Below, piece after piece: positions 1-47,608 of a stretch of DNA of 47,608 nucleotides (within the stretch, counting starts at the first letter, position 1; each line of letters begins with the position of its first letter). The notes under the pieces are model-generated. The model had not been told where the DNA came from. It was given only the letters and a program-made list of their open reading frames with translations, and ran no database searches. The translations under genes and the position numbers were made by a program. Source of the stretch: Oscillospiraceae bacterium (lineage in GTDB: Bacteria > Bacillota > Clostridia > Oscillospirales > SIG530); NCBI GenBank assembly GCA_015067075.1, contig SVND01000017.1, positions 1 through 47,608 of the forward strand. Direction: 5' to 3'.

Positions 1-313
1 TTGCTGTGATTTTCCTCTTGACCGTAGGGACAGGTTTCTTGCCTGTGCAAAACAAAAGGAAATAACGGCTCTGCGAGCCTACACCTCACCACCGCCTGCG
101 GCGGAGCCTCTCCTCAAGGAGAAGCCTGAAAAAGCCTTTTCTTCAGGTAGCATATAAAAGGCTCCCTCTGGGAGGAAGCTGGATTTTTGCCGAAGGCAAA
201 AAGACTGAGGAAGAGATAACAGCGTCACCTATGCTGATATGACACAAAACTATATAAAAAGAGCAGGGTTTCATCCCTGCTCTTTGTTGTTTGACGAACG
301 CAGTTCGTCCCTA
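1..313. repeat. Chain of short hairpins, dispersed-repeat-like intergenic DNA
   Basis: This gene-free stretch is made almost entirely of short inverted repeats. They are ACAGG/CCTGT-type near 31-47, GGCTC-TGC-GAGCC (67-79), CCGCC-TGC-GGCGG (92-104), TCTCC-TCAA-GGAGA (109-122), CCTGAA/TTCAGG (125-147), TTTTTGCC-GAA-GGCAAAAA (about 185-203) and GACGAAC-GCA-GTTCGTC (293-309). GTAGGGAC occurs near 26-33 and its inverse GTCCCTAC near 306-313. Motifs such as the GGCTCCCTCTGGGAGG block resemble high-copy intergenic repeats seen in gut Clostridia; that resemblance is from memory. No coding frame is convincing. Confidence 0.6.
258..285. terminator. 11-bp perfect hairpin, terminator-like
   Basis: AAAGAGCAGGG, loop TTTCAT, then CCCTGCTCTTT forms a perfect 11-bp stem. 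A/T-rich flanks on both sides would let it work as a bidirectional or back-up terminator behind the minus-strand SLH gene, or for a gene left of the window. Confidence 0.6.
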
Positions 314-327
314 CTTTAGTTGCAAAA

Positions 328-357
328 CAAAAGCTGTCACCGAAGTGACAGCTTTTG
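328..357 (-). terminator. Intrinsic terminator of the SLH/lipoprotein operon
   Basis: CAAAAGCTGTCAC, tetraloop CGAA, GTGACAGCTTTTG make a 13-bp perfect stem about 40 nt beyond the stop of the SLH gene. On the minus strand it is followed by TTTTGCAA. Confidence 0.85.
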
Positions 358-398
358 CAGGAGAAATGCGTACTATTTACGCAAAAAGCATTATTCTT

Positions 399-1664
399 TT
401 ATATCGCATTGAAAAGTCTATATACCGTAAGGATAGACTGTTCTCTTGTGTATGTGCGAAGGGGGCTGAAGTTGGGAGGTGTTGTCGTGCTTGTGCCGTT
501 CATTACACCTATCGTATTTACATAGTAAATAAATTCTTTAGCCCATGCATAGATATCGTCTGCGTCTGCAAATGCTACTTCGCTTGCTGTGATGTCAGCG
601 CCAAGTACCTTTGCCGCAAGTGCAAGCATCTTCGCAGCTTCCTGACGTGTAATGTTTGCTGTCGGATCGAATGCGCCGCTTGATCTGCCGTTTACGATGC
701 CAAGCTTTGCTGCTGCAATTACGTTTGCGCTATCTGTATCGGGGAAGGATACGTCTGCCTTTGCATCTGCATAGCCTGCGATAACGTCAGCGATAGCCTT
801 GCCGCTCTTCTTTTCGATCATCTTGATGATAAGATCGCAGAAATCGCTTCTTGTGATATCCGTTGTGTAGTTGCTGTTTACGTGTTCGGGAACGAGGTCT
901 GCTTCAAGAGCTTTGAGGATCTCTTCCTTTGCCCATGCAGAAGGCTCGCCGTTAAGTGTGGGAGCTACAGGTGCAGGTGTTGCAGGAGTATCTGTATTGT
1001 CGTCTGCATAAGGGACAATACTTTCATAATCCTCTATGGGAGTATCGCCTTCGACGAGTGCAAGACCGTCAAACCATGCTGTACCGTTAAACGTGCCAAA
1101 CATACCAAGGTTGAAAATGAAGATAGCGTCCGGGTCATCAGGTACAGTGAATGTTGAGAAAAGAAGCTGCCAATCCTTTGTACCTGTAAGCGGCACACTA
1201 CTTACTCCACCTTCAAATCCGGCAACCCATCTGTATTCGGGAACAACAGCCTTTGCTTCAACGCTGAGGAATGCGCCGGACGATGCGGAAATAACCTTGC
1301 TTGTTTTTACATATGCCTGGAAAGTATATGTCTTTCCAATTTCAAGATGGCCGATAGCAACAGGGAAGCTAACGCATGAGTTCTCAGACTCGCCGCGAAC
1401 AACCTTGATGGACTGCTTGCCGAACTTTACTGTTTCCGTATCAAATGTAACGCCTTCGTTGTCGTCACTGCTGCGCCAGATACCTGCCTCTTTACCGAGA
1501 AGTCCATTTTCAACATAATGAGGAATATACACTCCATAGCCCTTATTAACAAAGTTTTCTTCCGTAATCGGCAGAAGGTTTTGTACTTCGGCAGATGCGC
1601 TTGTCAAAGAGAACAGGCTCATCATAAGAAGTACGGCTAACATAATGGATAATGCTTTTTTCAT
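399..1664 (-). CDS. Secreted carbohydrate-binding protein with three SLH repeats
   Basis: This 421-residue exported protein has a signal peptide (MKKALSIM..., hydrophobic core to about residue 22, cleavage near ASA-E). A beta-rich region follows at about 25-215 and looks like a CBM4/9-type carbohydrate-binding jelly roll (QSIKVVRGESENSCVSF..., GKTYTFQAYVKTS, WFDGLALVEGD). After a Thr/Pro linker come three S-layer homology repeats at about 243-306, 307-364 and 365-421, with the usual FPDT/FADAD openings, ITRQEAAKMLA and YTREQSILTVYRL. SLH domains normally bind a pyruvylated secondary cell-wall polymer, so the protein probably sits on the wall. The SD AGGAGG fits the ATG at 1664. It lies 25 nt behind the lipoprotein gene and has an identical SD and leader, so the two are probably co-transcribed. 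I infer a sugar-binding partner of the lipoprotein. The CBM family is uncertain; the SLH assignment is firm. Confidence 0.85.
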   Translation of the reverse strand: MKKALSIMLAVLLMMSLFSLTSASAEVQNLLPITEENFVNKGYGVYIPHYVENGLLGKEAGIWRSSDDNEGVTFDTETVKFGKQSIKVVRGESENSCVSFPVAIGHLEIGKTYTFQAYVKTSKVISASSGAFLSVEAKAVVPEYRWVAGFEGGVSSVPLTGTKDWQLLFSTFTVPDDPDAIFIFNLGMFGTFNGTAWFDGLALVEGDTPIEDYESIVPYADDNTDTPATPAPVAPTLNGEPSAWAKEEILKALEADLVPEHVNSNYTTDITRSDFCDLIIKMIEKKSGKAIADVIAGYADAKADVSFPDTDSANVIAAAKLGIVNGRSSGAFDPTANITRQEAAKMLALAAKVLGADITASEVAFADADDIYAWAKEFIYYVNTIGVMNGTSTTTPPNFSPLRTYTREQSILTVYRLFNAI

Positions 1665-1689
1665 GGTTTTTGCCTCCTAAAAATTTTAT

Positions 1690-4203
1690 TTATGCAACTG
1701 TGATCATTACACAGCTGTATACATCGAAATTAGGAATGTTTATTGTTACTTCAGCTTCGTTTATTGTAAATTGAGTTGCATCAAGAACAATAATTTCCTC
1801 TTTATCACTTGTTGCGACAGATATCTTAAGCTCCATGCCCCAAAGCTGTGACGGCAAGCGAAGCGTTGCAGTCATATTCTCAGGTAAAGGTGTAAGTGTA
1901 TCTGTATCGCAATCGTACTGCATATTTACAATGTCAAGGAAATATGTGTTGTTGCTCGGCGCATAATGAAGAGTTGTTACAACGGAATCCTCAATTTTAA
2001 GCTCGGGAATTGCAAGAAGTGTCGTTGCTGTTCCGTCACCATGCCAATTTTGGATCATTTCAACTGTTTCAGGGATCTTTCCAAGCGCAATTTCAGGGGC
2101 GAAAGACTTTACATGTGTAAAATAATTCATTGCCGGATCTTTTTCGATATAGATGACCTTACCTGCGCCGCTGTAATTATTTGCAAGATCAACGAGAATA
2201 TTAGAGTCGTTCTTTTCAAAATCATGCGCTATGCTAGACAGCTTTCCTGCATACTCACCTGTTATAACGAGGGTTTTTCCGCTGTCAAGGTAAGGAATAA
2301 GCACCTGGTCAACAACTTCCGGAGCAATAGAACGTATGTTGGGAAGAATTACAACGCTGCAAAGACTTATCTTTTCAGCAAGTCTGTCTTCGAAAATGCT
2401 TCTGTAAGGAACGTTAAGCTCGTCGAGCAAATGACACCATCCCATGTAAGCTACTGTAGTTTCGTTTGCTGTGCTGTAGCCACCGGGAGCAAGCCATGTA
2501 AGCTCACTTTCTGCAGAGTATACTACACCGATATCGGCATATATCTGTCTGTCTGCAAAAGTATCTCTTAATTTGCCTATAAGACCAAAAACATTTGCAT
2601 TACCGTCCTGAGTTCCAATACCTGTTATGTTTGCATTGAGTGAGCCGTTATATGCCAAAGCTTCATAACCGAGAACCTTCGTAAAGGTATCTGTATAGCC
2701 GTAATCCGCCGGATAATTCCAGAATACTGCATTGTTTGCCCTGCACATTTCTGCAGAAAGAAGATAAGCATGACCGTTGTAGCTGTTTGGCGGATAGCCG
2801 CTTGTTGTAAATCCTGTACATGCATAATAATTGGCATTGTATTCCGTATGGACAAGGTCAAGGTTTTCATAGGAAAAGCCACCGTATGTTAAATAAGGGA
2901 AGTCGTTTGCGCAAGCCGCAACAGACTCACGGTCTCCGTTTATTTCTTCGGCTATATCCTTAATAAGATTGTAGTACTTGGTGCTGTATTCTTCATTTGC
3001 ACGAGATTTAAAAGCAAGATACGCTAACCAGATAGGCTCATCAAGCCACTCCTCTTCATCCCATGCAGTATGATTGAGCATAAATTCTATTTCTTCGATG
3101 GAAGCTTCTGGGTCAAATTCCAAAGCTTTTTCTTTGAGATAAGCCGTAATGGAAAAGTCAGGGTCACTTATGCCGAATTTTTCATTTTCATTGACATATA
3201 ACTTAAATTTGTATTCGCTCCACGTACCGAATGCACGTTCTACGGGATTGTTGCTTATATTGTCCCAACCGTTCCAGTTGTCGATCCAAAAATAGTCTAC
3301 GCCATCGGATATTTTTTCACGAATTGCCGTTTCGGCGTATTCAAGCCAATAAGGTGCACAGCTATCTTTACCGACACTTATAGCAGTTGCATTATACTTG
3401 CGTCCGAATTCATCAACATACTCCCAAGAGCCTTCTTTGCTTGTACCGACCATTTCAAGTCCGTCAAGCTTGATAAAGCGTCCGTTAATGTTTTTTGCCG
3501 CGCAAGCGTCAAGGAATAAAGAGCCTGCAGGTGAATTGTCACCTTCCTTATAGCCTATAGCAACAGTTCCGTCAGGATAAGTCGGCTTGCCCATGCCAAG
3601 AGCTTCCGTAGTGCTTGAAGGACTCCAAGGCTCATCGTTTACAAAAGTAAACAGACCTGCCCATGTGACATAGTTCGCTTCGGGATTCGCGCCGGGACCG
3701 GCATTGTCCCAAGACCAACAGTTTGCAAGAACCTTTGCATTGCCTGTTGTTTCATCCATCAAAAATGTTCCGTCTTCATTTTGGTGCAAAGCAATTATGT
3801 ATGCACCCGAGTCACCTTGGCATTCAAGCCAATCTCCGATTTTAAAGCCTTTTTCGTGAATTGCTTTTATGTTGTTTTGCCAAGACGGGCGACCGATTCT
3901 TCTGAAAAATTCAGAACCTGCACCTTCGTGCATTCCTTCTGTAGATACAGCGTCACCTACTATAGAATCGAAGCGAGCAAAATTATCCCACCATCCAAGC
4001 GTTTCCTTCACCTCAATAAGATCCGTCGGAAGCTTCAACGCATCAAAAAGAACAGGGGTCGGAGTTGCAGGAGCTTCCGTTGGTGTATTTTCCACCGCCA
4101 AAGTAGGCGTAGGCAAATCGACACTCGGATTTTGTTCATCTCCACAGGATGCAAGCGATATCAAAACGATCGCCGCAAAAATTACACATAAAAACTTTCT
4201 CAT
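1690..4203 (-). CDS. Lipoprotein with glycoside-hydrolase-like TIM-barrel and GATase-like domain
   Basis: From the ATG at 4203 (SD AGGAGG, 7 nt upstream) this is an 837-residue lipoprotein. The signal MRKFLCVIFAAIVLISLASC has lipobox LASC and is followed by a Thr/Pro spacer. A longer in-frame start at 4248 lacks an SD and would bury the signal peptide. The middle third has barrel-like segments rich in aromatic and acidic residues (DYFWIDNWNGWDNI, FWNYPADYGY, EALAYNGSLNANI). The last third, with CSVVILPNIRSIAPEVVDQV and GKTLVITGEYAGKL, resembles the glutamine-amidotransferase-like domain of GH42-type beta-galactosidases. I infer a surface glycosidase of clan GH-A or a related unclassified family. 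No catalytic pair can be named with confidence, and the substrate is unknown. The downstream CBM-SLH gene supports a polysaccharide-related role. Confidence 0.6.
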   Translation of the reverse strand: MRKFLCVIFAAIVLISLASCGDEQNPSVDLPTPTLAVENTPTEAPATPTPVLFDALKLPTDLIEVKETLGWWDNFARFDSIVGDAVSTEGMHEGAGSEFFRRIGRPSWQNNIKAIHEKGFKIGDWLECQGDSGAYIIALHQNEDGTFLMDETTGNAKVLANCWSWDNAGPGANPEANYVTWAGLFTFVNDEPWSPSSTTEALGMGKPTYPDGTVAIGYKEGDNSPAGSLFLDACAAKNINGRFIKLDGLEMVGTSKEGSWEYVDEFGRKYNATAISVGKDSCAPYWLEYAETAIREKISDGVDYFWIDNWNGWDNISNNPVERAFGTWSEYKFKLYVNENEKFGISDPDFSITAYLKEKALEFDPEASIEEIEFMLNHTAWDEEEWLDEPIWLAYLAFKSRANEEYSTKYYNLIKDIAEEINGDRESVAACANDFPYLTYGGFSYENLDLVHTEYNANYYACTGFTTSGYPPNSYNGHAYLLSAEMCRANNAVFWNYPADYGYTDTFTKVLGYEALAYNGSLNANITGIGTQDGNANVFGLIGKLRDTFADRQIYADIGVVYSAESELTWLAPGGYSTANETTVAYMGWCHLLDELNVPYRSIFEDRLAEKISLCSVVILPNIRSIAPEVVDQVLIPYLDSGKTLVITGEYAGKLSSIAHDFEKNDSNILVDLANNYSGAGKVIYIEKDPAMNYFTHVKSFAPEIALGKIPETVEMIQNWHGDGTATTLLAIPELKIEDSVVTTLHYAPSNNTYFLDIVNMQYDCDTDTLTPLPENMTATLRLPSQLWGMELKISVATSDKEEIIVLDATQFTINEAEVTINIPNFDVYSCVMITVA

Positions 4204-4234
4204 GTTTTTGCCTCCTAAATTTTTTGATGTTTTT

Positions 4235-4263
4235 ATTATACCATACATTATTCAAAATGTAAA
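4235..4263 (-). promoter_or_regulatory. Sigma-A-type promoter of the lipoprotein-SLH operon
   Basis: Read on the minus strand, TTTACA (4263-4258), 17 nt, TATAAT (4240-4235). The leader to the ATG at 4203 is about 25 nt. Confidence 0.75.
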
Positions 4264-4292
4264 AGCACAAAAGTATGGTAACAAGCACAAAA
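4263..4292. promoter_or_regulatory. Tandem direct repeat, candidate activator site
   Basis: The 10-mer AAGCACAAAA occurs at 4263-4272 and again at 4283-4292, exactly 20 bp apart (two helical turns), touching the -35 box of the lipoprotein promoter. CCATAC (4241-4246) and GTATGG (4273-4278) add an inverted pair across the -35 box. The geometry suits a dimeric activator, but no regulator gene is nearby. Confidence 0.5.
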
Positions 4293-4407
4293 CTAATATA
4301 AAATAATACTTTTTTTAAAAAAATTTTTCCTCACGTTTTTTCCGCCTATGAATATAATAATTATTGAAGCCGTCAAGGCTTTAATATAACAGAAAGGAAG
4401 ATTTTTC

Positions 4408-5268
4408 ATGGCGCAGATAATAACTAATCAAGCAAGCCTCGTCTATCAGTTTAACGGGCAAACAGCCTCCGCCTTATCGAACGTTGCAACGACAACGCTC
4501 GTTGAGCCGCTGTCCGTATCTAAAAACTCCCTTGAAACAACTTACGGCGCCAACGACGAGCTCACCTTTATCGTCAGCTTCACAAACAGCGGTGCTACGG
4601 CGCTCACCAACGTAAGCGTAGTTGACGATCTTGGCACTTACGCTCTCGGCACAAACAGTGTAACGCCTCTCACCTTCGTGCCAAACGCCGTGCTTTTCAT
4701 AAACGGTGTTTTTTCGGGCAATATCGTACCAACTCAAAATGCAAACAGCGTTACCTTTACCGTACCCTCCCTGCCTGCAGGTGCAAACGCACAAATAGTT
4801 TATAATACTCGTATCAACGACGGCGCACCTATTGATGTTGATTCAGCCGTGACAAACACAGTTTCCGTTACTGCTGACCAAATCAGTACGCCTGTAACGG
4901 ATTCCAACACCGTAACTGCCGCTGAATTTGCAAACGTAGAGATAACAAAGAGCATGTCGCCTTCCAACGTCGTTGACGGCGGTCCTATCACATACACCTT
5001 TACCCTTTATAACTATGGCAATGCACAAGCAACTGACATCGTACTGACTGACGCTTTCGACCCTGCACCTTCCAACATTACCGTTCAGATCGACGGCGTA
5101 ACAGTAGCTCCGACGGATTATTCCTATGTGGGCGGCACGCTGACGCTTCCCACAGGTACGGCTCTTGACATTTCTCTTCCTGCCGCAACGATTACGCAGG
5201 ATCCCACAACAGGCATTGTAACGGTAACTCCGTCAACCACGGTTATCACCGTTACAGGCACTATTTAA
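4408..5268 (+). CDS. DUF11-type repeat protein, no signal peptide
   Basis: This 286-residue protein is acidic and Thr/Val/Asn-rich, with two or more beta-sandwich repeats of the DUF11 kind. The patterns include LTFIVSFTNSGATALTNVSV with VVDDLGTYALG, and ITYTFTLYNYGNAQATDIVL with LTDAFDP. DUF11 domains are usually found in surface or spore-associated proteins. No signal peptide, lipobox, sortase motif or membrane segment is visible. The N-terminus MAQIITNQASLVYQFNGQ itself looks like the edge of a repeat, so the start appears genuine; SD GAAAGGAAG precedes the ATG. It could be released by mother-cell lysis as a spore-surface protein or be a cytoplasmic filament-like protein; neither is shown. 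It is monocistronic and diverges from the lipoprotein operon. Confidence 0.75.
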   Translation: MAQIITNQASLVYQFNGQTASALSNVATTTLVEPLSVSKNSLETTYGANDELTFIVSFTNSGATALTNVSVVDDLGTYALGTNSVTPLTFVPNAVLFINGVFSGNIVPTQNANSVTFTVPSLPAGANAQIVYNTRINDGAPIDVDSAVTNTVSVTADQISTPVTDSNTVTAAEFANVEITKSMSPSNVVDGGPITYTFTLYNYGNAQATDIVLTDAFDPAPSNITVQIDGVTVAPTDYSYVGGTLTLPTGTALDISLPAATITQDPTTGIVTVTPSTTVITVTGTI

Positions 5269-5281
5269 TACAGCATAAAAA

Positions 5282-5308
5282 ATAGGACTATGCTCGTCAT
5301 AGTCCTAT
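5282..5308. terminator. Shared bidirectional terminator
   Basis: ATAGGACTATG, loop CTCGT, CATAGTCCTAT forms an 11-bp stem overlapping the stop codon of the minus-strand HAD gene. On the minus strand it is followed by a run of T, an ideal terminator for the pnp-folate operon. On the plus strand it ends the DUF11 gene, with a weaker T-tract. Confidence 0.85.
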
Positions 5309-5949
5309 ACATATTTTAATATATCCGTAGTTTTCTCCGCAATGTACGACGCTCCTGCCTTCGTCAGCTCATCGTAAGAGCCGTAGCCGTAAAGCACTCC
5401 TATGCACGCAAGTCCGTTTTCCGCAGCTCCCATAACATCATGCTCCCTGTCACCCACCATAACGGTGTTTTCCACGGTAAAATCAGCCGTCTGCTGTGCT
5501 ACGAAAGCTACAACCTCGCTTTTTTTAACGCGAGTGCCGTCCAATTCACTACCGCCGACAAAATCAAAATAGCTCTCAAGCCCGAAATGCGTTATAATGC
5601 GGCGCGCAAATATCTGCGGCTTTGACGTTGCCACATAAAGCTTGTGACCGCTTTTTTTCAGCTCATCAAGCATCTGAAAAAGACCGTCATACACCTTGTT
5701 TTCAAAAATACCCTTTTCACGGTAATATTCACGGTAATACTCTACCGCTTCCTTGGCTTTTTCGTGAGAAAAGCCAAAATATTTTTCAAACGATTCCCAA
5801 AGGGGCGGTCCGATAAAGCTGTAAAGCTGTTTCCTATCGGAAACGCTTATACCGTAATATTTCAGCGCGTGTATGACTGAATTTGTAATTCCCTCACCCG
5901 GATCAAGCAGTGTGCCGTCAAGGTCAAAAAATATATTTTTATATTTCAA
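5305..5949 (-). CDS. HAD-superfamily phosphatase, phosphoglycolate phosphatase-like
   Basis: This 214-residue HAD hydrolase of the Gph/PGP subfamily has the nucleophile motif FFDLDGTLLD near residue 8, motif II in LYVATSKP (Thr/Ser), a motif III Lys in the middle region, and motif IV VMVGDREHDVMGA. The helical cap lies between residues 20 and 85. The start is an unusual TTG at 5949 overlapping the folK stop (TTGA); the SD AAGGAG at 5965-5960 inside folK supports it, and there is no ATG before the DxD motif. Translation is therefore coupled to folK and the gene is last in pnp-folE-folP-folB-folK-HAD. Family members act on phosphoglycolate, pyrophosphate or nucleotides. From position I infer that it could take part in dephosphorylating dihydroneopterin triphosphate, a step with no other candidate here. 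General housekeeping phosphatase activity is equally possible. Confidence 0.85.
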   Translation of the reverse strand: MKYKNIFFDLDGTLLDPGEGITNSVIHALKYYGISVSDRKQLYSFIGPPLWESFEKYFGFSHEKAKEAVEYYREYYREKGIFENKVYDGLFQMLDELKKSGHKLYVATSKPQIFARRIITHFGLESYFDFVGGSELDGTRVKKSEVVAFVAQQTADFTVENTVMVGDREHDVMGAAENGLACIGVLYGYGSYDELTKAGASYIAEKTTDILKYV

Positions 5950-6428
5950 TTCAGCACTTCTCCTTCAAGCTTTTCTATCCTCTGTCCGCTGACCTTTTCA
6001 AGCAGCGGCTCTATAGCTTTTTTCATCGCATCCTCCGCCACATCGTACAGCGGATACAGCACGAATGCACGCTCCGTTATTCTCGGATGGGGAATCGTCA
6101 GCGCTTCAGAGCCGATTTTCCATGTGTCGTAGGTTAAAATGTCGATGTCGATGGTGCGCGGACCGTTTTCAATAAGCTTAATTCGGAAAAGCTCCGTTTC
6201 AATGCTTTTGCAAAGCTTCAAAAGCTTAAACGGCATCAGCGTCGTCTCCGCTTTTACGGCTATATTGTAAAAATCATCTTGATTTTCATATCCTATCGGC
6301 GCTGTAATATAGACAGGCGATATCTTCTGAATATCTATCCCGCCTTCCTTCATCAGCGACAATGCTTTTTTTAAATTTTCCACACAGTTGCCCATATTCG
6401 AGCCCATTGAAAAGTATACTCGCGCCAT
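5946..6428 (-). CDS. folK: 2-amino-4-hydroxy-6-hydroxymethyldihydropteridine pyrophosphokinase
   Basis: FolK (HPPK) transfers pyrophosphate from ATP to 6-hydroxymethyl-dihydropterin, giving the substrate of FolP. The 160 residues match the family length. Visible features are the N-terminal SMGSNMGNCVENL, YITAPIGYENQDDFYNIAV (pterin pocket), the metal/ATP signature GPRTIDIDIL with its DxD, and IPHPRITERAFVLYPL. The Arg-rich loop before GPRT reads ELFRIKLIENGPRT, where homologues commonly have GRxRxxRWGPRT. Two of the usual basic or aromatic positions are thus changed (R to K, RW to EN), which may alter ATP handling. It sits 9 nt after folB, and its stop overlaps the start of the HAD gene. The assignment is firm. 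Confidence 0.95.
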   Translation of the reverse strand: MARVYFSMGSNMGNCVENLKKALSLMKEGGIDIQKISPVYITAPIGYENQDDFYNIAVKAETTLMPFKLLKLCKSIETELFRIKLIENGPRTIDIDILTYDTWKIGSEALTIPHPRITERAFVLYPLYDVAEDAMKKAIEPLLEKVSGQRIEKLEGEVLN

Positions 6429-6437
6429 AATTTTGCC

Positions 6438-6797
6438 CTATCTTTTAAGCTCTGTCGAAAACGACATATATTCAAACTCACCCTCCATGGGCGGTTTAAG
6501 CTTTTTTATCTCAACTTGTACAGATGTCAAAAGTGCAAATTCCCGCAAAAGTGCGTGTGCAACTTTGTACGCCAGCGTCTCTATAAGATTGCACGGCGTA
6601 TCCGTCATTATCCTTTTCACCGTTTCGTACGCGTCGGCATAGCTAACCGTTTTTTCAACGTCATCATCCATTGCCGCCTGCTTTGCATCAAGGTACAACC
6701 GCACGTCGACCATAAAATCCTGCGCCTGCTTTTTTTCATGGTCAAGCACACCGTGGCACGCTGTAAATTTCATATTGTGCATATGAATTATATCCAT
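6438..6797 (-). CDS. folB: Dihydroneopterin aldolase
   Basis: FolB converts 7,8-dihydroneopterin to 6-hydroxymethyl-dihydropterin and glycolaldehyde. From the ATG at 6797 the product is 119 residues, the normal length, beginning MDIIHMHNMKFTACHGVLDHE. The longer frame from 6827 overlaps folP by 26 nt and adds residues not typical of the family. Active-site features are HGVL followed by the conserved Glu, the Tyr of VSYADAYETV, LIETLAYKVAHALL, and the catalytic Lys in VQVEIKKLKPP. It starts 4 nt beyond the folP stop and is followed closely by folK, keeping pathway order. Confidence 0.93.
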   Translation of the reverse strand: MDIIHMHNMKFTACHGVLDHEKKQAQDFMVDVRLYLDAKQAAMDDDVEKTVSYADAYETVKRIMTDTPCNLIETLAYKVAHALLREFALLTSVQVEIKKLKPPMEGEFEYMSFSTELKR

Positions 6798-6801
6798 AAA
6801 A

Positions 6802-7599
6802 CTACCCGTTTCTTCCATAAACAGCATGGAGCATCTTCAGAAGCTTTGCATTTTCCTTTACGTCATGTACACGAAAAAGCCGCGCACCGTCCATGTACGT
6901 CGACGCTGTCAGCGCAAGAGTACCTTCAAGGCGCTCCGTTGTCGGCACATCAAGCGTTATACCGACGACCGACTTGCGCGACACAGCCGTCAGCACGGGA
7001 AAACCATACTGTGTCAGCATATCCGTACAGCCAACAAGCTCAAGGTTCTGCTCATAGGTTTTATTAAATCCAATGCCGAGATCAAGCACTATCGAGGACT
7101 GCTTCACACCGTGCTCCAGCAGTATCTCCACCCTGCGCATCAGCGCCTCGGACACGGCTTGCCACAGTTTTTGACCGTGATACTCCTTATCAAGCGCCGC
7201 GTCATTGTGAGTAAGCACATAGCCTGCGCCATACTGCGCCACAACGTCAGCCATACGCTCGTCCGCCAGCATGGAAACGTCGTTTATTACATCTGCGCCA
7301 AGCTGTAAGCATTTTTCAGCGACCCGGCTCAGCGTCGTGTCAACGGAAATTACAGCACCAAGCTGTTTTACGCCCTCTATCACAGGTGCAAGCCTTTCAA
7401 GCTGGCTTTGCGCCGATGCAGGCGTATAACCGGGACGAGTGCTTTCCGCGCCGATATCAATTATATCTGCGCCGTCTTTTATCATTTTTTCAGCGTACTG
7501 CACCGCTTTTTGCGGTAACAGGTAAAGCCCGCCGTCATAGAAGGAATCCTCGGTAACATTGAGAATACCCATAACGACAGGCTTTGCTTCATCAAGCAT
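6802..7599 (-). CDS. folP: Dihydropteroate synthase
   Basis: FolP condenses hydroxymethyl-dihydropterin pyrophosphate with p-aminobenzoate; it is the sulfonamide target. Motifs in order are VMGILNVTEDSFYDGG, GADIIDIGAESTRPGYTP, DVINDVSML, the loop LTHND, LDLGIGFNKT and AVSRKS. I chose the ATG at 7599 (265 residues) because GCAGGA lies 5 nt upstream. The ATG at 7620 (272 residues) has no SD and sits 4 nt from the folE stop; it remains possible. No residue change that would signal sulfonamide resistance can be judged by eye. Confidence 0.95.
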   Translation of the reverse strand: MLDEAKPVVMGILNVTEDSFYDGGLYLLPQKAVQYAEKMIKDGADIIDIGAESTRPGYTPASAQSQLERLAPVIEGVKQLGAVISVDTTLSRVAEKCLQLGADVINDVSMLADERMADVVAQYGAGYVLTHNDAALDKEYHGQKLWQAVSEALMRRVEILLEHGVKQSSIVLDLGIGFNKTYEQNLELVGCTDMLTQYGFPVLTAVSRKSVVGITLDVPTTERLEGTLALTASTYMDGARLFRVHDVKENAKLLKMLHAVYGRNG

Positions 7600-7624
7600 T
7601 TTATTCCTGCAATAAATCATAATC

Positions 7625-8182
7625 TTATTGTAAAAGAGCCATTACTTCACTGCGACTTCTTGCATCGGAGCGGAACAAGCCGCGAAGCGCCGACGTTTTC
7701 GTTGTCGAGCCGGGCTTTTCAACTCCGCGCATAGTCATGCATAAATGCTCCGCATCTATTACTACGGCGACAGCCACAGCATCAACGGCTTCACAGATGA
7801 AATCCGCTACCTGCGCTGTAAGACGCTCTTGAAGCTGGGGGCGTTTGGCGTAAAGGTCAACTATACGCGCAATTTTGGAAAGCCCCAATATTTTTCCGTT
7901 TTTCGGAATATAAGCAACGCTCGCCTTACCGACAAACGGAAGCAGGTGATGCTCGCACATGGAATACAGCGGTATATCCTTGACGATTATCATTTCCTGA
8001 TGGTCAGCCTCGTTGAAAACCTTTACAACACTTTGCGGATCGGTGTAAAGTCCCGCGAATATCTCTTCATACATGCGGGCGACTCTGTTTGGCGTTTCTA
8101 TAAGTCCTTCGCGGTCTGGATCCTCACCAATGGCGATGAGGATCTCACGGACTGCGTTTTCTATTCTTTGCTTGTCGATCAT
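7625..8182 (-). CDS. folE: GTP cyclohydrolase I
   Basis: FolE converts GTP to dihydroneopterin triphosphate, the first committed folate step. At 185 residues it matches type IA enzymes. The zinc site is visible as the Cys and His of [10 protein letters not shown] and the later Cys in [30 protein letters not shown] and [16 protein letters not shown] are family hallmarks, and [18 protein letters not shown] closes the active site. It begins 3 nt after the pnp stop, so expression probably follows the pnp promoter. No riboswitch is seen. Confidence 0.96.
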
Positions 8183-8185
8183 AGC

Positions 8186-10303
8186 TTACGGTTTCATATC
8201 CTTGATAGCATCCTTGCGGGAGAGGTTAATTCTTCCCTGGCTGTCTATCTCAACAACTTTAACAAGTATCTGATCGCCAACGGATACAACATCCTCAACC
8301 TTTTCAACACGTTCTGTATCAAGCTTGGAAATGTGTACAAGACCTTCCTTACCGGGAGCGATCTCAACGAATGCACCGAAGCTCATAAGGCGAGTTACCT
8401 TGCCCATATAAACCTCACCAATAGGAGGATCGTTTACGATAAGCTCGATAGTCTTCTTAGCCATTTCAGCCTTTTCAAGGTCAACAGCAGCGATAAATAC
8501 TCTTCCGTCGTCCTCGATGTCGATCTTTGCTCCTGTATCGGCAACTATCTTCTGGATAACCTTTCCGCCGGGTCCGATAACTTCGCGGATCTTGTCAACG
8601 TCGATAGTAATTGTCATCATCTTCGGAGCATACTTGGAAAGCTCTGCACGCGGCTTATCAATAGCCTTGAGCATAACGTCGTCAAGGATGATGTTGCGAG
8701 CTTCATGAGTCTGCTTAAGAGCCTGCTTGATTATTTCAGGAAGAAGACCGTCGATCTTGATATCCATCTGGATAGCTGTGATACCGTCGTGAGTACCTGC
8801 AACCTTAAAGTCCATATCGCCGTAGAAGTCTTCAAGACCCTGAATATCAGTCATAGTGATCCATCTGTCCCCCTCTGTGACAAGACCGCAGGAGATGCCT
8901 GCAACGGGAGCTTTGATGGGAACGCCTGCATCCATAAGGGCAAGAGTAGAGCCGCAAACAGAGCCCTGAGATGTGGAACCGTTGGAGGAAAGGACCTCAG
9001 AAACGAGACGGATCGTGTAGGGGAATTCATTTTCATCGGGAATTACGGGCTCAAGAGCACGTTCAGCCAATGCACCGTGACCGATCTCACGTCTGCCGGG
9101 GCCACGGGAGGATTTTGCTTCGCCTACGGAGTAGGGAGGCATATTGTAATGATGCATATAGCGCTTGTATTCTTCCTCGTCGATGCCGTCAAGAAGCTGC
9201 TGTTCGCCCAAAGGAGCGAGTGTTGCAACTGTAAGAACCTGTGTCTGACCGCGAGCGAAAAGACCTGAACCGTGAACACGGGGAAGAAGTGCAACCTCTG
9301 CGGAAAGAGGACGAAGATCGTTAATACCACGACCGTCAACACGTCTGCCTTCGTCGAGGATCCATCTGCGAACGATGTACTTCTGTACCTTGTAGATGCA
9401 CTCTCCGAGCAAAGCCTGAAGCTTTGCAGGCTCCATATCGGGATAAACCTCTGCAAAATGCTCGTTCATCTTGTCAACTATGGGCTTTAAGCGAGCTTCG
9501 CGAACATTCTTATCGTCTGTGTCAAGAGCATACTTAACGTCCTCGATGATGTAATCCTTAACAGCTTCATACATATCGTGGTCAAGCTCCTGGCTGGGAT
9601 ATTCAAACTTCGGCTTGCCGACTTCAGCAACGATGCTGTCGATGAATTCGCATATCTTGATGATTTCCTTATGAGCAAGCATAATGCCTTCGTACATTTC
9701 ATCATCTGTAACAAACTTTGCGCCTGCTTCGATCATAACGACCTTTTCCTTTGTACCTGCAACGGTAAGGGAAAGCTTGCTCTTTTCACGCTGTGCAACA
9801 GTGGGGTTGATGAAATATTCGCCGTCATCGGAAAGACCGACGGAAACGCCGCCGATGGGGCCTGCCCAAGGAATATCGGAAATAGCAATAGCGATAGAAA
9901 CTGCGCACATTGCGGCAATTTCGGGAGAGTTGTCCTGTTCAACGGAGAGAACTGTAGCAACTACAGCAACGTCGTTGCGCATATCCTTCGGGAAAAGAGG
10001 ACGGATAGGACGGTCGATAACGCGAGATGTGAGGATAGCCTTTTCTGTGGGACGGCCTTCACGCTTAAGGAAGCTGCCGGGAATCTTACCGACGGAGTAA
10101 AGCTTTTCTTCGTAATCAACGGAGAGCGGGAAAAAGTCGATGCCGTCACGGGGCTTTGCGGAAGCTGTTGCAGTTGCCAAGACCACTGTGTCGCCGTAGC
10201 GAACCATGCAAGAACCGCCTGCAAGCTGAGCTACCTTGCCAACTTCAACGGAAAACGGTCTGCCTGCAATTTCGGTCGAAAAGACCTTAAAATTTTCGTA
10301 CAT
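8186..10303 (-). CDS. pnp: Polyribonucleotide nucleotidyltransferase (PNPase)
   Basis: PNPase is a 3'-5' phosphorolytic exoribonuclease, homotrimeric and cytoplasmic, important in mRNA decay. At 705 residues it is full length. An N-terminal RNase PH-like domain ([49 protein letters not shown]) is followed by an all-helical linker, a second catalytic RNase PH domain ([60 protein letters not shown]), a KH domain ([17 protein letters not shown]) and an S1 domain ([20 protein letters not shown]). SD AGAGG precedes the ATG. The gene leads an operon with four folate genes and a HAD phosphatase. rpsO, its common neighbour, is absent here. Confidence 0.98.
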
Positions 10304-10324
10304 TGTTTACCTCTGCTTTCTTTC

Positions 10325-10346
10325 GGAGCAGACTGATCACTGCTCC
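10325..10346 (-). promoter_or_regulatory. Stem-loop in the pnp 5' leader
   Basis: GGAGCAG at 10325-10331 pairs with CTGCTCC at 10340-10346, giving a 7-bp stem with an 8-nt loop. It lies between the putative pnp promoter and the SD. In Escherichia coli, pnp expression is autoregulated through a leader hairpin cut by RNase III; a similar role here is only inference. Confidence 0.5.
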
Positions 10347-10375
10347 AACTCTTATAATTATTTTATATCCTTGTT

Positions 10376-10404
10376 ATTATACATCAATTTTTCTCAAAAC
10401 ACAA
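10376..10404 (-). promoter_or_regulatory. Promoter of the pnp-folate operon
   Basis: Minus strand: TTGTGT (10404-10399), 17-nt spacer, TATAAT (10381-10376). The predicted start near 10369 gives a leader of about 65 nt that includes the stem-loop. Confidence 0.75.
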
Positions 10405-10526
10405 TAGTAAATTTCATTTTTTTCGCATTTTTCACGTAAAACCATAAATTTTTTAGGATTTATGCCGTCTTCACATTCAGCCGTAATACCGTAACCTTTT
10501 CAGTACAAAATCCGACAACACAAAAA

Positions 10527-10561
10527 AGCTACCGCAGATTTCATTTTCCATCTCGGTAGCT
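10527..10561 (-). terminator. Intrinsic terminator of thrC
   Basis: AGCTACCG (10527-10534) pairs with CGGTAGCT (10554-10561). An inner AGAT/ATCT extension is separated by one bulged base. On the minus strand the stem is followed by TTTTTTG. It ends just before the pnp promoter. Confidence 0.85.
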
Positions 10562-10573
10562 CTTTCATATTTT

Positions 10574-12067
10574 TTACTTTTCGATAAATGCCATTACCTG
10601 CTGTGCCATGTCCTGCTTTTTGCAAACAGCATCAAATCGCACATCGGCATTTTTCAGCTTCGAAAGTGCCGTGGGAATATCCGACATTGCTTTGCCTGCC
10701 AACGTGTCAAGCGCCTCAAAATCGCCAAGCTCAGCCACATTCTCGCAGTTGAGCGCTGTAAGCACGCTGTGGGGGAATTTGTACGGGCTTGCCGTGGAAG
10801 CGATGACCGTCTTCGTCGCATCGCCCGTCTTTTCCGCATACTTTTTGTATACGCCGCAAGCAACTGCCGTATGTGTATCGCATACGTAGGAATAATTCTC
10901 GTAAATATCAGCTATTGCCGCCGCAGTTTCCTGCTCGTCGCAATAATCGGCACAGAAAAGTCCCGATATTTTTTCAGAAAGCTCCTGCGGTATGGTGTAC
11001 TCACCGTCTGTGGAAAGCTTTTTCATAAACTCTCTTACGTCGGCGCTGTCGCCAGATATGTCAAACAGCAAGCGCTCAAGATTGCTTGAAATGAGGATAT
11101 CCATGGACGGCGACATCGTTGCATGGAACGTGCGCTTCTTGTTATATCTGCCTGTGTCAAAAAACTCCGTAAGCACGTTGTTGATGTTGGATGCACAAAT
11201 AAGCTTGTTTACGGGCAATCCCATTTTGTATGCATAATACGCGGCGAGAATATTTCCAAAATTACCTGTAGGTACAACGAAGTTTACAAGCTCGCCAAGA
11301 GCGATCTTATTATACTTTACAAGGTCGCAATAGGATGAAATATAGTAAACTATCTGCGGAACAAGTCTGCCCCAATTTATTGAGTTTGCAGAGGACAAAA
11401 CAACGCCCTTTTCAGCTGCCTTTTTCGCAAATTCAGCATCGCCGAAAATAGTCTTAACACCTGTCTGCGCATCGTCAAAGTTGCCTTCAATACCGCAAAC
11501 ATTGACATTTCCGCCTGCCTGTGTCATCATCTGAAGCTTCTGAATATGACTTACGCCCTCGCTGGGGTAAAATACCATTATCTTCGTTCCGTTTACATCC
11601 TTGAAGCCCTCAAGCGCCGCCTTTCCCGTGTCACCTGACGTTGCAACGAGGATAAGCACCGTCTTGTCCTCGCCCGTTTTGCGAATGCTTGTCGTAAGCA
11701 AATGGGGCAATAACTGAAGCGCCATATCCTTGAAAGCGCAGGTGGGACCGTGCCACAGCTCACAAAGGTAAGCTTTATCGTTAAGCTCATAAAGCGGCGC
11801 TACGTTTGCGCTGTCAAACTTTTCACGCGTATACGCTAAATTCACACAAGACTCTATCTCATCCTCTGTGAAATCCGTAAGAAATCGCGACAAAATACGA
11901 ACTGCGCGCTCATTATATGACATATCTGTCATAACAGTTATATCGCCCAGTGTAAGCGTAGGCAAGCTTTCGGGAACATAAAGTCCGCCGTCAGGAGCTA
12001 TACCCTCTTTAATAGCCATCGCCGCTGATACCTTCGGGGCGATTCCTCTTGTACTGATATATTCCAT
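10574..12067 (-). CDS. thrC: Threonine synthase
   Basis: ThrC is a PLP enzyme converting O-phosphohomoserine to threonine. At 497 residues it belongs to the longer class. The N-terminal MEYISTRGIAPKVSAAMAI with GLAPDGGLY-like IAPDGGLYVPE is typical. PLP binds the Lys of CAFKDMALQLLPH; ILVATSGDTGKAALEGF is the phosphate loop, and VVPTGNFGNILAAYYA and ASTASPYKFP follow. SD AGAGGAG fits the ATG at 12067. It has its own promoter and terminator. No T-box or other leader is present in the 85-nt gap, so threonine-responsive attenuation is unlikely at this site. Confidence 0.97.
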   Translation of the reverse strand: MEYISTRGIAPKVSAAMAIKEGIAPDGGLYVPESLPTLTLGDITVMTDMSYNERAVRILSRFLTDFTEDEIESCVNLAYTREKFDSANVAPLYELNDKAYLCELWHGPTCAFKDMALQLLPHLLTTSIRKTGEDKTVLILVATSGDTGKAALEGFKDVNGTKIMVFYPSEGVSHIQKLQMMTQAGGNVNVCGIEGNFDDAQTGVKTIFGDAEFAKKAAEKGVVLSSANSINWGRLVPQIVYYISSYCDLVKYNKIALGELVNFVVPTGNFGNILAAYYAYKMGLPVNKLICASNINNVLTEFFDTGRYNKKRTFHATMSPSMDILISSNLERLLFDISGDSADVREFMKKLSTDGEYTIPQELSEKISGLFCADYCDEQETAAAIADIYENYSYVCDTHTAVACGVYKKYAEKTGDATKTVIASTASPYKFPHSVLTALNCENVAELGDFEALDTLAGKAMSDIPTALSKLKNADVRFDAVCKKQDMAQQVMAFIEK

Positions 12068-12098
12068 AATAATCTCCTCTGAATTCTTGTAACATCTA

Positions 12099-12127
12099 AT
12101 TATACTACATTTTTCTCAAAAAGTAAA
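12099..12127 (-). promoter_or_regulatory. Promoter of thrC
   Basis: Minus strand: TTTACT (12127-12122), 17-nt spacer, TATAAT (12104-12099), about 30 nt before the ATG. Confidence 0.7.
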
Positions 12128-12154
12128 TAGATATCGCCAAAATTCTTTATATCA

Positions 12155-12796
12155 TCAAACTGTAGTCGGCAAAAACGTGGCAACGTCACCCAAAAAGCCG
12201 TTAAAACCGTATTCAAGAACGGAAAACTCGCCGTTTTCATAAACTGCGTGTGTCACCGACGAATTCGTAGCCCACGGCACGTCCTTAATTTCGCCTGCAC
12301 TCTTCTTATCAGCCGCCGCCTTAAAAACACGTATGGGCGTTGAATGGGTAAAAATAAATATCGTTTTGCCGTCATTTCTCTTTGCCAGCTTTTCAACCTC
12401 GCCAACAAAGCGGCTTTGCATCTGCTTAACGCTCTCGCCGTTTACGCAATAAGCCTCGCCGACATTCTCAAGCCACAGCTTGTACTCGGTCTTGTAGTGC
12501 TCTACCAACGTATCAAAAGGCACGTCCTCCCAATCGCCCGCATAAATTTCACGCAGATTCTCGTTTGTCTCAACAGCCATACCGCGCATCTGTGCGGTAT
12601 GAAGCGCCGTGTTGTACGCTCTTTTCAAATCGCTTGAATAGATAGCGTCAACATGGATATTGCTTAAATATTCAGCCGTTTTTTGCGCTTGGGCGTGGCC
12701 TCTTTCCGTTAAATCGTAATCTGTATGGCCTATGTATATCAGCTTTTCATTGGCATAAGATTCGCCGTGCCGTATAAGATAAATATGCGTCATCAT
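12155..12796 (-). CDS. Histidine phosphatase family protein (phosphoglycerate-mutase-like)
   Basis: This 213-residue branch-1 histidine phosphatase has the catalytic RHGES motif in IYLIRHGESYANE, an Arg in SSDLKRAYNTA, the acid Glu in LREIYAGDWEDV, and the second His in IFIFTHSTPIRVF. Relatives include cofactor-dependent phosphoglycerate mutases, CobC and broad phosphatases; the NEKLIYIGHTDYDLTERG region fits the small phosphatases best. MM at the start gives two adjacent ATGs (12796, 12793); GAGG lies just upstream. It follows the HAD gene by 9 nt. The substrate cannot be told. Confidence 0.88.
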   Translation of the reverse strand: MMTHIYLIRHGESYANEKLIYIGHTDYDLTERGHAQAQKTAEYLSNIHVDAIYSSDLKRAYNTALHTAQMRGMAVETNENLREIYAGDWEDVPFDTLVEHYKTEYKLWLENVGEAYCVNGESVKQMQSRFVGEVEKLAKRNDGKTIFIFTHSTPIRVFKAAADKKSAGEIKDVPWATNSSVTHAVYENGEFSVLEYGFNGFLGDVATFLPTTV

Positions 12797-12805
12797 TGTC
12801 CTCTC

Positions 12806-13441
12806 TTACATTTCAATAAGTTCAGAAAAATCATATATATAAAAATCGGCTATCTGCTTCATTTCATCAATATAATCCTTCGACGTATCATCGTAAACGC
12901 CGCACACCTGCATTCCCGCTTCCTTCGCAGTCTTATCCGCATTGTAATTGTCATCCAAAAACAAAATATCACCCACGGGCTTGCCGATGCGCTCTGCTGC
13001 CTTGATATATATCTGAGGATCCGCTTTAGTCGTGTTGAAATCATCGCAGGACCACACGTTTGTAAACATATCGAATATACCTATCCTCTTAAGACAAGGG
13101 TCAAGCGTGGCATGGGGGCTTGCCGTCAGCACATGAAGGTCATCTCCGCGTTCCTTCAGCTTTTTCAGCGTTTCGATCACATTCTTTTTCGCAGGAATAT
13201 TATACATATATTCGTCAAGCATATATCTTCTCATAAGCTCGACGAGAGCGTCCTGCTCCATATCAAGACCGATCTCTCTGTAATACTTTGCCGTGCCGAT
13301 AAAGCCGAGAGGTGTGATTATTTTTACAATATCAGTTCCGTATTTAATGTTGTTTTCATCGAGAATTTTGAGCATAACGGAAACGTAAGTCGGCATTGAA
13401 TCAACAAGCGTTCCGTCAAAATCGAACAAATATGTTTTCAT
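12806..13441 (-). CDS. HAD-superfamily hydrolase
   Basis: From the ATG at 13441 (SD GGAGG, 5 nt upstream) this is a 211-residue HAD phosphatase. An ATG at 13483 would add 14 residues before the nucleophile motif and overlap the tRNA terminator. Motif I is YLFDFDGTLVDSMP, motif II HVLTASPHATLDP, motif IV DILFLDDNYNADKTAKEAG. The cap is helical. DDNYNAD deviates from the usual GD-x4-D and includes an Asn. It sits between tRNA-Lys and the histidine phosphatase, with which it is probably co-transcribed. The substrate is unknown. Confidence 0.85.
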   Translation of the reverse strand: MKTYLFDFDGTLVDSMPTYVSVMLKILDENNIKYGTDIVKIITPLGFIGTAKYYREIGLDMEQDALVELMRRYMLDEYMYNIPAKKNVIETLKKLKERGDDLHVLTASPHATLDPCLKRIGIFDMFTNVWSCDDFNTTKADPQIYIKAAERIGKPVGDILFLDDNYNADKTAKEAGMQVCGVYDDTSKDYIDEMKQIADFYIYDFSELIEM

Positions 13442-13475
13442 TTTTCCTCCGAATATTTTAGCCGAATAAGTAAAA

Positions 13476-13505
13476 ATCGACAAGCCTCTTTCGAAGCTCG
13501 TCGAT
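13476..13505 (-). terminator. Intrinsic terminator of tRNA-Lys
   Basis: ATCGACAAGC (13476-13485) pairs with GCTCGTCGAT (13496-13505): 10 bp with one G-T wobble, followed on the minus strand by TTTTTA. It starts 3 nt past the tRNA CCA end. Confidence 0.85.
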
Positions 13506-13507
13506 CT

Positions 13508-13583
13508 TGGTGATCCATCGGAGATTCGAACTCCGGACCCTTTGATTAAAAGTCAAATGCTCTGCCAGCTGAGCTAATGGATC
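13508..13583 (-). tRNA. tRNA-Lys (anticodon TTT)
   Basis: This is a 76-nt cloverleaf with encoded CCA. The acceptor stem is GATCCAT/ATGGATC (5' end at 13583), the D-arm TAGCTCAGCTGGCAGAGCA, the anticodon loop CTTTTAA with TTT at 13540-13538, and the T-arm TCCGGAGTTCGAATCTCCGA. The discriminator base is A. It reads AAA and AAG lysine codons. It is a single tRNA gene with its own strong promoter and terminator, between pgsA and a HAD gene. Confidence 0.98.
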
Positions 13584-13616
13584 AAAAAATGCTGTTCAAA
13601 TTTAACGCGCTATAAT

Positions 13617-13645
13617 AGTATAGCAAACAAATTCAAATTTGTCAA
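13617..13645 (-). promoter_or_regulatory. Strong promoter of tRNA-Lys
   Basis: Minus strand: consensus TTGACA (13645-13640), 17-nt spacer, TATACT (13622-13617), about 34 nt before the mature tRNA 5' end. Confidence 0.88.
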
Positions 13646-13671
13646 GCACTTTTTTTACTAAAGTTTAATTT

Positions 13672-14238
13672 TTATTTTTGAAAAAGGAACTTTTTATATT
13701 TCATAAAATAATCAACGCCAGAAATTACGGTAAACGCTATCGCTATTATCCAAATGGGGTATGCGATAAAATGGGAGCCCGGCTGAAGACTCGGGAATAT
13801 TGCGCCAAGCAGTATATCATCAAGGAAAAACGATGATATTGCCACCATTTGAAAAACTGTTTTCAGCTTACCAAGCATTCCTGCCGCTATAACCGTGCCG
13901 TCCTTGCCTGCCGCCACAAGACGAAGAGAGGTGACCATCATTTCGCGAGCGACAACTATCATCGCCGTGAAAACGGAGATAACTTTAAAATCAACAAGAC
14001 AAAACAGTGCTGCAAAAACAAGCAGCTTATCCGCCAGCGGATCGAGGAATTTGCCAAGATCGGTAACTTGATTATTCTTACGAGCAAGCCGCCCGTCAAG
14101 CATATCGGTCAGCGATGCTATAATGAACACAGCCGCGCCGACAATATAATTCCACGTGTCGGGCAGAAGGTAAAGCACCGCCATAAACACCGGTATAAGC
14201 ACAACCCTCATCAATGTAAGCTTGTTAGGTGTATTCAT
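13672..14238 (-). CDS. pgsA: CDP-diacylglycerol--glycerol-3-phosphate 3-phosphatidyltransferase
   Basis: PgsA makes phosphatidylglycerol-phosphate, the entry to anionic phospholipids, in the membrane. The 188-residue protein starts MNTPNKLTLMRVVLIPVFM. It carries the CDP-alcohol phosphotransferase signature D-x2-D-G-x2-A-R-x8-G-x3-D-x3-D, seen as DMLDGRLARKN followed by GKFLDPLADK near residue 47-70, and has four to six membrane spans. Its ATG overlaps the rimO stop (ATGA), so translation is coupled. It is the last gene of the recA-containing operon. No terminator is evident before the tRNA promoter. Confidence 0.96.
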   Translation of the reverse strand: MNTPNKLTLMRVVLIPVFMAVLYLLPDTWNYIVGAAVFIIASLTDMLDGRLARKNNQVTDLGKFLDPLADKLLVFAALFCLVDFKVISVFTAMIVVAREMMVTSLRLVAAGKDGTVIAAGMLGKLKTVFQMVAISSFFLDDILLGAIFPSLQPGSHFIAYPIWIIAIAFTVISGVDYFMKYKKFLFQK

Positions 14239-15563
14239 TCCTTCGCTTCTCCAATCAAATCATAATCCAAAACATCTGTCACGGTAACGTCAATAAAGCT
14301 TCCCACAACAGGCTTTTTCTCGCAAGTAAAAAACACCTTTCCGTCAATATCCGGAGCATCAGCTTCGCTTCTGCCAAACCAGCTTTCCGCGTATCGGTCG
14401 AAGCCCTCAACAAGTACCTTTACAGTTTTGCCAAGCTTCTTTTCATTTACTGCAAGGCTTATATCCGCCTGATGCATCATGATATTTTCCTGACGCATAA
14501 GCTTTATATCCTCATCCACCTGCGGACGCATCTTGTAAGCAGGCGTACCCTCCTCGCGGGAATACGTAAACACGCCGAGCTTTTCAAACTTTGCAAAATC
14601 TATCATCTCGCAAAGCTCCTCAAACTCCTTTTCCCCCTCGCCCGGAAAGCCCACTATAACCGTGCTTCTGATAGTTACGTCGGGAATTTTTTCCCTTATC
14701 TTCGTCAAAACGCTTCTGATATGCTCCGCGCTTCCGCGTCTGTTCATCTTTTTGAGGATCTTATCGCTTCCATGCTGTATGGGAAGGTCAATGTATTTTA
14801 CTATCTTATCCTCTCGTGCGATAACGTCAATAAGCTCATCCGTAAGCTCGTCGGGATAACAGTACAAAACTCGTATCCAATCGAGCTTTTCAATTCTGCA
14901 AAGCTTTGTAAGCAGCTTATCAAGGCTTGGCTTGCCGTAAATATCCGTGCCGTAACGAGTTGTATCCTGAGCGATGACGTTAAGCTCACGAACGCCGTTT
15001 TCCGCCAGCCTTTCAGCTTCCGCAACGATGTTTTCCATCGTTCTGCTTCTGAAATTACCACGAATATAGGGAATGGCACAGTAGGCGCACCTATTGTCAC
15101 AGCCGTCCGCTATCTTTATGTAGGCAGTATAAGGCGGCGTTGACAAGATACGATCCATATCCATACAGCCCTTTTCAACGTCAGCAAAATCTGCATAATG
15201 CTTACCGTCGTAAGCCGCTTTTACAGCCTCAGCAATTTTGTCACAGCTTCCGCAACCCAAAAAAGCCGATACCTTCGGAAAGCTTTTTTCAATTTCTTCC
15301 TTATATCTTTCCGCAAGACAGCCCGTGACAACTATGCCGCGCACCTTACCCTCGTCCTTCAAAAGCTCTATCTCCGCTATATTTTCAATAGCTTCGGTTT
15401 TTGCAGACTCAATGAAGCCGCACGTGTTGACTACTGCAACGTCACAATCACCTATATCCGTTGTAATCTCACAGCCCGCTTTTACAAGCACGGCCAGCAT
15501 CGTTTCGCTGTCCACTTGGTTTTTTGCACAGCCAAGAGAAACAAATCCAACCCTACATCCCAT
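14235..15563 (-). CDS. rimO: Ribosomal protein S12 methylthiotransferase
   Basis: RimO is a radical-SAM enzyme that methylthiolates an Asp of ribosomal protein S12. The N-terminal UPF0004 domain supplies three Cys for one cluster (FVSLGCAKNQVDSE, VVNTCGFIESA, VVTGCLAERY). The radical-SAM CxxxCxxC is GCDNRCAYCAIPYIRG, typical of RimO rather than MiaB. A C-terminal TRAM domain ends DVLDYDLIGEAKE. Two starts are possible: ATG at 15563 (442 residues) or GTG at 15572 (445). AAGG lies 3 nt before the GTG and 12 nt before the ATG, so spacing does not decide it. It follows recX by about 20-30 nt. Confidence 0.95.
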   Translation of the reverse strand: MGCRVGFVSLGCAKNQVDSETMLAVLVKAGCEITTDIGDCDVAVVNTCGFIESAKTEAIENIAEIELLKDEGKVRGIVVTGCLAERYKEEIEKSFPKVSAFLGCGSCDKIAEAVKAAYDGKHYADFADVEKGCMDMDRILSTPPYTAYIKIADGCDNRCAYCAIPYIRGNFRSRTMENIVAEAERLAENGVRELNVIAQDTTRYGTDIYGKPSLDKLLTKLCRIEKLDWIRVLYCYPDELTDELIDVIAREDKIVKYIDLPIQHGSDKILKKMNRRGSAEHIRSVLTKIREKIPDVTIRSTVIVGFPGEGEKEFEELCEMIDFAKFEKLGVFTYSREEGTPAYKMRPQVDEDIKLMRQENIMMHQADISLAVNEKKLGKTVKVLVEGFDRYAESWFGRSEADAPDIDGKVFFTCEKKPVVGSFIDVTVTDVLDYDLIGEAKE

Positions 15564-15592
15564 GTAAGCCACTTTCCTTTTAATAAGTTTAC

Positions 15593-16216
15593 CTATTCTC
15601 CGAACGGTTGCCCGTCAAACAGTTCGCGTTCAGCGCGGCGAAAATCGTCCCACGAATAGCCTGCGCGTATCATCGCCGCCGACGCACGCCTTCTCATTTT
15701 TTCGTCGTAAACCTTATTGCCAACCGTTTTTTTGAGAAAGCTCAGCGCCTTTTCTTCACTGTCACCATCGTCGCCTAAAACGCTTTGCGCCGTTTCCTTA
15801 TCTACACCGCGCCGCAAAAGCTCCGACATGACACGTCTTTTTCCGTAATTTTTCTGCTCGCCGTAAAGGCGCGCAGCACTTTCCGCAAAGCGCCTGTCGT
15901 CAATTATACCGCGCTCGCAAAGCCTGTCAAGGGCAAGCGCTGATATTTCACCGTCATAGCCCGCCGCGGCAAGCTTGCGTTCAAGCTCCTTGCGTGAATG
16001 CTCGCGCAAATCAAGCCTTCGCATAATAAAGCCGCGAGCAAGCTCTATCTTCGTTATTTTTACAAGCTCTTCGTACGTTTCACGGTCAATGCTGTCGCCT
16101 ATACCGATTCCGAAGCTGAAAAAATCATCCGCATCGCATACAAGCCTTTGACCTTTATCCGTTTCCACGTACACGGCTCTGCCGCCGTCTGTATCGCGTA
16201 TCGCCGTCAGCCTCAT
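15593..16216 (-). CDS. recX: Regulatory protein RecX
   Basis: RecX binds RecA filaments and limits their extension. The 207-residue protein has an N-terminal region of about 60 residues and then the three-helix RecX repeats: [39 protein letters not shown] (visible as [20 protein letters not shown]), and [26 protein letters not shown] overlap with the recA stop shows tight coupling, the usual recA-recX order. Length and motifs are normal for Firmicutes. Confidence 0.93.
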
Positions 16217-17376
16217 TCAAAATCCGCTGCCGATACGTCAAGGTTTACGCTGCTTCCTTTAGCCTCGCTCTTTTCAGCCGCCGCAGGAGCTGCCGCAACG
16301 GGTGCCGCCTTGGCTGCTTTATCCTTTTTTCCCGTAGGGTTGAGCAGCTTTGAAAAATCAGCACGAAGCTTTGCTTCGATCTCGTCCGCGATTTCAGGGT
16401 TTGCCGCAAGGAATTCTTTGGCGTTTTCTCTTCCCTGACCGATTCGCATATCGCCGTAAGAGAACCATGCGCCGCTCTTATGGATAATGTCAAGATTGCT
16501 TGCAAGGTCAACTATCTCACCTATTTTCGAGATACCCTGACCGTACATAATGTCAAATTCAGCTTCACGGAAGGGCGGTGCGACCTTATTTTTAACGACC
16601 TTAACTCTCGTTCTGTTTCCTATAATCTCGCTTCCGTTTTTCAAAACCTCAGCACGGCGCACTTCCATACGAATAGTTGAATAGAACTTAAGTGCACGTC
16701 CGCCTGTCGTTACCTCGGGGTTTCCGTACATAACGCCTATCTTCTCACGAAGCTGGTTTATGAATATGGCAACGCAGTTGAATCTGTTTACAGCACCCGC
16801 CAGCTTGCGAAGCGCCTGTGACATAAGCCTTGCATGACTGCCAACGTGGGAATCGCCCATTTCGCCCTCGATCTCAACCTTGGGAACGAGTGCGGCAACG
16901 GAGTCAACTACAATAATATCAACAGCAGAGCTTCTTACAAGAGCTTCGGCAATTTCCAACGCCTGCTCGCCATAGTCTGGCTGTGACACGAGCATATTGT
17001 CGATGTCAACGCCCAATGCGCGCGCATATACAGGGTCAAGTGCGTGCTCAGCGTCTATGTACGCGGCAAGACCGCCTTTTTTCTGCACCTCTGCAACAGC
17101 ATGGAGCGCAACCGTAGTTTTACCTGAGGATTCAGGTCCGTATATTTCAATAATTCTTCCGCGGGGAAGACCGCCGATACCGAGAGCGGCGTCAAGTCCG
17201 AGTGAGCCCGTTGAAACGGCGTCAACGTTCATTGCAGAAGCCTGACCCATGCGCATTACAGCGCCCTTGCCAAAGTTTTTCTCTATCTGTAAAATGGCAG
17301 TTTCAAGTGCCTTTTTCTTTTCATCCGCATTTGTAAGCGGAGTTACGTTAACGTTTTTCTTTTTATCGTCAGCCAT
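16213..17376 (-). CDS. recA: Recombinase RecA
   Basis: RecA is the ATP-dependent strand-exchange protein and SOS co-protease. The 387 residues have no intein. Walker A is GPESSGKT near residue 80; Walker B is [15 protein letters not shown]; the L1/L2 region shows [25 protein letters not shown] and [21 protein letters not shown]. The C-terminal tail beyond PTGKKDKA is Ala/Lys-rich and ends acidic. SD AGGGGG is strong. It sits 12 nt behind a lipoprotein gene with no visible promoter in between and no LexA-type GAAC-N4-GTTC box in the short gaps, so any SOS promoter must be inside the upstream gene or at the operon head. Confidence 0.98.
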
Positions 17377-17388
17377 TTATTTTACCCC

Positions 17389-18057
17389 CTATTTTCCCTC
17401 AAGCTCAATGTGAATGGGCAATGAGGTATACTTCTTGTCAAGGATTATATACATACCCTGAAGGTAAGACGTATCTTCCGTTTCTCCGTTAGGTCTGATG
17501 GTAAAATAGATACCGTCCTCGTCATACTCAGTCTTAACAAGCGTGTACGATGTCTTTTCAGCGGCAGGCTTCATAAGGACTATCATGCTTCTGTCGGAAA
17601 AGATGAGGGAAGGATTGCTCCAGATGTTTCCGGGCCAAGACCACTGACCGCTTGTGTCCATTTTAATCGTATACATCGCTTCCGTGTCGAGATACGTCTG
17701 GAAATCGTCACATATCTTAACGGAAAATCCGTTTTCGTCGATATTTTCAAGTGCTGTTTCTCCGAGCTTACCTGTTATAGCAGGGCAATACTGCTTTGAA
17801 ACAGTAAGCTTTTTACGGCTTGACTCAGGTGTTGGCACGGGGCTCGGTGTGGGAGTGTTCGTAGGAGTCGGGGTGTTTGTCGGTGTCGGTTCAGGTGTTG
17901 CCGTAGGTGTGGGAGAATCTGTAGCAGGAACAGGTGTGGGATCTGCAGGCTCCGTATTGCCGCACGCTGTCAAAACTGCAAGCATGGCAATAAGTGCGCA
18001 AAGCATGATCAAAGCCGTTTTCGATACTGTCTTAATTGTGTTTTTTGTTGTGTGCAT
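17389..18057 (-). CDS. Pro/Thr-rich lipoprotein of unknown function
   Basis: This 222-residue lipoprotein has a signal peptide with lipobox LTAC (Cys32). Residues about 35-78 are a low-complexity stalk of TP, TPT and NTPTPT units that probably spans the wall. The globular part (about 80-222) is beta-rich (KKLTVSKQYCPAITGKLGE, YTLVKTEYDEDGIYFTIRPN, GMYIILDKKYTSLPIHIELEGK). I do not recognise a family. It lies 34 nt after the giant lipoprotein and 12 nt before recA, on the same transcript, so the two lipoproteins may work together at the surface. Confidence 0.7.
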   Translation of the reverse strand: MHTTKNTIKTVSKTALIMLCALIAMLAVLTACGNTEPADPTPVPATDSPTPTATPEPTPTNTPTPTNTPTPSPVPTPESSRKKLTVSKQYCPAITGKLGETALENIDENGFSVKICDDFQTYLDTEAMYTIKMDTSGQWSWPGNIWSNPSLIFSDRSMIVLMKPAAEKTSYTLVKTEYDEDGIYFTIRPNGETEDTSYLQGMYIILDKKYTSLPIHIELEGK

Positions 18058-18091
18058 TTTTAAATTCCCTTTCCGGTTTTAATATTACCAT

Positions 18092-21000
18092 TTATTTGAG
18101 TGTGACAAACGGAAGCGCGATAGTGGCGTCCATTTGCGCAAGCTTTTCTGTAAGCTCCGCCGAAACGTCGCTTAACAGCCATGTATAAAACTGCTTTACC
18201 TGCGCATCCTCTAACTTGTCAGATGCAGAAACAGGTAGCATACTCATTATATTATAACTCTTTATCGGCTCCAGGTCAACTGTAATATATCCTTTATTCG
18301 AATTTTTTTCAAAAATCGACCAATCGCCAACATCCTTTTCGCTGATTTTAAGATGCGCCGTAAGCTTCGAGCCAAATATATCCACCGCGCTGTCAAGCAT
18401 ATTATTATGCGTAATACTCTTCATCATATGCCAATAGATATACTCGTCATCGTTTTTCACGCCTGCCAACAGCGTTGCTGTTTTAAGCGCTGTACCGAGC
18501 ATCGTGGGCAGATTATCATTGTTTATAAAAACACCCAAGCCGCCTTTAAAGCCGCTGACAGACGTCAGCACACGGTATTTTGTATTACCGCTCATATCCG
18601 CGCCGTAAAAGCCTATCTTCGCCGCATCTCCTTCGCTGTAGCAAAGCCATACGTCTTCATCGTCGCAGTACAGCACGCAAGGCGTTTTCATTTTTTTGAA
18701 ATCGGCAAAAGCCGTTTTGAAGCGGTTTTCCTTCGTCCAATGCTCTTTCCACATACCGTCGGGATCGTACATCTCTATATCGACCGTCGTTTCAAGTGAT
18801 TGTACCTTTTTAAGCTGTACTATTTTTTCAAGCTTTCCGTCATTGTATATCCGCTCATTCACCGTAGTCACACTTCTTTGCATGAACAGATACGGCTTCG
18901 ATGCGCTCGGCATATACGCCACCGCATAAACAGTTTCATCCGTTTTATATGCGTTTTCGTTTGCCGTTTCGCCTTCGGCAAGCTCATCCTGCTCCGTTTT
19001 CAGCGCCATCATCACCGATTCCTCGGTAAAGGGCGCGGCAAGCTGTGAAAGCCCACTCAATTGCTCCGTTATACATACGATATCGCCCGTTTCCTTATTT
19101 TCAGAAATGATAAGCGTCCTCGTAAGCGCCGTCAGTCTGAAGCTCGGCTCCATTGCATATGCCGAGCCACCCGTAGGTCTTTCATCAACACCTGAGCCCC
19201 ATACGGGAATCAGAATTATATAAGCCGACTCAAGCTGTGTCGCCGCTATGGGTAAGGTCACTGTGTATGTGCTGACCGTGTCGTACATCATCGCCGCCTC
19301 ACCCTTTTGTATAAGCGATTGCTCGCTCATGGAGCTGTCGGAATAAATCATATATACCATAAACGGTATATTGTCGTTTTTCGGAGCTATCTGCGCAAAT
19401 TGCATCGTTATCTCCATATCCTTATCGGGCACAAGGTCAAGCTTAGCCGCCGTATAGTAAAAGCTACCGTTTTTATTGCCTACGACTGCTTCAGATATGG
19501 GAACGAATTGCACGGTGTATTCATTTTTAACAAGCTGTAACGAAAGTCCGATCTCCTTGAGCGTTTCCGAATCCTTTATCACCTTTGATACGATAGGCTT
19601 CGGCAAAAGGAGCTCAGGGAGAAGCTGCTCATTCAGCGTAATGCTGTCTACCCTGCACGGTACCGCCGTTTTCACAAGGTATTCGTTTATATACTCCTTT
19701 ATCAAGTTCGTGTCGCTGACGGGCACCGTCTGCAATATTACCTTATTACTTTCAGTCATCGTTGCTGAAATTCCGATTGAGCTCATAGTCGCCTGATGAC
19801 ATCCTCGCCACTTTTGCGTTTGGTAAAGCATATAGAAATCAGGCTGTGCAGGAAGCATCAGCGGAGAAATATCAAATCCGTCATATACGCCATCGCCATC
19901 GCTGTCAATTATCTTCTTTTTTGTACCGATAAGATCCTCATGGGAATTTGATAAAAGATCCCTGTCCGTGTCATAGCCTGAAAGGTCTGCTAAAAGACCG
20001 TTTCTGCTTAAAGCCGCCGTCACCGTCGCAACAGGCCGCGATGCGGAGAGCGTATATTCCGTTTGGGTTGGCGCATAAAGCTCTCTTGACGCCGTTATAG
20101 TATAGCTGTCAAAAGGCAGATTATAAAACGTCACAACACCAAGCCCATCCGTCACAGCCTTCACAGTGATATTGCTTCCCGTAAGCGTTATCTCCGTTTC
20201 CGAGACGCCAACGCCCGTTGTGGACTGCGCAGTCACCGTAAGCGTGCCCTTACCTGCTTCCACAAGGGAAAAATACGCCGATGCAAAAGCGGAAATCGAA
20301 TTTTCATCGTCTTCATTTTTCACGCTTGCCGTAATATACACCTTGTCGCCGTTTTCACCGCCCAAGGAATACTTTACCTTGTTATCGTCAGGCGTCGTCC
20401 ATTCGGGAATCGTTATCTGGAATGTTTTTTGAACGCTTTTTCCTGCGGCAATGCTTACGGTCTGCTCTGCAAGCACCTCGCCCGCAAACTCTATCTTCAC
20501 ATATGCGTTTTCACAATCAGCAGTACCCTCGTTCGTTATAAACAGTGTCATCTCCGCCGTCTCGCCGCCTGTTACAGCGCCCCTTAAAATACGCATATCC
20601 GTTATCTTTACGTCTGCACTTCGCTTATCAGCTATCTCGTCAAGCTCTGCCCTTCCGATATCGGCGGTACTGCCCTCATCAAACACGCGCACTGTGTTTT
20701 CGCCCGCGCCGTTTCCAAGCTGACTGTATGGATCTGCCACAGCGGAAAAGCATACGGCACCTTCATTTTCAACTGTATAGCTTACGGAAAGAGTCGTGCA
20801 GGGATACTCGTCAGCTATCTGTGTACCCATGTATTTTCCGTTTACATAAAGTTTCACAGCCACACCCTCAAACGGTGCGTAGCCTTCGGGCATATTGGTA
20901 TAAACATCGGCACAAAGTGTTATCTGCTCGCCCTTTTTGACCGTGCCCTCACCTATATAGAGGCATTTCTCCGTCAGATACGTTTCACGGTTTACCACGG

Positions 21001-22357
21001 GCAGTGTTCTTTCAAGGCTCTTGCCGTTTGAGAGCACAAGTGAAAAGCTCATTTCCTGCGCAATATAAGGAACATAATACTCAAAGGGGATATTTTCCCC
21101 GTGACCGCCTGCTTTTACCGTATATTTATATACCTTGCTCGAATACAGCCTACCGTCAATATACATTTGCGCCTTCGTTTCACTGTATGCGCCCGTTTTA
21201 TAGTCGGAAAATCCGAGAGAGCCTTTAAGCGTACCGCCTGCACCGATAACACCCTGCCACGCTTCATCGGTAAATCGTGTGGAAATAACGGTCTGCGTAT
21301 CGTACGGCTCTGCCCACGGCGCAGTCCAGCTCACATCATACTCGCCGTCACCCGCTTGCTCAAGTTGCACGTACACCTGCACGGCATTGTTGCTATTATC
21401 CTTATCCACAGCACCGTAAATATCACCAAGCTCACATTTTACGGCAAGCCCGCCTTTTTGGCGCACATCATCGCTTATGATATATTTTATCACCGACGGC
21501 GTTCTGACCTCGCCTTCACCTGCCGCCACCGTCACGGGACGCACATCGTAAAGCTCGCCGTCAATATACACGTTAAGCGTCGTTATTACAGCGTCGGAGC
21601 ATACGGTTGCTTTAGTTTTCGCTGTCAGTGTCAGCACATTTCCTGCAATTTCATACGCCATATCAACGGAGACGTCGCTTTCCGTTTTTTCAGCCTGCAC
21701 CGTGACCGTGGCATAGCTGTATCCCTTGCCGTCAGCATGCTTTGCAATCACCGTGTATTCTCCTGCTCTGCTCGGCGCAGTATAAACACCGTTTTTATCA
21801 ATAGTGCCGCAGTTATATCCGCTGACACACAACTGTTCAACGCTTTCACCCGTAAATTTTATGCTTGAATTCGGCGCTACAGTCACTTTTTCAGGTGCTA
21901 TTTTGCAAGTCTCATCGCTTTCAACGTAAAAATGCAAAATACTGTGTGATGCAAGCTTTTTTCCGTTTTTCAGAGCCGTACCCTGCCTTAATCCCATGCT
22001 GTAGCGCATACCCTTTTGGTAAACACCGTCAGAAGCGCTTATTGATAAAACAGAGCCGTCCTCTGATGCCCTTACGGAAACGGAAACGCTGTTTCCGTCC
22101 AAATCCTTAACGTAAATATCCTTTTGTGAAAGCTGAGAAATGTCAAGCGGTACACCGCACCATAAGCGCCATTGCTTATCGGCAGAAACGGGCTTGTCAA
22201 AAATATACTCTCCTATACCCTCGCCGCTTTGTGTGACAAAAAGCATATCAGCCTTTGCTCCAACATCATTTATATCAGCTTCATCGCAGGCGCACAAAAG
22301 CATCAGCGCCGCTATTAAAGCAGCGATGATGATACTTTTTACGGTACAACGCTTCAT
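18092..22357 (-). CDS. Giant multidomain surface lipoprotein
   Basis: This 1421-residue lipoprotein has lipobox LCAC (Cys24) behind a good signal peptide, with SD AAGGAG. In order it shows an SbsA/Big_5-like Ig domain at about 40-150; an Ig-like repeat at about 160-220 (TIDKNGVYTAPSRAGEYTVI); several CARDB-like adhesion repeats to about 690 (MTLFITNEGTADCENAYVKI); a carboxypeptidase-regulatory/CNA-B-like sandwich at about 700-780 (GLGVVTFYNLPFDSYTITA); and a calcium-type Asp-rich segment (DTDRDLLSNSHEDL, DSDGDGVYDGFDISP). A C-terminal 500-600 residues has no family I recognise. The design suggests a matrix or adhesion protein, with the C-terminus possibly enzymatic. It is flanked by the Tet(M)-like gene (11 nt) and the small lipoprotein. 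The function is not established. Confidence 0.75.
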   Translation of the reverse strand: MKRCTVKSIIIAALIAALMLLCACDEADINDVGAKADMLFVTQSGEGIGEYIFDKPVSADKQWRLWCGVPLDISQLSQKDIYVKDLDGNSVSVSVRASEDGSVLSISASDGVYQKGMRYSMGLRQGTALKNGKKLASHSILHFYVESDETCKIAPEKVTVAPNSSIKFTGESVEQLCVSGYNCGTIDKNGVYTAPSRAGEYTVIAKHADGKGYSYATVTVQAEKTESDVSVDMAYEIAGNVLTLTAKTKATVCSDAVITTLNVYIDGELYDVRPVTVAAGEGEVRTPSVIKYIISDDVRQKGGLAVKCELGDIYGAVDKDNSNNAVQVYVQLEQAGDGEYDVSWTAPWAEPYDTQTVISTRFTDEAWQGVIGAGGTLKGSLGFSDYKTGAYSETKAQMYIDGRLYSSKVYKYTVKAGGHGENIPFEYYVPYIAQEMSFSLVLSNGKSLERTLPVVNRETYLTEKCLYIGEGTVKKGEQITLCADVYTNMPEGYAPFEGVAVKLYVNGKYMGTQIADEYPCTTLSVSYTVENEGAVCFSAVADPYSQLGNGAGENTVRVFDEGSTADIGRAELDEIADKRSADVKITDMRILRGAVTGGETAEMTLFITNEGTADCENAYVKIEFAGEVLAEQTVSIAAGKSVQKTFQITIPEWTTPDDNKVKYSLGGENGDKVYITASVKNEDDENSISAFASAYFSLVEAGKGTLTVTAQSTTGVGVSETEITLTGSNITVKAVTDGLGVVTFYNLPFDSYTITASRELYAPTQTEYTLSASRPVATVTAALSRNGLLADLSGYDTDRDLLSNSHEDLIGTKKKIIDSDGDGVYDGFDISPLMLPAQPDFYMLYQTQKWRGCHQATMSSIGISATMTESNKVILQTVPVSDTNLIKEYINEYLVKTAVPCRVDSITLNEQLLPELLLPKPIVSKVIKDSETLKEIGLSLQLVKNEYTVQFVPISEAVVGNKNGSFYYTAAKLDLVPDKDMEITMQFAQIAPKNDNIPFMVYMIYSDSSMSEQSLIQKGEAAMMYDTVSTYTVTLPIAATQLESAYIILIPVWGSGVDERPTGGSAYAMEPSFRLTALTRTLIISENKETGDIVCITEQLSGLSQLAAPFTEESVMMALKTEQDELAEGETANENAYKTDETVYAVAYMPSASKPYLFMQRSVTTVNERIYNDGKLEKIVQLKKVQSLETTVDIEMYDPDGMWKEHWTKENRFKTAFADFKKMKTPCVLYCDDEDVWLCYSEGDAAKIGFYGADMSGNTKYRVLTSVSGFKGGLGVFINNDNLPTMLGTALKTATLLAGVKNDDEYIYWHMMKSITHNNMLDSAVDIFGSKLTAHLKISEKDVGDWSIFEKNSNKGYITVDLEPIKSYNIMSMLPVSASDKLEDAQVKQFYTWLLSDVSAELTEKLAQMDATIALPFVTLK

Positions 22358-22368
22358 AACGCTTCTCC

Positions 22369-24345
22369 TTAAATCTGCTTTTCCTGTATGGCATCACGGG
22401 CATACAGGATCCATTTCGACCTTTCACGCGGATCGGGGCCGCGCCTTTTTGCCACAGCCCTCACGTCGGGCGGGCTGTCATTATATCCGTAAAACGACGA
22501 GGCAAATTTCGCTTTACCGCTCGTTTGCGCACGCAGTCTTACAGGATAATCCATAGATGTCGCTGCGGGAACTATGGCTTCAATAGTAAAATCCGTTCCA
22601 TGCATCACGGGCGACTCAAAGCTTCCGCGCATCATAGTTATATCTCCGATAACTCGGCTTACAAATTCGCTCGGAGCAGTTATGCGAAGCTTCAAAAGCG
22701 GTTCCAAAAGCTTTGTTTCGCAATTTTGAAGTCCGTTCATAAAAGCCATGGGCGTTGCCACAAAAAAGTCAAGAGGGTGAGTGTGGATAGTGTGATGCTC
22801 ACCGTCCGTCAGCGTAACCTTAAGGTCCGTGACCTCCCAGCCGTAAAGTCCCTGCTCAAGGCAAGTGACAAGGCTTTGCTTTATATGCTCCTGGTATTTA
22901 TAAAAAAGCTTATTGTGCGGCACTTTTCCGCCGTCATAAACAAAGCCCGCTCCGCGCTTAAGCGGCTCGATAAAAAGCTGAACGCAAGCCCAGCACGGCT
23001 TTGGCATAGTATAAGCATCAAATCCAATTCCGTTTTGGCAGGGCGTTTCTTTATATATAATAGTCGGCGGTGTAAAGCTCGGCGCGATACCATATCTTTC
23101 TCTGATAAGCGTATCAATTATCTCAAGCTGTACGCTTCCCGTTATATCTATTTGCGCCTCCCGAGAAAGCCTGTCAAACCTGTAGTTGAGCAAAGGCTCT
23201 TCCTCCGTAAGCTCCTTCAGCGCCGTGATAAGTTCAGTAAGCTTCGACCCATCCGTCGGTGTTACCGTAACGGTAAGATAGGGGTTTGCAAGCGCATAAG
23301 CCTTCTCGCTGTACATACTGCTGACAGCTTCGCCGATAACGTCGCCTGCGCGCATACTGCTCGCACCGCATATGGCTGCTATCTCTCCTGCAAACGCTTT
23401 TCCGCTGTCGTAAAGCGTAACGCCCTTAAACGAGCGTATCTGAGCAATTTTTTCCGCAACGTCAAGCTTTTCTCCGCGCCGTGTAACACCCAGCGCCGAA
23501 AGCTCCGCCCTCGCTGAAAGCTCGCCGCCGAAAAGTCGCACATAAGCTGTTTTTCCCATATCCGTGCCGCTTTCCACCTTGAAAACGACAGCCGACAGGT
23601 TTTCTGTTTTCTTTGCCGACGCATCCGGCAAAAGCTGTGTCACAGCCTGCAAGACCTGCTCTGTTCCGACGTTTTGAATTGATGCTCCGCAAACGATAGG
23701 AAAAGTCTTGCATTGCGCCGTACATTCACGCAGTATTACCCCTATTTCCTCGCCGTTTATCCGCTCGGAAAGGTACATCTCAAGCGCTCTGTCGTCAACG
23801 TCCGCAAGCTGTGCCAAAATATCCTCATCCTGCTTTTTATAGCTCGCGCATTCCCTTGAGCCTTCGCCCTCAATATCTGAAAGCAAAACAAATCCGTCGC
23901 CAAACCGCTTGCGAAGCTGAACCATCACGTCATCCGCATCGCTTCCCGCTCTGTCGATCTTGTTCACAAAAACGGCACGCGGTATGCTCATCCGCTTAAG
24001 CACTTCCCAAAGCTGTTCCGTATAGGCGTCAACGCCCTCAACTGCGGAAACGATTAGTATCGCGCCGTCCAATACTGCCAACGCACGCTCCGCCTCTCCT
24101 GCAAAATCTATATGACCCGGCGTATCTATTATATTTATCCTTTTTCCGCCATACTCAACGGTAGCTGCCGCCGAACGCACGGAGATTCCACGGCTTTTTT
24201 CAACAGCCATGCTGTCCGTTTTAGCCGTACCCTTGTCAACACTTCCCGCACTGCGTACAGCGCCGCACGCACAAAGTATCTGCTCCGTCAGCGTGGTCTT
24301 TCCCGCATCAACGTGAGCCATGATACCGAGATTTATTATATCCAT
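22369..24345 (-). CDS. Tet(M)-like ribosomal-protection translational GTPase
   Basis: This 658-residue translation GTPase has EF-G-like architecture and is closest in pattern to the Tet(M)/Tet(O)/Tet(W) group. G1 is AHVDAGKT, the switch I region reads SRGISVRSAA, G3 is DTPGH and G4 is NKID. Domains II-V follow; the domain IV start GLYGWEVTDLKVTLTDG matches Tet(M) GLYGWNVTD. The tip loop, which in Tet(M) contains SPVSTP and displaces tetracycline, here reads TIHTHP (about residues 519-524), so the key Pro-Val pair is missing. It may therefore protect against another ligand or serve a housekeeping ribosome function; resistance should not be assumed. TAATG overlap couples it to the PHP gene. Confidence 0.88.
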   Translation of the reverse strand: MDIINLGIMAHVDAGKTTLTEQILCACGAVRSAGSVDKGTAKTDSMAVEKSRGISVRSAAATVEYGGKRINIIDTPGHIDFAGEAERALAVLDGAILIVSAVEGVDAYTEQLWEVLKRMSIPRAVFVNKIDRAGSDADDVMVQLRKRFGDGFVLLSDIEGEGSRECASYKKQDEDILAQLADVDDRALEMYLSERINGEEIGVILRECTAQCKTFPIVCGASIQNVGTEQVLQAVTQLLPDASAKKTENLSAVVFKVESGTDMGKTAYVRLFGGELSARAELSALGVTRRGEKLDVAEKIAQIRSFKGVTLYDSGKAFAGEIAAICGASSMRAGDVIGEAVSSMYSEKAYALANPYLTVTVTPTDGSKLTELITALKELTEEEPLLNYRFDRLSREAQIDITGSVQLEIIDTLIRERYGIAPSFTPPTIIYKETPCQNGIGFDAYTMPKPCWACVQLFIEPLKRGAGFVYDGGKVPHNKLFYKYQEHIKQSLVTCLEQGLYGWEVTDLKVTLTDGEHHTIHTHPLDFFVATPMAFMNGLQNCETKLLEPLLKLRITAPSEFVSRVIGDITMMRGSFESPVMHGTDFTIEAIVPAATSMDYPVRLRAQTSGKAKFASSFYGYNDSPPDVRAVAKRRGPDPRERSKWILYARDAIQEKQI

Positions 24346-25271
24346 TACTTCACAAAATAAGGCTGAGTATTCGCCTTGTATCCGTTAATATCTGTTATTT
24401 CAACGTGAACGTATCCGTCGTCGGGATCAATTTTAAACGTACCCTGTGTAAGAGGCTGACCTTCCTTTGCAACGATGCGCTTGGTCTTTCTCATTTCCGT
24501 GGTAAATACAATGCTCTTTGCCGGTGCGCATTTTACAGTCATAACGCCGTCCTCAATATAAAGCTCATCTATCTGAGCGCCAGTGGAAGCGTAAAATTCA
24601 CCGTTTTTCAGCGCCTGCATGACAGTGCCGTATTCAAGCTTTTCAGCCTTTATCATAACGTAACCGCCGAAGGAATCGTAAAACTGATTGTGGTTGTGGT
24701 TATCGTCCGTCGCCGTACACCAAACTCGCTTACCCATGCGAAGAAAATCGTCCATTACATAAGGAACGTAATCCTCATAGCCCGCTACATAACAGCCGTG
24801 ATTGTATATTTCGATAAAATCAACGCCTTCAAGACCGCTGTAATCACTGTAATTTTGCAGAGACCAACGGGGATGGTTGTAGGATACCATATAACCCTTT
24901 TCTTTGGCATAGCGAATAAACTCATTTACACAGTCAACGGAATAGTTGAAACTAAAATCACATCTTGAAAAGCTTGCGCTGTAATCAGGCGCATAAAGAT
25001 TGATATGATACGTTTTAAGGTATTTAAAGTTCGGGCTTTTATTTTCCGTTATATCGACCTCACATCCGCAAATAGGCAAAAAGCTTTCATCGGCAAGCTC
25101 GCTGTGATCCTTAAAGCAGTTGTGATCTGTGTATGCGACAATGGAATAACCCTTTGCCATATACTCCTGTTTTATCTGTTCGGGAGAAAGCTTTCCGTCA
25201 GAGCAAGTTGAATGACAGTGAAGATTAGCTTTATAAAAAGTACCTTTGTCGGGAATAAGATATCGTTTCAT
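24345..25271 (-). CDS. PHP-domain phosphoesterase
   Basis: From the ATG at 25271 (SD AAAGGA, 8 nt upstream) the protein has 308 residues; the ATG at 25280 abuts the SD and is less likely. It carries a polymerase-and-histidinol-phosphatase fold: NLHCHSTCSDG (HxH and D), VAYTDHN, CGCEVDITE (Glu), SYNHPRW, IYNHGCY and the late TATDDNHNHN supply the metal ligands. The last 60 residues form a small beta domain common in CehA/PHP phosphoesterases. The substrate is unknown. It leads the operon that runs on to recA and pgsA, and its TAA overlaps the ATG of the Tet(M)-like gene. Confidence 0.88.
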   Translation of the reverse strand: MKRYLIPDKGTFYKANLHCHSTCSDGKLSPEQIKQEYMAKGYSIVAYTDHNCFKDHSELADESFLPICGCEVDITENKSPNFKYLKTYHINLYAPDYSASFSRCDFSFNYSVDCVNEFIRYAKEKGYMVSYNHPRWSLQNYSDYSGLEGVDFIEIYNHGCYVAGYEDYVPYVMDDFLRMGKRVWCTATDDNHNHNQFYDSFGGYVMIKAEKLEYGTVMQALKNGEFYASTGAQIDELYIEDGVMTVKCAPAKSIVFTTEMRKTKRIVAKEGQPLTQGTFKIDPDDGYVHVEITDINGYKANTQPYFVK

Positions 25272-25313
25272 TTTTTTCATCCTTTCACAGCTACGCTATA
25301 TTTATATTATATT

Positions 25314-25342
25314 ATTATAACACTTTTTATCCGCTTTTTCAA
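25314..25342 (-). promoter_or_regulatory. Promoter of the PHP-tetM-like-lipoprotein-recA operon
   Basis: Minus strand: TTGAAA (25342-25337), 17-nt spacer, TATAAT (25319-25314), about 40 nt before the PHP start. Confidence 0.75.
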
Positions 25343-25466
25343 TAATAAAATTATATATTTATCAAACTTTACATTAAATAGGTTCTGTGCTTTTTTCCGT
25401 GTCAAAATTCACAGTTCCGTCGATTTTTCCGCCTATTTAAATCAAATTTTCATTCCCAGCTTCTCG

Positions 25467-25507
25467 CTGTAGTATAGTTCTACACACTATTTCATCCTGT
25501 AGTATAG
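25467..25507 (+). repeat. Direct repeat upstream of spoIIE
   Basis: CTGTAGTATAG occurs at 25467-25477 and 25497-25507, exactly 30 bp apart, close to three helical turns. The first copy is followed by TTC and the second by CTC. An inverted ATAGT/ACTAT lies between them. This is a candidate binding site for an unknown regulator. Confidence 0.5.
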
Positions 25508-25526
25508 CTCCGTTTGCGGCGCTTTT

Positions 25527-25592
25527 TGTCGAAAAAAACTTCATTTTTACCGACGTGATATGACAAATTTCGCAAAGATATTGTAATAGAAT
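25527..25592 (+). promoter_or_regulatory. Spo0A-controlled spoIIE promoter
   Basis: The perfect 0A box TGTCGAA (25527-25533) lies in a T/A-rich context. Downstream, ATGACA (25560-25565) is separated by 21 nt from TAGAAT (25587-25592). In Bacillus subtilis the Spo0A-dependent, sigma-A promoters of spoIIE and spoIIG have abnormally long spacers of about 21-22 bp; the same arrangement here supports conserved control. Confidence 0.65.
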
Positions 25593-25640
25593 AAATGCAG
25601 ACATATATTTTTCTGAAATTGATCGGAGGAAATAAATATC

Positions 25641-27785
25641 ATGAGTGAGCTGTACATAAAGCTACGAAACTCCTTCAAAAAAACAACCGGCGAAGTCACA
25701 AACCTGCATCACAAGGCATTTTTACGTCATGCGGCACAAATACTTTTCTGTTTTCTTTCGGGATTTTTTCTTGCAGGAGCACGTTTTTTCACCTATTATC
25801 TGCCGCTTGGCGCCGCCGTATCCGCATCCTTCGGCACATCCCTCGCATCAAGTGCCGCCGCACTTTTCGGCACGATCGTAGGTGCAGCCGTTTTCGGCTC
25901 AGAATTTTTCCTCAAATATATGCTCTCCGCCATGCTCGCTTTCGGACTGCGTATGCTTTTTTCAACACTCAAAAGCAATCGCTTTCGCGAGCTTGACTGC
26001 GGTCTTTCCGCATTCTTTGCTATGCTCCTTATCAGCTCTGTATGGGTGATAAAAAACGGATTTTTACCCTATGACATCGTGTTTTGGATAGTGGAAAGCA
26101 TTTTTGCAGGTGCCGCCGCTTATTTCTATGCCGTCACATTTGCCCTGGCGAAAAACAACTCTCTTTTGCGCGCAAAAAGCTCCCGTGAGCTTATTTCTCT
26201 TTGTGTCACCTTTTGCACCTTTCTTCTCGCGGGACAAGCCATGCATTTTTGGGGAATTTCTCTTTCATCCGTTTCTGCCGTGCTTTTCATCCTTTGTGCC
26301 TGCCGTGGCGCAGGGGCGCAAACTGGCTGTACCGTAGGCTTTATTTTTGGATTTTCCGTCAGCATCGTTTCAGGCGGTCTTTCAGCTGATAATTTTCATC
26401 TTGTGGCAGCCTATGCCGCAGGCGGTCTTATCGCAGGCGCATTTGCGCACTTGGGACGGCTTTGGAGCTGTAGCCTTTTTCTTTCCTGCACCACGCTTGT
26501 AACAATGTACATCGCACCTTCCTCTCTTTCAAATATCACTCTCAACACCGTCATCGCCTGCGCCGTTTTTTGCTTTATTCCAAAAAATCTGCTTACAAGC
26601 TTGTGCTCTCTTTTGACAGCAGAACAAAAACAGCCGAAGCGTATTGATGTAAAACAGCACTACGATTACAAATTCAAAGGCGTGTTCGGTATGCTCGATG
26701 AGCTTGCGGCTATGATGGACGAGTTTTCTCGCCGCATATCGCGCAAAAATATTGAACCCGACACATCACCGCAGTTCCTTGCAAAAAAAACAGATGAGAT
26801 CAACAGCCGAAAACTTATTTACGGCCAGTTTTCCGCCATGTCAAAAGCAATGCTTGAAGCGGCACAGTCCGTTTTGGCAGAGACCGATATTGACGGCAAC
26901 CTATCCGAGAAATTACACGCCTGCGCACGTGAATGCGGCTTCGATTGCCTTTGGACAAGCGCATCCTACGACAAAAATGAACGGCTTATCGCGGAGCTTG
27001 AGCTTTCAGATCTGCTCACACGGCAAGACAGCGATAAGCTTGCCGCCGCCACCTCCGCTCTTTGCGGTAAACAGCTCATAGCACAAACTTTTGAGCAAAA
27101 CGATACCACCCATGTCACGCTTCGCGAAAAGCCCGTTTACAAGGTGAGTTTTGCCCGTGCCGAGCAAGCAAAAAGCGGCGAAGACGTATGCGGAGATACC
27201 GTTCATATACTGACAGAAACAAATCGTTTTATCGGCATTTTAAGCGACGGCATGGGCTGTGGAAAAGCCGCCGCTATCGACAGTATTTTTGCCTCAACAG
27301 CAGCGGAGCGCCTTATCAAATGCGGCATTATGAAGGACACAGCCGCCGAAATACTGAATAACGTGATGCAGCTTCGTCCCGACGACGAGAGCTTTGCCAC
27401 TCTCGATATCGCCGCTATCGACCTTTACACAGGGGACGGTGAGCTTTTGAAAAGCGGTGCTGCTCCGTCCTTCATCAAAAGCGGCGGCAAGGTCTACACC
27501 CTCAGCTGTAGCGCGCCGCCCGTCGGGATTTTAATTTCTCCAAGCTTCGACGAATATAAATTCACTCTTTCCGACTCTGATATTTGTATCCTGGTTTCCG
27601 ACGGCGTTTTGTCAGGCTTTGACGGTCCCCGTCTTATTGAAGCGCTTCTCAGCGGCTTCGGCAGAGGCGATATATCGGAGCTTGCCCGCGAGATATTACT
27701 TCTCGGCTCTGCGGGTACGCCTGATATGAAAAACAGTGACGATATGTCAGTTCTCGTCATGAAATTGGAAAAAAATGATGTATAA
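25641..27785 (+). CDS. spoIIE: Stage II sporulation protein E (PP2C phosphatase)
   Basis: SpoIIE dephosphorylates SpoIIAA in the forespore, freeing sigma-F, and helps place the polar septum. The 714 residues are shorter than the roughly 827 of Bacillus subtilis. The N-terminal third (about 30-320) is a bundle of membrane helices. A linker region of about 180 residues follows, then the PP2C-type domain from about residue 498: ILSDGMGCGKAA (metal Asp), FATLDIAAIDLYTGDG, KSGAAPSFIKSGG, SAPPVGI and ILVSDGVLSGF (second metal Asp). SD GGAGG lies 11 nt before the ATG. The upstream 0A box fits onset of sporulation. A small membrane protein follows in the same direction. Confidence 0.95.
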   Translation: MSELYIKLRNSFKKTTGEVTNLHHKAFLRHAAQILFCFLSGFFLAGARFFTYYLPLGAAVSASFGTSLASSAAALFGTIVGAAVFGSEFFLKYMLSAMLAFGLRMLFSTLKSNRFRELDCGLSAFFAMLLISSVWVIKNGFLPYDIVFWIVESIFAGAAAYFYAVTFALAKNNSLLRAKSSRELISLCVTFCTFLLAGQAMHFWGISLSSVSAVLFILCACRGAGAQTGCTVGFIFGFSVSIVSGGLSADNFHLVAAYAAGGLIAGAFAHLGRLWSCSLFLSCTTLVTMYIAPSSLSNITLNTVIACAVFCFIPKNLLTSLCSLLTAEQKQPKRIDVKQHYDYKFKGVFGMLDELAAMMDEFSRRISRKNIEPDTSPQFLAKKTDEINSRKLIYGQFSAMSKAMLEAAQSVLAETDIDGNLSEKLHACARECGFDCLWTSASYDKNERLIAELELSDLLTRQDSDKLAAATSALCGKQLIAQTFEQNDTTHVTLREKPVYKVSFARAEQAKSGEDVCGDTVHILTETNRFIGILSDGMGCGKAAAIDSIFASTAAERLIKCGIMKDTAAEILNNVMQLRPDDESFATLDIAAIDLYTGDGELLKSGAAPSFIKSGGKVYTLSCSAPPVGILISPSFDEYKFTLSDSDICILVSDGVLSGFDGPRLIEALLSGFGRGDISELAREILLLGSAGTPDMKNSDDMSVLVMKLEKNDV

Positions 27786-27843
27786 ACAACAGCCGTACAG
27801 GCAAAAATCACCTTGAAAACAACCGTTTAGGAGAGATATTTTC

Positions 27844-28266
27844 ATGTTAAAGGGTATTGCCAAGCAGATAATGGTCTACAGTGATTGCAACGATACACTG
27901 TTTGAACAGGTAATTTTCATCGTCCGCCGTGACGCTGAGCTGAAAAAGCAATCGGACAGCGATATAAGCTCTGCCGCACAGCGTATAATCGACGCTTGCA
28001 GCGCATCAGGCTTCGTGTGTCAAAGCACCGCATCTGATATTATGGAAAAAAATAAAACCTCGCAAAAATCTGCGAGGTTTGCACAAACGAATATTGACGG
28101 GGATGTGCTTATCGGTATACCGAAAACGCACACAGGGAAGCATTATGCTCACAGCTTTGGACCGCGTAAAAAGCGCAGGCTGAAGCGCGATATTCTTTTA
28201 AAAGGCGTGTTCGTATTGGCTATAGCCGCCTTTTGCTTTTCTCTTTCCATGCTTCTTTTTTTCTGA
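27844..28266 (+). CDS. Small protein with C-terminal membrane anchor, unknown function
   Basis: This 140-residue protein has SD AGGAGAG before its ATG. The N-terminal 60 residues look like a small folded domain (LKGIAKQIMVYSDCNDTLFE, QVIFIVRRDAELKKQ). A hydrophilic linker follows, then a strongly basic patch (GPRKKRRLKRD) and one hydrophobic helix at about 118-139 (GVFVLAIAAFCFSLSML), so it is a tail-anchored inner-membrane protein with a cytoplasmic N-terminus. I recognise no family. It lies 58 nt behind spoIIE, which suggests sporulation-linked expression. Codons at 28055-28080 also form a perfect hairpin that is a terminator on the other strand. Confidence 0.7.
   Translation: MLKGIAKQIMVYSDCNDTLFEQVIFIVRRDAELKKQSDSDISSAAQRIIDACSASGFVCQSTASDIMEKNKTSQKSARFAQTNIDGDVLIGIPKTHTGKHYAHSFGPRKKRRLKRDILLKGVFVLAIAAFCFSLSMLLFF
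28055..28080 (-). terminator. Minus-strand terminator inside an opposing coding sequence
   Basis: AAACCTCGCA (28055-28064), loop AAAATC, TGCGAGGTTT (28071-28080) is a perfect 10-bp stem. On the minus strand it is followed by TATTTTTTTCC. It lies about 190 nt past the stop of the DUF308 gene and within the codons of the plus-strand small membrane protein. Confidence 0.7.
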
Positions 28267-28848
28267 TTATTTATCTTCGTCCAAAAGCACGAGATTATCA
28301 GCGCTTTTCGCCTTTTTTATCTTGCGTAAAACGCAGATATATCTCCATATATTCGACAATCCGACAAAAATAAGAGATACACCGATTATTATGGTGAGCA
28401 CGTTTGCCGCAGCGAACGGATCAAACACAATAAGGCTTCCGCATACGATGCTTATAAGCGCACAAACAAGTACAGTCCACCAAAGCTTAAAGCTGTATTT
28501 TTTAAGGTCGATAGCGTGCTGGAGATTTGAAACACCGTTTACGATAATAACGATGCCGCAAACAAATGGGATTATCTGTGCTACAAGCCCCGGCTTTATG
28601 ATAATGAAAAGTCCCATAAGAAGAGCCGTTAACGCGCCTGAAAATGCATCGCGGTTTTCTTCTCTTTCCGCTTTATTGATAAAATACGCCAAAATTCTTA
28701 TGAGTGCATAAACTATGGCAAGTCCGCCAAATCCGTAGCATATAACGCTGTTTACCGTTTCAGGTACAGCTACAAGAAAAGCTCCCAGCACCACGCAAAT
28801 AACAGATATACCGATAAACGCCTTTTTGATCTTCTGTAAAAAACCCAT
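28267..28848 (-). CDS. DUF308 / HdeD-family membrane protein
   Basis: This 193-residue integral membrane protein has six hydrophobic segments arranged as three pairs (ICVVLGAFLVAVPETV, YGFGGLAIVYALIRILAYF, GALTALLMGLFIIIKPGLV, IIPFVCGIVIIVNGVS, LVCALISIVCGSLIVFDPF, NVLTIIIGVSLIFVGLSNI). The repeated PxxV and FDPF turns are typical of the HdeD/DUF308 family. HdeD is linked to acid resistance in enterobacteria; the role in Clostridia is unknown. The tail is basic, then acidic (DEDK). SD AAAGGATGG fits the ATG. The stop abuts the stop of the convergent gene with no base between them. Confidence 0.85.
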   Translation of the reverse strand: MGFLQKIKKAFIGISVICVVLGAFLVAVPETVNSVICYGFGGLAIVYALIRILAYFINKAEREENRDAFSGALTALLMGLFIIIKPGLVAQIIPFVCGIVIIVNGVSNLQHAIDLKKYSFKLWWTVLVCALISIVCGSLIVFDPFAAANVLTIIIGVSLIFVGLSNIWRYICVLRKIKKAKSADNLVLLDEDK

Positions 28849-28865
28849 TCGTGTCCATCCTTTCC

Positions 28866-28875
28866 GTTTGCAAAC
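28866..28875. promoter_or_regulatory. GTTTGCAAAC palindrome, possible operator
   Basis: A perfect 10-bp palindrome just downstream of the -10 box of the DUF308 promoter, where a repressor would block initiation. The role is inferred from position only. Confidence 0.35.
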
Positions 28876-28886
28876 ATTTTTTTATT

Positions 28887-28915
28887 ATTATACACCCATC
28901 CGAATCATTTTACAA
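28887..28915 (-). promoter_or_regulatory. Promoter of the DUF308 gene
   Basis: Minus strand: TTGTAA (28915-28910), 17-nt spacer, TATAAT (28892-28887). It is divergent from the ybaB promoter, about 50 bp away. Confidence 0.72.
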
Positions 28916-28967
28916 GAGATTTTTTCATTTTCTTCACCATAATATTATAAAATATGCACTCGTTTAC

Positions 28968-28996
28968 TTGACAAACGGAGCTGTAAAAGGTATAAT
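28968..28996 (+). promoter_or_regulatory. Perfect consensus promoter of the ybaB-tldDE-purL-polymer operon
   Basis: TTGACA (28968-28973), 17-nt spacer, TATAAT (28991-28996), the ideal sigma-A sequence. Transcription would start near 29003, about 34 nt before the ybaB ATG. Confidence 0.88.
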
Positions 28997-29036
28997 GTTA
29001 TAATAAAAAAATTATAATGAAAGTGTGGATAATAAA

Positions 29037-29366
29037 ATGAAAGCAAGATTACCTAAAGGATACGGCGAAAGCCCCGCAAAGCAGCTTCAGCGTCTTCAGG
29101 AGGAAATGCAAAAAAATCAGGAAATGCTTGAAGCAAAAACATATGAAGCCACTGCAGGCGGCGGCGCTATCACAGTTACTATGACAGGCAAAAAGGAGCT
29201 CACCTCCGTTAAGCTCAAGCCCGAAGTAGTTGATCCCGAAGATATTGAAATGCTCGAGGACCTTATTATCGCCGCTGTCAACGACGTCGTTGCACAGGTC
29301 GAGGAAGATGCAAACGAAACCATGGGCGCTCTTACAGGCGGTCTGAATATTCCCGGTCTCGGCTGA
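29037..29366 (+). CDS. ybaB: YbaB/EbfC-family nucleoid-associated protein
   Basis: YbaB forms a small DNA-binding dimer of tweezer shape. From the ATG at 29037 it has 109 residues; a GTG at 29025 would add four, but GGAT at 29027-29030 is the better SD for the ATG. Visible features are the helix [20 protein letters not shown], the strand pair [20 protein letters not shown], and [20 protein letters not shown] with the C-terminal helix [19 protein letters not shown]. The gene usually sits between dnaX and recR; here it leads tldD-tldE-purL instead. Confidence 0.93.
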
Positions 29367-29402
29367 TAGCTTTTTCCAATAAACATTTTTGAGGTGACTT
29401 TT

Positions 29403-30782
29403 TTGCTTAACGATCATATTGGCAGTAAGATCAAAGGCTCTTCACTGCATACAGAAATACGCGCGCAAGTAAATACAAACCGTTCCGTCGGTCTTCTTTG
29501 CGGCAATCTGGTGCGCAATTCCCGCTCGCGCTCCGAGGGTGTATGCGCTCGCGTATACAAAAACGGTGTTTACGGCTTTTCCGCCAGCGGCGAATACTCA
29601 CCCGATGCAGTTGCGCAGGTGCTTGCCGCAGCTCACGACAACGCCGTTTTCATGGATAAACGTGCCAGCAAGGGCGAAAAGGCTTTTCCTGCCGCGCTGG
29701 AGGGCTCTGTTGTTTCCGCAAAAGAGATAAACGACGCCGAACAGCGTGCATACATTGAATTTGCTCGTGAGCTTGACGATTATATCGCCAAAAAATGTCC
29801 CGCTCTTGTAAGCCGTTCCATAAGTGTTCGCGATGAAGCGATAGAAAAGCTCCTTCGCGTTTCCGACGGCTGTGACTCCCACGGACTGCTTCCGCGAAGC
29901 TTTGTTTACATTTCAATGACAGCCAACACACCTGACGGAACTCCCGTTGACCTTTTCGAGCCCATTGGCGGATACGGCGATTTCACCTGCAATTTCAGCG
30001 ACCCCGCTCTCCTTTTCGGCAAGGTGGACGCGCTTTATGAGCAGATAATGCAAAAGCGCGAGGGTATTTACGCCGACGCAGGTCTGCGTGACGTTGTAAT
30101 GGGCCCCGACCTTGCAGGTATTCTTGCCCACGAGGCTGTAGGTCACACAGTTGAAGCTGACCTTGTTTTAGGCGGCTCCGTCGCCGCACATTCTCTCGGC
30201 AAGCAGGTTGCAAGCGAGCTTGTAACTATGATAGATTACGCGCACACAGCTCTCGGCAAGCCCGTACCCCTTCCCGTTTACGTTGACGACGAGGGTACAA
30301 AGGCTGAGGATGCCGTTCTTATTAAAGACGGTATTTTGACAGGCTATATGAACAGCCGTGAAACTGCCGAACATTTCGGCATGAAGCCTCAAGGCAACGC
30401 CCGCGGCTACGGCTACTCCGACGAGCCTCTTATCCGTATGCGCAACACAGCCATCCTTCCCGGCACAAGCAAGCTTGCCGATATGATAAGCGCCGTTGAT
30501 GACGGCTATTATCTCACAGCCACCAATAACGGTCAGGCTGATACGACGGGCGAATTCATGTTCGGCGTATGCATGGGCTATGAGATCAAAAAAGGCAAGC
30601 TTGGCAAAGCGATTTTGGACACGACCATTTCAGGCGTTGCTTTTGATATGCTCAAGACCGTCGATATGCTTTCCGACGATATGGTCTGGGCTTGCAACGG
30701 CACCTGCGGTAAAAAGCAGCCTATGCCCGTCGGTATGGGCGGTCCTGCCATCAAGTGCAAGGTCATGATGGGCGGAAGATAA
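29403..30782 (+). CDS. tldD: Metalloprotease TldD
   Basis: TldD is the zinc-bearing half of the TldD/TldE heterodimer, which threads and cleaves unfolded peptides; in Escherichia coli it matures microcin B17 and degrades CcdA. The zinc motif HExxxH is seen as LAHEAVGHTVEADLVLGG near residue 240. The C-terminal NGTCGKKQPMPVGMGGPAIK is typical. The start is most likely TTG at 29403 (459 residues): GAGGTGA at 29391-29397 is the SD, 5 nt upstream. The GTG at 29394 lies inside that SD and cannot use it. tldE follows after 25 nt. No precursor-peptide gene is seen nearby, so the substrate is unknown. Confidence 0.94.
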   Translation: MLNDHIGSKIKGSSLHTEIRAQVNTNRSVGLLCGNLVRNSRSRSEGVCARVYKNGVYGFSASGEYSPDAVAQVLAAAHDNAVFMDKRASKGEKAFPAALEGSVVSAKEINDAEQRAYIEFARELDDYIAKKCPALVSRSISVRDEAIEKLLRVSDGCDSHGLLPRSFVYISMTANTPDGTPVDLFEPIGGYGDFTCNFSDPALLFGKVDALYEQIMQKREGIYADAGLRDVVMGPDLAGILAHEAVGHTVEADLVLGGSVAAHSLGKQVASELVTMIDYAHTALGKPVPLPVYVDDEGTKAEDAVLIKDGILTGYMNSRETAEHFGMKPQGNARGYGYSDEPLIRMRNTAILPGTSKLADMISAVDDGYYLTATNNGQADTTGEFMFGVCMGYEIKKGKLGKAILDTTISGVAFDMLKTVDMLSDDMVWACNGTCGKKQPMPVGMGGPAIKCKVMMGGR

Positions 30783-30807
30783 ATTTTTGAGTTAGGACAG
30801 AAACAGT

Positions 30808-32103
30808 ATGATTGATATAAGAAAGCAAGCACAGCTTGCCATAGAGCTTCTCAAGCAGGCAGACGCCGTCGGTCAATGCTCCGTTTCATCGGGCAAAGCG
30901 TTGGAATTCAATGTTGACGGCGGACAATTCAGTCTTATGCGCACCTTATTTTCCTCCTCCATAGGCATAACGGCATATAAGGATGGCAAAAAAGGCACGG
31001 CGGCAACAAACGATATTTCCGACATAGCTGTCAAGGCGGCTGTTGAGGATGCTCTGCGCTCTGCCGAATCAGGTGTCCCCGACGAGGCCTACGGTATAGC
31101 TGAATATCAGCCGGCGGAAAAATTCGTTGACGGCGAGCTTGAGCCCGACCGCGACAAGCTTTTCGACCGCGTTGAGGAATTTGTAAAAACAGTTGAAAAT
31201 GAATACCCCTCCATCATTCTGGAGCAGGTTATAGTAACTCACAGCGCAGGCAAAAACGTACTGCTTAACACAAACGGTGTCGATTTCGAGTCTGAGGACG
31301 GCGGATATGGCTTTGATGCCATGTTCTCCGCTCATGAAGGCGAGCTTTCATCCTCTTTTTTAGGTTGCGGAATCACGACCAATTCTCTTGATACACCGTT
31401 TATCGAGCTTGGCACGATGCGTGAAAACCTCGATGCCGTAACAAAGCAGATACACACTCAGCCCCTTGAAGGCAAATTCACCGGTACAATGCTTTTGCCC
31501 CCCGACAGCCTGCGTGATTTTATAGATATGCTGGCAAGTAACTTCGCCTGCGACGGCACACTTATCGACGGCACAAGCCCGTGGAGGAATATGCTCGGCA
31601 AGCAGGTAGCCGATGAAAAGCTCACCGTTTCCATCGCTCCCCTCGACAGCAGAATAGTTTCGGGACAGCGTTATACAGGCGACGGTTATAAAAGCGAAAA
31701 CTACGACTTTATCAAAGACGGCGTTTTGAACAGCTTTATGCTCTCCCGCTACGGTGCGAAAAAGACAGGCTTTGAGCGCGCGAAAAATTCAAGCTTTTCG
31801 CTTATCGTTAAAAACGGCGACAAGTCTTTAAGCGATATTATCGCATCCATTGACAAGGGCATTATGGTCGGCAGATTTTCAGGCGGAAATCCCGGTACGA
31901 ACGGCGATTTTTCAGGCGTTGCGAAAAACAGCTTTATTATTGAAAACGGCGCCGTAGGTAGTTCTCTGAGCGAGACGATGATAAGCGGCAATCTTGCCGA
32001 AATGTTCCGCAATGTTACGGCAATATCTGCTGAAACAGTTTGCGACGGTAGCTCATGCTTACCGTGGCTCGCCGTAAAAGGTATAACCGTTTCGGGTAAA
32101 TAA
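30808..32103 (+). CDS. tldE: TldE/PmbA protease subunit
   Basis: TldE is the non-catalytic partner of TldD. The 431-residue protein has the family fold without HExxxH. Typical stretches are LKQADAVGQCSVSSGKALEF, NTNGVDFESEDGGYGFDAMF, PPDSLRDFIDMLASNF, GDGYKSENYDFIKDGVLNSF and FSGGNPGTNGDFSGVAKNSF, with a C-terminus GSSCLPWLAVKGITVSG. SD TTAGGACAG fits the ATG. It lies directly after tldD and 32 nt before purL. Confidence 0.93.
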   Translation: MIDIRKQAQLAIELLKQADAVGQCSVSSGKALEFNVDGGQFSLMRTLFSSSIGITAYKDGKKGTAATNDISDIAVKAAVEDALRSAESGVPDEAYGIAEYQPAEKFVDGELEPDRDKLFDRVEEFVKTVENEYPSIILEQVIVTHSAGKNVLLNTNGVDFESEDGGYGFDAMFSAHEGELSSSFLGCGITTNSLDTPFIELGTMRENLDAVTKQIHTQPLEGKFTGTMLLPPDSLRDFIDMLASNFACDGTLIDGTSPWRNMLGKQVADEKLTVSIAPLDSRIVSGQRYTGDGYKSENYDFIKDGVLNSFMLSRYGAKKTGFERAKNSSFSLIVKNGDKSLSDIIASIDKGIMVGRFSGGNPGTNGDFSGVAKNSFIIENGAVGSSLSETMISGNLAEMFRNVTAISAETVCDGSSCLPWLAVKGITVSGK

Positions 32104-32135
32104 GCGCAAGGAAGTAAGAGAAAGGATAGATTAAA

Positions 32136-35100
32136 ATGGTAAAACGCATTTATGTAGAAAAGAAAAAAGGCTTTGACGTTGAAGCACGCGGTCTTTTGCA
32201 GGATATTCGCGCAAACCTCGGTGTTTCCGCTGTAAACGATATTCGCGTATTCAACCGCTACGACGTTGAAGGCATCGACGACGAAACCTTTGCAAAAGCA
32301 AAAACGCTCATTTTTTCCGAGCCGCCCGTAGACGTTATATACGATACATTACCGCAGACAGACTCTGCGGTATTTGCCGTTTCTTACCTGCCCGGTCAGT
32401 TCGACCAGCGCGCAGACTCCTGCGCACAGTGCATCCAGCTTCTCACAGGTAAGCTTCGTCCTACCGTTCGAAGCGCCCGTGTTTACGCTGTATACGGCAG
32501 CGTTTCCGAAAGTGAAATAAACGCTATCAAAGCTTATATAATCAACCCCGTTGAAGCCTGCGAGGTATCCCTTGACGAGTTTGAAACTCTCGCACAAAGC
32601 TACGATATTCCCTCAGAGATCGCTGTAATGGACGGCTTTATCTCCATGTCCGACGACGAGCTTGCATCCCTTGTAAGCTCACTGGGTCTCGCAATGGATA
32701 AAAACGATATAAAATGCTGCCGCGCATATTTCCGCGATGTTGAAAAGCGTGATCCCACATTGACCGAGATCCGTATGCTCGATACATATTGGTCCGACCA
32801 TTGCCGCCATACAACTTTCCTTACGGAGGCAGGCGAGATCACCATCGATGCATCCTATATTCTTGAAACGCTCAACGATTATTATAACTGCCGCAAGGAA
32901 GTTTACGGCGAGCGTAAAAAACCCGTAACCCTCATGGACATCGCCACCATGGGCGGAAAATATCTTTCCAAGACGGGCAAGCTTGAAAGCCTTGATCGCT
33001 CGGAGGAGATAAACGCCTGCTCCGTTCGCGTCAAGGTCGACGTGGACGGTGTCGAGGAAGATTGGCTTTATATGTTCAAAAACGAAACCCATAACCATCC
33101 CACAGAGATCGAGCCATTCGGCGGCGCGGCAACTTGCCTTGGCGGTGCTATCCGCGATCCCCTTTCCGGTCGTTCCTATGTATATCAGGCAATGCGTATC
33201 ACAGGTGCGGCAGATCCCACGGTTCCCAATTCACAGACACTCAAGGGCAAGCTTTCTCAGCGCAAGCTCGTTACGACTGCAGCCGCAGGCTACAGCTCCT
33301 ACGGTAACCAGATCGGTCTTGCCACAGGCTATGTCCATGAAATATATCACAGCAATTACGTTGCAAAGCGCCTTGAAATAGGCGCAGTTTGCGGTGCAGC
33401 TCCCGCTTCTTCCGTAAAGCGCGAGCGTCCCTGCGCAGGCGATATAATCATCCTTCTCGGCGGCAGAACGGGCCGTGACGGTTGCGGCGGCGCAACAGGC
33501 TCCTCCAAGTCGCACACTCTTGAATCTCTCACCACCTGCGGAGCAGAGGTACAAAAGGGTAATCCCCCTGAGGAGCGTAAGCTTCAACGCCTTTTCCGCG
33601 ATCCGAAAGCGGCTTCCATGATAAAGCGCTGTAACGACTTCGGTGCAGGCGGTGTATCCGTCGCTATCGGTGAGCTTGCCGACGGTCTTGAGATCGACCT
33701 TGATGCAGTACCGAAAAAGTACGACGGTCTCGACGGCACGGAGCTTGCCATTTCCGAATCTCAGGAGCGTATGGCTGTAGTTGTTGCCGCTGAAGATGCG
33801 GACGCTTTCTGCAAGCTTGCCGCGGCTGAAAACCTTGAAGCTACAGTAGTTGCTCGCGTAACGGAAGAGCCTCGCCTTAAGATGACTTGGAACGGCAACA
33901 CTATCGTTGATATTTCCCGTGAATTTATCGACTCCAACGGCGCCTCCCGCTCCACCGATTTTCTCATCAAAAAGCCCTGCGTATGCGGTATTTACGACGG
34001 CATGGCTGTCAGCGGCGAAAGCGATGCGGACAAGCTTAACAGCTTGGTAGGCAAGCTGAACATCTGCTCTGAAAAGGGACTTGTAGAGCGTTTTGACAGC
34101 ACCATCGGCGCTTCCAGCGTAGTTTTGCCCTTCGGCGGAAAAAATCAGCTCACACCGACTCAGTATATGGCGGCAAAATTTCCCGTCGTCGGAGGTAAGA
34201 CAAAGACAGTTTCCGTTATGGCATACGGCTTTGACCCCTACGTTTCCGAAAAGAGCCCCTACCACGGCGCCATGCTTGCCGTTGCCGATTCCGTAACGAA
34301 GCTTACGGCGGCAGGTGCTGATTACAGCACAGGCTGGCTCACCTTCCAGGAATATTTTGAGCGCACAAAGAACGATCCCGTCCGCTTCGGCAAGCCCCTT
34401 GCGGCACTTTTAGGCGCTTTCCATGCTCAGCGCAAGCTTGAAATAGCCGCTATCGGCGGTAAGGACAGTATGTCCGGCACATTCGAGGACATCGACGTTC
34501 CGCCCACGCTTGTCAGCTTCGCAACGGCCGTTATGACGACCTCCGACGTTGTCACTCCCGAATTTAAGTCTGCAGGCAATAAGGTATATATCCTTCGTCC
34601 CGAATATGATGAAAACGCAGTTATAGACTTCGATTCTCTTATTAAGAACCTCAAATATGCCAAATCCCTTATGAACGCAGGCAAGGTCAAGTCTGCATGG
34701 GCTCTCGGCATGGGCGGTATTGCTGAAGCTGTCACAAAGATGGCTCTCGGAAACGATATCGGCTTTATATTTGAAAAGGGCTTGTCAGACAAGCTGTTTG
34801 ATAAATGCTACGGCGCACTCGTTTTGGAGTGCGAGGGCGAATGTGACGGCGAGCTTATCGGTACGACGAGCGCAGAGCCTGCTATCGTCATGCCGGATAC
34901 AAGCAAAATTTCCATTGCCGCACTTTCTTCCACATGGCAAGAAACGCTTGAATCCGTGTTCCCCACTAAAACGAGCACACCTAAGCCTGCTGTTGAAGCA
35001 TACTCCTGCGAAACACGCTTTACAGGTGTACCTGCTATCAAAGCAGCAAAGCCCCGTGTTCTCATTCCCGTATTTCCCGGTACAAACTGCGAATATGATA

Positions 35101-35846
35101 CGGCAGCTCGCTTTGCGGAAGCCGGTGCAGATCCTGAAATAGCCGTTATCTGCAACCTCAGCTCCTCCGCTGTCGAGGATTCTGTAGAGCGCATTGCAAA
35201 GCTTATTGAAAGCAGCAATATCCTCATGTTCCCCGGCGGATTTTCAGGCGGTGACGAGCCCGACGGTTCTGGTAAATTTATCGCCACCTTCTTCCGCAAT
35301 CCTCGCATCAGCGAGCAGGTAAACCGCTTGCTTTCACAGCGTGACGGTCTTGTACTCGGCATATGCAACGGCTTCCAGGCTCTTATCAAGCTCGGGCTTT
35401 TGCCCCACGGTCAGATCTGCGATATGACAGACGACTCACCCACTCTCACCTATAACGAGATCGGACGCCATCAGTCCATGGCTGTCACGACGCGTATTGC
35501 CTCTGTAAAATCTCCTTGGCTTTCCAAGGTAAACGTAGGCGACCTTCATACCGTTGCCATTTCCCACGGAGAGGGCAGATTTATCGCAAGCGACGAATGG
35601 ATCGCCCGCCTTGCCGCAAACGGACAGATTGCAACTCAGTACGTTGATGCTTCGGGTAAGCCCACAATGGAAATGCCCTTCAATCCCAACGGCTCCTGCT
35701 GCGCTATCGAGGGTATTCTTTCTCCCGATGGTCGTGTATTCGGTAAAATGGCTCACAGCGAGCGCTTCACCGACGGCACATTCATGAATATTCACGGCGA
35801 CAAGCTTCAGAATATCTTTGCCGCAGGCGTTGAATATTTCAAATAA
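32136..35846 (+). CDS. purL: Phosphoribosylformylglycinamidine synthase, single-chain form
   Basis: PurL makes FGAM from FGAR, ATP and glutamine in purine synthesis. The 1236 residues combine the N-terminal PurS-like domain, the linker, two AIR-synthase-like halves (DTYWSDHCRHTTF; ETHNHPTEIEPFGGAATCLGG; DFGAGGVSVAIGELADG; GGKDSMSGTFEDI) and a C-terminal class-I glutamine amidotransferase (PVFPGTNCEYDTA; catalytic Cys in GICNGFQALIKLG; His-x-Glu near the end). This one-piece architecture replaces separate purS, purQ and purL. SD AAAGGA. No guanine/PurR-type riboswitch is seen upstream, and no other pur gene is adjacent, which is unusual. Confidence 0.96.
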   Translation: MVKRIYVEKKKGFDVEARGLLQDIRANLGVSAVNDIRVFNRYDVEGIDDETFAKAKTLIFSEPPVDVIYDTLPQTDSAVFAVSYLPGQFDQRADSCAQCIQLLTGKLRPTVRSARVYAVYGSVSESEINAIKAYIINPVEACEVSLDEFETLAQSYDIPSEIAVMDGFISMSDDELASLVSSLGLAMDKNDIKCCRAYFRDVEKRDPTLTEIRMLDTYWSDHCRHTTFLTEAGEITIDASYILETLNDYYNCRKEVYGERKKPVTLMDIATMGGKYLSKTGKLESLDRSEEINACSVRVKVDVDGVEEDWLYMFKNETHNHPTEIEPFGGAATCLGGAIRDPLSGRSYVYQAMRITGAADPTVPNSQTLKGKLSQRKLVTTAAAGYSSYGNQIGLATGYVHEIYHSNYVAKRLEIGAVCGAAPASSVKRERPCAGDIIILLGGRTGRDGCGGATGSSKSHTLESLTTCGAEVQKGNPPEERKLQRLFRDPKAASMIKRCNDFGAGGVSVAIGELADGLEIDLDAVPKKYDGLDGTELAISESQERMAVVVAAEDADAFCKLAAAENLEATVVARVTEEPRLKMTWNGNTIVDISREFIDSNGASRSTDFLIKKPCVCGIYDGMAVSGESDADKLNSLVGKLNICSEKGLVERFDSTIGASSVVLPFGGKNQLTPTQYMAAKFPVVGGKTKTVSVMAYGFDPYVSEKSPYHGAMLAVADSVTKLTAAGADYSTGWLTFQEYFERTKNDPVRFGKPLAALLGAFHAQRKLEIAAIGGKDSMSGTFEDIDVPPTLVSFATAVMTTSDVVTPEFKSAGNKVYILRPEYDENAVIDFDSLIKNLKYAKSLMNAGKVKSAWALGMGGIAEAVTKMALGNDIGFIFEKGLSDKLFDKCYGALVLECEGECDGELIGTTSAEPAIVMPDTSKISIAALSSTWQETLESVFPTKTSTPKPAVEAYSCETRFTGVPAIKAAKPRVLIPVFPGTNCEYDTAARFAEAGADPEIAVICNLSSSAVEDSVERIAKLIESSNILMFPGGFSGGDEPDGSGKFIATFFRNPRISEQVNRLLSQRDGLVLGICNGFQALIKLGLLPHGQICDMTDDSPTLTYNEIGRHQSMAVTTRIASVKSPWLSKVNVGDLHTVAISHGEGRFIASDEWIARLAANGQIATQYVDASGKPTMEMPFNPNGSCCAIEGILSPDGRVFGKMAHSERFTDGTFMNIHGDKLQNIFAAGVEYFK

Positions 35847-35872
35847 ATCATAAAAAGAGATGTACATATAAA

Positions 35873-37231
35873 ATGGATCTTATAAAACCGTTTATTGAAC
35901 ATTTTGTTTATCCCATGATGGAAGTGCGTCGCGGAAACAAAATTCGATTGCACCTTGATGAGCTTTCACAAATAGGCGCATTACCTCCGTCACTTCTCAT
36001 GCGCATACAGCGCGAAAAGCTTGCAAAGCTTTTGCACCATTGCTTTGAAAGCGTACCTGCATACGCTCCGTATAGCGAGCTCGACAGCGAGGTGGACGAT
36101 GACCCCTATGCAGTTTTGCAAAAGCTCCCCGTGCTTTTAAAGCCCGAGTACGCGAAAAACCGAGACAGCTACTTTGCCGACGGCGTCACAGCCGAGCAAT
36201 GCATACGAAACACCACAGGCGGCTCAACAGCTGAGCCCCTGGTGTTTTATATCGACAGACGCACCGTTGAATATTACGAGGCGGCTCGCTGGCGCGGTCT
36301 TGCCAAATGGGGCATCACACCGGGCAGCCGAAGCTGTATGCTTTGGGGCAGTCCCATTGAAATGGAAAAACAAAAGCAGAAAAAATATTTTCTCAAGGAA
36401 AAATATCTGAAAAACCGTATTGCTTTTCCCGCTTACGATATCGCCCCTGAAAAAATGAGCGAATACGTTAAAAAGATAAACAAATATAAGCCCGAATATT
36501 TTTACGGCTATGCTTCCGTTTATTATGAATTTGCACGTTTGATGAAGGAAAACGGACTTAAGTTCACCTTCAAGCCGAAATGTGCAGTTTCAACTGCTGA
36601 AACGCTCTACGATTTTCAGCGCAAGCTTATCTCCGAGGTGTTTGGCTGTCCCACCGTCAACGAATACGGTGCCCGCGATGCAGGCATTTTGGCTTACGAA
36701 TGCCCCGAAGGTCATATGCACGTTACGGCGGAAAACGCTGTCATCGAGATAGTTGACCCCGTTACAGGAGCGCCTTGTAAAAACGGTGAGCAGGGTGATA
36801 TGCTCATAACAGACCTTAACAATTTTTCAGCACCGCGCTTGCGTTACCGTGTAGGCGACGTGGGAGCAATAAGCTTTCCGACGGAAAACTGTAAATGCTC
36901 AAGCGGTCTGCCTATTTTGATGAAGCTTGACGGAAGAGTTGACGATATGTTCGTCGGCGCCGACGGCCATCTTATCCACGGACACATTTTCAACCACATA
37001 TCAAAAATGATGGACGTGGTCGTGAAATTTCAGATAACGCAAACCTCGCGCACCGCAGCGCACCTGCTTATCGTGCCGCGCGACGGTGTTGCACAAGAAA
37101 AAAATGAGGAGTTCGCCGCGCGGATACGCGACGCGCTGCCCGGTATTGAGGTCACACATGAATACGTTTCCGATATACCTGCGCCGAAGTCGGGAAAATT
37201 CCGCTATGCGATAAGGGCTTTCGAGCTATGA
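35873..37231 (+). CDS. PaaK/CapK-like adenylate-forming enzyme
   Basis: This 452-residue member of the phenylacetate-CoA ligase/CapK group of the ANL superfamily carries the ATP-binding loop NTTGGSTAEPLVFY near residue 115, the core motif NEYGARDAGILAYEC, and the hinge region DLNNFSAPRLRYRVGDVGAI followed by KLDGRVDDMF. A C-terminal lid domain completes it. The family activates carboxylates as adenylates and passes them to CoA, amines or hydroxyls; CapK relatives occur in capsule loci. The acceptor is unknown here. The SD is weak (AGAGATG). Its stop overlaps the start of the flippase (ATGA), which argues for a joint role in surface-polymer synthesis. Confidence 0.8.
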   Translation: MDLIKPFIEHFVYPMMEVRRGNKIRLHLDELSQIGALPPSLLMRIQREKLAKLLHHCFESVPAYAPYSELDSEVDDDPYAVLQKLPVLLKPEYAKNRDSYFADGVTAEQCIRNTTGGSTAEPLVFYIDRRTVEYYEAARWRGLAKWGITPGSRSCMLWGSPIEMEKQKQKKYFLKEKYLKNRIAFPAYDIAPEKMSEYVKKINKYKPEYFYGYASVYYEFARLMKENGLKFTFKPKCAVSTAETLYDFQRKLISEVFGCPTVNEYGARDAGILAYECPEGHMHVTAENAVIEIVDPVTGAPCKNGEQGDMLITDLNNFSAPRLRYRVGDVGAISFPTENCKCSSGLPILMKLDGRVDDMFVGADGHLIHGHIFNHISKMMDVVVKFQITQTSRTAAHLLIVPRDGVAQEKNEEFAARIRDALPGIEVTHEYVSDIPAPKSGKFRYAIRAFEL

Positions 37232-38703
37232 GTCAGGCTACACAAAACCGCATGACAAAGGATATGCTTTTGTATCTGCCCGCAAAGATAATTGAAGGTC
37301 TTGTCGGCATTTACTCCATCTCCTTTCTCACTTCAAAGCTGACGACAGGTGCATACGGCGACTTTCTCGCCATCAACACGGCTGTCAACTTCGCTTTCGT
37401 AATTTTTTGCGCATGGATACAAAATTCTGCCGTGCGCTTTGCCGTAGAGCAGACCTCAACGTCCGATGGTAAAAAGACCTTTTATACCACTATGTTCGTC
37501 ACATGGGTCTGCTCCACCCTACCGATACTGCTCATCGGTGCCGTTGCCGCCGCAATAAGCGGAAAAGTTATACTGCTTTTATCATCGCTGATGTTTTTCG
37601 CTTATTCATCCTTTCAGATGCTGTCCTCCGTACTCATTCAGCTTCGCAAAAGTGCCGCATATATCATTTTGTCCCTGTTTTCAACCTGCGGCAAGCTGTT
37701 TTTAGTATTTTTGCTTACGCTGAACGTGCCTGCTGAAGGTGCATCAAGCCCGCTGGCAGTCATCTGCGCTTATTCCGCCATAGATATAGCCGCGTTTTTG
37801 ACAGCCTCCGTTATTCTCGGCTTTTTCACCAATCTTTCAGTAAAAAGCTTTACAAAGGAAAACGCGTTGCGCTTTGCAAAATACGGCTTTCCCCTTATCG
37901 GAATAAGCTTTTCCATCGGACTGCTTAACATCTCCGACAGATTTCTCGTGGAGCTTCTTTGCGGAAGCGAAAGCCTTGCCGTATACGGTGCAAATTATTC
38001 CATTGCTTCCTCCGTTTTCACCATGCTCATGACAGGCATCATGCGCGCCGTTTATCAGCCGATGATAAAGGCGCTCAAGGACAGCGGACAAGAGGAAGCT
38101 ATGAAAATGCTCAGCGGCGGCGTGCGCTTGTTTTTACTTGTCGCCGTACCTGCGGCGGCAGGACTTTGTGCCCTTTGCCGTCCCATAGGTGAGCTTATTT
38201 TTGACAAGCCCGAATATATGAACGGTGTCATTTCCGTGGTCTTCGTTTCCATCGGAATGATCTTTCTGGGCGTCACGGAATACTGTAATAAGCCCTTTGA
38301 GATAGTATCAAACACGTTACCCATCCTTGTAAGCAGCTTTATCGCCGCCGCATTCAATATCGTTGCGAATATCGTGACTTTGCCCATTTTCGGCTTCATT
38401 GCCGCCGCGGTAAACACACTTTTGGCTTACGTTTTATATTTTATCCTCGCTTATGTGCGCGGTCAGCGTGTTTTACGCTGGAAATTCCCTTTGAAAAGTC
38501 TCATACGCATCATAATTTCCGCCGCAGTCTGCGGAATCGGTGCATATCTTGTAACGCTTTTGCCCATCGGTACGGTAGCTAAGCTTTTGCTCGCCGTTAT
38601 TGTCGGCGCATCAGCCTACGCCGTTATGCTGATAGTACTGCGTGAAGCGGATAATGAGCTTGCAATGATAAAATCCCTTTTGAAAAAATTTAAAAAAGTA
38701 TAA
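37228..38703 (+). CDS. Wzx-type polysaccharide flippase
   Basis: This 491-residue membrane protein of the MOP superfamily has 12-14 hydrophobic segments, opening with MTKDMLLYLPAKIIEGLVGI and YGDFLAINTAVNFAFVIF. The FGFPLIGI-like motif KYGFPLIGISFSIGLLNISD and the DRFLVELLCGSESLAVYGANYS segment are characteristic of lipid-linked oligosaccharide flippases of polysaccharide loci. It probably moves lipid-linked repeat units across the membrane. It overlaps the PaaK-like gene by 4 nt and lies 11 nt before the DUF4330 gene. Confidence 0.85.
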   Translation: MSQATQNRMTKDMLLYLPAKIIEGLVGIYSISFLTSKLTTGAYGDFLAINTAVNFAFVIFCAWIQNSAVRFAVEQTSTSDGKKTFYTTMFVTWVCSTLPILLIGAVAAAISGKVILLLSSLMFFAYSSFQMLSSVLIQLRKSAAYIILSLFSTCGKLFLVFLLTLNVPAEGASSPLAVICAYSAIDIAAFLTASVILGFFTNLSVKSFTKENALRFAKYGFPLIGISFSIGLLNISDRFLVELLCGSESLAVYGANYSIASSVFTMLMTGIMRAVYQPMIKALKDSGQEEAMKMLSGGVRLFLLVAVPAAAGLCALCRPIGELIFDKPEYMNGVISVVFVSIGMIFLGVTEYCNKPFEIVSNTLPILVSSFIAAAFNIVANIVTLPIFGFIAAAVNTLLAYVLYFILAYVRGQRVLRWKFPLKSLIRIIISAAVCGIGAYLVTLLPIGTVAKLLLAVIVGASAYAVMLIVLREADNELAMIKSLLKKFKKV

Positions 38704-38714
38704 AGGAGTCCGCC

Positions 38715-39218
38715 ATGAAGATCATTAACGAAAAAGGAAAGCTGTTCGGTATAATTAACATAATCGACCTTGCCGTACTGCTTATCGTCGTTCTCGCCGC
38801 CGCCTTCGTCGGCATCAAGCTTTTCGGAAACGAGATTACAACAGTTGTCGCGCCGCAAAAGGAAGTTACCGTTACAATGCGAATACGCGATGCACTCCCC
38901 TATATGTATGACGAGCTTGCCGCCGCCGTTGAGGAAGACGCCCGTCTTGTATACGGCAATCAGTTCGACAGCTCTGCAAAAATAGTTGCTATGGAAAAAA
39001 CACCTACTTATAAGGGTGCTTTCAACGATGAAGGTATCGTCGTTTGGGAATATGATACTTATAAAATAGATATAATCGTCACCGTTACAGCTAAAGTACC
39101 TGCCGACAGCGCAACCTTCCAATTTGCAAATCAGGACGTTAAGACAGGTCGTACCTTTACTCTTAAAACAAGAACCTTTGAAACTATTGCTGTTATCGAA
39201 GCCATCCGCTTTAACTGA
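38715..39218 (+). CDS. DUF4330-type membrane-anchored protein
   Basis: This 167-residue protein starts with KGKLFGIINIIDLAVLLIVV, the recognisable opening of the DUF4330 family. One N-terminal membrane helix (about 14-36) is followed by an external beta-rich domain of about 125 residues (VTVTMRIRDALPYMYDELA, YKIDIIVTVTAKVPA, GRTFTLKTRTFETIAVIEA). The function is unknown; the family often occurs beside polysaccharide or wall genes. SD AAAGGAG fits. It sits between flippase and polymerase, so a scaffold or regulator of export or polymerisation is a reasonable guess. Confidence 0.75.
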   Translation: MKIINEKGKLFGIINIIDLAVLLIVVLAAAFVGIKLFGNEITTVVAPQKEVTVTMRIRDALPYMYDELAAAVEEDARLVYGNQFDSSAKIVAMEKTPTYKGAFNDEGIVVWEYDTYKIDIIVTVTAKVPADSATFQFANQDVKTGRTFTLKTRTFETIAVIEAIRFN

Positions 39219-39232
39219 TAAGGAAAAAAATT

Positions 39233-40840
39233 ATGGAAATATTACGTAATTGCTTTATCGTCCGCGCGGCAAAGGCGGCTGTAAAGCTTTACAAGAGGAC
39301 TATTGAAAAGTGGACACAGGGCAGTATTTTCTCCACGCTGTCTCGCTTTTTCAAAAAACATTCCGAAACGAGTATCGCTTGTAAGCTTCGTGAAAAATAT
39401 CTTTCAAAAAATCCGCACACGGAAAAGTCCTCTTTTTACGCTTTAGCCGATAAATGCGTAGCCCTTTTCACAAAAATAGGCGCAAAGCTTCGCCCCACTT
39501 ATGAAAATACCCTTCAGTACAAAGCCTATCAGGGCTATCGCGGAGCAGTTGCCCGCGGCATGGCAAACGGCTCTCTCGTTTGCATGGGGTTGTGGTTTGC
39601 AACGTTGCGCCGCATCTGCCTTTTCGCCGTTGCTTTTTATTTGCCTATAGATTGGGTAATACGCTCCGTGCTTAAAATCAGCTTTCTCGCCTCCGTTTGG
39701 GACGAGCTTTTGCTCCTTTTAAGCTTTGGTCTTGGCATTTTGCGCTTTGTCAGCGGTAAAAAAGAAAAAATAACGCGCACTCCCCTCGGCGTACCCGTAT
39801 TACTTTTCATCGCCTACGGCGTTTTACTCATGGCAATAAACGGCGAATATCCCTCTATTGCCTTTGAGGGTCTTCGTGCCACCGTGCAGTATATGCTGTT
39901 TTTCTTCGCCGTCGTTTCACTTTTAGACAGCAAGGAGGAAGCAAAGGCTATCTGCATCGGTTACTGTATCCTTATGGGTGTTTTGGGCTTGCACGGTGTG
40001 TATCAGTATATCACCGCCGCACCTATCCCAGCCTCTTGGGTATCACAGACGGAGGTAGACGTGCGCACACGCGTTTACACTATCATCGACAGCCCCAACA
40101 TTTTCGGCGCAATGCTCATTATGGGCATAACACTTTCAGGCGGATTTTTCTATGCCGCCAAAAAGCCTTTGTATAAGCTTGCCGCCCTCGGTGTTGCAGG
40201 TGTTTGCGCGTTGTCTATCCTTTTCACCTTTTCAAAGGGCGCATGGGTGGGACTTGTTGTCGCGGCAGTTATTTTTGCCTTGCTTTGCGACCGCCGCCTG
40301 TTCCCGCTGATGCTTGTTCTTTTGGCAGGCGCGCTCATTTTCGTGCCGTCCATTGCAGACCGTATAACGTATCTTTTCACAAGCGATTACGCTGAAGCAA
40401 GCGCCCGCGGCGGACGCAGTGTTCGCTGGGCATACGGACTTCAGCTTCTCAACCGCAACCCTGCCTTCGGCTTGGGACTTGGCGCATACGGCGGAGCTGT
40501 CGCCATGAACAATCAGATACGCACATACCTTAACTATACCTATCTTGATAATTATTACCTTAAAATATTAGTTGAGATGGGCATCACAGGGCTTACTGCT
40601 TTTATTGCTCTGCTCTACTCCACGCTCATTTGGTGTCGCAGAGCCATCTGGCGCATTAAGGATACTCAGGACGCCCCTATCTACTGCGGAATTTTCAGCG
40701 GTATGGTCGGTATCCTCGTGCACAATTTCTTTGAAAACATTTTTGAAGTACCTTTTATGAACGCAAATTTCTGGATGTTTGCCGCGATCCTCGTTTTCGT
40801 GGGCTTTGCCGCAAACAAGGAATATAAAAAGGATATTTAA
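39233..40840 (+). CDS. O-antigen ligase / polymerase-like membrane protein
   Basis: This 535-residue WaaL/Wzy-family protein has a cytoplasmic N-terminal region of about 120 residues (two Arg/Lys-rich helices), then about ten membrane spans. The family's periplasmic loop is visible in SDYAEASARGGRSVRWAYGLQ followed by NPAFGLGLGAYGGAV and TYLDNYYLKILVEMGITGL. LLFTFSKGAW-like ILFTFSKGAWVGLVV is typical of Wzy/WaaL. It probably joins lipid-linked units outside the membrane. The extended N-terminus is unusual for the family. SD AAGGA fits. It runs to 1 nt before the ATP-grasp gene. Confidence 0.87.
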   Translation: MEILRNCFIVRAAKAAVKLYKRTIEKWTQGSIFSTLSRFFKKHSETSIACKLREKYLSKNPHTEKSSFYALADKCVALFTKIGAKLRPTYENTLQYKAYQGYRGAVARGMANGSLVCMGLWFATLRRICLFAVAFYLPIDWVIRSVLKISFLASVWDELLLLLSFGLGILRFVSGKKEKITRTPLGVPVLLFIAYGVLLMAINGEYPSIAFEGLRATVQYMLFFFAVVSLLDSKEEAKAICIGYCILMGVLGLHGVYQYITAAPIPASWVSQTEVDVRTRVYTIIDSPNIFGAMLIMGITLSGGFFYAAKKPLYKLAALGVAGVCALSILFTFSKGAWVGLVVAAVIFALLCDRRLFPLMLVLLAGALIFVPSIADRITYLFTSDYAEASARGGRSVRWAYGLQLLNRNPAFGLGLGAYGGAVAMNNQIRTYLNYTYLDNYYLKILVEMGITGLTAFIALLYSTLIWCRRAIWRIKDTQDAPIYCGIFSGMVGILVHNFFENIFEVPFMNANFWMFAAILVFVGFAANKEYKKDI

Positions 40841-40841
40841 A

Positions 40842-41843
40842 ATGAAGCTACGACAGTTTTTTAAGCTTGCAGGCAAAGTAAAACTCGACAAAATGCTCAC
40901 CTACGCCAAGGATATTTCCGTAAAAACGGGCAAACCCAAGCTTTTTATCCTTGCCGATATGATGTGGTGTGCGCTGAGATACAGTGCAGGCTACGTAGAT
41001 TACAGCGTTTTTGAGTTTTATAATATCGACGGCAAGCACCGTAAAACGTATATCACCCGCGGTATAAATAACGAATTTATCCGTAAATTCAACGACAGAG
41101 AGTATTGGCATCTTTTCGATAACAAAGACGAGTTCAACGACCTTTTCAGCATCTATCTCAAGCGCAGTTGGCTCAGCTTTCTCAGCTCCGACGCCGATAC
41201 TGTATTTGATTTCGTCAAGCGTTACGGCAAGGTCATCTCAAAGCCCCGCGACGCATCCTGCGGCAAGGGCATAATCATTGTAAACGCCGATGAATGGAAT
41301 GATGCCGCTTCCCTTTATAAAATGCTTGAGGAAAACGCTTGCGGTGTTTTAGAGGAGATTGTCGTTCAGCATCCGCTCATGGCTTCTCTTTATCCACATT
41401 CCGTCAACACTCTGCGCATATCCACCGTAGCAAACGACAGCGGCGTTTACCCTATCTACGCGCTTATCCGCATGGGGAACGGCGGTAAATTCGTCGATAA
41501 TCTTAACAGCGGCGGCATGGCAGCACCCGTCGATTTGAAAAGCGGCGTTATATCAATGCCTGCCGCAGACAAAAACGCCGTAACCTACAGCGTTCACCCA
41601 CAGACAAATGCTCAGATAACAGGCTTTTCCATCCCCTTTTGGCAGGAAGCTTTGGATATGTGCATCGAAGGTGCGCGTGTCGTGCCGCAGATTCGCTATA
41701 TCGCTTGGGATATAGCCATAACGGAGGAGGGACCGCTGATGATCGAGGGAAATCATTTTCCCGGCCATGATATTATTCAGCTTCCCGCCCATTCACCCGA
41801 TAAAACAGGGCTTTTGCCCCTTTTGAAAAAACACTTATACTGA
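40842..41843 (+). CDS. Sugar-transfer-associated ATP-grasp protein
   Basis: From the ATG at 40842 (SD AAAGGA) this is 333 residues; an upstream ATG at 40779 lies in the polymerase gene and lacks an SD. The pattern fits the ATP-grasp family found in polysaccharide loci: FDFVKRYGKVISKPRDASCGKG (ATP-binding Lys and loop; here split by reading), VLEEIVVQHPLM, NTLRISTVAN, FVDNLNSGGMAAPVDL and the metal-binding WDIAITEEGPLMIEGNHFPG. ATP-grasp enzymes join carboxylates to amines or other nucleophiles through acyl-phosphates. With the PaaK-like enzyme it hints at amino-acid or acyl substituents on the polymer. The substrate is unknown. Confidence 0.85.
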   Translation: MKLRQFFKLAGKVKLDKMLTYAKDISVKTGKPKLFILADMMWCALRYSAGYVDYSVFEFYNIDGKHRKTYITRGINNEFIRKFNDREYWHLFDNKDEFNDLFSIYLKRSWLSFLSSDADTVFDFVKRYGKVISKPRDASCGKGIIIVNADEWNDAASLYKMLEENACGVLEEIVVQHPLMASLYPHSVNTLRISTVANDSGVYPIYALIRMGNGGKFVDNLNSGGMAAPVDLKSGVISMPAADKNAVTYSVHPQTNAQITGFSIPFWQEALDMCIEGARVVPQIRYIAWDIAITEEGPLMIEGNHFPGHDIIQLPAHSPDKTGLLPLLKKHLY

Positions 41844-41858
41844 GAAAGGAATTTTAAC

Positions 41859-42203
41859 ATGGATAAATTCTGTGTCTTTTGCAAAATAGTTGAGGGAGCT
41901 ATCCCCTCCAATAAGCTTTACGAGGACGATACCATCATGGCTTTTCACGATATCAATCCTCAAGCGCCCGTTCACGTTGTAATAATCCCGAAATTACATA
42001 TTGCTGAAAGCGCAAACGATATAAACGACGAAAACAAGGATGTTATTGCACACATTTTTGCATCTATCCCGAAGATTGCAAAGCTTGCAGGCGTTTCAAG
42101 CTATCGTATCATAAACAACTGCGGTGAAGATGCGGGACAAACTGTTATGCATATCCATTTCCATCTTCTCGGCGGTAAGGATATGGGTGAAAAGCTCGTA
42201 TAA
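41859..42203 (+). CDS. HIT-family nucleotide hydrolase (HinT-like)
   Basis: This 114-residue HIT protein has the motif QTVMHIHFHLLGG (His-x-His-x-His), the Cys pair of DKFCVFCKIVEG, and the strand APVHVVIIPKLHI. HinT-type enzymes hydrolyse AMP-N and acyl-adenylate bonds and act as dimers in the cytoplasm. SD AAAGGA fits. It sits 15 nt after the ATP-grasp gene and 2 nt before the SpoVB-like exporter. In an operon with an adenylate-forming enzyme it could clear stalled acyl-adenylates, but HIT genes are common housekeeping genes too. Confidence 0.93.
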   Translation: MDKFCVFCKIVEGAIPSNKLYEDDTIMAFHDINPQAPVHVVIIPKLHIAESANDINDENKDVIAHIFASIPKIAKLAGVSSYRIINNCGEDAGQTVMHIHFHLLGGKDMGEKLV

Positions 42204-42205
42204 TT

Positions 42206-43840
42206 ATGGAAAACAAATCAGAAGGTACACTCTATAAAGGCGCTTTTTTGCTTTTAGTTGCAAATTTTTTCGTTAAAATAATCGGTATTTTATATAAAGT
42301 ACCGCTTACTAATATGGTCGGTACGTACTGTATGGGCTTTTTTAACCAAGCCTTTGAGGTACAGCAGGTCTTTCTTGCCTTTTCAACGGCAGGTCTGCCC
42401 GTCGCCCTTTCAAAAATGGTGTCGGAAAGCAATTCATTGGGACGTTTCCGCGAAACGCGGAAAATATTCCGTGTCGTGCTCACTACCTTCGCCATCGTCG
42501 GACTTGTTGGCTCACTTTTAATGTTTTTCGGCTCAAGCTTCTTTGCAGTGATAATAGAAACCCCCCTCGCTAAATACAGCCTTATGGCTTTAGCTCCTGC
42601 CATGTTCTTCTTATCCATAACGGCGGCGATTCGCGGCTTTTTTCAAGGCCACAACCGCATGGAGCCTACAGCCGTAACGCAGGTTATCGAAGCCGTTGTC
42701 AAGGTCGCTTTAGGCATAGGACTCGCCTACCTTTTCATGCAAAACGGACTTGGCGCCGAATACGTTTCCGCAGGCGCTATCTTAGGCACGACCTTTAGCA
42801 CACTTACGGCAACGCTACTCATGGCTTCGCTTTTCATCTTTTTCGCAAAGCGACTCGAGCCTTATAAAACCGTTCACGCAACGGGTGTCGAAATCGACGA
42901 TACGTGCCGCACAACGGGACAGATACTCAAATATGCCATCGGCATCATAGTGCCTATTACTATCGGCTCTGTCGTTGTCAATCTTACAAGCTTTTTAGAT
43001 CTTTTCCTTATCATGCGCAGGTTGGGCGATATTGGACTTTCCTCGGAAACAGCTACCTCCATTTACGGTGCATATAAATCCTGTGCCCAAACGCTGTTCA
43101 ATCTCCCTCCGTCCATTATTACCTCAGTAAACCTCAGCTTTATCCCCGCCGCATCTGCGGCTTTCATCCGACGCGACAGGAAAAACCTCAACCGCATATG
43201 CTCCAAGGCGGTAAAGCTGGTTATGATCTTTGCCGTTCCCTGCTCCATCGGTCTTATGGTCTTTGCAAAGCCAATACTGACTTTGTTTTACCCAAGCATT
43301 CCCAATGACGTGGCGCTGGCAACACCGCTTCTTCGCATATTGGGCTTTGCTTCCCTTTGGGTAAGCATTTCCTCGATTTTGACAGCGCTTTTGCAGGCAG
43401 TCGGAAAAATGAAGCTTCCTCTTGTTTCCATGGCGGCAGGCGGAGCTGTAAAGCTTATTATAAATTATATATTAGTCGGCATTCCCGCCATCGGCATAAC
43501 AGGCGCGCCTGTCGGCACAGCTCTTTGCTATGTTGTAATGGCAGCTATGAACATATGGTTTTTGCGTAAATATTCAGGTGTACAGCCAAACCTTTTACGC
43601 AGCATTATAAAGCCGCTTATGGCGGCTGTCGCCATGGGCGGTGCAGGCTATCTGCTTTATTGGCTTTTGGAAAAAGCGGTCGGCACTAATGTATCCATAA
43701 TCATATCGCTCATTTTCTGCGTATGCATCTATTTCGTAGTGCTGCTTTTGATCGGCGGAATAACTCCATCTGACGTGGCAGGACTTCCCGGCGGTAAAAA
43801 GCTCTCCACAATAGTTGCAAAGCTCTCCCGTAAAAAATAA
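42206..43840 (+). CDS. SpoVB-like polysaccharide exporter (MOP superfamily)
   Basis: This 544-residue membrane protein has about 14 spans and matches the SpoVB/MurJ-like branch: GTLYKGAFLLLVANFFVKII, GIYKVPLTN-like GILYKVPLTNMVG, FQVFLAFSTAGLPVALSKM (seen as VFLAFSTAGLPVALSKMVSE), AIRGFFQGHNRMEPTAVTQ and GILRFASLWVSISSILTA-like segments. Such proteins move lipid-linked precursors; SpoVB itself is needed for spore cortex, while relatives serve vegetative walls. It is the second MOP exporter in this operon and its last gene. The SD lies inside the HIT coding end. Confidence 0.9.
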   Translation: MENKSEGTLYKGAFLLLVANFFVKIIGILYKVPLTNMVGTYCMGFFNQAFEVQQVFLAFSTAGLPVALSKMVSESNSLGRFRETRKIFRVVLTTFAIVGLVGSLLMFFGSSFFAVIIETPLAKYSLMALAPAMFFLSITAAIRGFFQGHNRMEPTAVTQVIEAVVKVALGIGLAYLFMQNGLGAEYVSAGAILGTTFSTLTATLLMASLFIFFAKRLEPYKTVHATGVEIDDTCRTTGQILKYAIGIIVPITIGSVVVNLTSFLDLFLIMRRLGDIGLSSETATSIYGAYKSCAQTLFNLPPSIITSVNLSFIPAASAAFIRRDRKNLNRICSKAVKLVMIFAVPCSIGLMVFAKPILTLFYPSIPNDVALATPLLRILGFASLWVSISSILTALLQAVGKMKLPLVSMAAGGAVKLIINYILVGIPAIGITGAPVGTALCYVVMAAMNIWFLRKYSGVQPNLLRSIIKPLMAAVAMGGAGYLLYWLLEKAVGTNVSIIISLIFCVCIYFVVLLLIGGITPSDVAGLPGGKKLSTIVAKLSRKK

Positions 43841-43854
43841 TCTTATAAAAACCC

Positions 43855-43882
43855 TTGACATCCAACTATAATATGCTATAAT
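43855..43882 (+). promoter_or_regulatory. Promoter of the UroD-family gene
   Basis: TTGACA (43855-43860), 16-nt spacer, TATAAT (43877-43882), 41 nt before the ATG. No terminator separates it from the upstream operon. Confidence 0.82.
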
Positions 43883-43922
43883 ATCAATCACAAAACATTT
43901 TGGATTTATGAGGTATAAAAAA

Positions 43923-44957
43923 ATGAGCACCATATGGACACCTGCAAAAAGAGCTATAACTGCCCTCACGCTTGGACAGCCCGACGAGATACCGACGTTT
44001 GAATTGGAATTTCAACTTTCCGACGAATTTTTCGGATATCCACTTTCCGTACCGCAGCTTGAAAATGACGAATGGCGCAAGCTTTCCTCTGCAGAGCTTG
44101 AAAAAGCGGCGTATTCGCTCGCAGACAAATATGCACGTGTTTACGGAGACAAGACCGCAAAGCAAATGGGTCCCGAATACTGTTCGGGTGACGAGGAAAA
44201 GGACAACCGTCCTGGACTCGACTATTGCATAATTCCCGTCTACGCGCCGTGTTGGGACGACGCAAATTCTCCAATTACCAAGGCATTCCGTAAAAGGCTT
44301 CGCGAGCATTTCGAAGATACTCGTTTGTTTGCTTGCCACGGCGACGGCACCTTTGCTATTCCCGACGGCAATAATATGTACGACTTCTCTTACCGTCTTG
44401 TAGATGAGCCGGAAGAAGTACATGCGGAAGCAGAGCACATGGCAAAAGCCGCAATCGAAAAAAACAAGCGACAGCACGAGGCAGGTATAGATGTGCTCCT
44501 TCTTTGCTCTGACTATTGCTATAACTCCGGTCCATTCCTCTCTCCCTGTATGTTTGACGAATTTATAACTCCTTATTTGACTATGATCTGCAAGGCAGGT
44601 CGAGAAGACGGTTCGTTTGTTATAAAGCACACCGACGGAAATATTATGCCTATCATCTCTTCTTTAGTTGAAGCCTGTCCTCACGCGCTTCACTCCATTG
44701 ATCCTATGGCTGGAGTAGATATCCGCGAGGTCAAGCGTATGTATGGAGATAAGGTAGCTCTTTGCGGAAACGTTCACTGTGCGGCACTCCAGACGGGTAC
44801 CGACGAGGAAGTAATTGAAAGCGCCGAATACTGTCTCAAATACGGCGGAGAAGGTGGCGGATATATCTTCGCTACGAGTAATATTCCGTTCAAGGGAATG
44901 CCCCCTCACAGATATGAAATGATTCTTGATATCTGGAAAAAGCATCGAAAATATTGA
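43923..44957 (+). CDS. Uroporphyrinogen-decarboxylase-family protein, probably not HemE
   Basis: From the ATG at 43923 (SD GAGG, 11 nt upstream) there are 344 residues; an ATG at 43908 overlaps the SD. The protein has the UroD TIM-barrel pattern (LTLGQPDEIPTFELEF, VKRMYGDKVALCGNVHC, YGGEGGGYIFATSNIPF). The motif VIKHTDGNIMP replaces the zinc-binding HxC of methylcobamide:CoM methyltransferases by HxD. HemE hallmarks such as the N-terminal RQAGRY are absent. It is probably a corrinoid-linked or other one-carbon methyltransferase relative, but no corrinoid protein lies nearby. It is monocistronic and converges on a GH92 gene. The role is open. Confidence 0.82.
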   Translation: MSTIWTPAKRAITALTLGQPDEIPTFELEFQLSDEFFGYPLSVPQLENDEWRKLSSAELEKAAYSLADKYARVYGDKTAKQMGPEYCSGDEEKDNRPGLDYCIIPVYAPCWDDANSPITKAFRKRLREHFEDTRLFACHGDGTFAIPDGNNMYDFSYRLVDEPEEVHAEAEHMAKAAIEKNKRQHEAGIDVLLLCSDYCYNSGPFLSPCMFDEFITPYLTMICKAGREDGSFVIKHTDGNIMPIISSLVEACPHALHSIDPMAGVDIREVKRMYGDKVALCGNVHCAALQTGTDEEVIESAEYCLKYGGEGGGYIFATSNIPFKGMPPHRYEMILDIWKKHRKY

Positions 44958-45052
44958 TATTTTTGACGCAAGATATTATATATACCTATAATGAAAAACT
45001 TCTTGATAGGATAAACACTAATAGTCCTTAGTTATTTTTAGTCAAAAAAATT

Positions 45053-45090
45053 GTACACATCATAATGGATTTCTCCAAAATGATGTGTAC
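45053..45090. terminator. Bidirectional terminator between the UroD-family and GH92 genes
   Basis: GTACACATCAT (45053-45063) pairs with ATGATGTGTAC (45080-45090). An inner TGGA/TCCA stem closes a TTTC loop. ATCTTTTTTT follows on the plus strand and AATTTTTTTGAC on the minus strand. Confidence 0.92.
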
Positions 45091-45166
45091 ATCTTTTTTT
45101 ATTGAAAGTTGTCAAAAAGTTGCCACTTCTTGCCATAACCTTGTAAAATCAGACTTTTTTGCTCAA

Positions 45167-47206
45167 TTACTTCATTGCAATATCATTAAGATCTCCGCCC
45201 TTCATAATATCAAAATAGCTTACGATATTTTTTGTTTTGTCCGGGTCTGCTTTTTCTTTGTTTATTTTAAGTAAATTTCCATTTGAAAGCTTTACAGTTA
45301 TTTTTTCAAGCAAGGGCAGGCTCATTGTAAAATCAGCTCGCGACGGACACATCTGATAAAATCCAAGGCAAGCAAGCACATACCATGCACTCATACTTCC
45401 GTTATCTTCGTCACCTGGGTATCCTTCGGGAGTAGCGCTGAATTCCTCTGACAGACGCTTTACAAGTGCGGCCGTCTTTTCTACGTCTCCAAGCTCACTG
45501 TATATAAAAGGAATGTGGAACGAGGGCTGATTTGAGATAGCGCATTGACCAGCCTCCATATCTGCCATCTCGCTCATCTCGTGAATCTCCTGTCCATATC
45601 CCGACACTGAATAATACTCAGGGGTGTTGATAAGCTCGTCTATTTTTTTCGATAGCTTACCAGCGTAAAGCCTATTAAGTCCTTCTATATCGTGATACAC
45701 TGCAAATGAGCCTTGCCAAGCCGAGCCCTCTGTATAATCCCTGCCCCAAGCGAAGCAGTCAAAAACCTCATCACGGAAATTTCCGTTTTCATCCTTGGCT
45801 CTCATAAAGCCTGTTTCTTTATCAAAAAGATTCCTGTAATTCTTCGCGTACTTGTAATATCTCTCGGCGGTTTCTGCCCTTCCAAGCTTCTCTGCCGCCC
45901 GAGCTATGCAGTAATCGCCGTAGCAATTATCCAGCGTCTCGTTTACGCTTTCTTTTTCGGCGGTATAGGGCACGTATCCGTATTTTCTGTATTCCTCAAG
46001 CGCCTTTCTGCCAAATCCCATAGCCTCGGAAGCGCACTCGCCGTCCTTGAGCATTGCCTCAAGTATCCCCTCCGCAAGCTCTCCGCTTACTATATCCTTA
46101 ACGATAGCGTCGGCGAGAGTGGCTTCAACAAGCATACCCGGCATGCAGTTTTTGTTTTCGGGACAGAGCCATTTAGGCAGCCAGCCGCAGTCCCTGTAGC
46201 AATTATAAAATCCCTCCGCCATTTCGGCATATGCATCGGTATCGAGCAACGAAAGTAAAGGATATACCGTTCTGTACGTATCCCAAAATCCGTTATCCAC
46301 GTAATAAACACCCGAAACGATCTCGCCCGTATGCGTGTTGCGATGAACAGCCATTCCCTTTTCGTTTATCTCGTAGAATTTACGCGGCCACAAGAAAACG
46401 CGATAAAGGCAAGAGTAAAAGGTCTTTTTCTTCTCCTCGTCGGGGTCCTCTATCTCTATTCTTGATAAGTATTTTTCCCATTCTTCACGGGCAAGCGCGT
46501 ATATGTCCTTGAGGCTTTTATTTTCAAGCTCTCGCTTGTAGTTGAGCATTGCCTGCTCCTTGGATATAAAGGAGGTCGCCAAGCGTACGCTTGCCGTTTT
46601 GCCCTTTATCTTCAAGGACATAGCATTCTCCGCGCGCTCTTGCTCAAAGGGAACATCCACAGACAAAACGAAGTATTCCTTGATAATTTCTTTTGAAGCT
46701 GTACTTACAAACGCCTCGGTCTCTCCTATGACCATACCGTCACAGACCTCAAATTCGGTTTTCTTGTAGCCGAGAATGCTTATACGGTTTCCGCTTTCCT
46801 GTAAAAACGCAAAATCTATGACCGCTCCGCTATTTGTGGGAGATAGCTCAAAGGTATATCGGTCACGGTTGATATATGCCTTCATATAGGCGGGCTCTAA
46901 CACACATTTTTCGTTATTATAATATGACCACCGCTTTGCATCCTCTGTTTCGATCTTGCCGTTTTGTCCGTATATTATTAATTCACCGTAGTCACCAAGC
47001 CACGGCGAGGGCTGATGAGTAAGTCTTATACCCTCAAAGCTTTTGGAGTAAGGGGAATAAAACCACCCTGCTTCCCTTCTTTCTGTCTGAATCGTAAAAC
47101 TCGCCATACCATAAGGTATAGCGGTAATAGGCAAAACGTTTCCGTTTGAAAAGCGATAGCTATTCTGCGTTCCCATTCTCGTATTTACATATTTGTAATT
47201 GTTCAT
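45167..47206 (-). CDS. GH92-family alpha-mannosidase, intracellular
   Basis: From the ATG at 47206 (SD GGAGAAG) this is 679 residues; an in-frame ATG at 47251 lacks an SD. The GH92 pattern is clear: N-terminal beta-sandwich NTRMGTQNSYRFSNGNVLP, then an (alpha/alpha)6 barrel with GFWDTYRTVYPLLSL, YRDCGWLPKWLCPEN, SGYGQEIHEMSEM (acid Glu region), ISNQPSFHIPFIYSELGD and GDEDNGSMSAWYVLACLGFY (Asp residues of the catalytic base region and calcium site). GH92 enzymes are calcium-dependent exo-acting alpha-mannosidases on N-glycans and yeast mannan. No signal peptide is present, so it would act on imported oligosaccharides, yet no transporter is adjacent. It has its own promoter and is probably monocistronic. 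Confidence 0.9.
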   Translation of the reverse strand: MNNYKYVNTRMGTQNSYRFSNGNVLPITAIPYGMASFTIQTERREAGWFYSPYSKSFEGIRLTHQPSPWLGDYGELIIYGQNGKIETEDAKRWSYYNNEKCVLEPAYMKAYINRDRYTFELSPTNSGAVIDFAFLQESGNRISILGYKKTEFEVCDGMVIGETEAFVSTASKEIIKEYFVLSVDVPFEQERAENAMSLKIKGKTASVRLATSFISKEQAMLNYKRELENKSLKDIYALAREEWEKYLSRIEIEDPDEEKKKTFYSCLYRVFLWPRKFYEINEKGMAVHRNTHTGEIVSGVYYVDNGFWDTYRTVYPLLSLLDTDAYAEMAEGFYNCYRDCGWLPKWLCPENKNCMPGMLVEATLADAIVKDIVSGELAEGILEAMLKDGECASEAMGFGRKALEEYRKYGYVPYTAEKESVNETLDNCYGDYCIARAAEKLGRAETAERYYKYAKNYRNLFDKETGFMRAKDENGNFRDEVFDCFAWGRDYTEGSAWQGSFAVYHDIEGLNRLYAGKLSKKIDELINTPEYYSVSGYGQEIHEMSEMADMEAGQCAISNQPSFHIPFIYSELGDVEKTAALVKRLSEEFSATPEGYPGDEDNGSMSAWYVLACLGFYQMCPSRADFTMSLPLLEKITVKLSNGNLLKINKEKADPDKTKNIVSYFDIMKGGDLNDIAMK

Positions 47207-47268
47207 ATACTTCTCCGAATTTAATATGATTGTGCAATATCCTTTACACAAGCTGTATATCCACTTTT

Positions 47269-47297
47269 ATTATAACATAGGCAAAGATGTTTTTCAA
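47269..47297 (-). promoter_or_regulatory. Promoter of the GH92 gene
   Basis: Minus strand: TTGAAA (47297-47292), 17-nt spacer, TATAAT (47274-47269), about 63 nt before the ATG. Confidence 0.75.
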
Positions 47298-47353
47298 TCA
47301 CTAAACCGTATTTTTCGTACTCGCTTTTTTGGGGATCGTTTAGAAAACATCTT
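47284..47353. promoter_or_regulatory. Long-spaced inverted repeat across the GH92 -35 box
   Basis: AAGATGTTTT (47284-47293) is the exact inverse of AAAACATCTT (47344-47353). CTAAAC (47301-47306) and GTTTAG (47338-47343) add a second pair. The left arm overlaps the -35 box. It could be a pair of half-sites for a sugar-responsive regulator, or the decayed ends of a small element. Confidence 0.45.
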
Positions 47354-47490
47354 CTCTCTCAATACCACCGCCTTTCTGAAAATAATTATATCATGTTTTC
47401 GATTAAAATCAACTATATTTCAGCAAACAAACAGCTTAATTCCGTTTGCGTGTGCTGCGCAAATGATGCTTTGCTTACAATAATAAAAAT
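47354..47490. other. Intergenic DNA without recognisable feature
   Basis: AT-rich DNA upstream of the GH92 promoter. I see no coding frame, hairpin or promoter that I would defend. Confidence 0.5.
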
Positions 47491-47608
47491 CCACCCGCAT
47501 AGCGGGTGGTATTTCATTTTCGGGCATAGCCCTAATAATACTGGCTGCGCACAAGTGCGCTTTTTATTGGCCTGCCAGCCATGCAACTGTTACTTACTAC
47601 CCATAAAT
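47491..47608. repeat. Hairpin chain at window end, dispersed-repeat-like
   Basis: CCACCCGC-ATA-GCGGGTGG (47491-47509), GGGC-ATA-GCCC (47522-47532) and GCGCA-CAAG-TGCGC (within 47547-47560, followed by TTTTTATT) lie in series. TGGCTG (47542-47547) can also pair with CAGCCA (47576-47581), enclosing the third hairpin. The first stem is terminator-like on both strands. The element is cut off by the window end. Confidence 0.6.

Follow-up and report, generated by a model that had tools for sequence, protein, structure and literature searches.

Tet proteins have been treated as a single subfamily (Atkinson 2015, PMC4342817) or as one group (Margus 2007, PMC1780047), as far as the accessible text of both studies goes; the former raised the possibility that NYN fusions are a new mechanism of resistance. 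In Tet(M), Pro509 is described as sitting in the drug site, where it contacts C1054 (accessible part of the review PMC8161019). In EF-G, H583 and Q507 are described as contacting the tRNA-mRNA complex during translocation (PMC9307594, accessible part). The diversity of the family was extended by Berglund 2020 (PMC7725328), which, in its accessible text, predicts many protection families, among them some in Paenibacillus and a clade from pig gut that contains no known gene. Several of these predicted families were reported as inactive in E. coli, and other natural substrates were considered possible for some. A Cloacibacillus gene, 34.7% identical to tetB(P), conferred no phenotype on E. coli, and activity was reported for some divergent OtrA-like genes.

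Here we describe a GTPase encoded in a 47,608-nt stretch of DNA from an Oscillospiraceae bacterium (hereafter the window, meaning the whole stretch analyzed). It belongs to a real, conserved, widespread and unnamed branch of Tet-like GTPases, for which we coin the name HTHP clade. Its members are most likely accessory A-site GTPases and not dedicated tetracycline protectors, and a label of tetracycline-resistance gene is probably wrong. The families predicted by Berglund 2020 may overlap this clade, which the accessible text of that study neither separates nor describes. The HTHP tip is also absent from the accessible portions of Atkinson 2015 and Margus 2007, and our search, which covered mostly openly available literature, returned no published description of the group.

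Results

The window encodes a GTPase of the EF-G/Tet(M) type

The features of the locus are listed below, with positions in the window.

22369..24345, minus strand: coding sequence of the HTHP-type Tet/EF-G-like translational GTPase, 658 aa, an ORF with an ATG start
22765..22800, minus strand: domain IV tip loop III, residues 516-527, EHHTIHTHPLDF, equivalent to the SPVSTP loop of Tet(M)
22987..23007, minus strand: domain IV tip loop I, residues 447-453, MPKPCWA, with the invariant C451
24292..24318, minus strand: G1/P-loop AHVDAGKTT, residues 10-18
24181..24183, minus strand: Ser55 of switch I (RGIS), a Thr in most rows of other clades
22375..22422, minus strand: C-terminal helix, residues 642-657, with I646 and R650 conserved in the HTHP clade
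24345..25280, minus strand: PHP-domain phosphoesterase (CehA/McbA-like, 311 aa), upstream, TAATG overlap
18092..22357, minus strand: putative lipoprotein, 1421 aa, downstream, co-directional, 11-nt gap

Domains G, III, IV and V of the protein score above the Pfam gathering threshold and domain II just below it. With domains G and II-V and intact G1, G3 and G4 motifs, the protein falls in the EF-G/EF2 family. The key residues of the P-loop, of DTPGH with its catalytic His, and of NKxD are kept in 79 of 79 HTHP rows of our alignment (D13, K16, T17, D74, G77, H78, N128, K129 and D131). In the same 79 rows, the RGIT of switch I reads RGIS. From fold and motifs, we infer that the protein binds the ribosome and that the ribosome stimulates its GTP hydrolysis; which species it may displace, and any role in stress, are likewise predictions.

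An AlphaFold2 model of the window protein, computed from a 30-row alignment, has a mean pLDDT of 88.4 and a pTM of 0.82, and the blocks carrying the tip loops (441-460 and 511-530) have pLDDT values of 83-94. The chains of EF-G and Tet(M) match this model over nearly its entire length (VIA-align 2). Superposition of Tet(M) (3j9y) on residues 1-649 of the model aligns 624 residues with a Z score of 34.1 and an rmsd of 9.9, a large value that is taken to reflect the positions of the domains. Besides the window protein, the source genome (2.26 Mb, about 96% complete) encodes an EF-G and one further EF-G-like protein; no second Tet-like protein was found in it with the thresholds applied.

The tip of domain IV is conserved and differs from that of Tet(M)

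The alignment with Tet(M) is continuous through GLYGW-VTD, which reads GLYGWEVTD in the window protein and GLYGWNVTD in Tet(M), as the first-pass annotation had noted. Its reading of the adjacent loop was also borne out: SPVSTP in Tet(M) (508-513) is replaced by TIHTHP (519-524), T519, I520, H521, T522, H523 and P524 being aligned with S508, P509, V510, S511, T512 and P513, respectively.

We aligned 180 relatives, after dropping 14 duplicate or truncated rows. Of these, 79 carry HTHP, and two further rows, L132 (HSNP) and L133 (HTKA), join the clade by their place in the tree. At the position of Tet(M) Pro509, the 79 HTHP rows have Trp (36), Ile (27), Val (13) or Glu (1), with Leu and Met in L111 and L153; Pro occurs in none. 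The loop as a whole has the consensus H-x-x-H-T-H-P-x-D-F in relatives above about 38% identity. K449, P450, C451, W452, H518, H521, D526 and F527 are invariant in the 81 rows of the clade, and H523, within HTHP, is found in 79 of the 81. The choice of the 79 rows by motif inflates the conservation of residues 521-524 and leaves that of 447-453 and 518 unaffected. MPKPCWA and HTHPLDF are the best-conserved 7-mers of the protein, on a par with the P-loop, in the case of HTHP partly by construction. The window protein has the four features by which we recognize the clade, namely KPCW, H518, H521 and HTHPxDF.

Conservation was also scored independently of this alignment, by finding homologues through protein similarity and then searching for HTHPxDF with a DNA pattern. 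In 148 Paenibacillaceae-like genomes, the motif is present in every one of the 83 homologues with 39% identity or more, and in 394 genomes from the order of the window, in every one of the 39 homologues with 38% or more (family labels such as Paenibacillaceae-like are deduced from named relatives). Motif sites outside homologues number 5 of 88 in the former set, including one that reads HTHPLDF (genome G1199), and 6 of 45 in the latter. The HTHP tip is thus conserved, neither a chance reading nor a degenerate sequence.

The window protein branches outside the tetracycline clade

Trees were computed with EF-G as outgroup, either carefully from 79 rows with loop III removed, or quickly from 180 rows with loops I and III removed. 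The first-pass annotation had proposed a phylogeny with known ribosomal-protection proteins. In the careful tree, all those tested are gathered in a tetracycline clade of 23 rows with a support of 100/100, which comprises Tet(M,O,S,W,Q,36), TetB(P), OtrA-like and unnamed STPADF-type proteins, and the window protein lies outside it. Grouping HTHP with TetB(P) in one clade is rejected (p-AU 3.15e-5). The EF-G rows form a 100/100 clade that also leaves out the window protein. A third group, named here GGDF after its loop, branches first, and the remainder divides into the HTHP clade on one side and the tetracycline clade with three odd-loop rows on the other. The tetracycline clade and the odd rows group at 96/89, and these with HTHP against GGDF at 99/94. 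Support for the HTHP node itself is low (87/71 in the careful tree, 62 in the quick one); both this and the intermediate loops of L132 and L133 within the clade count against our main reading.

The three odd rows (L134, L022 and L139; loops KPSDF, KPDDF and LPSDF) have neither the tip histidines nor the Ser-Pro-Val loop, and one of them is on a contig labelled Gammaproteobacteria.

Within the GGDF type, a C-terminal YacP-like NYN domain is present in the one member checked, and many others have a matching length. L027 (positions 6001-8574), L129, L130 and L147 encode such NYN_YacP-fused or short KHTEGGDF Tet-like proteins, outside all known protectors; L129 and L130 are automatically named tetracycline protection proteins. 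Most proteins of this clade have His at 451, 518 and 521. L147 is on an unverified human-gut phage contig, and others are on Agathobacter and Ligilactobacillus plasmids.

Scores against the curated NCBIfam model for tetracycline protection (tet_protect equivalog, NF012153) agree with these positions, TetB(P) reaching 959 bits and Tet(M) 880 bits, versus a cut-off of 775 and a score of 542.5 bits for the window protein. The model is the best NCBIfam match of the window protein, and two further HTHP members score 505 and 580 bits. An OtrA-like Embleya protein, located inside the tetracycline clade, is also under the cut-off (712 bits). The remark of the first-pass annotation that such proteins are auto-annotated as tetracycline resistance is borne out by RGI, which calls a Paenibacillus member tetB(P), at 37.9% identity, with the qualification that the window protein would go unnamed under the NCBIfam model.

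The tetracycline loop appears to be derived

H518 aligns with H583 of E. coli EF-G (H584 with Met1 counted). This tip histidine is present in 32 of 32 EF-G rows, 39 of 41 GGDF rows and 81 of 81 rows of the HTHP clade, and in none of the 23 rows of the tetracycline clade. As the tetracycline clade has lost a residue that the HTHP clade keeps, its loop appears to be derived. On the tree, His518 and His521 need two changes each and C451 needs one. With EF-G rooting, the simplest account of these sequences is that the tip histidines were lost toward the tetracycline clade and that the Ser-Pro-Val loop was gained there.

An equivalence of C451 with EF-G Q507 was considered and rejected. In the alignment with E. 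coli EF-G, C451 faces Q514 (Met1 counted), and Q507 lies within a loop I insertion of EF-G that Tet-like proteins lack.

Genomic context and distribution

In the window, the PHP, GTPase and lipoprotein-like genes run in the same direction, with spacings of -1 and 11 nt. The translational coupling to a PHP phosphoesterase, pointed out in the first-pass annotation, is real in the window, where stop and start overlap by one base in TAATG, but it is no feature of the family, a PHP homologue being found in 0 of 48 other loci. A conserved PHP operon was accordingly discarded: a search of the 604 ORFs of the 49 loci retrieved only the window's own gene. The 1421-aa lipoprotein gene is not conserved beside relatives either; its product has weak CARDB and carboxypeptidase-regulatory-like matches (18092-22357).

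Counts of neighbors and leaders omit two of the 49 loci, L216 and L229, in which the GTPase was not recovered. In the others, no conserved neighbor hinting at a function was found, which counts against our main reading. Shared neighbors belong to common families only (transporter ATPases, MATE-like and AraC-like proteins, as read from the sequence and not from a database), and one neighbor block is common to three close relatives. An antibiotic-inducible leader or attenuator was likewise discarded. Of 47 loci, 11 have a hairpin followed by a T run upstream; the distances of these sites are scattered, the sites often lie close to the end of another gene, and no attenuator-like pattern is shared upstream of the GTPase gene in these 47 loci. 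The GC content of the gene (0.505) is a little above that of the window (0.466), which is not striking.

The HTHP gene is chromosomal and sporadic, and mostly not mobile. It is present in 83 of 148 genomes of the soil-type Paenibacillaceae-like family. In wider samples, matches at 1e-100 occur in 9 of 398 genomes of the phylum and matches at 1e-105 in 15 of 391 genomes of the class, and the genome of the window and rows outside HTHP are part of both counts. Of the 72,556 plasmid records, 1029 have any match at 1e-40. Within the best 60 of these and a spread of 60 across the 1029, HTHP was recognized in at least one record, and only one replicon, a 2.7-Mb Paenibacillus one with the member that RGI calls tetB(P), exceeds 36% identity. 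Phage records reach about 33% identity at best among the 20 of 66 matches listed. Two HTHP genomes, G081 and G339, also hold a canonical SPVSTP gene of the Tet(M/W/O/S) family, above its NCBIfam cut-off. Separately, some of the Paenibacillaceae-like genomes of L196, L197, L202 and L157 hold a second protein, OtrA-like or of the GGDF type, in addition to the HTHP one.

Discussion

A candidate A-site clearing factor

We propose that the HTHP GTPase has an accessory role: built like EF-G and Tet(M) and dependent on the ribosome, it would clear A sites at which the obstacle is not tetracycline. We give this reading about an even chance of being correct. Besides fold, GTPase motifs, phylogeny and the conserved tips, it is favored by the scarcity of HTHP among the plasmid records inspected, by the lack of a shared attenuator-like pattern in 47 loci and by the canonical protectors of G081 and G339. 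The protein would represent a deep sister branch of the tetracycline protection proteins. Most likely, it would bind, like Tet(M) and EF-G, to an A site that is vacant or stalled, push domain IV into the decoding centre and leave after GTP hydrolysis. There, H518, H521 and H523, together with K449 and C451 of loop I, would probably touch 16S rRNA, mRNA or the anticodon, or hold a metal. The A sites so cleared or reset might be blocked by a stalled tRNA/mRNA state or by a decoding-site ligand other than tetracycline.

Tetracycline resistance is a less likely function. The protein could still be a divergent protector, whose domain IV displaces the drug with bulky or His residues in place of Pro509 and Val510. 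Its best curated model is that of tetracycline protection, its identity to Tet(M)/TetB(P)-type proteins is about 31-36% over the full length, and the tetracycline clade itself has 7 rows out of 23 with no Pro at the 509 position, so the absence of Pro-Val alone does not disprove activity on tetracycline. Divergent OtrA-like protectors with altered loops can act on the drug, which counts against our main reading, and the accessible text of Berglund 2020 (PMC7725328) reports both predicted Paenibacillus families and active OtrA-like genes. More weight attaches to the phylogeny and to the different, fixed tip than to the missing Pro-Val. The window protein scores below the 775-bit cut-off that TetB(P) and Tet(M) pass, it lies outside the 100/100 clade with a different tip fixed, and G081 and G339 have a second, canonical protector. 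Overall, we regard a divergent tetracycline protector as improbable.

We assign a similarly low probability to protection against a different natural inhibitor of the decoding site, such as an aminoglycoside or a peptide, edeine-like or other, produced by bacteria of soil and gut. The presence of the gene in 83 of 148 soil-type genomes would fit an intrinsic resistance, and the architecture is that of ligand-displacing proteins. However, neither a conserved biosynthetic gene nor a drug pump pattern is linked to it in the 49 loci, nor an attenuator in the 47 leaders; the gene is mostly not mobile, and the loop by itself names no ligand. A secondary EF-G paralogue, with a translocase-like or rescue activity on tRNA-occupied ribosomes, seems to us more doubtful still. 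The EF-G tip histidine is kept, and several further residues, G264, Y484, A530, R573 and P625 among them, are frequent in EF-G and seldom seen in the tetracycline clade. On the other hand, the protein lacks the loop I insertion carrying Q507, its loop III is otherwise unlike that of EF-G (H and T replacing D and S), and the genome already has an EF-G and a second EF-G-like protein.

A wider scenario is conceivable, although we hold it to be rather unlikely. The HTHP clade would be an old branch with a Cys-His3 site at its tip (C451, H518, H521 and H523), which may bind zinc or another metal, or contact the decoding centre, and the NYN-fused branch would have a His-only version. Tetracycline protection would have arisen later, in one crown clade that shed these residues and acquired the Ser-Pro-Val loop. 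In this view, the old branches would serve in general A-site clearing or in ribosome quality control, and tetracycline resistance would have been recruited from them. As a metal or RNA-contact site, the Cys/His cluster is an unproven idea drawn from residue patterns, and the co-occurrence of the four tip residues across clades is only a lead, because it reflects shared ancestry as much as coupling.

If our preferred reading of an accessory A-site GTPase is true, annotation by likeness counts as tetracycline resistance a gene type that occurs in over half of the Paenibacillaceae-like genomes sampled, with scattered occurrences in gut Oscillospirales-like bacteria. Tetracycline protection would then have originated from a non-resistance A-site GTPase that kept the tRNA-contacting histidine of EF-G.

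Comparison with known systems

Among named proteins in plasmid records, TetB(P) (L140 and L141), a tetracycline protection protein of clostridia, is the closest relative of the window protein. The two have the same five domains and are 35-36% identical along their full length, C-terminal tail included. Its tips read FFSPASTPADF and NPFWA, versus HHTIHTHPLDF and KPCWA in the window protein. Tet(M), Tet(O) and Tet(W) share the fold, the GTPase motifs and the GLYGW-VTD context, at about 31-33% identity. They differ in tip loops I and III, and the EF-G tip histidine, present in the window protein, is absent from them. The GGDF clade, with its NYN-domain 'Tet' proteins, also lies outside the tetracycline clade and keeps both the EF-G tip histidine and a His at 521. 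It differs by its loop, KHTEGGDF, and by a His instead of Cys at 451, and forms a separate clade (100/99). Bacterial EF-Gs are about 27-31% identical to the window protein. E. coli EF-G (fusA) has the same architecture, with H583 at the place of H518, whereas the loop I insertion that bears Q507 in canonical EF-G is lacking in the window protein.
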